Shown: positions 1-33,280 of the stretch, piece after piece | How the letters are laid out: each line of letters starts with the position of its first letter | How positions within the stretch are numbered: position 1 is the stretch's first letter | IMG/VR virus record: IMGVR_UViG_3300008448_000349 | Span: 1 to 33,280 of that record | DNA: 33,280 nucleotides | Strand: one strand, 5' to 3' | From: a virus | Position numbers and translations under genes: made by a program | The notes under the pieces: model-generated | What the model was told of the DNA's origin: nothing | Databases searched by the model: none | The model's input: only the letters and a program-made list of their open reading frames with translations

Positions 1-72
1 TAAAAAAGTTGTTTTTGCTTCATTAATTTGAGCTTCAACTAGTAAATCATGTATTCTTTGAATGTAGTTCAT
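1..72 (-). CDS. Partial gene with capsid-targeting-like leader
   Basis: Only the first 24 codons lie in the window; the gene continues beyond base 1. The visible start, MNYIQRIHDLLVEA, matches the leaders of two other small proteins in this operon (those starting at 1295 and 2212): R-I-x-x-L-(L/I)-x-E-A. In T4, internal head proteins carry a short N-terminal leader that targets them to the prohead core and is removed by the gp21 protease after (L/I)-x-E. The L-V-E|A here fits that rule. The ATG lies one base after the stop of the upstream gene, so it is the next member of the operon. The body of the protein is not visible and its function is unknown; internal head protein is an inference from the leader and context. 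Confidence 0.6.
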   Translation of the reverse strand, partial: MNYIQRIHDLLVEAQINEAKTTFL

Positions 73-73
73 A

Positions 74-760
74 TTAGCAATTCCACTTTCTTAATGCTTT
101 GTTTATTCTGCTATTAGGATTCTTAGCAGTCTTTGCGGATGTTCTGCGCTTCTTCATCCCACCCATTCGAGCGCAGAATGATTTTCTTCTCTTAGCAGCC
201 TTTGAACCTTTTTTAAGTTTTGAAGGCTTGGTAGTTACAGCGGTCTTTAATTTTGAACCGGGGTTTTCTCTACGATAAGATTCAACTCCCTTTTTATTTA
301 GACCACCGGAAGGATTTTTTCCCTCTTTTCTTTGCCATGCTGCTACTTCTGTTATAATGTCACCTATTCTTTGAATAGAATCAGGCATAAGCTCTTTTTT
401 CTTATAATACTCAGCACCAACCGCCTTTGTCTCTTGTTCTTTAGCTTTCTTTCCTGCTTTTATAGCTTGAACAGCTTGTGTATTAAGGAAACTTACTTCC
501 GGAGGTTGGTTTCCTATTTTTGTTTTACCCGCAACTTTTTTTGCTTGTGCAAGTTTTTTAGCAGCTTCTTCGCCTTTAGCTTTCCTAGCTGCTCTCAATT
601 TAGATATTGTATCTGGCATTACTTTTTCAATCAGTGAATATATTTTATCTATAGACTCACTAACAGGAACGCAATTAGGGACTTTACGACCGCCCTTCAT
701 TTTCATTCCAATAGCTTCATAACCTTTCCAGCACGGACCCTTTTTCTTATTTTTTTTCAT
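74..760 (-). CDS. Lys-rich protein with two Cys modules (DUF6321-like C-terminus)
   Basis: A 228-residue, strongly basic protein without membrane segments. Two modules stand out. The first (about residues 8-33) is GPCWKGYEAIGMKMKGG followed by a second Cys at 30. The second (about 139-228) has a Gly/Asn-rich NPSGGLNKKG segment, then KSFCARMGGMKK and a terminal NSRINKALRKWNC, with Cys at 196 and 228. I recognise the SFCARM...RKWNC pattern as a module that recurs in phage hypothetical proteins (DUF6321 type, from memory). The middle is Lys/Ala-rich and probably helical. An internal SIQRIGDIITEV (about 128-139) resembles the leaders of neighbouring proteins. The gene overlaps the stop of the upstream gene by 4 bases (ATGA). 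The role is unknown; DNA-associated internal virion protein is my inference from charge and neighbours. Confidence 0.75.
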   Translation of the reverse strand: MKKNKKKGPCWKGYEAIGMKMKGGRKVPNCVPVSESIDKIYSLIEKVMPDTISKLRAARKAKGEEAAKKLAQAKKVAGKTKIGNQPPEVSFLNTQAVQAIKAGKKAKEQETKAVGAEYYKKKELMPDSIQRIGDIITEVAAWQRKEGKNPSGGLNKKGVESYRRENPGSKLKTAVTTKPSKLKKGSKAAKRRKSFCARMGGMKKRRTSAKTAKNPNSRINKALRKWNC

Positions 761-1143
761 TTGTGTTCCTTATAATTTTTAAATTTTAAATTTGATTGCT
801 TCCCATGTTTTTTCATGGTACGAACAGCATACCCTTTAATTTCACTAAAAGGTGTTCCTGCTGCAAAACCTTTTGCTACCTTATTTCCAGATTCCGTACT
901 CTTTTCTCCCCAAGTTGGACGAGTTACTACATATATCCTATCACTAGCTACAGTAGAAAAAATAGAACCGTAATCTGAACTAGACAACGCTTTTGAAATT
1001 GATTTAAAAACTTTAACTCTACCTTTAGAGGATTTTACTTTTTGCCTAGTTGCTCCTGATTTTGATGCAAATACAGATCTACCTATGTCGGAACCTCTAC
1101 CTCCACCAAATCTAGATTCTTGTAAAAGTTTTATTATTCTCAT
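757..1143 (-). CDS. Small basic protein with short leader
   Basis: A 128-residue basic protein of unknown function. It begins MRIIKLLQESRFGGGRGSD: a short hydrophobic-basic leader ending in L-Q-E|S and followed by a Gly-rich linker, which fits the (L/I)-x-E cleavage rule of T4-type prohead protease less exactly than its neighbours (Ser instead of Ala/Gly after the Glu). The rest mixes beta-prone segments (about 50-80, including DRIYVVTRPTW) with a Lys-rich tail. It overlaps the preceding 51-residue gene and the following 228-residue gene by 4 bases each, which indicates translational coupling. No catalytic motif is visible. Internal head protein is an inference. Confidence 0.7.
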   Translation of the reverse strand: MRIIKLLQESRFGGGRGSDIGRSVFASKSGATRQKVKSSKGRVKVFKSISKALSSSDYGSIFSTVASDRIYVVTRPTWGEKSTESGNKVAKGFAAGTPFSEIKGYAVRTMKKHGKQSNLKFKNYKEHK

Positions 1144-1295
1144 TTCATCCCCTGTTTCTTTTTAATATCCATTACGCAGCGTTCGTACTTATCTTTATCT
1201 TCCCTACCGACAGAAGATGTGCAAATTGCCCAAGGGTTTACTTTTTTACCCTTTTTAGCTTCTGTCAATAAATTAAAGATTCTTTTGTAAATCAT
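1140..1295 (-). CDS. 51-residue protein with leader and NPWAIC module
   Basis: A short gene lying between the genes at 1297-1704 and 757-1143. It encodes 51 residues beginning MIYKRIFNLLTEAKKGKK and continuing NPWAICTSSVGREDKDKYE, then RCVMDIKKKQG. The leader ends in L-T-E|A, as in the other capsid-targeting-like leaders here. The NPWAIC...RCV module with two Cys about 18 residues apart is one I associate with small phage proteins of unknown function. The start codon lies one base after the upstream stop and the stop overlaps the next start as ATGA, so it fits the operon with no slack. The function is unknown. Confidence 0.8.
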   Translation of the reverse strand: MIYKRIFNLLTEAKKGKKVNPWAICTSSVGREDKDKYERCVMDIKKKQGMK

Positions 1296-1296
1296 G

Positions 1297-1704
1297 TTAG
1301 TAGGTTAAACTTTTCTTTTTCTTTTTCTTCTTTTTACCGGGGCCTGCCATATTAACACCAATCATCCCGCAAGAAGTCATCTCCTGAATCAACCCTCTAG
1401 CTTGAACTAAAACTTGTTGAAATTCAGCTATTAGTTGTTCAGGAGATTTAGTCTTGGGTTTAATTCGTTCCTCCACTCTCTTAGATTCTTGTACAGGTCT
1501 AGCTACAGCCTTCTTTTTTATTCCAAAGGATCTAGCAAATATATCTGTGACCGTAGCTTCATCTACTTGAATCTTAGAGAGATCAGGACCGTCAGGAATT
1601 GGAACTGAAACAGGCAATCCATTAGCTGTACTTCTCTTGTACTCATCTTTATTTTTTTCGATGAGTGACATTGCAAAATCACCAATAGAAAATTGTTTCG
1701 TCAT
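1297..1704 (-). CDS. Hypothetical protein with poly-Lys tail
   Basis: A 135-residue protein. The N-terminal half is mixed and moderately acidic (MTKQFSIGDFAMSLIEKNKD, then VPIPDGPDLSKIQVDEATV). A predicted helix at about 88-110 (SPEQLIAEFQQVLVQARGL) follows, and the protein ends in a run of eight lysines, then SLTY. It has no R-I-x-x-L-x-E-A leader. The DxAM-x-x-L/I start resembles that of the acidic protein two genes upstream (DDAMKIILE). The stop is one base before the 51-residue gene. The role is unknown; a minor structural or internal head protein fits the operon. The Lys tail suggests contact with nucleic acid or with the acidic core protein. Confidence 0.7.
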   Translation of the reverse strand: MTKQFSIGDFAMSLIEKNKDEYKRSTANGLPVSVPIPDGPDLSKIQVDEATVTDIFARSFGIKKKAVARPVQESKRVEERIKPKTKSPEQLIAEFQQVLVQARGLIQEMTSCGMIGVNMAGPGKKKKKKKKSLTY

Positions 1705-1714
1705 TTAATTATCC

Positions 1715-2212
1715 TCATTTACCGGGGTTCAGTGATCTTTTATCGGAGGCTTCTGCATGTCTTCTTCTTCTGCGTCCTTCAGCAGTGCCTGATACTTTGG
1801 GTTTTATTATACCCGTAACTACTTTTTTTGGACCCTCCTCTTCATTCATCAATGAACGCATGATTGGATCAGCTATGGCTAAGAATGCTTCTTCTGAAAT
1901 AAGCTCATCTTGGTAGGCTTCTTTTAAGATGGATAGAACAGTTACAATCTCGGAAGACTCTCCACGCAACATTTTGAAATCTTGCTTATCCAATTTTCCA
2001 TTTTTGTTTCTGTCTAACTTATTCTGCTTACCAACCAACTTTTTAAACTTTTTCTTTTTTTTCTTTTTGTGTGAAGATTCACACTGCATTCCAAAAGAAT
2101 CATGATCGTAGCGGTTGGCCTTACCCTTAGGTGTTGAGCCTACCATTCCTTTCTTTCTCTTTTTCTTTTTAGCTTCGTTGATCAATTCAAATATACGGTT
2201 TAGTGAATCCAT
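1715..2212 (-). CDS. Basic internal-head-like protein with EF-hand-type loop
   Basis: A 165-residue Lys/Arg-rich protein. The leader MDSLNRIFELINEAKKKK ends in I-N-E|A, the clearest match here to a T4-type capsid-targeting leader. At residues 67-78 there is a calcium-loop-like segment, DRNKNGKLDKQD, with acidic or amide side chains at loop positions 1, 3, 5, 9 and 12 and Gly at 6, as in EF-hand or dockerin loops. Other features are two Lys runs (12-21 and 49-57), an internal L-K-E|A, and a five-Arg tail region (147-151). The start is supported by AAAGG before the ATG, just after a perfect stem-loop. It is probably a prohead core or internal protein; this is inferred from leader, charge and operon. 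Confidence 0.7.
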   Translation of the reverse strand: MDSLNRIFELINEAKKKKRKKGMVGSTPKGKANRYDHDSFGMQCESSHKKKKKKKFKKLVGKQNKLDRNKNGKLDKQDFKMLRGESSEIVTVLSILKEAYQDELISEEAFLAIADPIMRSLMNEEEGPKKVVTGIIKPKVSGTAEGRRRRRHAEASDKRSLNPGK

Positions 2213-2224
2213 AATTACACCTTT

Positions 2225-2239
2225 CTTGCTAACAGCAAG
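2225..2239 (-). other. Stem-loop before the ribosome site of the 2212 gene
   Basis: On the minus strand CTTGCT-GTT-AGCAAG forms a perfect 6-bp stem with a 3-base loop. It is followed almost directly by AAAGG and then the ATG at 2212. No T-run follows, so it is not an intrinsic terminator. It sits in the only sizeable gap (48 bases) of this operon and could mark an mRNA processing site or set expression of the downstream gene relative to the upstream acidic core protein. The structure is seen; its role is inferred. Confidence 0.5.
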
Positions 2240-2260
2240 TTAAATATTGTGAGTTTAGAG

Positions 2261-2746
2261 TCACTTCTTCACGGGCATTTTGCCTGCTTTAACCTTTGGC
2301 TTTTTGCCTGCTCCACCCATTGGCATTTTGCCTGCTCCACCCATTGGCTTTTTGGCCTTCATTCCATAACCTTCTTCGACTAAGTCTTCCTCGTCATCAG
2401 ATTCATCATCAGAATCTTCATCATCTTCTGACTCATCTTCCTCGACTAGTTCTTCACTGTCTTCGTCATCTTCTTCTTCCTCTTCTTCATTGAGGGTAGC
2501 AGCATTAACTGCTTCAAGAACATTAGCTGTGTGCTCCATCAAAGCCTCATCGCTAATTGCCTCATCTAAATGTGAGGCGCAGAGGGGGCATACATGAACT
2601 TCTTCGTTCACCTCCTCGGCATCTTCTTTGGTTGATTCGTCTATTTTCTGGTCTTGTGTTTTTCCAACCTTTAGACCAAAATCAGCCCAAGCTGAGTTCT
2701 CAAGAATAATTTTCATTGCGTCATCTGATATATTTAAGTGCTTCAT
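2261..2746 (-). CDS. Acidic prohead-core-like protein
   Basis: A 161-residue protein and the first gene of a late unit. Residues 87-125 are almost continuous Glu/Asp, typical of T4-type prohead core or scaffold components such as gp67/gp68. The N-terminal part is helical (DDAMKIILENSAWADFG). A central segment has CPLC (53-56) followed by HLDEAISDEALMEH, which contains an L-D-E|A site compatible with prohead-protease digestion. The C-terminus is a basic repeat of eight residues, (K/M)PMGGAGK, encoded by the 24-bp repeat below. The start has AAAGGA nine bases upstream and lies about 30 bases after a predicted late start site. Function is inferred from composition and operon; no single family match is certain. 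Confidence 0.6.
   Translation of the reverse strand: MKHLNISDDAMKIILENSAWADFGLKVGKTQDQKIDESTKEDAEEVNEEVHVCPLCASHLDEAISDEALMEHTANVLEAVNAATLNEEEEEEDDEDSEELVEEDESEDDEDSDDESDDEEDLVEEGYGMKAKKPMGGAGKMPMGGAGKKPKVKAGKMPVKK
2278..2349 (-). repeat. 24-bp tandem repeat, three copies
   Basis: Two near-perfect 24-bp units (2302-2325 and 2326-2349) and a diverged third (2278-2301) lie at the 3' end of the acidic core gene. They keep the reading frame and encode eight-residue Gly/Pro/Lys units such as KMPMGGAG. Only the last base differs between the two best copies, which suggests recent duplication. Confidence 0.85.
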
Positions 2747-2763
2747 AATTTTAAATCCTTTGT

Positions 2764-2777
2764 GGGAATCTATTCCC
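2764..2777 (-). promoter_or_regulatory. Predicted 5'-terminal mRNA hairpin
   Basis: On the minus strand GGGAA-TAGA-TTCCC can fold into a 5-bp stem with a 4-base loop. If the late promoter at 2784-2791 starts transcription at the usual distance (about base 2778), the hairpin would begin at the second nucleotide of the mRNA. Hairpins at the extreme 5' end are known to protect some bacterial and phage mRNAs from decay; that role is inferred here. Confidence 0.5.
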
Positions 2778-2783
2778 TATTGT

Positions 2784-2791
2784 TATTTATA
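2784..2791 (-). promoter_or_regulatory. T4-type late promoter box (TATAAATA)
   Basis: An exact TATAAATA on the minus strand lies in the gap between the PAAR gene and the acidic core gene, 38 bases before the ATG at 2746. This is the consensus read by the T4-type late sigma factor gp55. The expected start near 2778 leaves a leader of about 31 bases. The same 8-mer also occurs by chance inside coding genes of this AT-rich window, so position rather than sequence alone supports the call. Confidence 0.75.
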
Positions 2792-2826
2792 CCTAAAAAG
2801 GGTTATTTCTAAAATTTTTTATTTTT

Positions 2827-3123
2827 TTAATTTGCGAAAACTGGAAAAATTCCAACTCCCGCAGGTTCTAGACATTGGATTAGATCGTCAGATGTAAAAA
2901 CTGGACTCTGATTAATTCTAATATTAGGATGAGTTGGATTTCCAAAACAAAGACGAGCATGCGGACTTTGACCACATTCAGCTACAGAATAAACGCTTAA
3001 TCCAAAAACCATCACCCCATTACCATTAATTCTAACTGTATTTTGAGATGGAAGTGGTGCAGTGCTGCCATGGCAATGACCTCCTGAAATATCTAATGGA
3101 TTATCTGTTTTTATAAATGCCAT
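2827..3123 (-). CDS. PAAR-type tail spike tip protein (gp5.4-like)
   Basis: A 98-residue protein, the same size as T4 gp5.4 (97 residues), the zinc-binding cone that sharpens the tip of the cell-puncturing spike. Visible features fit a PAAR fold: a GGHCHG segment at 14-19, two short strand pairs with the N-x-(V/I)-R-I-N pattern (NTVRINGNG at 28-36 and PNIRINQSP at 66-74), and likely zinc ligands among His16, His18, Cys50, His55 and Cys84. It is the last gene of the large baseplate operon, one base after the preceding stop and far from the spike gene at 21770-22795. It would cap that trimeric spike. The family assignment is from pattern and size. Confidence 0.72.
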   Translation of the reverse strand: MAFIKTDNPLDISGGHCHGSTAPLPSQNTVRINGNGVMVFGLSVYSVAECGQSPHARLCFGNPTHPNIRINQSPVFTSDDLIQCLEPAGVGIFPVFAN

Positions 3124-3124
3124 A

Positions 3125-5212
3125 TTAAATTTCTAAATAAATAGGTAAATCGTCTGTTTTTCCAGACCGTAATCCTAACAAACGAGAACTAACACTTAAA
3201 ATATCCGCTTTATTATGGAAAATCTTTATTCCTGTTTTTTGACCTAATCTGAGCCTATCTATCATGTAGTTAGGAATTCCCATCTTAAAATTATAGTATT
3301 GATTAATTGTCATTCTCTTATATACATCTGTCCATAGTAATCCCTCATCCACATAATAGATACTATTCAAAGCAGATGCTATGTTTATCGCCGCTCGGAA
3401 ACCATGCGCGGTTCTAGTAGGTTCAGAGCCATCTGTAAACAAGTTTGTTAAAGTTGCAGTTGCACTAGAGAACACGGCCCTCATTCCCGTCTCAGAATAC
3501 TCCCCAGTTATATCTTCATTAGGGTATGCTAACTCTAGTGATGCAAAATAATGATCTTTTAGATTAGGATTGTAATATTGCGGATCGGGGCTTAATGTAA
3601 AGCTCAAAGTTCTAGTATTCCAATCAGTTAATCTAGAATAACCTCCGTAAAATAATAAATTATATTTATCTGTTGGTTGTAAAACAATACATTTAGGAAT
3701 TCGTCTAACTAAAATTGGGCCTGTAGCATCATCCCCAAATTGATGTAAGCTAAAATTAGTAAACTGTAGTGTATAAGTAGAATCATTACTAATGTGACCT
3801 AGTATGGGATCGTTGTGATCTACAGGTAAAACTAACCAAGGATACGGTTTAAATTGTATATTTTGTTGGATTATATTAGGATCTGTTTGTATGGTATAAT
3901 TTGCTTTTGTTTTTCTTGTGAATAAAGATCCATCTGAAGGGACATCTTCTATAGTATCTTTGTTTATTATCAAAACATACTGTAGCGGTCTTTCCGCAGA
4001 TAAATCATAATTTAACTCTAAATTTGATGCAGCAGCAGAACTCACAGTCAAAGTTACATTATACTTAGACTGTGCATCAAATAAGCATGCTTGCTCTACA
4101 TTATTATTGATGGTATAAGCTCGATCTAAGTCATTATCAGATGGAACTATTTCATGCCCAGATTCAGTAAGTACACACGCATCGTATCTGTATTCTAGTA
4201 AAGAAACTCCAGTGGCTTCATACCCTGATGTAACTACAGGTATTTTTTCTGAATTTGGAATTTTTAATCTTGTACTAGTACCAGATGAATCTACTATTAA
4301 AGTTTTGGCATATATATCTTCTGGCAATACATACCAAAGTTTTAATAAATCCTTTTCGCCTGTGGTATAGTTATCAGGATAAAGAGATATCTTTTCTGAT
4401 TCTACTCTATCCATAGCCCTATTTATATCGGTAGATACGGCTGTAATTGTAGATGTAGATTGAGTTAATTTTAATAAATTATTAACTCGTGAAGCCAAGA
4501 TTTCCTTTACAGTTTTTCCGTAAGTAGCTGTAATAACCGCATTAGCTAAATTAGTGGATGCATTTATCTGTACGAGTGCGGCTCTAATAGCCAAATTTAA
4601 CGCATACCTTTGATTTACCTTAGGTAATGTTCCGTTTATCGTCCTTACTTTAAAACTTTTATTTATTATTGCTTCGCCTGCTCGTCTTCCGTCCGGTAAA
4701 TATAAATTATATAATATGTTTTTAATTTCTTCCCGAATAGAATTTTTTACATACTCGTCTCTAAGGTGAGTTAAACTTTGATTACTTCCCGATAAAGATA
4801 AATCAGTTTGATCAGTTAAATTATAAATTGAAGAGTCTATGACAGGTCCAAAAATTTCTATTTGAGAAAAATTTGGAGTTGTTGGTTCATATTTAGGTGA
4901 ATTTATAGTGGTTGGAAAATAACCCTCATCAAATATTAAATCACCTAAATCAGTTCTTGGATAATTTTCATATTGATAATCCTCGGGAGTATCAGGTATT
5001 TCTGGGTCAATATTTCCGCCACCACCCCCGCCCTCACCTTCTTCAGGGGGTATTTGTGTTTCCGGATATCTTGGGCGAGTAGGATATCTTGATATTATAA
5101 TATCCTCTCCGTCATCCTCTGGTGTTACAACTGCGCCTCCATTAATTACAAATACACCCTCAGGAACTTCTCCCGGTTGAAACGGCAGGCAAGAGTCGAT
5201 AGGATTAGCCAT
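3125..5212 (-). CDS. Large virion structural protein, unrecognised
   Basis: A 695-residue protein I cannot assign. The first 120 residues are Pro/Gly/acid-rich and low in hydrophobics, with a run of six glycines (about 61-66), probably a flexible linker. A helical part (about 150-270, including DEYVKNSIREEIKNILYNLY) follows, then a long beta-rich part with many aromatic and Asn/Thr residues to the C-terminus. There is no signal peptide or membrane segment. It sits between the 705-residue structural gene (8-base gap) and the PAAR gene (1-base gap) in the baseplate operon, so a baseplate-periphery or tail-fibre role is likely but inferred. Confidence 0.65.
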   Translation of the reverse strand: MANPIDSCLPFQPGEVPEGVFVINGGAVVTPEDDGEDIIISRYPTRPRYPETQIPPEEGEGGGGGGNIDPEIPDTPEDYQYENYPRTDLGDLIFDEGYFPTTINSPKYEPTTPNFSQIEIFGPVIDSSIYNLTDQTDLSLSGSNQSLTHLRDEYVKNSIREEIKNILYNLYLPDGRRAGEAIINKSFKVRTINGTLPKVNQRYALNLAIRAALVQINASTNLANAVITATYGKTVKEILASRVNNLLKLTQSTSTITAVSTDINRAMDRVESEKISLYPDNYTTGEKDLLKLWYVLPEDIYAKTLIVDSSGTSTRLKIPNSEKIPVVTSGYEATGVSLLEYRYDACVLTESGHEIVPSDNDLDRAYTINNNVEQACLFDAQSKYNVTLTVSSAAASNLELNYDLSAERPLQYVLIINKDTIEDVPSDGSLFTRKTKANYTIQTDPNIIQQNIQFKPYPWLVLPVDHNDPILGHISNDSTYTLQFTNFSLHQFGDDATGPILVRRIPKCIVLQPTDKYNLLFYGGYSRLTDWNTRTLSFTLSPDPQYYNPNLKDHYFASLELAYPNEDITGEYSETGMRAVFSSATATLTNLFTDGSEPTRTAHGFRAAINIASALNSIYYVDEGLLWTDVYKRMTINQYYNFKMGIPNYMIDRLRLGQKTGIKIFHNKADILSVSSRLLGLRSGKTDDLPIYLEI

Positions 5213-5220
5213 TTACATTA

Positions 5221-7338
5221 TCAAGAATAAGATTGAATTTCTGCATCCCCCTCATCAGAAGAACTAAATGTATATAATTGTCTACCTAGTGCAGTTACTT
5301 TAAATTGTACGCTTGGGTGAACTGCGTCAAACATCGTTCCGGATAATTTACCCGTAGTCGAGTCTGCCATGTTATTAGAAAAATCTTTTACAATAAATAA
5401 AGACGCTTTTTTAGAGTCTACATCTGCTAATGTAGACATAGTAGCATCATTTATTACATCTTTTCTAGCTAATGTCGCTATCACTGTGATTACAAACTTA
5501 ATAGAATTAGGAGTAGCTGGAAGTTTAGTTACATAAATTCCAGTGTGTTTTGCATCACAAAGGAAATATTCATTATCCTGACCTAGAACTGCGCGTTGTA
5601 TACCATTTCCTGTTTTGGGCACACAATTGTGAAAATGAGTTTCTACCACATAATCAGAAACAGGTGTTTGAATTCCAGTTACAGTTATTATTTTGTTCCA
5701 AACAAGAGGAAGCCCTACTGAATATGCCGTTTGGGCAGTATAAGCTGGACCTTGATAAGAATCTCCGGGGCGACCATCTTGATATGATGCAACATCTATG
5801 TGCTTCCAAAAACCAGAGATAACAATACCTTGTTGCGCGTGTTTAGACACATCCCAACCAACATTTGCCGTAGTAGGGGAAACTACCCGTTCTGGCCCAT
5901 AATCTTTACCACCATAGATAATTCCAGCAGCTAAAACCTTGCCAGATTCAAAAGTAGAAACTCGCATGTATGTTGAATCAGCATATGATCTAAAATCATC
6001 AACAGATTTTTCCAGATTATATTTTGTTACTACTGGGTTTGCCAAGGATAAGCTAGGAACAGCGGCACAAATACCTGCACGCTCGTTGTATGCTAATTCA
6101 GCCGTGCGGAAGAATGGACGAATATCAATTACATCAGCAGGTGTTACAATAGGATTGCCTTCTGATGTAATTGCAGAGTTATTTTTTACAACGATGTACG
6201 CTATGGGGAGTATTGTTTGCCCGATCAATCTAGGATCAGTGGATTCCAATCTTTCTTGAATAGATGGTGCTAAATTCATTAAATCATCAGGACTTGGGAA
6301 AGACCCGTGAATATTTAAACCTTGGAATCCATTAGTGGGAATAGATGCATCGGCCACATGTGCCATGATTTGTGTGTTGCCATCTGCGTCTTTTGGATTT
6401 AAATATTTTGTAGCATTTCCTTGTGTTTGAATAGCTTTTATACCTACGCCAGCACCTTTAACTAGTCCTAATTGAGGAGTTAATATGGTTGCAGGTTCAT
6501 TATTTTGCCATTTGTTTAGAGTTGTACTTTCAGTATCAATTGGTTTGCTATAAACAAAAAGTAAATCTATTCTTACTGTAGCCCCCTCAATATATTGTGT
6601 AGTTCCATTCTCTGTTTGATAGAAAAAATCTCTAGAATCAAAAGGAGGAATTTCTATACTTAGACTACTAGGAACATCAACTATAGCCGTCCTAGCAACC
6701 CCACGGAATTGTTTAATAAACTCATTAGTTAATGTTTGATTATTTCTAGTTGCATTAATAGAAACAAATTTCTTTACAGAATCAGATAAATACTCTAAAG
6801 GCCATTTAGTTGATGTTTGTGGGGTTGCTGTAGTCGGAGATTGTACTGCGGTATCCCAAGTAAGAATTCTATCAAACAAACCGTTCATATTTAAAGCGGA
6901 TGCGGATAGAGAACTTCTTAGCCGTTCTAATAAAAATGCAGCATAATCTGTTGTTGTGGCATCTATTTGATATTGAGTTCTAAATTGAGATAGTGAACTG
7001 ACGGAATCGTCGTTTCCCGTCATTTGAACTAATTTTTGTAAAGGTGTTTTGTTGTATGCGTCATTTATTCTAGCTGTAAATCTACCGGGATTTACATAGA
7101 CTAAAGAACCAGTCCCATCAACAAATGGTTTTAACTCATTAAAATCAGATCTACTTACTCCGAAGTCAACAGCATCTCCATCATCTGGAATTAAATCAAG
7201 CTGATCTTTTATCCATAGAACATTTTCTTGTAACTGTTTTAATGGGATGTTATCTATTTCCCAATAGTAAGGATCGTTTTCCTTAAAATATCTAATTGGA
7301 TCAGTAAATTTATAAACACTATCTTTATAATTAGCCAT
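5221..7338 (-). CDS. Virion structural protein with WE-x-DN-x-PL docking motif
   Basis: A 705-residue, mainly beta-rich protein. The N-terminus reads YKFTDPIRYFKENDPYYWE and continues with the pattern W26-E-x-D29-N-x-P32-L-x-x-L-x-E, shared exactly with residues 36-48 of the next upstream gene product. I have the impression that this start recurs in structural proteins of T4-like phages. The rest contains many strand-forming Thr/Val/Ile segments and repeated references to Asp/Pro turns, and no enzyme motif. The start codon overlaps the upstream stop by one base and is preceded by AAGGAG. It is likely a baseplate or fibre-attachment component; the exact T4 counterpart is unclear. Confidence 0.7.
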   Translation of the reverse strand: MANYKDSVYKFTDPIRYFKENDPYYWEIDNIPLKQLQENVLWIKDQLDLIPDDGDAVDFGVSRSDFNELKPFVDGTGSLVYVNPGRFTARINDAYNKTPLQKLVQMTGNDDSVSSLSQFRTQYQIDATTTDYAAFLLERLRSSLSASALNMNGLFDRILTWDTAVQSPTTATPQTSTKWPLEYLSDSVKKFVSINATRNNQTLTNEFIKQFRGVARTAIVDVPSSLSIEIPPFDSRDFFYQTENGTTQYIEGATVRIDLLFVYSKPIDTESTTLNKWQNNEPATILTPQLGLVKGAGVGIKAIQTQGNATKYLNPKDADGNTQIMAHVADASIPTNGFQGLNIHGSFPSPDDLMNLAPSIQERLESTDPRLIGQTILPIAYIVVKNNSAITSEGNPIVTPADVIDIRPFFRTAELAYNERAGICAAVPSLSLANPVVTKYNLEKSVDDFRSYADSTYMRVSTFESGKVLAAGIIYGGKDYGPERVVSPTTANVGWDVSKHAQQGIVISGFWKHIDVASYQDGRPGDSYQGPAYTAQTAYSVGLPLVWNKIITVTGIQTPVSDYVVETHFHNCVPKTGNGIQRAVLGQDNEYFLCDAKHTGIYVTKLPATPNSIKFVITVIATLARKDVINDATMSTLADVDSKKASLFIVKDFSNNMADSTTGKLSGTMFDAVHPSVQFKVTALGRQLYTFSSSDEGDAEIQSYS

Positions 7339-10300
7339 TAGTTATCTCTCCTTAAATCAAATATTTCAGATGATTTAAACCCTTTTCCTCTTGTGTATCC
7401 GGGTGCATCATAAGCCTGTGATCCGATTTCTGAACTACCTCGTGATCTATAAATTGTAAGTAACGGATGTCTTCCAGATTTTCTTATTGCATTATGTTTC
7501 GCATTTGCAAATATGTCGGCAGCAGATTCATCTAATCTAATTCTAGTTACAAAGCCACCATCAACCATAGCAGAAACATAATAGAATGAGGATGTGGCTA
7601 TGTCATTATAAATTGAAGATAAATCGTTAGAAATTGAACTACAATAAGTTGATGGGTTATATCCCTGAGACAAGAATTGATAAACTTGTCCAACATCTGA
7701 AGCGTTTGCTCTGATTGTAGTTAAGAATTTTGCTTTCCCGTTTGGCGAATAATATAATCTAAATGGACCATAGTTAGTGCCCGTATTCGCACCAGAAGCA
7801 CCATACCAATCAAGAACACTTAATCTTCCGGTATCTGGTGTTGAATCTGGAGCACCAGATGCAGGAACTGCTGCGCCACCAGAAACATATACTGCGCTAG
7901 GGCCTTTATATCCAGTTAAAGATGGGTACAACCCACTAACTACGCAATATGCAGCTTCTAATTCTGAATTATCGCAAATATTCCAAATTCTTAGTTTATC
8001 ACAATGTAATCCAGAAGATACATCATAAACTTGGCCTGTGCAATTAGGCCACCCTGTAGGGAAGTGAACATTTAAAACTTTTACTTTGCTTCCATGCACA
8101 GCACGAACACACATTCCACCTGTTGAATAAGTTGCTATTTGAGAACTCACACTAGCAGACTTATAATCGGATAAGAAGTATTCATGTGTTGTAGTAGCAT
8201 ACAATCTTTCATTGGGGCTATTAACGGAAACTCCCGGATACAAAGTTCTTGCACGAGCCGCTTGTGCATCCACTGCTACAGAATCCTGCCCATTTGGATA
8301 AAATTGTACATATCCTCCTGAGGTAAACCCGGAAGTCCCTAGCGTATTATTTAGATTATAATCCATACTGCTGGTTTGTGTTGAAGGCCAGAAAGCATGA
8401 ACATCACCTAAGTTTTCTAAAATTATGTTAGAGTTATTATCGGCAACTAGACAGGCTCTGGTGGAAAGAAGTTCTACCTTAGTATGGTTATTTCCATTAG
8501 ATAATGACCACCCGCTAACATCAATTGATCCTGAATCAGTTCTGTGCGGATTAAATCTAACTGTTGAATTGGTATCAGCTAAAACATCTACACCCCCTTG
8601 TGCTATAAATGTATTACCGTTAAATTCAAGATCTGAGTTTTGATTTACATAAGCAACGGCAACTTTTGTATTAGACCCATCAGGACCCAAAAGAATTGTC
8701 GGTGCTGTAGCACAAGATATGAATTTAGCTTTAGATTGATTATCCACGCGCACACACGCACCAAAAATAGCGTTTCCTGCGCGGAATGATTCTGATCCAT
8801 ATGGACTTACATTAGCTGTAAATACTTGTATTTTAGCATTCACAAAATCTGCGTAAGAACTATTTAAAACTTCTACAGCAGGCTTTTGTGTTACAACTGC
8901 GTTATGATTAGTATACCCAAATGATGAGTGGAACAATGATGTTCCAAACTTCGATGGCATGTCTGTGCTCTTTTCATATGTGAACACAGAATTATCTAAT
9001 ATTAAATGTTGGCCGTTAGTTCCAAAATACATTTGTTCTATTTGGAACAATGCATTGTCAGAGAGTCCTTGAGACTTAGATATTTTTACTAGTTTTGGAT
9101 TTTGTACTATTTTACTATTTGTTGCATACAATCCAACATCTTGTGAGTAAGCAACATTTAACATCGGGAACTTTGCAATAGAATTGGACATTTGAATTCC
9201 ATTGTAGTTCTGAAGTGCATTTGTAACGCCTGCATATTCATACACAGAGTTCTCTAATACTAAACCACAATTAGTATTGTTTATGACAGTCAACATTCCA
9301 ACGCCAGTTTCACTAGCTAAAGTTCCAGCAGATTGTTTACCATCTCCACCCAAGAGTTCACTGTTTACTAGCTTAATTCCTATGTCATTGTATCCAAATG
9401 TAATTGGGATGTCTATACCAGAAACTAAAACGGGGCTTGTTTGAGATTCTACTGTGATCTTAGAATTTACAGCTAAAAGTCCTATACCTAGCTTACTTGT
9501 GTCTCTAGCTGAATCAGACAGCATAGGGTAATTTCTCATACCAAAGATTCCGCGCCGAATCTTAACATCTGAATTTGATAAACTAAATCCTGCGTCATTA
9601 CATCTTATGGCAAAGCAATTCTCTAAGTAAACATTGGAGTTTATTATTTCAAAACCAGTTGCGGTTGTATAATCTAAATTACCTGTGAATGTATTTTTTG
9701 CTCCATCTACGCAGAAGTTTCTTAAATAGATTGGGCCTCCACAATTTTCTACTTTTACTTTACCTAAGAAGTTTCCATATATTGCTGCAAAACACTTAGT
9801 ATTTTGTACAAAAGTAGACTCGTTTGCAGTATTTGAATATACTTGACCAGAATACGAACTTACCTCTGTAAAATCATCAGCAGTAATAGTTGTATCATAA
9901 GTATCTGTGTATAAATTAACCGATACTTTGTTTGTTGTTGTTGCTAAACTACCCGCATTAAAGTTTAAGTAAATGTCACCTATACCGTAATTAGTAGTTC
10001 CCATTCCCAAGGGACTTAAGAAACCTCTGTTGATGGTGTCCCATCTAGTGTCTGTTGTAGCACTTGCAACTGGTGTGTTTAATCTAATAGATTTAGTCGT
10101 AGTTAAAGTGGTATACAAATCGGTGGAACTAACGAAATAGCTAGGATAACTTCCATCAAATATAGCTCCACTAGCAGTTAAGGTTCTACCGAAGTTTCTA
10201 TTTATAATTTCAAGACCTGCACCTTGACATGATTCATCTATCTTTATGTTTTTAAGATTTAAATCTCCCAAATCTCCGAAAGAAGCAACTTCAATTATAA

Positions 10301-10628
10301 TCGGATAAGTTATTGGATTGGGAAGAACACTTATTACGGTGCTTAGATCTCTAAATATTATACCATTAGAATCGGATCCTGCGGCAAATGCAGCGTCAGC
10401 AGAAACAACAAAAACCTTTCCAGTTATACTAGAAGCACCATCCTGAATTGGGTAACCTAATTTTTCCCATAGGTATTGAGTACGCTCATCCAAATCGTAC
10501 AAAGGTTCGTTATCCTGCTCCCAATTATAGAAAGTGGATGTATCAAACTTAGTTACGGTAGGAGTCCAAGAGTTAATTATTCCTATTGAACCACTAGCTA
10601 AATAAAGATCATTAGAAATGAATGCCAT
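7338..10628 (-). CDS. Beta-helix tail/baseplate protein
   Basis: A 1096-residue protein. Residues 31-60 carry the W36-E-x-D39-N-x-P42-L-x-x-L-x-E motif shared with the 705-residue neighbour, probably for anchoring. From about 100 to 900 the sequence has the rhythm of a right-handed parallel beta-helix: short hydrophobic strands every 20-25 residues alternating with Asn ladders (for example FEIINSNVYLENCFAIRCND, ISLSNS-type and LENLG turns). That fold is common in phage tailspikes and glycan-binding fibres. No catalytic residues can be named. A strong GAGGT lies five bases before the ATG. It could be a receptor-binding or glycan-degrading spike, or a structural wedge extension. Confidence 0.7.
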   Translation of the reverse strand: MAFISNDLYLASGSIGIINSWTPTVTKFDTSTFYNWEQDNEPLYDLDERTQYLWEKLGYPIQDGASSITGKVFVVSADAAFAAGSDSNGIIFRDLSTVISVLPNPITYPIIIEVASFGDLGDLNLKNIKIDESCQGAGLEIINRNFGRTLTASGAIFDGSYPSYFVSSTDLYTTLTTTKSIRLNTPVASATTDTRWDTINRGFLSPLGMGTTNYGIGDIYLNFNAGSLATTTNKVSVNLYTDTYDTTITADDFTEVSSYSGQVYSNTANESTFVQNTKCFAAIYGNFLGKVKVENCGGPIYLRNFCVDGAKNTFTGNLDYTTATGFEIINSNVYLENCFAIRCNDAGFSLSNSDVKIRRGIFGMRNYPMLSDSARDTSKLGIGLLAVNSKITVESQTSPVLVSGIDIPITFGYNDIGIKLVNSELLGGDGKQSAGTLASETGVGMLTVINNTNCGLVLENSVYEYAGVTNALQNYNGIQMSNSIAKFPMLNVAYSQDVGLYATNSKIVQNPKLVKISKSQGLSDNALFQIEQMYFGTNGQHLILDNSVFTYEKSTDMPSKFGTSLFHSSFGYTNHNAVVTQKPAVEVLNSSYADFVNAKIQVFTANVSPYGSESFRAGNAIFGACVRVDNQSKAKFISCATAPTILLGPDGSNTKVAVAYVNQNSDLEFNGNTFIAQGGVDVLADTNSTVRFNPHRTDSGSIDVSGWSLSNGNNHTKVELLSTRACLVADNNSNIILENLGDVHAFWPSTQTSSMDYNLNNTLGTSGFTSGGYVQFYPNGQDSVAVDAQAARARTLYPGVSVNSPNERLYATTTHEYFLSDYKSASVSSQIATYSTGGMCVRAVHGSKVKVLNVHFPTGWPNCTGQVYDVSSGLHCDKLRIWNICDNSELEAAYCVVSGLYPSLTGYKGPSAVYVSGGAAVPASGAPDSTPDTGRLSVLDWYGASGANTGTNYGPFRLYYSPNGKAKFLTTIRANASDVGQVYQFLSQGYNPSTYCSSISNDLSSIYNDIATSSFYYVSAMVDGGFVTRIRLDESAADIFANAKHNAIRKSGRHPLLTIYRSRGSSEIGSQAYDAPGYTRGKGFKSSEIFDLRRDN

Positions 10629-10636
10629 GAATTACC

Positions 10637-11215
10637 TCAGAATGTTATTGTCCACTTAAATAATAAAGAGAACTGATCAGTTTTTTCAACCGGAGAATAT
10701 GTTTTATAGGCCACTAATATGGGAGCTGGCTTGGGTGAATACCCAAAAGGGTTATTCATAAATAATCCAATCTCTTTTAATGGCTTTGATAAATTAGCGG
10801 TGTTTGGTCCTAGTAGTAGACCAAATTGAACCGATGTTTTGTCCACCCGCCTAATTAAATTAAATGGAATCACAGCAAATGCTTTATCTGTTTGCTTGGC
10901 CCCGTTAATTATTTGATCTAAAGACGAGACAGTTAACTCTGGGTTGTTTCCATACTGAGTCACAGTCAAAGCAGATGCTAGTTGAACTGTTGATGCCCCG
11001 TAAGTTGTATAGCTACTTGTGCCGACCTGAAATCTACCGATTTGGAAATCTTTAATTGATCTTTGAGCCGAGGCTGCAAACATATAAGACAACCCAATAC
11101 CCATCCCAGAAACTATGGTGTTCTTATCTGAAAATATGGTTTCCTCAGTACCATTGTTCCAAATGCGTACTATTTCTAGGTGTCCTCTTGGATTATATGT
11201 GTCTTGATTTGCCAT
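10637..11215 (-). CDS. Small tail protein, paralogue of the RCC1 protein
   Basis: A 192-residue protein whose ends match those of the 672-residue protein encoded just upstream. At the N-terminus, GHLEIVRIWNNGTEETIF...N-T-I-V-S-G-M-G parallels GKVELIKDYGTPEEQVVY...N-M-I-V-D-G-A-G. At the C-terminus both share an I-x-x-(I/M)-G-L-(F/W) element and end in a strand of W-x-(I/L)-x-F type (KWTITF and RWRLYFV). It therefore looks like the minimal form of the same domain. The gap to the upstream gene is 29 bases and no good ribosome site stands near the ATG (the closest AGGA is 18 bases away). A structural role in tail fibre or baseplate is inferred. Confidence 0.7.
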   Translation of the reverse strand: MANQDTYNPRGHLEIVRIWNNGTEETIFSDKNTIVSGMGIGLSYMFAASAQRSIKDFQIGRFQVGTSSYTTYGASTVQLASALTVTQYGNNPELTVSSLDQIINGAKQTDKAFAVIPFNLIRRVDKTSVQFGLLLGPNTANLSKPLKEIGLFMNNPFGYSPKPAPILVAYKTYSPVEKTDQFSLLFKWTITF

Positions 11216-11244
11216 ACTAATAGTATATATTTCCTAACTTAATT

Positions 11245-13263
11245 TTATACGAAATACAATCTCCAACGAATAGTGAGATTTTGATGATTCAAAAGACCAG
11301 CATTAGTTGTATAATCTTTAATTTTAACTATATTCTCATTAAATACTTTTTTAGCAAAAAGTTTATATTTTAAAGGTTCTACATAGGTCCCAGTTTGTTC
11401 TGGGTATCTACGGAAGGTATATGGTGGATTAAATCCAGAATTTAAATTTGCAGGCAGGTCATATGACCAAAGACCCATTTGAGTTATGCCACCGTACAAA
11501 TTAGCCATAGCGCAATCATTTCCAGCAATAGTAATAATATAAATTAATTCTCCATTACTCGAAACATTTACAGAGGATGTAACCAATCCGGATAGTGGAT
11601 TAGTCCCGCTAGTTGTGTTAACATATCCTCGGAAATCCATTGACCCTACAGTATTAAAAGTTCCAGATAGTGACGCGCTAACCACTGTCGTATATGGTTG
11701 AATTCCGCTAACTAATCGAACTGTTATACCTCCAGACGGAGGATATGCTCCATCTAACAATGCACCTACGGTAGATGGTGTTACTTCTATTACTTCTCCT
11801 AAAATGTTTATTTTGTTTACTACGGTGTCCTTGAATGGTATTAAATTAACATTTTGTCTATAATTTTCGCTGGTATAGAATGACTCATTTTCTTGTTGTG
11901 TGGTTGTTTCTGTAGAATAGAATGGAACTGTAGATGTATATAATCCCACAGCATTTTTATAATTTACAACCAAATCATAAAACTTTCTTTCACCAGTATC
12001 ATCATTTGGTATTGTTAATAAATTTCCCGGATTAGATTCTAATAATCCCCACCCCCAAATTTGACCATCGTTTAAAACTGCAAAACTTTGATACTCACCT
12101 GCTGCAACTTTAGTAGTTACGCCTTGAATAAACGATGGAACATTACATTGTCCTTCCGTATTTCTTCCATAAGCGGAAACAACCCCCGCAGAAGTAAGGA
12201 GTAAGGTATGATATCTTCCAGTAGCAGCATCAATAATACTAGAAGGTGCTGTTGGACCAAATGTAACCTGCCCTTGGTCATATCCGAAAGCAGGAGCGTT
12301 AACTAACATCCATCCAGAAACAGATTTATCAAACAAAATTGCAACAGCATGAAAAGAAGGCCAGTTAGATATTATTTTACTTACATTACCTTGAATTGCA
12401 CTAGGTGCTTGTTGACAAGTTACAGTTGAGACTCCCCAAGCGGATACAGTAGCATCTGTTTTTTGAACTACGAAGATTTGGTATGCTCCTGCTATTGCAG
12501 AAACTGCTGAAGAATAAGTTTGTGGATAATTCCTAAGTCCTGCATTTGCGCCCCAAGAGGATAAATTTCCTACATCTGTAATAGCAAAAGAAGTAGTTAG
12601 TGTTGCACCAACAGCTTTGCATGGAGGCAAATTAGGTTTGTTTAACTGACCAGCGGCATTTGTTCCTCCCCAACAAGATACATCTCCACTTGTTGTTAGT
12701 GCGACAAAGTGTTGATATCCTGCCGATATAGAGGAAACAGTTGATATTGGGTTTGGTATTTGATATAATGGGTATGTAGAGTTATCGCCCCAACCAAGTA
12801 AAAAGCCACTAGTATTTACATAGCTTATGATTGTTTCTACGATTGTGTCTAATACTTCTTGTGGTAATGTTACTCCATCAAAATTAACTAAATAACGATC
12901 TGTAGGTACTGGAGCATCAGGCAAATAGTAAGAGGGGGTGTAAGAAGAGGCTCCGGATACCGCAGTAGCAGACACCCATACTTGCCCAGAGGCTTCTCTT
13001 GCGTATTTAGAAGGTCCTGAATTTTGATGTGCGTTGTAATAATAATGTAAAGGAGCTTTTCCAAAAGATATGGCTCTAATAGTAAAGTTAGAAACATCGT
13101 AGATAGAAGACGCAGAGCTAATTGTATCTCCATCAGGGGGCAAGGTCATGAGCGTAGATATGATCTCCCCTGCACCGTCAACAATCATATTGTTGTCAGT
13201 ATATACGACCTGCTCCTCTGGAGTGCCATAATCTTTTATTAGTTCTACTTTTCCCTTAATCAT
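11245..13263 (-). CDS. Tail protein with inserted RCC1-like beta-propeller
   Basis: A 672-residue protein. Residues 1-70 and about 590-672 correspond to the 192-residue neighbour. Residues 154-408 form an insert of RCC1-type repeats: W-G motifs at 158, 198, 237, 276, then W318, Y365 and W405, spaced 39-47 residues, with AG-x-x-x-x-F-V-A-L and GQ-x-N-x-P elements such as ISAGYQHFVALTTSGDVSCW and AAGQLNKP. Seven units would close a seven-bladed propeller. RCC1 propellers bind proteins or surfaces, so a role in host recognition or in branching of a fibre is plausible. The start overlaps the upstream stop by 4 bases and has AGGA in front. The family is clear; the function is inferred. Confidence 0.8.
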   Translation of the reverse strand: MIKGKVELIKDYGTPEEQVVYTDNNMIVDGAGEIISTLMTLPPDGDTISSASSIYDVSNFTIRAISFGKAPLHYYYNAHQNSGPSKYAREASGQVWVSATAVSGASSYTPSYYLPDAPVPTDRYLVNFDGVTLPQEVLDTIVETIISYVNTSGFLLGWGDNSTYPLYQIPNPISTVSSISAGYQHFVALTTSGDVSCWGGTNAAGQLNKPNLPPCKAVGATLTTSFAITDVGNLSSWGANAGLRNYPQTYSSAVSAIAGAYQIFVVQKTDATVSAWGVSTVTCQQAPSAIQGNVSKIISNWPSFHAVAILFDKSVSGWMLVNAPAFGYDQGQVTFGPTAPSSIIDAATGRYHTLLLTSAGVVSAYGRNTEGQCNVPSFIQGVTTKVAAGEYQSFAVLNDGQIWGWGLLESNPGNLLTIPNDDTGERKFYDLVVNYKNAVGLYTSTVPFYSTETTTQQENESFYTSENYRQNVNLIPFKDTVVNKINILGEVIEVTPSTVGALLDGAYPPSGGITVRLVSGIQPYTTVVSASLSGTFNTVGSMDFRGYVNTTSGTNPLSGLVTSSVNVSSNGELIYIITIAGNDCAMANLYGGITQMGLWSYDLPANLNSGFNPPYTFRRYPEQTGTYVEPLKYKLFAKKVFNENIVKIKDYTTNAGLLNHQNLTIRWRLYFV

Positions 13264-16200
13264 CTTCCTATATCTATCGTTGTGTATGCTTTTACTAGTG
13301 CATTTTCTGCATAACTACCAAATTTCGGATGATATCTATACTCGGATCTACTTCCACCGTTAGTACAGAACAAACCACTTGTAGTTACAGCATTTCTAGA
13401 TGCTATTCCTAATGTTAAAGATCTAAAGAATAAGAATATTTTTTGTATTTCTTCTTCTGTATATCCTGAAGAAAAAGCATTTAAAGTAGTATCTATTAAA
13501 TTTACTTTATCAATTAAAATATAAGTTTCCTGTGTCACATCAGGAAGCATCATAAGTTCAATCGAATATTGTTGGTTTAATCTGTGTATTTGTTGTCCTT
13601 CATTATAATAGTTAGGTATGCAAATAGGTCTATTTAAAGTGTTAAAATAAATATCATAATTATACAAATTTGTTTTACTTAAATTACGCAGGGACAAAAG
13701 GGCTTGGGTTTCTTGAACACAAACCGAACCTAATGTTTGCTTATCTACATCTGTTAAAGTGATGGTGTTTTTATGTAATAGATTATTTTCAATATATGAT
13801 GGTGTTAAACTTGATGTGTGATCAATTCTCCATTCACGATTAGGTGTCCAAGACCAAACATAATTATTTTCTGGTTCGGTATGAATCCAAACTCCTAAGG
13901 TTCCACCCCCGTATTTTGTTCCAGACTCCCTACCAATAAAATGGGGTATAGTTAAAATAAATTCGTGCTCAGGAACTAATTTATTAGGAGTAGGTCCGTA
14001 TGCGGAAAGATTAAATTTTGCTCTGTGTAATCCCTTTGGATTAGATACTGTTTTTATTTTGATTAAAGTATTATCTACTGCAAAATCTTCACTATCTTCT
14101 GTTTGATATTCCGGATCAATTTGATAAATTTCAAACTCATTAAGAACTGAAGTTCCTGATGGTGATATTAGCTCTATTCCACTTAGTAAATGAGGATTTC
14201 TAAATTCATAAGTATCTATAAAATTAGATGTAGCAATCAAGGTTCCGGAAGCTGTTGCAGAAGAATTAAATACAGTTTGTGTATTTAATACAAAACTATC
14301 GTCATAAGCGCGTGTGAATAAATCAGAGTATGTATTAGCAGCAGATCCGTTTACAGTTAAATTTCCGTTGAATAATCCCGGACCAAAAGTGTGAGCGTAA
14401 ATATTAAATCCACCATTATCTCTTACGGAATCTCTACTTAAATCATGATATCCGAAATCTTTATTATAACTTAAATATAAATTATGAATTCCTTTACCAA
14501 ATTCAAAGTCAAAAAATTCTTGCTGGTAATTTGGTTTTATATCTAAACTAGAATTGGCTACAGAAATTACAACATTGTAGACACTAGGATCTAGTCCATA
14601 AAAATTGGTCACAGATCCATTAGATAGGGAAGATGTAATTGAATCTTCCGCACGCTTTAAAAATTTAGAGTGTATTAATGGAATTATAGGATCACAATCT
14701 CCACGGGTTGCATATCTAATACAAGTTGACTCATCTAATATTTCCCCTCTGGTTGGGAAAGTACTTGAAGTTGAAACTCCATTGTAAACACTAGTTGAAT
14801 CAAAATTTTCACATCTGTTATAAACAGATGGAATCGTTATAGAACTTAGATTATCAAATACCCAAGATGAGTAACTAGCAATCGGCGTGAATTTACCAGA
14901 GGATGGAATATATCCTAAAGGCAAGTAATTATTATAATTAGTAAATGTAGACGGAGCTAGGTATCCCGGCATGTTAAATCCGGTACGATCATACCAACCT
15001 GATTTAGGCAGTAAATTCTTATAATTTCTTCTACGAACGGATGTTCTGTCTAAACTGCTAAGGGCAGCAGTCTCTGAAAAGTCATACCAAGAATCGACTT
15101 GAGTTCTACCAAAAACTCTGTTCAAAGAACCCATGTTTGCCGCGATTCTATTAAATCCAGAATTTAGCGTAGATGGAGTAAACAAATCTGCCGAAACATT
15201 GTATTGAATTTCGGTACAGGAATACTCTTGATAATCTGCAAAATCAGAACTATCTAAATTTAATGTTATTAACGGAATAGCATGTGCAGGTGTAAACTCA
15301 TAAACAGCGCGGAAAATACTTTTTAATCCTTGTGATGTAAATAATTCTTTTGAGTACTTGTTAAAATCAAAGGAGCTAGCTTGTAATGATAAATTAAAAG
15401 ATGATGATTTACCATTCCATAAAGGTAAGTATTTTACTTTGTCTTTTTTGAAATTAGATAGTATATCATTCCTATTTGGAGCTAGTAAGGGCTGATCTGT
15501 AAATATAAGCCAGTTATTATTTACGGATAATGAAGATTCTGATAATAAAGTGTTATTTAATATTAAATTTTGAAACTCTGTAGCAATGTAAGGAGAAACG
15601 CCAAAACAAAGCAATCTATCAACAAAATAATTTATTAACCTAGTATCTAATCTGCAATAACGATAATATTTTTCAAGTTCCCAAGGAGGAATAACATTTA
15701 TAACATCCCTATATGAGTATCTACCATTTGGATCGAACGGTTTATTACCTATGTAAAAGTTTTGTGGATATAAAAGATATGCTTTATAAATTATATCATC
15801 TACAACATACCTAATATTTTTATCCATATCAGAATATGAATAATTACTTATGCCTAATGATTGAGCTTTTTCCTGCGTCCAAGTAGTAAAACTAGTTAGA
15901 GTATCTGATTCCGTAGTTAAACAGTAATATAAAAGATTTGGTATGTATGATTCATACAATTCATTTATCTGAGAACTCAAATTAAATGATGTTTCTCCAA
16001 ATGTAGATTGAAGGACTAATTCTAATGCTTTTCTTGTTCCTTTAGCTTTGTAAATATTTATGGCATTTTTTAATTGAATTCTCCATTTGTCTGGATTATT
16101 TCCAATTAGTTCCCAAGAAATAAGATCTGCTATTCTAGGTAAGAACTCGTCCGGACATCTATCAATATCATATAATAAATTTAAATTATTGATCTGATCA

Positions 16201-17102
16201 TCTACATCATAAATTGAATAACTTAGGCCAGTTAAAAACTTGGTGAATGGGCCTGCTATTACAGTATTTTTGTCTACAACTTGAGTTGAATTATATAAAT
16301 CAAATGCATCTTTAACACGAGTATCTTTACTATCACTTAGTAAAGGAGAATACAAGACATCTATTAGTGTGTGTAGTTTTTCTAATTGTTGAGTGCCACT
16401 AACATACTTACCTGTTCCACTAAAAAACGGAGATGGTATTAATTGTTTAGTTGTGAACAAAGAACAAACATTGTAGTTTTTCCAAATATAAGTAGTTACA
16501 TCTTTTAGTGCTTCATTTAAAGTTATTGGACTCGAATAGTAAATATCATTAACTAATCTATCGGACACTAATGTCGATGGAGAATATGCAAGACCTCCAT
16601 TTGCGGATGTATTTAAAATATACATCCAAGATAATGTTTTTATTAAATAATCGTGCGCTGCTGAAGCAGAACCTAACCCAAATAAATATTGAGGTTTATT
16701 CAATCTTATATTTGGCAATAATGTTGAGTCTACGAAAGTTTTAAAAGATGATACACCTTCAAAATCTTTTAAACTGTAACCCAAAGGATCTAATATTTTT
16801 TCTTGGAACTCTTGAACAGTTATGTTTGTTAATCCATTTTGCTTTACAAAAAACTGAGATGTACCAGAAAATGTCGAGAATTCAGATCCCTTACCTACTG
16901 ATGAAATGTTAAAAATTGAATTTATATTTTTAGCTAAACTAATGTGTGATTCAATAATGTTATCTAATGGAGAATATTGAACACCTGATAAGTTAGTATC
17001 TTCAGTGAAATATATTTTTGGAGTTAATATTTCCAAAACATCGACATAATTTCTCTTAAAGAAATTTTTATCCGGTGTTCCTTGATTTAGCTTAAAATTC
17101 AT
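13260..17102 (-). CDS. 7: Baseplate wedge protein, gp7-like with P2 gpI-type domain
   Basis: A 1280-residue protein directly after the gp6 gene, as in T4, where gene 7 (about 1030 residues) follows gene 6. Residues 305-370 match the tail-protein-I (P2 gpI) pattern: DIDRCPDEFLPRIADLISWE, then W-R-x-x-L-K-N-A, then YKAKGTRKALELVLQSTFG. In contractile tails this module forms the wedge core together with gpJ/gp6. A second segment near the middle has SLDRTSVRRRNYKNLLPKSG followed by W-Y-D-R-T-G. The rest is Tyr/Asn/Ser-rich and beta-prone. The gene overlaps gp6 by one base with AGGA in front and the RCC1 gene by four. The gpI domain and synteny are firm; equivalence to T4 gp7 is inferred. Confidence 0.75.
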   Translation of the reverse strand: MNFKLNQGTPDKNFFKRNYVDVLEILTPKIYFTEDTNLSGVQYSPLDNIIESHISLAKNINSIFNISSVGKGSEFSTFSGTSQFFVKQNGLTNITVQEFQEKILDPLGYSLKDFEGVSSFKTFVDSTLLPNIRLNKPQYLFGLGSASAAHDYLIKTLSWMYILNTSANGGLAYSPSTLVSDRLVNDIYYSSPITLNEALKDVTTYIWKNYNVCSLFTTKQLIPSPFFSGTGKYVSGTQQLEKLHTLIDVLYSPLLSDSKDTRVKDAFDLYNSTQVVDKNTVIAGPFTKFLTGLSYSIYDVDDQINNLNLLYDIDRCPDEFLPRIADLISWELIGNNPDKWRIQLKNAINIYKAKGTRKALELVLQSTFGETSFNLSSQINELYESYIPNLLYYCLTTESDTLTSFTTWTQEKAQSLGISNYSYSDMDKNIRYVVDDIIYKAYLLYPQNFYIGNKPFDPNGRYSYRDVINVIPPWELEKYYRYCRLDTRLINYFVDRLLCFGVSPYIATEFQNLILNNTLLSESSLSVNNNWLIFTDQPLLAPNRNDILSNFKKDKVKYLPLWNGKSSSFNLSLQASSFDFNKYSKELFTSQGLKSIFRAVYEFTPAHAIPLITLNLDSSDFADYQEYSCTEIQYNVSADLFTPSTLNSGFNRIAANMGSLNRVFGRTQVDSWYDFSETAALSSLDRTSVRRRNYKNLLPKSGWYDRTGFNMPGYLAPSTFTNYNNYLPLGYIPSSGKFTPIASYSSWVFDNLSSITIPSVYNRCENFDSTSVYNGVSTSSTFPTRGEILDESTCIRYATRGDCDPIIPLIHSKFLKRAEDSITSSLSNGSVTNFYGLDPSVYNVVISVANSSLDIKPNYQQEFFDFEFGKGIHNLYLSYNKDFGYHDLSRDSVRDNGGFNIYAHTFGPGLFNGNLTVNGSAANTYSDLFTRAYDDSFVLNTQTVFNSSATASGTLIATSNFIDTYEFRNPHLLSGIELISPSGTSVLNEFEIYQIDPEYQTEDSEDFAVDNTLIKIKTVSNPKGLHRAKFNLSAYGPTPNKLVPEHEFILTIPHFIGRESGTKYGGGTLGVWIHTEPENNYVWSWTPNREWRIDHTSSLTPSYIENNLLHKNTITLTDVDKQTLGSVCVQETQALLSLRNLSKTNLYNYDIYFNTLNRPICIPNYYNEGQQIHRLNQQYSIELMMLPDVTQETYILIDKVNLIDTTLNAFSSGYTEEEIQKIFLFFRSLTLGIASRNAVTTSGLFCTNGGSRSEYRYHPKFGSYAENALVKAYTTIDIGR

Positions 17103-18679
17103 CAGATTCCTACTACATTAAGAACAAAGTTGTTTAGCTGAACTATCTCATTAAAGTCTACGAATATATCTGAATCAAAATTATCTACTGTAGCAAACCG
17201 TATTTCTGGAATGCTTAAAACAGATCTAACTATCTCAGATAAATAAACTGGCTTTCCAAAATCAAAATTGTCTACATTAAAAAACTGTATTAATTGATTT
17301 CTGGCTTTTGCTTTGATAGTCTCCTCGTTAGGAAGTAAATACTTATCTACTCTTAGAGTCATTACCAAATCAAATGTTCTGATTACCCCATCAACAATTA
17401 CAACTTCATCTGTGAGCATTTTCTTAGATTCTATTGCATCTAACAAATCTTTTTTGAATTGAACAGTTGCTTGTTGCATTTGTATGTTAGATGCTACTTG
17501 TAATAAGTACAAATCAATTATATTTGCTGAACTATAAGCATCTCTAACTACAGCTTTAGCCTTCCCAGTTGCACCACTATTACTAGCAAAGGTATTAGCA
17601 AAAGTAGCATAATCTTGTGCGGTAACTAACCTGTCCTGAGTTTTAAATACTAAAGGCCCATACCGTTTTGCTTTTTCGACAGTTTCTGCATCTTGACCAC
17701 CAGAACCTACAGAAATATTTTCAATAGTACCAGATTCATCCGTATCGGTTGTTACAGGAGTATTAATTACTTCATTAGCTATATTACCACGAGTTCCACC
17801 TCCAACTCTGTAAGTAATTAAATAGCTGGATCCAACTGGGACCGCAGCACCGTTAACGCCGTCACCAAATAATACAGTTGCTGTAAAATCGTCAGAGTAT
17901 ACAACTTCAAAAACCTTTTGCCCAGCACCAGAAACCGAAAACAAATTATCTACTTGAGTCCAATTACCTACTGCGGTAACATCGGTAGAATCTATATAAA
18001 CATTTATGCTTTTTTCTGGAATTGGTGATTCTGTTAGTGTAACAAATTTATTAGCATTAGTATCTGTAAAGGTTCCTTGTTGAGAAACTAAAGAACCTTC
18101 AAGTAACATAAGATTATCCCAATAAATCCCGATACCACCTGCTGACTCAGATTTCAACAACTCTAAACTTGCTGTTGAATTTAAATCTACAATTTGTCCA
18201 TTTTGAGTTTTATATAATGTGTAAGTAAGTTGTCCACCATCCTCAGGAGAGGAAATAGTAAAAACTCTGTTCTGTGGAGTAATTGAGAAACTAGAATTAG
18301 GTGTAGCTGTATTTAGTGTAAGTGCTGCATTGGCTGCTGCTGATACAGGGCCTTTTAGTTTTACACCTAAAAGCTCTAATAGTTTTTTAACATTGTTTCT
18401 ATTTTTTGCAGTAGAAATATAGTTTTCGTGAGCCAACATGTCAGCCTTCATAGACATGACTGCGCCCATGTAAGCAACTAATTCAATTAACATTACGCCT
18501 AAGTCAGATTCACTAAAATTTTGATACTCTAAAGGATATACTGCTTTAATATAATTAATTAGAGATGCTCTTAAAGTTTCAAAATCAGTAGCTGCGAAAT
18601 TGATTAGTGCAGGTTTATTTGCATCAGGATATTCTGATAATTTTAAAAAATCTGAGTTAACTGTCCCATTAAAAACCAT
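17102..18679 (-). CDS. 6: Baseplate wedge protein gp6 (baseplate J family)
   Basis: A 525-residue protein of the baseplate J / T4 gp6 family, which dimerises into the ring that holds the baseplate together and opens on contraction. The N-terminal part has the typical D-F-E-T-L-R-A-S-L-I-N-Y-I start and FSESDLGVMLIELVAYMGAV, then helices with SMKADMLAHENYIST and NNVKKLLELLGVKL. The middle has TYRVGGGTRGNIA and the VGSGGQDAET...A-K-R-Y-G-P segment, followed by RLVTAQDYATFANTF. T4 gp6 is about 660 residues, so this is somewhat short. It overlaps gp25 and the gp7-like gene by one base each, giving the conserved 25-6-7 order. A high-confidence call. Confidence 0.93.
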   Translation of the reverse strand: MVFNGTVNSDFLKLSEYPDANKPALINFAATDFETLRASLINYIKAVYPLEYQNFSESDLGVMLIELVAYMGAVMSMKADMLAHENYISTAKNRNNVKKLLELLGVKLKGPVSAAANAALTLNTATPNSSFSITPQNRVFTISSPEDGGQLTYTLYKTQNGQIVDLNSTASLELLKSESAGGIGIYWDNLMLLEGSLVSQQGTFTDTNANKFVTLTESPIPEKSINVYIDSTDVTAVGNWTQVDNLFSVSGAGQKVFEVVYSDDFTATVLFGDGVNGAAVPVGSSYLITYRVGGGTRGNIANEVINTPVTTDTDESGTIENISVGSGGQDAETVEKAKRYGPLVFKTQDRLVTAQDYATFANTFASNSGATGKAKAVVRDAYSSANIIDLYLLQVASNIQMQQATVQFKKDLLDAIESKKMLTDEVVIVDGVIRTFDLVMTLRVDKYLLPNEETIKAKARNQLIQFFNVDNFDFGKPVYLSEIVRSVLSIPEIRFATVDNFDSDIFVDFNEIVQLNNFVLNVVGI

Positions 18680-19146
18680 TATACACCAACCTTTACTGTA
18701 ATATCAGATGGCACATCATTCGTATTTTTAAGTTTAAATGCTAAAGTAATTTTTAATCCCGGAATACCAGTATATCCAATTTCATCTAAACTAATTATAC
18801 TTAATTTTGTTATTTCTATTTCTGGTAAATACCTACCCACAGCGGATACTATTCGATCTCTTATTTCCGCGAACAAGGTTTGATCTAGTGGTTCAAATAA
18901 AAACTGCCGTAGGTCTAATCCATAATCAGGAAGCATCACACGCTCGCCCGGAAAGGTAGACAACAATTGTTTTAGATTCCCTTTTATTAAATTATTTCCG
19001 GATTCTTTAGCAAAATAACCTTTATTAAAAACTCTTGGTGCAACACCAATACCAATAGGGAAGTTCACTCCATAGATTTTTTGCTTCTCCGAGATAATCT
19101 CTCGTTTTTGTACTTTAGGTATTGGTAATCCGTATACTGTAGCCAT
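18679..19146 (-). CDS. 25: Baseplate wedge protein gp25 (GPW/gp25 family)
   Basis: A 155-residue member of the GPW_gp25 family, the small beta-sandwich that links the wedge to the sheath and is conserved in phages, type VI secretion (TssE) and pyocins. Diagnostic parts are a start resembling a membrane-free leader, LLSTFPGERVMLPDYGLDLR (about 63-82), then Q-F-L-F-E-P-L and a helix A-E-I-R-D-R-I. These are followed by EIEITKLSI and strands ending in ITVKVGV. It lies directly before gp6, as expected. There is no clear ribosome site before the ATG, so coupling to the upstream 872-residue gene is likely (one-base gap). Confidence 0.92.
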   Translation of the reverse strand: MATVYGLPIPKVQKREIISEKQKIYGVNFPIGIGVAPRVFNKGYFAKESGNNLIKGNLKQLLSTFPGERVMLPDYGLDLRQFLFEPLDQTLFAEIRDRIVSAVGRYLPEIEITKLSIISLDEIGYTGIPGLKITLAFKLKNTNDVPSDITVKVGV

Positions 19147-19147
19147 A

Positions 19148-21766
19148 TTATGTTAAATCTATATTTTTGAAGAACCCTTTTTGGGAATCGTAATTTTTTT
19201 GCACCTCTATGTTAGATAGGGGTTTTGAATAAAATTTTACACTTCCTACATACCCATTCAAACCAGAATTTAATCCGTGACCCAAACCCATAAATCCATG
19301 TGACCCATCTCCAACATTAGCTTTGTTTCCATCTGTAAATCCTCCACCTAAAATCCAAGGAGTAAATGAATTTGCTGTAACTGTAGGTCCTAGACTAAAA
19401 TTGGGAGAGCCTGTTGATTGCAAAGAATAACTAAAACTATTACTTTTTGCGAAAGAAGGAACATTAAAAGAAGCCCCGGGAGCAAGATTAAATGTCTGAG
19501 TCAGACTAGCCGACTTCATAGACACACCATCTACATAAATACTAATCAAGTCAGCTAATGGATCTACAGTTACTGCAAAATGCATAAATGTAGATGATAC
19601 ATCAAAAACTTTCTTAGTAGTTCCCGGAATAGTAGAAGATAGAGGTAATGTTAATTTTAAAACATCGTAACCAGTTGCACAATCTCCTACGCTAGATTTA
19701 TTTATAAAACTAACATTTGAAGTATTGATAGATCTTGTAGGTGCTATGTAAAATACTGAAGATTCTGCGGGATTGTTAGTATTTGTTGGCTCAAGACCAC
19801 TAGTTATTTGTCTATCCCGAGTAAATCCTACAACTAATCCACGAACAACATCTATCGAATTATCGAAGGGTGCTTTATAAGGGTCTAGATCGCTATTTAC
19901 GCCACCTGTGTTTTCACAAGCCAAAAGAACTCTATGCAAAGAAGATGATCCATACCCAACAGTAGAGTTTACAGTTGCAGCAGCCGAACCTGCGTAAGGC
20001 AAGTGAATCCAAGACTCAAAAGTGAACCCTGATTTTTTATAAGCTAAATTGAAGAAATCTTGAGTGTTAGGAAGCCTTACATAATTTCCAAAACTTGTAA
20101 TATTTCCAGTGTTAGTTAGTTTTGTTATTCCGGTGAGGTATGGTATTGCTAAACCTCTTGAATAAATTGCACTTGGAGTTAACCCAACAAGTTGAGCATT
20201 ATTTATATTATTACCACTAGAAGCACAGTTTAAAATTTTGTATTCTGACGATCCCGGAGTAACAACTTCTCCTTGTAGGAAATTGTATATTGATAATAAT
20301 TTGTCTGGAACAACTGAGTCAGTTAGAGACATCACTGTTCCGTCAGAATCAATACCATCATTGTCATAAATGATAGCACCTTTACCAACAATAGGCACTA
20401 CTAAATGCTGCATCATTGGTGCATTTTGAGCTTCCTGAGCTTTTATAAATTTTGGTTTTAGCGGAAGAACTACATCAGAAACTTCACCTTGTTCAAAAAC
20501 CAATTTCTTTTGTTGCTCATAAGCAACAGAAAAGTTTAGATCTTTTAAGAAACTAAAATCATTAATTGGAACTTTACCTAAACCAAAAGCAGGATTTTTT
20601 CCTGCTATGTATGGCGATTTAATAGCAACTTCTATTTGTTTTTTTCTTCTATTTATCTTGCTTTCGTGTTGAGCAGCAATAGAATTCAAACCTTCCTGCA
20701 TGTTTATTACTATTGCAGAATCTTCTGAATTTCCATCCGCAATCACTTGTGCAATTTGAGCAGAAACATCATACAAGTGTTTATCTCTCTGTCCTTGAAG
20801 AACTTGTAGGAAATGATCAGCTTTGTAATGTTCTTGAATTGATGGGCTTTCGTCTATTCTAGATAAATCAAAAACTGTGTCAATATAAGCATTTAAATCT
20901 TTGAGAGATACAATACTACCTTTACCACCTAAGTTAGCTGGGTAATTAAACTTGTATGCTTCTTCAGGGATAATTACGCCAGAAACAGACGGGATTCCAC
21001 CTTTCTGGGAATCATAATAAAGACCATCTACAGATAAAAGAAACTGACCTTTTTTAGATTTAGGAGGTCCAAAAACTAATCTAAATACAGGCTCAGGAGT
21101 TGTTGGTGCTGCTATGTTGCCATAAGCTGACAAACTAGGATCTAAATAAACTGGTTCTAAATCAGGATTTAAACTTCTATTGTATAAAATCTCATTTATA
21201 TTAGATAGTGCAGCGTCCGCTTTATTTATAAATGTTTCAGCGTCTCTAATTTGTGCTTGAGCAGTGGCTATTAATGCACCACTATAGTTTGGGTCTGCGT
21301 TTGCTTGTACACTAGCAGAACTTTGGCTTAATTTTTGATATGCGCTTAGTTGATTTAAACATTCTTTTATAGCTTGAATTTCACCTTCTATGGCTTGATA
21401 ATTTTGTGTGAGTACTGCTCCGAATCCAGCGGCACTACCAATCAAACCTGCTACAGTTCCTAATATTTGTGGCACATTAGTTTGCCCAAAAATAGAAACT
21501 ATAACTTTGTTAAAGTCTTCTCGAAGTCCAAGTAATCTATAAATTTGAGATTTGACCCACGCTATTAAATCTAGAGCAGCCTGTTTTCCTGCTTCTATTG
21601 CAGCCGCTAGTCCACCTAAAAATGCGGAAGGTAATAGTTGAGCGGCAATACTCCCTGCGATTTCTAACATACAATTAGGAACTCCAAAAGAAGATCCTAA
21701 AGCCCCTAAAACATCACCGTTTTCAGAGCCTAATGTTTCCGCTGCTATGCCGAGGTCAAATGCCAT
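19148..21766 (-). CDS. Baseplate-region protein with C-terminal LamG-like lectin domain
   Basis: An 872-residue protein. The first 150 residues are Ala/Gly/Leu-rich with hydrophobic helices (for example LLPSAFLGGLAAAIEAG and GTVAGLIGSAAGFGAVL), then a coiled-coil-like part (about 150-200). The centre (about 200-540) is mixed. Residues about 570-860 form a concanavalin/LamG-like jelly roll: GFTFESWIHLPY, F-M-H-F-A-V-T-V-D, ISIYVDGVSMKS, then PWILGGGF and GLNGYVGSVKFYSKPLS. LamG domains bind sugars or surface proteins, so host adhesion is likely. The gene sits between the spike gene and gp25, with AGGA six bases before the ATG. I cannot name a T4 counterpart. The hydrophobic N-terminus could be buried in the baseplate or insert into a membrane. 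Confidence 0.7.
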   Translation of the reverse strand: MAFDLGIAAETLGSENGDVLGALGSSFGVPNCMLEIAGSIAAQLLPSAFLGGLAAAIEAGKQAALDLIAWVKSQIYRLLGLREDFNKVIVSIFGQTNVPQILGTVAGLIGSAAGFGAVLTQNYQAIEGEIQAIKECLNQLSAYQKLSQSSASVQANADPNYSGALIATAQAQIRDAETFINKADAALSNINEILYNRSLNPDLEPVYLDPSLSAYGNIAAPTTPEPVFRLVFGPPKSKKGQFLLSVDGLYYDSQKGGIPSVSGVIIPEEAYKFNYPANLGGKGSIVSLKDLNAYIDTVFDLSRIDESPSIQEHYKADHFLQVLQGQRDKHLYDVSAQIAQVIADGNSEDSAIVINMQEGLNSIAAQHESKINRRKKQIEVAIKSPYIAGKNPAFGLGKVPINDFSFLKDLNFSVAYEQQKKLVFEQGEVSDVVLPLKPKFIKAQEAQNAPMMQHLVVPIVGKGAIIYDNDGIDSDGTVMSLTDSVVPDKLLSIYNFLQGEVVTPGSSEYKILNCASSGNNINNAQLVGLTPSAIYSRGLAIPYLTGITKLTNTGNITSFGNYVRLPNTQDFFNLAYKKSGFTFESWIHLPYAGSAAATVNSTVGYGSSSLHRVLLACENTGGVNSDLDPYKAPFDNSIDVVRGLVVGFTRDRQITSGLEPTNTNNPAESSVFYIAPTRSINTSNVSFINKSSVGDCATGYDVLKLTLPLSSTIPGTTKKVFDVSSTFMHFAVTVDPLADLISIYVDGVSMKSASLTQTFNLAPGASFNVPSFAKSNSFSYSLQSTGSPNFSLGPTVTANSFTPWILGGGFTDGNKANVGDGSHGFMGLGHGLNSGLNGYVGSVKFYSKPLSNIEVQKNYDSQKGFFKNIDLT

Positions 21767-21769
21767 ATG

Positions 21770-22795
21770 TCATCCTGTAGTATTTAAATCTATACTCACG
21801 CCTTCTATCACAACTGGAGCAACCCCTGTTATCCCTAGTCTCAAGTCTCCACCAGCAATCCTAACCCCAGAACCACCACTTAAATTTAAAATCCCGTCCG
21901 TATGGACATTTAAACTAGTTGCTGGCCCTCCTGCCGCAGTTATATTGACTGCTGCTATTGGGTTAGGAATCCCCGGTCCAACCGATCCTGTCACAGGGTC
22001 TGTTCCCGCTATTATATTTATATCACCTCTCGGAGATTTAATGTTTATTGTTCCACAAGTGGGGTCACCTATATAAGCTCCCCGTAAACCAGTGGATGTA
22101 TTTTCAATATTTATCTGCCCACCATCCTCCACTCTCATATTTATATTAGAATTTTGAGAGATCATATTTATTTGCCCAGTAGCGTACATGGTTATCGTAT
22201 ATGATGTACTTAACCCCTGTTTCTTAGGATTAGGTTTTTCTTGTAGTTCTATGGCAGCGACTTCTCCCAGTATACCATCTGCTGTTTTTATGACAATGTG
22301 GTTTTTTTCTGGCCCGTCTTCCAGCCTAACTAATTTACCTCCAGAAGTTCTTAGATAAACTCCGGAATCAATTGAATTTTCATCTAAATTATGAGATAAT
22401 GTAATATTATGTCCTGTTGGTCCAGCTAAAGAGACTATTGACGGTTGGCCTAATCTATCAATAACTTTTTCCATCATACTCGGAGGAGTATTATCAGTAT
22501 TTTTATCTTTTGCTAATCTTAATCCTAACTGTGGTGCTGCAATCGTTGCTAAGTAAAAAACATCTTGGCTTCCAACTCTATCATCAGTTTGGCAAACTAA
22601 AATCATAGAATCTTTTGGTGGAATTGATAAGAACCCAACCTGTGCCCTATCACTATAAAAAGGTGATGTATGTTGAACATAATAAATCTCATCTATCCCT
22701 TTTTCTCCGTATGCCCTATATGTTCCCGGAACAGAGGTTCCATAATAATTATCACTAGGAATATGATCTAGTACTGTAGCTCTGAAAATTCTCAT
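21770..22795 (-). CDS. Baseplate central spike protein (gp5/VgrG-like), no lysozyme domain
   Basis: A 341-residue protein. Residues 1-90 look like an OB-fold: MRIFRATVLDHIPSD, then A-Q-V-G-F-L-S-I-P-P-K-D-S-M-I-L-V. From about 125 to 341 the chain is built of short alternating strands with Gly/Asn turns (HIVIKTADG, QINMISQNSNINM, GQINIENTS, GTINIKSPRGDINIIAG), the pattern of a triple-stranded beta-helix needle. T4 gp5 (575 residues) has a lysozyme domain between these two parts; here the linker is too short for one, so the spike must rely on mechanical piercing or another enzyme. A strong AGGAG lies six bases before the ATG, which overlaps the hub gene stop by four bases. Confidence 0.77.
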   Translation of the reverse strand: MRIFRATVLDHIPSDNYYGTSVPGTYRAYGEKGIDEIYYVQHTSPFYSDRAQVGFLSIPPKDSMILVCQTDDRVGSQDVFYLATIAAPQLGLRLAKDKNTDNTPPSMMEKVIDRLGQPSIVSLAGPTGHNITLSHNLDENSIDSGVYLRTSGGKLVRLEDGPEKNHIVIKTADGILGEVAAIELQEKPNPKKQGLSTSYTITMYATGQINMISQNSNINMRVEDGGQINIENTSTGLRGAYIGDPTCGTINIKSPRGDINIIAGTDPVTGSVGPGIPNPIAAVNITAAGGPATSLNVHTDGILNLSGGSGVRIAGGDLRLGITGVAPVVIEGVSIDLNTTG

Positions 22796-25605
22796 GGTGT
22801 TCTCCTAGGTTGTATAGCTAATGGTATTTCTAGTCTTATATCTTTTACAACCCAAAATTCGGATGACATATCATCACTAGAAATGGTATGTTTATAGCCT
22901 AATATACTCCACATGCCATTAAATGATCTAGTAATAAAATTTTTCTTGTCATACGGAGGTAAATTAGTTTCTTCTAACAATAAAATTATAGGTGGAAGTG
23001 ATAGTGAAGTTCCAGTTAAATAAAACACAGGGAGTGATTTTATATATCCAGTAAAAGCATTATTTACAACCCTGCTAAACATATTCAAATATTGAATGTA
23101 TGGGTTTACTGATTCGTGACTACCAACTACCACAGATATTGTTTGTGCTTTTTGTGTGGGATTAGATGAGTTTTGACTTGAAGATAATTGCTGCGCTAAG
23201 TATTGGATTAATAATTCTAATTGTTGCCCTTTTTTTTCAGCAGTTAAATTAGTATCATTAAATGTTTGATCATTTCCAATGATATTAAATACTGTAGCCA
23301 TGTCTATAGTTTTAGACGGATTCAGAGTAATATTTGTTATTGCGTCTTTTAACTTAACAACATTATCAGGAGAAAATGCGTCTAATTGTTTTGGATCAAT
23401 GTTATTAGCGTTAGCAGCTAAACTTAAATTTAAACTATCTTTATTTTGCCAAACTGATTTTAACATAGCAAAATAAAAATCATTTAAATTTAAATCTAAA
23501 CTCAAAACATTAGATTCTGAAATTCCAGATTTAAATATTGGTAACGATGCTTTTCTAATACGATCTATAGCTGGCTGACTTAACTCATAATTTTCTGTTG
23601 GGAAAGAATAAAAAGAATTTTCGGCTAGTGTTCCTATCTCAGTTCTTTTTAAGAACCATTTACTTGCGATATCAATAATATATTTATTATTAAATATTTT
23701 GGAATCCTTATCAGTTAAATAACTATTTGTATCTTTTAATTCATTAGCATACTTTTTTAATTGATCAGTGTATGACAAACCTAGCTGTTCATCTTTAGTA
23801 CTAGTTCGTCTCCTAGATTCTACTAATTGCTCGATTTCATAATATTTTTTCCCATAAACATACTTTTCTATCAAAAATCTATCTCCAAAAATAATTAATG
23901 GATAATCACTATTAATAGAATCTGATAATGCAATTTGGTAAGATTCTTTTAAATGAGTTTTATATGCTTTTACAAATTGTAAATTATCAATTAATTCAAA
24001 ACACATTTGCCCGGGAAAAAGTTTATTACTAATTCCAGCCATGATTCTTTCTAAAGGAGCTTTAAACGATTCCTCATCATTCTTTTTTAAAGACAAACAG
24101 AATAATGTTTTGTTATAATTTGGAGAACCTCTAAAATTAAAAAACTGTGAAAGTGATGCCTCGTCACCAAAGCTGACTGGTGAATTTACAGTTTTAATAT
24201 TTTTCTTTAGATCTACTTGTTCTCCTAAGAATTGATTTACATCTGTATGTTTTGTTTCTATCTCGTTTATATTTAAATAGGCTGTTGCAAATCCAATCTC
24301 ATTAAACATTTTGCAATACATATTTATTTTTCTAGCGTCTACTTCAAAAGTATCGGAAGTAGAACTTGTAGTGTATGCGTCAAAATAATTTGGAATAAGT
24401 TTATTTATTATTTTATCTATGTCCGGAATTAATACTAACACATTTATTTTATCATTATTTACAGCGGTTTTAATATAATCACTAATTACTCCAGTAACAA
24501 CTTGGTGTAAATAACTACTATCTTTCTTTGTTATTTTTGCATTAGATGTTGGACTTCCTTCAAATACTTGAGCACCTCTAAATTTTGGTGCTATACTAGT
24601 TAGGAATCCTCGTTTATCTAAGGATAATTTAGAAAACGCAGGAAAATTGTATGTCGTGGCAAATTCCATCTCTATAGATTTTTTTCCATTTTCTACAGAA
24701 TAATTATACCTTGCATTTGTTAATTGAGATGCTATTGGCCCACTCCATTGATTTGGATTATCACCTATACCATAATAAAAGTAGAAATAGGGAGTTGGTA
24801 ATACAGACGCATCATTTAAATTTACATTTAGATTTAAATCACTATAAATAGAAGAAAAAGAAAGTTCCTGAAGTCGTTCTCTAGCTCCAATAACACCAGT
24901 CGCTCCTGTAACATCATCAATCTCTTTTGCCTGTCTAATTTTTAAAAAACCTAAAACATTTGTGGTTTCTTCTACTACAAGTCTTCTAGAATATACTTTT
25001 TTTTCTTTTAATTTATTTAATATTAAATTTGTTAAGGGTAAATCATTTATCACGGCATTCAGTTCAGTGGCTAAATCTGGTTGGTAATCTGAACTTTTTC
25101 CTAAATTTAATGTAACTCCGTTAGCATCATCGTATGCGTTTCCCTTTACATTAGTTCTTGTAAATGCTGAAATTTCTTCTACAGCATCAAAAAATCCAGC
25201 CTCCTTTTTTAAACCATAATCTTTTTTATAAGCAAACCCTATCTTAGAAAAATCAAATTTATCTAATTTTTCTCTAAGTGCAATTCTTTCTTGTATATTT
25301 TTTAAAGCATCTTCTCGTAATTGGCTTAATAGTTCATCAGAATATCCCAACTCTCCTGAATTTCCAAACAATGTAGTTTCAAAAACACCTTCAGGGTCTA
25401 TAGTTTCTAATGTAATTTTGTTACCAATATCGTCGCCTTGTGATTTATCAAAATTATACGAATGTGTAAATTTTATTATGTTGTCATTAGATATTCTAAA
25501 TAAATAATTATTGTTTTCTCTAGCACCGCTTTTAATAAAAGTAATTACTTCCTGTAAAGGACGGCCAATATATGAAACAACCACATTTGCAGTATTAGTC
25601 TTCAT
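22792..25605 (-). CDS. Large baseplate hub protein (gp27-like position)
   Basis: A 937-residue protein between the gp53-like gene and the spike gene, where a hub that receives the spike is expected. The start includes NKITLETIDPEGVFETTLFG (about 63-82), resembling the F-E strand of gp27/gpD-type hub folds. The C-terminal 120 residues (AFTGYIKSLPVFYLTGTS, then S-F-N-G-M-W-S-I-L-G-Y-K-H-T-I and FWVVKDIRLEIP) also look like the end of a hub protein. T4 gp27 is 391 residues, so over 500 residues in the middle are extra; they are Asn/Lys/Ser-rich with no enzyme motif that I can recognise. The call rests on position and weak patterns. Confidence 0.55.
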   Translation of the reverse strand: MKTNTANVVVSYIGRPLQEVITFIKSGARENNNYLFRISNDNIIKFTHSYNFDKSQGDDIGNKITLETIDPEGVFETTLFGNSGELGYSDELLSQLREDALKNIQERIALREKLDKFDFSKIGFAYKKDYGLKKEAGFFDAVEEISAFTRTNVKGNAYDDANGVTLNLGKSSDYQPDLATELNAVINDLPLTNLILNKLKEKKVYSRRLVVEETTNVLGFLKIRQAKEIDDVTGATGVIGARERLQELSFSSIYSDLNLNVNLNDASVLPTPYFYFYYGIGDNPNQWSGPIASQLTNARYNYSVENGKKSIEMEFATTYNFPAFSKLSLDKRGFLTSIAPKFRGAQVFEGSPTSNAKITKKDSSYLHQVVTGVISDYIKTAVNNDKINVLVLIPDIDKIINKLIPNYFDAYTTSSTSDTFEVDARKINMYCKMFNEIGFATAYLNINEIETKHTDVNQFLGEQVDLKKNIKTVNSPVSFGDEASLSQFFNFRGSPNYNKTLFCLSLKKNDEESFKAPLERIMAGISNKLFPGQMCFELIDNLQFVKAYKTHLKESYQIALSDSINSDYPLIIFGDRFLIEKYVYGKKYYEIEQLVESRRRTSTKDEQLGLSYTDQLKKYANELKDTNSYLTDKDSKIFNNKYIIDIASKWFLKRTEIGTLAENSFYSFPTENYELSQPAIDRIRKASLPIFKSGISESNVLSLDLNLNDFYFAMLKSVWQNKDSLNLSLAANANNIDPKQLDAFSPDNVVKLKDAITNITLNPSKTIDMATVFNIIGNDQTFNDTNLTAEKKGQQLELLIQYLAQQLSSSQNSSNPTQKAQTISVVVGSHESVNPYIQYLNMFSRVVNNAFTGYIKSLPVFYLTGTSLSLPPIILLLEETNLPPYDKKNFITRSFNGMWSILGYKHTISSDDMSSEFWVVKDIRLEIPLAIQPRRTP

Positions 25606-25898
25606 TATTTAATTTTAGGAATTAAAATTTGATCACCCACATTAAATCCTTCATAAGGATCCGAAATATTGTTTACTTGCATAAGTAAAAACCAATAAGC
25701 AGGTGTTTGGTAAAAAATATTTGATATTAAATCCGGCCTATGTTCATACCCGACAGGAACAACAGCCACATCGTAATCATAGAGCAGTTCTTGATCTCTA
25801 ACTCTTTGATCTTGATACGAAGATCCGACTGATGAATTAACCAGTACATTTTTATGAAAGTAATTAACTTCACCTAATTGATATCTAGAAAAAGCCAT
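25605..25898 (-). CDS. 53: Baseplate wedge protein gp53-like (LysM-like)
   Basis: A 97-residue protein. The second half has the gp53/LysM pattern: YEHRPDLISNIFYQTPAYWF (about 51-70), then L-L-M-Q-V-N-N-I-S-D-P, then GFNVGDQILIPK at the end. T4 gp53 (196 residues) carries such a LysM-like domain and locks adjacent wedges together around the hub. This form is half that length and is reduced essentially to that domain plus a 45-residue N-terminal arm. It sits two bases after the tube-initiator-like gene and overlaps the hub gene by one base. No ribosome site is evident, so translation probably depends on coupling. Confidence 0.85.
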   Translation of the reverse strand: MAFSRYQLGEVNYFHKNVLVNSSVGSSYQDQRVRDQELLYDYDVAVVPVGYEHRPDLISNIFYQTPAYWFLLMQVNNISDPYEGFNVGDQILIPKIK

Positions 25899-25900
25899 AA

Positions 25901-26770
25901 TTATTTATAAACAGGGCTTATTGGATCCTGTGCTTTGTGATTATTATCAGTAAACAATTGCTCCCAACCTACAATGTTATCTCTACTGTTTGCATCTTTT
26001 GGATCAAAATTAGTTTGTAAGTAGTTACCAGTTCTAACTTCTTGTAAATTTATACTAATTTGTATTTTGTATTTTGATACTTTGTATTTTGTATGAACAT
26101 TTTTTCTGTTCGAATCATCATATATTTGTTCTATTGAATAATCTTTACAAATACAAGGTATATTTTGATATAAAAGCCCATGATTTAGTCTTACTATTGG
26201 AGGGCCTTTTGTAGGATCTGTGGCTTTATTAACGACAGAAAATCTAATTAAATTTACTTGATAATCTACAAATCCATAAACTAATTTATCATTAGATAAA
26301 TCTTTAGGAATAATCCCCTTTTCTGATAGAAGGGAAGCTCCGTAAGCTCTATCAAATACAAATGGAGCATCACTTGTTTTTTTTGGGTCTGGGAAAAAAT
26401 AAGTTCTAGGATCTTCAGTTTGATCACCGCTACTCACAGGATCCCTAAAACTTTTTATGTAATTTACAAATCCATCATTTTGTAATAAAAAATTGGGGGA
26501 TATTTCGTATACTACTTTAAAAATTCTAGAATCAGATCCTGTGTAAAAAGATAATGCAGAATTTCTTGATACGGGGATGTAATCTATATAATTTGCTTTT
26601 CTTGATTCAGAAATATTGACATCACCTAAGAACGGTAGTATTCTTCTTTTTGTTGCATTTGTTCCACCATCATAAAAAACAAATTCTAAGTAAGAATTTA
26701 ATAATCTCTCTTGTATGGAGGTATATTTACCGTAGGTAGTTCCTATTAATTTTATAGGTGTGTTTGTCAT
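25901..26770 (-). CDS. Tail-tube initiator / hub protein (gp48/gp54-like)
   Basis: A 289-residue protein immediately after the tape-measure gene; T4 has genes 48 and 54 after gene 29. The middle has ILPFLGDVNISESRKANYID followed by I-P-V-S-R-N-S-A-L-S-F-Y-T-G, then a strand FKVVYEISPNF. The C-terminal part, PPIVRLNHGLLYQNIPCICK, then Y-S-I-E-Q and a final YKIQISINLQE strand, resembles tube-fold hub proteins that seat the first tail-tube ring. Only one such gene is present here where T4 has two. GGAGG lies eight bases before the ATG, inside the tape-measure stop region. The assignment is from position and fold-like patterns. Confidence 0.55.
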   Translation of the reverse strand: MTNTPIKLIGTTYGKYTSIQERLLNSYLEFVFYDGGTNATKRRILPFLGDVNISESRKANYIDYIPVSRNSALSFYTGSDSRIFKVVYEISPNFLLQNDGFVNYIKSFRDPVSSGDQTEDPRTYFFPDPKKTSDAPFVFDRAYGASLLSEKGIIPKDLSNDKLVYGFVDYQVNLIRFSVVNKATDPTKGPPIVRLNHGLLYQNIPCICKDYSIEQIYDDSNRKNVHTKYKVSKYKIQISINLQEVRTGNYLQTNFDPKDANSRDNIVGWEQLFTDNNHKAQDPISPVYK

Positions 26771-26771
26771 A

Positions 26772-28379
26772 TCAAGGGCCTCCTATTGCAGGGGTTGGTG
26801 GTGAGACTGGAGCGGTAGCAAGTGTTCTAGTTGCTCTAGCAGTTTGAGTAGCTGCCTGTGCAGCTTGTGTTTGCAGTGCAGTTTGCTTTTTAGCTTCTGC
26901 TAACAGGAACATTTGTTGTGATGCAAATACACTACTTAAAATACCTCTAGTAAGTTCTGCATTTGCGGCCATGTATTCATTAGTAATGAACTGCCCACCT
27001 GCTTTTGGTGCGTCTATTTTTACAGTTTTAACTTGATCTTTATCATCTGAAAAAATCTCATAAAGACCCCAAATAGCAGCACCTAATGCAATTACGCCTA
27101 ACGCAATAGGTCCTAAAGATCCAAGAAGTCCAACACTAGCTACACCACCAGCAGCATTTGCAGCAGCCATAGCAGCTTGAGCAATTTTTATAGCATTTAG
27201 TGTGATTATTACACTTGTTATTAAACCCACAACCTGTAACCCAATTCTAAAACTAGAATCTACTGAGTTGACTACTTTTGCTATATTATCATTTAATCCA
27301 CGCAAACTATCTGCTATATCTTTTTGAATGTCATTTTGTCGTTTTAATGCGTCTGCTGCAACTTTAGGGTCAGTCATTTCTTGAGGGGTTAATCTAGCAA
27401 TCGCAGCAAAAACTGCACCCTCTTCCCCGTATAGCTGTTTAGCCAACGCAACCGCTTCAGCCTTGTTGAGCGCAGAAAACCCTGCAATTTGCTCTTCAAA
27501 GAATGCACCTGCTTTATCTGCAATTGCCTCTAAACCTTCCGCAGTTGGTTTTTCTAAAAATGTAGCTACTTCTCCAGAAATACCGAATCGTGCAAACTTA
27601 GCTATATTTCCACCTTTAGTGACTACATCAATAGCTTTATTAAATAGGTCAGCAGTTCCAGTTCCAAATTTTTGAACTAAGCCGATCATAGCCTGATTGA
27701 CATCAGCAGTAATTCCCATCAAACTAAAATCAGTAAATCGACTAGACAACTTGGACATAGCATCTACTAAATATTCAGTCGATATACCATATTCAGTTCT
27801 TGCTCGTTCTAATGCCTTAGCTAAGGTGTCCATCTGAGCTACAGATGTGCCTCCCATTACTTGGGATTGCCTTTGTAATTGAAATAGAGCTTCGCTGCTT
27901 TCGCCTACCGCTCGCATTTGCATGGCTAGGTTAAACGAATCTTTAGATAATCTGTATGTTCCCGTTTTTAATGAATCTATTGCAGTCTTTAATGCAATCT
28001 GTGGACCAAACTGCTCTGCGCCAGCAGCAACATCAGTGTTTTCTTTCAACACCGTCATATCTCGACTAAACGCTAATGATTGTTTATCTATTGCAGCAAC
28101 TATCTGTCTACGATCTTGAACCATTTGATTCATTTGCCCAATGAATCCAAAAGGCGTAGCTGATTTTAATCCAAGAATTCCAGTTAATTGACTAGTTAAA
28201 TTATTTTTTAATTTTTCACTAAGCTGATCTGCCCTATCTATAAGCCTTTGCCGATTCGCTCTTTCTCTTTCCTCCATGCGAAATCGAGTATCTTCTGCAC
28301 GCTCTACTAATCTAGCTTGTTCAGCAGTTTCAAGACGATTAGATATTTCTTGTAATATGTCTGCGGCAGAACGGGCCAT
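26772..28379 (-). CDS. Tail tape measure protein (gp29-like)
   Basis: A 535-residue, mostly helical protein. Residues 1-60 form a charged coiled coil (repeated R-x-E/E-E-R patterns). Residues 80-380 are Ala/Lys/Glu-rich helices. Two strongly hydrophobic stretches follow at about 379-399 (IGLQVVGLITSVIITLNAIK) and 413-441 (VGLLGSLGPIALGVIALGAA), then an Ala/Thr/Gln-rich helix and a Pro-rich end. Hydrophobic segments near the C-terminus are typical of tape measures, which are thought to enter the host membrane. T4 gp29 is 590 residues; at about 0.15 nm per residue this protein would set a tail of roughly 80 nm. AAGGA lies five bases before the ATG. Confidence 0.77.
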   Translation of the reverse strand: MARSAADILQEISNRLETAEQARLVERAEDTRFRMEERERANRQRLIDRADQLSEKLKNNLTSQLTGILGLKSATPFGFIGQMNQMVQDRRQIVAAIDKQSLAFSRDMTVLKENTDVAAGAEQFGPQIALKTAIDSLKTGTYRLSKDSFNLAMQMRAVGESSEALFQLQRQSQVMGGTSVAQMDTLAKALERARTEYGISTEYLVDAMSKLSSRFTDFSLMGITADVNQAMIGLVQKFGTGTADLFNKAIDVVTKGGNIAKFARFGISGEVATFLEKPTAEGLEAIADKAGAFFEEQIAGFSALNKAEAVALAKQLYGEEGAVFAAIARLTPQEMTDPKVAADALKRQNDIQKDIADSLRGLNDNIAKVVNSVDSSFRIGLQVVGLITSVIITLNAIKIAQAAMAAANAAGGVASVGLLGSLGPIALGVIALGAAIWGLYEIFSDDKDQVKTVKIDAPKAGGQFITNEYMAANAELTRGILSSVFASQQMFLLAEAKKQTALQTQAAQAATQTARATRTLATAPVSPPTPAIGGP

Positions 28380-28380
28380 G

Positions 28381-28815
28381 TTATTCCTTTATCTTTAATT
28401 TAGATTTATCTATCTCTATCCTATGCAATCCGGACATTGATTTTAATTTATAAGTCCTAAAATTGCTTTGTCCTAGAATTGCTTTTAAACTTTTTTGGAT
28501 AATGTAGTAGTTAGCAATTCCCTTATCTTTATATATACTTCTTAAAATAATATTCAAAACTGACTCAGAGATATTATCTAACTTAAAGCAAGAGACTAGC
28601 ATGTTATTTTGAGTGCTTAAAAACATGCCATTTCCTCGATCTGTTGAAACTACTAAAGTATTAACTAATTCACCACTATACCCAAATGTTATTACATCAC
28701 CGGGTGAGATATAACCCGAACTTTTAGCTATCAAAGAATAATGTTTAGTATCCTCATGATTAATTTTTTTTAAAAAATTATCAGATTCATACCTAAAATT
28801 AGGATTTTTATTCAT
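28381..28815 (-). CDS. Conserved-looking small protein before the tape measure
   Basis: A 144-residue protein I do not recognise. The centre is a small beta-rich domain: YISPGDVITFGYSGELVNTL (about 35-54), then V-V-S-T-D-R-G-N-G-M-F-L-S-T-Q-N-N-M-L-V-S. The PGD-x-(I/V)-x-F-x-Y element suggests a barrel such as an SH3-like fold. The C-terminal half is helical and then basic (ends KSKLKIKE). It is the first gene of the baseplate operon, one base before the tape-measure gene, and 11 bases from the start of a divergent plus-strand gene. It might be an assembly factor or a regulator; no evidence decides this. Confidence 0.6.
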   Translation of the reverse strand: MNKNPNFRYESDNFLKKINHEDTKHYSLIAKSSGYISPGDVITFGYSGELVNTLVVSTDRGNGMFLSTQNNMLVSCFKLDNISESVLNIILRSIYKDKGIANYYIIQKSLKAILGQSNFRTYKLKSMSGLHRIEIDKSKLKIKE

Positions 28816-28826
28816 ATAATATACTC

Positions 28827-29105
28827 ATGACAGATAATATAGACGAAAGCATAGTAGATTTTTTAGATTTAATTAACTTTACCCTTTCCGCTAAATTTGA
28901 AGAGAAATGGCGGCATAGATTTAGTTCTTCCTTTATAAAACTATTCCAACTTAAAATATTAGAAAGTATGGATAGCCAGAAACCATTAAAAAGAACTACA
29001 TTATATACCTACCTGACCAAGAGATGTAAATATTCATCTGATCAAGTAGATAATTTTTTTGAGGCTATAGAAATCGACTTGTACGACCCCTTAATTAAGT
29101 CTTAG
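28827..29105 (+). CDS. Small plus-strand helical protein, unknown
   Basis: A 92-residue protein, mostly helical, with a Phe/Leu-rich first half (SIVDFLDLINFTLSAKFEEK) and a second half KRTTLYTYLTKRCKYSSDQ followed by V-D-N-F-F-E-A-I-E-I-D-L-Y-D-P. The second half could be a small helix-turn-helix. It fills the space between two minus-strand genes, overlaps the 3' end of the nuclease gene by 11 bases, and has no ribosome site. An exact TATAAT lies at 28815-28820, so an mRNA from it would start at or next to the ATG. No -35 box is evident. I consider it a real early gene, at moderate confidence. Confidence 0.6.
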   Translation: MTDNIDESIVDFLDLINFTLSAKFEEKWRHRFSSSFIKLFQLKILESMDSQKPLKRTTLYTYLTKRCKYSSDQVDNFFEAIEIDLYDPLIKS

Positions 29106-29862
29106 TCTTTTTCTTAGCTTCATCTATACGACACTTGACATCTTCTGCGCTGTAGAACTCTGGGCACTTATCCTTGTACCCACACCAGTTGCAGAACTGA
29201 TTCCTGCTAGGAGCAAAATCAACCTTCTTACGCTTTCTAATATCCCAAACATCTTTTTGGACATCGTTTACATACTTGTGAATCTGTCCCGGAAGATAGT
29301 TAACATGAACAAAGTTATTGGTTAGCGGGTAGTAGTGTGCAGCGGTGATCTTTTGGACGGGGATATTGTAATGCTTGTGTATAGCGTAAGTGTACGCTTT
29401 TAACTGATCGTTGTTAAATAATTCTAATTTAGATTTCTCGTCCGCACCTGTCTTGTAGTCAATAATTAAGTAGTTACCTTGTTTAGATTTAATTATGCGG
29501 TCGATGACTACCCTCTGATCTGTCCCTTCCAGAAGTGAAACTTTAAAATCTGATTCAGTTCCGACTGTTTCCTCTAGTGTGGCGTTAAACCTTAGAAAAT
29601 TTTTAAGGCACACAGAAATCTTCTTCTCATAGCTATCATTGAAGGTATAGTTGGGGCGTTGTTCCTCAGCTATCTTAGCCAACTCATCATGAGTTTTAGC
29701 TGCAACACCCAACTCGAAGATCTTATGGATGTAAGACCCGAACTGCATGGCATCAGCGTTGACACCGCTTTCAGGGATTCGTTCATAGTACTTCAAGTAA
29801 AATTTCCAACCGCACTGCTTGTAAGTATCCCTCTTTGAGTGTGAAATCTCGCTTATGAACAT
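29095..29862 (-). CDS. Cas4/AddB-like PD-(D/E)XK nuclease with Fe-S cysteines
   Basis: A 255-residue nuclease of the PD-(D/E)XK superfamily. Residues are numbered from the ATG at 29862. H46 lies in GSYIHKIFE; D121 in VVIDRII; D135-Y-K137-T-G is the catalytic D-x-K; Q153 lies in DQLKAYTY. Four cysteines (C17 in YKQCGWK; C224, C227 and C233 in FCNWCGYKDKCPEF) match the iron-sulphur clasp of Cas4 and AddB. Such enzymes act as 5'-3' exonucleases in recombination or end processing. I chose 29862 because AGGAG lies six bases upstream; an ATG at 29880 would add six residues but has a poor site. The 5' end overlaps the divergent primase start. Codons are richer in C/G endings than in the structural genes. 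Confidence 0.9.
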   Translation of the reverse strand: MFISEISHSKRDTYKQCGWKFYLKYYERIPESGVNADAMQFGSYIHKIFELGVAAKTHDELAKIAEEQRPNYTFNDSYEKKISVCLKNFLRFNATLEETVGTESDFKVSLLEGTDQRVVIDRIIKSKQGNYLIIDYKTGADEKSKLELFNNDQLKAYTYAIHKHYNIPVQKITAAHYYPLTNNFVHVNYLPGQIHKYVNDVQKDVWDIRKRKKVDFAPSRNQFCNWCGYKDKCPEFYSAEDVKCRIDEAKKKTKT

Positions 29863-30862
29863 TGATATCTCCTGCTTCATTAAAGACTACCTGACAACCA
29901 AATTCTCAGGGAAATTTAAATTATCTAGTAATGGTAGGGAATTGATGATGAATTCCCCTGTAGACCCAACTGATAGAAAGCAGCACTTTTCTATCAATCT
30001 GGAAACAGGTCTGTGGCAGGACTTCCGTAAGGGCGAGAAGGGTAACTTCTACTTCCTCTATAGTTATCTAGAGGGGATCACATACAAGCAAGCTATTCAT
30101 CAAATCCAGATCCGTAGCCTGTACAAGCAGCCAGTTCAAGTCTCAGCTATTGAAGCTCCTTCAAGCTCTATACAGGAAGAGATTAAGAACTTCGTATCTG
30201 TGAAAGAAGATAAGCAACCAGAGTCGGAACTAGAGATCGCTGCTTACTTGTATCTAAGTGACAGAAAGATCCTTAATGATAAGTATCCCTTCTTTGTTGC
30301 AACTGCTGGACGGTTTCACGGGCGCGTGATCATCCCATTCTGGAGAAACGATGATTTGGTTTATTTCCAAGCTCGTTCTCTCATCGGGCAAAAGCCTAAG
30401 TACCTAAACCCCGGATCAGAGTTTGGCCTCAAGAGCAAAAGCTACCTTTTCCCATTCGATCTATCGGAGAAGTATGTAGTGATTTGTGAGGGTCCAACTG
30501 ACGCAATTTCTCTACAACTACAGGGCGTAAACGCAACTGCAACGCTAGGATGCTCAATCAGTCCTACTCAATCCAGAATGCTTGCAGGCTTCCAAGGTCG
30601 TATTATTGTAGGGTACGACAATGATGAAGCAGGAATTAATGGACTGAACAAGCTGCATCAAACTATCAATTGTCAGCGATTCCTTAATATCAGCTACTGC
30701 TTTCCAGACAAGAAATACAAGGACTGGAACGAAATGCATGTAAATAATATTAACCTCAGACAGTATGTAAAAGAGAACACCCATGAGTATGACCCACAGG
30801 TGTTCAAAATCCAGAACGAAATTTATAATATCAATTCACTATCAAGTTTAAATAATCACTAA
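29855..30862 (+). CDS. 61: DNA primase (DnaG core/TOPRIM, gp61-like)
   Basis: A 335-residue primase, close to T4 gp61 (342). The catalytic core reads GRFHGRVIIPFWRND (152-166), then Y-F-Q-A-R-S-L and KPKYLNPGSEFGLKSKSYLF, as in DnaG. The TOPRIM motifs follow: E212 in ICEGPTDAISL and D255/D257 in VGYDNDEAG. It would make RNA primers for lagging-strand synthesis with a gp41-type helicase. The N-terminal part aligns in pattern with the CHC2 zinc ribbon (SPVDPTDRKQHFSINLETG, W-Q-D-F-R-K-G-E-K-G-N) but the zinc-binding cysteines are absent. The start has no clear ribosome site. The 3' end overlaps the convergent structural gene by 32 bases. GC content reaches about 50% in places, against about 25-35% in structural genes. 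Confidence 0.9.
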   Translation: MNIDISCFIKDYLTTKFSGKFKLSSNGRELMMNSPVDPTDRKQHFSINLETGLWQDFRKGEKGNFYFLYSYLEGITYKQAIHQIQIRSLYKQPVQVSAIEAPSSSIQEEIKNFVSVKEDKQPESELEIAAYLYLSDRKILNDKYPFFVATAGRFHGRVIIPFWRNDDLVYFQARSLIGQKPKYLNPGSEFGLKSKSYLFPFDLSEKYVVICEGPTDAISLQLQGVNATATLGCSISPTQSRMLAGFQGRIIVGYDNDEAGINGLNKLHQTINCQRFLNISYCFPDKKYKDWNEMHVNNINLRQYVKENTHEYDPQVFKIQNEIYNINSLSSLNNH

Positions 30863-31760
30863 GGATTACTTGATTCAACACCGAATATTTCACTTGTATT
30901 TGATAAGCACCTGTCAAAGGTCCAAATGTTCCATTCAAGGTTGTTGGGAGTGTGTATAGAGCATTAGTATCCCAATTGAATATAATTGTGTTGTCTGAAG
31001 TAACATCAGTGTATGCGGAAGTATTTGCAAAAGCACTTACTGTTACGCGAGCGGGAAGTGTATAATCATCGTTCAATTTTACGATTTGAACTGATGGATT
31101 AACTATAACTGAATCTTTAAATAAATTCTTTATAGAAGAATCAATGTCTTTGTTTCCAAGGTTAAACTCTGTCATTACAGTTAGATCTACTTTAGATCCT
31201 AGTTTAACATTCTTGTTTCTAAGTTTATTTGATGTAGTAAGTAGAATAGGCTCTGTAACAGAGAATAGCGTATCATCATGTAATGTGAATTCATTGATGT
31301 ATACTGCGTACTCTGAACCTTGAGCCATTTTGACGGTCCAAACATCTATATAATTAGTTGTAGTGCTTGCTTGGTTAGGTATTGTTGTTCCGTTATAGAT
31401 TCCAGACAAGTCTACTGATCCATCCAATACTACTGCATATTGACCTGTTCCTAGTTTATAGATACCACTCGCGCCCGTGGAATAGTTGGATGTGTTAAAT
31501 GCAGTATTGGTTGTAGTAACTGACGAATTTGCAAAATTCATCAGAATAACACCACTAGCTAAGATTGGATCTATTAAGTTATCATCATCTAAAATTGTGT
31601 TAGGGCTTGTGTTAGCAGTAAGTTTGAAGATGCTTACAGAGCTAATTTGATATGGATCTTGATATTGTCCATCATTTACAAAGAAAGACCGGAGTGCAAC
31701 TTTTTGTAACACCCCCGGACGATTATGTCTTTCAACTACATCTATGTTGTTTATTTTCAT
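30831..31760 (-). CDS. Beta-rich virion structural protein
   Basis: A 309-residue protein with a conserved-looking start, VVERHNRPGVLQKVALRSFF followed by V-N-D-G-Q-Y-Q-D-P-Y-Q-I-S-S-V-S-I-F. The remainder is Thr/Ser/Asn-rich with many strands and ends VSAFANTSAYTDV...YQIQVKYSVLNQVILSDYL, which suggests Ig-like or fibronectin-like sandwich domains. There is no enzyme motif. The ATG lies one base after the stop of the -1 frameshift frame and behind AAGG, so translation is probably coupled to it. The 3' end overlaps the primase 3' end on the other strand. A tail or head decoration role is possible; the exact function is unknown. Confidence 0.65.
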   Translation of the reverse strand: MKINNIDVVERHNRPGVLQKVALRSFFVNDGQYQDPYQISSVSIFKLTANTSPNTILDDDNLIDPILASGVILMNFANSSVTTTNTAFNTSNYSTGASGIYKLGTGQYAVVLDGSVDLSGIYNGTTIPNQASTTTNYIDVWTVKMAQGSEYAVYINEFTLHDDTLFSVTEPILLTTSNKLRNKNVKLGSKVDLTVMTEFNLGNKDIDSSIKNLFKDSVIVNPSVQIVKLNDDYTLPARVTVSAFANTSAYTDVTSDNTIIFNWDTNALYTLPTTLNGTFGPLTGAYQIQVKYSVLNQVILSDYLNLIVN

Positions 31761-31761
31761 A

Positions 31762-31947
31762 TTAGCCCTTACTTCTTCTTTCTAGCTCATCCATCTCTCG
31801 CTTATATATTTGCAAGAAAAGAACTCGTTCTCTTAAAGTGGTAGACTTAACATCTTGATAAGTCATTCCAACCTTGCTTATTAATATATAGGCTTGGCTT
31901 AATAGAGTATCTAAATCTAAATTCTCTATTAGCTCACGGTAAAAAAA
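31762..31947 (-). CDS. Frameshift (-1) extension of the gp26-like gene
   Basis: A 59-residue open frame in the -1 register, entered at the T7 run at 31941-31947. It is closed by TGA directly before the T7 run and has no ATG near its beginning. It encodes YRELIENLDLDTLLSQAYIL, then I-S-K-V-G-M-T-Y-Q-D-V, then LRERVLFLQIYKREMDELER. The G-(M/I)-(T/S)-Y-x-x-(V/A) plus R-E-R helix resembles C-terminal parts of tail assembly chaperones. Slippage after FF would give a 301-residue fusion (242 + 59). It fills the gap up to one base before the next gene. An internal ATG at 31866 with AAGG nearby offers a 34-residue alternative product. Confidence 0.75.
   Translation of the reverse strand, partial: FFYRELIENLDLDTLLSQAYILISKVGMTYQDVKSTTLRERVLFLQIYKREMDELERRSKG
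31897..31947 (-). promoter_or_regulatory. Programmed -1 ribosomal frameshift signal
   Basis: The signal has three parts. A slippery heptamer T TTT TTT sits in correct phase (GAT TTT TTT ACC, bases 31947-31941). A 7-base spacer occupies 31940-31934. A stem-loop follows with arms GC-TAATAGAG (31933-31924) and CTCTATTA-A-GC (31907-31897): 8 perfect pairs, one bulged A, 2 more G-C pairs and a 16-base loop. These distances match the classical -1 frameshift architecture. The zero-frame stop TAA lies inside the 5' arm. Confidence 0.78.
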
Positions 31948-32666
31948 TCAGGGCCTATGGGTAGCCCAATTATGTTAGGCTGAGTACATTTTTCACAATC
32001 AAAACGAACCGTTGTTTGTACCCCGTACTCCTTAAGGCTGATTATATCTGTTATAGCATGCATATCTTTTAATGGTACTCTAGGATCACTGATAAATTTA
32101 GAAATAATAACAGGATCCTCTAAACCATTAATTGTGGTAATAAACCGCCAAACATTATCAAATAACCCAGTATCACTGGTTAGGTATTTTTCATCATCTA
32201 TTGTTGGAATCCTAACCTTAATCTTTAATTTAGTTACTGGGAGTTCGATTTCTGTTTCCGCCTGTATTTTATCATCTAGGAAATTAACAGGTAGGTCAGA
32301 CAAATTAAAATTAAGTTTATTCTCAGAAGCACACTTAACACAATTAACTGTCGCAGAATAACTATCACCGTAAGATATTTCTCTTAGTTTTAAGATAAGA
32401 TAAAGTTTATCTATAATTAGCAAATCTTCTATATTTACACCTTTTAAACATCTGGATAGAAGCACATTAATTACATCAGCCTTATTTTTCTTAGCCAATA
32501 CCATAGCCTTTTCATCCTCAAAGGTCATGGGCTTTAAGGTTATTCTGGCATTATTGTAAAACTTACTCTTAGAAGGAACTTCTACTACAGTTTCTATTTC
32601 TGTAGGCAAATTAGCAAACACATCATCCAAGTTAAAGGGTTTTCCTTCCGGAATATTATTAATCAT
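31929..32666 (-). CDS. 26: Baseplate hub assembly / tail chaperone protein gp26-like
   Basis: A 245-residue protein of the T4 gp26/gp51-type baseplate family. Typical features are a start with VVEVPSKSKFYNN and ITLKPMTFEDEKAM, a helical part with INVLLSRCLKGVNIEDLLII, then R-E-I-S-Y-G-D-S-Y and two Cys pairs, C109-x-x-C112 (NCVKC) and C224-x-x-C227 (DCEKC), which probably bind one zinc. T4 gp26 (208 residues) helps assemble the hub with the tape measure. It is the first gene after an exact late-promoter box; the ribosome site is weak (AAAGAA). The last codons contain the slippery T7 run that gives access to a 59-residue extension, as in other tail assembly chaperone pairs. Its location near uvsW recalls the T4 order uvsW-uvsY-25-26. 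Confidence 0.83.
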   Translation of the reverse strand: MINNIPEGKPFNLDDVFANLPTEIETVVEVPSKSKFYNNARITLKPMTFEDEKAMVLAKKNKADVINVLLSRCLKGVNIEDLLIIDKLYLILKLREISYGDSYSATVNCVKCASENKLNFNLSDLPVNFLDDKIQAETEIELPVTKLKIKVRIPTIDDEKYLTSDTGLFDNVWRFITTINGLEDPVIISKFISDPRVPLKDMHAITDIISLKEYGVQTTVRFDCEKCTQPNIIGLPIGPDFFTVS

Positions 32667-32732
32667 TATTTTATTCTTTCTTTTCTATAATATATAGTAT
32701 TATTTATACTTTAAGTATATTATAGCCAAAAA
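32667..32732. promoter_or_regulatory. Divergent promoter region between gp26-like gene and uvsW
   Basis: An extremely AT-rich 66-base gap between divergent starts. For the minus strand it holds the TATAAATA box at 32701-32708. For the plus strand a TATTAT at 32718-32723 is a possible -10 element only about 10 bases before the uvsW ATG. No -35 box or ribosome site is visible for uvsW, so its transcript may have almost no leader or may begin from another signal. Confidence 0.4.
32701..32708 (-). promoter_or_regulatory. T4-type late promoter box (TATAAATA)
   Basis: An exact TATAAATA on the minus strand, with the expected start near 32695 and a leader of about 29 bases before the ATG at 32666. 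A weak stem CTATA-TAT-TATAG (32697-32685) overlaps the predicted start. The intergenic position directly before a late gene supports the call more than the sequence alone. Confidence 0.72.
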
Positions 32733-33280
32733 ATGAAAATATTTATAAAAAATTTATCGTCCCGAATCGAAACTGATAATCCACGGCTACTTAAAGCTCT
32801 CGTAGATAGATATACTCACTCGATTCCGGGAGCTAATTATTCAAATGCATACAAGCGAGGACATTGGGACGGTAAAAAATATTTCATACACCCGCGCACG
32901 GGAGAGTTTAAAACAGGACTATTGGATCTAGTTTTAGCAGATTTAAAACTTATAGAGTGCGAGCCAGAACTTATCTACGAAGAACCAATAGAACCAAACA
33001 TTAAACTTCAAGATCATACCTTTGACGGATGGGATCTTCATGATTACCAAGAGGCTCTTGTTGGTCAGGCTCTAGATAATAAGCGTTGCGTAATAAAATC
33101 TCCAACAGGCTCTGGCAAGACATTGATCATGGCTTCGGTCATCAAGGCGTTCGGCCCACAGGCAAAAATCCTCTGTCTGTTCACCAAGAAACAGTTGATC
33201 AACCAGACATACGAGTTCTTGGTCAAGAAGTCCCCCGCAGGCGTAGAACTAACCAAGTCAAAGGAATTTTCCGTAGGAGT
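32733..33280 (+). CDS. uvsW: UvsW-like DNA/RNA helicase, 5' part
   Basis: The first 182 complete codons of a superfamily-2 helicase; the gene runs off the right edge. Residues 1-90 form a UvsW-type N-terminal domain (MKIFIKNLSSRIETDNPRLL, then Y-K-R-G-H-W-D-G-K-K-Y-F). A Q-motif-like LHDYQEALVGQAL leads to the Walker A SPTGSGKT (about 125-132), then motif Ia LCLFTKKQLINQTYEF. T4 UvsW unwinds R-loops and recombination intermediates and helps switch from origin to recombination-dependent replication. Base composition changes inside the gene: roughly 35-43% GC before the Walker A region and about 50% just after it. The ATG has no ribosome site. Confidence 0.92.
   Translation, partial: MKIFIKNLSSRIETDNPRLLKALVDRYTHSIPGANYSNAYKRGHWDGKKYFIHPRTGEFKTGLLDLVLADLKLIECEPELIYEEPIEPNIKLQDHTFDGWDLHDYQEALVGQALDNKRCVIKSPTGSGKTLIMASVIKAFGPQAKILCLFTKKQLINQTYEFLVKKSPAGVELTKSKEFSVG

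Follow-up and report, generated by a model that had tools for sequence, protein, structure and literature searches.

Our results indicate that programmed -1 ribosomal frameshifting most likely makes two tail assembly chaperones, a short one of 245 aa and a long one of 301 aa, in a T4-related phage with a contractile tail, and we assign this reading a probability of about 0.9. The DNA analyzed, referred to below as the window, is the whole 33,280-nucleotide stretch of the viral record IMGVR_UViG_3300008448_000349. The analysis shows the slip site with its phase and conservation, selection acting on the -1 frame, kinship of the extension with the gp51 family and, in relatives, a gene position typical of tail assembly chaperones; a chaperone-like fold is predicted. 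That slippage takes place, how efficient it is and that the products act as chaperones are inferences from these data.

Layout of the proposed frameshift cassette

All parts of the cassette lie on the minus strand. The gp26-type gene (32666-31929; PF12322, phrog_150) has 245 codons, encodes the putative short tail assembly chaperone and ends with GAT TTT TTT ACC GTG AGC TAA. Its slippery heptamer for -1 tandem slippage, T TTT TTT (31947-31941), is in phase four codons ahead of the stop, and a TGA in the -1 frame lies directly upstream, so that the -1 frame opens at the slip; the heptamer is an X XXY YYZ site in the correct phase, and no -1 stop interrupts it. The final three 0-frame codons, ACC GTG AGC (31932-31940), contain a 7-base spacer and precede the stop codon of the short product, TAA (31929-31931). 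A stem-loop downstream of the slip (31895-31936) is a candidate stimulator of slippage. The -1 frame extension (31762-31947 with its stop; FFYREL...RRSKG) would form the C-terminal, gp51-type domain of the long product. It comprises 59 sense codons past Phe-Phe and ends with a TAA at 31764-31762, one base short of the ATG at 31760 of the next gene (30831-31760; 309 aa), which lies outside the cassette; the extension fills the gap between the two genes. The predicted products share their N-terminal part and have 245 and 301 residues. The sequence bore out all the details observed in a preliminary description of this DNA, which had presented the run as part of a complete -1 cassette.

The stem-loop that the preliminary description had placed after the spacer was also recovered by RNA fold prediction, with a free energy of -12.2 kcal/mol and a z-score of -4.4; none of 200 shuffled sequences folded as well. 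It is plausible that this hairpin acts as a local stimulator of slippage in the window. Five TTTTTT[TC] sites occur on the strand of the gene in the 33 kb, three of them in slip phase within genes, and only the site in the gp26-type gene is both in slip phase and close to a gene end on that strand of the window. As a separate observation, the same motif is found 39 times on the other strand against 5 times on the main coding strand, T runs being scarce in codons.

In the mechanism that we propose, the majority of ribosomes would stay in the gp26-type frame and release the 245-aa short chaperone, while a minority would pause at T TTT TTT, probably aided by the hairpin seven bases downstream. 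Both tRNA-Phe would then re-pair one base back, TTT to TTT in the P and A sites, and the -1 frame would be read for 59 codons to give a 301-aa long chaperone with an extra domain that is probably helical. If the two products behave like lambda gpG/gpGT, the part common to both would coat the tape measure protein, the extension would recruit tail tube subunits, and both forms would depart before the virion is completed.

Elsewhere in the window, we observed a gene for a tail-fibre-like protein with RCC1-like repeats (11245-13263; GWGDNSTYP...AGYQHFVALTTSGDVSCWG), a small protein that has runs of lysine as well as an EF-hand-like stretch (1715-2212; DRNKNGKLDKQDF) and, adjoining the latter gene, an extremely acidic protein (2261-2746).

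Family, predicted fold and gene neighborhood of the gp26-type protein

The short form matched PF12322 with an E-value of 1.5e-20 (74.3 bits, the curated Pfam cut-off being 24.5, covering profile positions 6-218 of 219) and phrog_150 with an E-value of 7.2e-25, in keeping with the original assignment to the gp26 type. An AlphaFold2 model of this form (pLDDT 79.5) was compared with the PDB using VIA-align, and its two best matches were 2ob9, the HK97 tail assembly chaperone, and 3klu, YqbN, which we take to be a member of the XkdN-like family of tail assembly chaperones (TACs). Each had a Z of 6.7 and spanned 90-93 residues at about residues 9-104 of the model, and the next PDB match had a Z of 4.3. 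Foldseek alone gave nothing significant for this model (E about 1), and no solved structure related by sequence to the gp26-type protein was found. The predicted fold may thus be that of a TAC; a Z of 6.7 is modest and, with the Foldseek result, lends support to this likeness without deciding it.

The slot between the tail tube and tape measure genes is the usual place of tail assembly chaperones. In SP-15, LIS04 and immuto, the gp26 gene lies between a gene for the tail tube (or tail completion) protein and one for the tape measure or a large tail protein. In the window itself, Pfam and PHROGs profiles recognized no tape measure gene, and the chaperone gene is followed by the 309-aa gene. In each of the 26 clade A loci listed, a homologue of this 309-aa gene borders on the extension stop or overlaps it, and the encoded protein is possibly a tail protein. 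The gp26-type protein also has two invariant CxxC pairs, C109/C112 (window 32331-32342) and C224/C227 (31986-31997), and its model gave a weak match (Z 3.6) to a LysW-like zinc ribbon; gp26 chaperones may bind zinc.

We considered whether gp26 might instead be a permanent hub subunit, in which case the shift would yield a minor structural variant. Databases label the gp26 family "baseplate hub", and early genetic work assigned T4 gp26 to the hub (PMC3004832), but in the same T4 review gp26 and gp51 are counted among the chaperones of hub assembly, and gp51 is reported to be absent from the particle. The TAC-like model, the pairing of a short with a long form and the location of the gene in relatives, between those for the tail tube and the tape measure, likewise point to a TAC, and we regard the hub subunit explanation as improbable. 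The chaperone reading of the preliminary description is thus upheld by the structural matches of the model, by the gene position in relatives and by the gp51-related extension described below.

Conservation of the slip site and of the -1 extension

A single-sequence scan of viral contigs returned no relatives of the gp26-type gene, but profile scans did find them, and one such scan, in which the slip site played no part in selection, gave 80 loci at 37-76% identity. T TTT TTT or T TTT TTC was present at the same two Phe codons in all 80, as was a homologous -1 extension, and in nearly all of them the 0-frame stop lay exactly three codons past the slip. A genome scan gave only three loci, all in MAGs, one of which had T TTT TTC and a -1 extension; none pointed to a sure host.

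We then counted codons in 61 non-redundant -1-type genes, a set whose definition included the slip site, so that binomial figures, which also ignore shared ancestry, are to be read with this in mind. The base preceding the run was T in 61/61 genes (AAT 37, GAT 16, others 8). AAT was used in 37/37 and GAT in 16/16 cases before the run, against 64% and 74%, respectively, elsewhere in the same genes, and the first Phe codon was TTT in 61/61 at the site against 69% elsewhere. The second Phe codon was free (TTC 42, TTT 19). A fixed preceding T, a fixed TTT and a free second Phe codon are the codon pattern that X XXY YYZ tandem slippage demands. Exactly three sense codons separated the slip from the 0-frame stop in 52 of the 61 genes. 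The slip site is not a chance product.

The extension was analyzed for selection in all three frames. Between the window and its three nearest relatives, the -1 frame had a pN/pS of 0.10-0.30, whereas values for the other two were 0.9-2.6; across all tested pairs it was 0.04-0.58 in the -1 frame, which was free of stops, and about 0.7-4 in the others. The -1 frame of the extension is under purifying selection, and the other two frames are not.

In a rival reading, gp26 and the downstream product would be separate proteins, the latter started internally at the ATG at 31866 and coupled to gp26 termination. AAGG lies shortly before this ATG, S-PM2, P-HM1 and S-SSM7 have the extension annotated as a gp51 gene of its own, and in Vibrio K474 and Serratia Kevin, where the slip site is absent, the downstream genes are annotated separately. 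However, of the 52 clade A members scored, only 4 keep the Met at 31866 and 47 have Phe there, and an ATG occurs within the first 25 extension codons in only 5 of the 61 -1-type genes; because of this, an internal start is not how the extension is generally reached. It would also leave unexplained the conservation of T TTT TT(T/C) at the nucleotide level and that of the -1 frame beyond the slip, and we consider an internal start quite unlikely. Transcriptional slippage, in which RNA polymerase would add or drop a U on the T run to give an edited mRNA, fits the homopolymeric run of seven T in the window but is very improbable, since 42/61 members have only six T and then C in a phase-locked T TTT TTC that suits tandem tRNA slippage, T runs so short slip poorly in transcription, and RNA structure past the site exceeds background in the -1 clade but not in the +1 clade described below.

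For the -1 frameshifting that we favor, the role of downstream structure was assessed across relatives. The region downstream of the slip had a clade mean z of -1.9, compared to -0.2 to -0.4 upstream. Covariation of the hairpin pairs did not exceed that of shuffles across the clade, no consensus fold emerged for the clade that contains the window, and the hairpin is lost in two relatives (L093 and L095). A conserved hairpin as a family feature was rejected, as the 10-bp stem was 81% paired, no better than shuffles. Thus, the stem-loop stands as a strong predicted fold of the cassette in the window, but not as a structure conserved in relatives.

The window's extension alone matched nothing in Pfam or PHROGs, and that of an L007-type relative reached phrog_634 (E 0.0015). 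With hhalign, the window's extension matched its counterpart in the +1 clade (P 96%) and S-PM2 gp51 (83%); a direct profile comparison with T4 gp51 was weak (P about 7%), and the link to T4 passes via S-PM2. By these profile comparisons, the extension is related to the gp51 family.

Predicted frameshift states across the gp26 family and known systems

T TTT TTC/T followed by a -1 extension was found in the cyanophages S-PM2, S-CAM1, P-HM1, S-SSM7 and S-N03, as well as in pf16, ACP17, Stenotrophomonas Bhz51, Vibrio VH7D, Aeromonas P19, Agrobacterium OLIVR6 and Pseudomonas Paride, so that the sampled carriers include cyanophages and KVP40-like Straboviridae. T4 gp26 and gp51 both matched PF12322, the C-terminal part of T4 gp51 is phrog_634, the family that includes S-PM2 "gp51", and the T4 gp26 gene has no slip site. 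Judged by these matches, T4 genes 26 and 51 are duplicated short and long copies that do without a shift. Across the gp26 family, the predicted frameshift is the usual state. T4 therefore looks like a derived case, in that it carries two copies of the gene where most of the gp26 genes sampled have a phase-locked slip site.

These results modify three points of the preliminary description. That gp26 and gp51 are separate proteins in T4 is true, but the two are PF12322 paralogues, gp51 being the long form; the predicted -1 slippage, proposed for one distant T4 relative, is a feature of the family and not of a single relative; and the stem-loop is not kept as a structure in relatives.

A 2016 review described G/GT-type frameshifting as widely conserved in long-tailed phages "except T4" (PMC5009743). 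As cited in PMC10885494, Vladimirov et al. 2022 described T4-like phages in which the short chaperone and a fused long one have genes of their own, and as cited in PMC12846349 the same study described poly-T -1 signals in T4-like TAC genes. Going by these citing papers, gp26 and gp51 as T4-like chaperones with poly-T -1 signals appear to have been reported already. Among the named public records that we fetched, none annotated a joined CDS at the gp26 end. As each of those examined either lacks the long chaperone or splits it, many "gp51" or hypothetical genes deserve re-annotation as a joined CDS.

The extension lies in the +1 frame in a sister clade, which comprises about 70 loci and includes the isolates Flavobacterium phage immuto and Microcystis phage Mel-JY01. 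In our set of gp26 gene ends this clade makes up most of L011-L086, plus L088 and L089. The genes of this clade end with GAC TTT TTT TGG CCT or a close variant, the T run being one base further downstream, and their extensions are homologous to the -1 extensions (hhalign score 47.6, against at most 17.4 in 60 column shuffles). Among 43 Asp codons before the run, 42 were GAC and 1 was GAT, whereas elsewhere GAC made up 36% and GAT 64%. The +1 clade avoids the base that permits a -1 slip, which would keep the -1 frame closed. A -2 shift was rejected as the general mechanism of this clade, as TTC TTT TGG variants (3/69) should allow +1 re-pairing of the P-site tRNA but not a -2 shift.

The gp26 genes of SP-15, LIS04 and GXN1 have XCC CGA TTY followed by a homologous +1 extension; in their loci (GXN1, L001; SP-15, L003; LIS04, L005) this extension, at about locus position 3640-3740, has no start codon. 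The SP-15-like phages probably have an unannotated +1 frameshift of another type, through XCC CGA. In a tree of 66 sequences, four frameshift states needed four changes in all, the deepest joins being unsure, and the window fell within a well supported -1 clade of 17. We think it reasonably likely that one family switched the direction of its frameshift at the same conserved Phe-Phe codons, from -1 to +1 (or -2) in the sister clade. The switch to +1 is the part of these results that is most likely new, and the two clades offer a natural comparison in which the direction of the signal changes while protein and position are constant.

Compared with known systems, the window resembles T4 in having a predicted PF12322 short and long pair, the long form of which has a gp51-related C-terminal domain; it differs in that T4 has duplicated, divergently placed genes and no shift, whereas in the window one gene and a -1 slip would make both. 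The gp26 and "gp51" of the Kyanoviridae (the five cyanophages named above) have T TTT TTC in the same place and a -1 extension, but are distant in sequence, fall on a separate branch of the tree and have an extension that is annotated separately or not at all. Lambda gpG/gpGT and P2 E/E' share with the cassette proposed for the window a short form and a minority long form made by a -1 slip near the gene end. However, family scans gave no sequence link between these chaperones and the window gp26, their slip sequence differs, and the window gp26 has a larger body that carries the two CxxC pairs. Finally, HK97 gp13 (2ob9) and YqbN (3klu) are alike to the window protein over the matched N-terminal part of the model, at 11-13% identity, but the window protein has an additional half that is partly zinc-ribbon-like.
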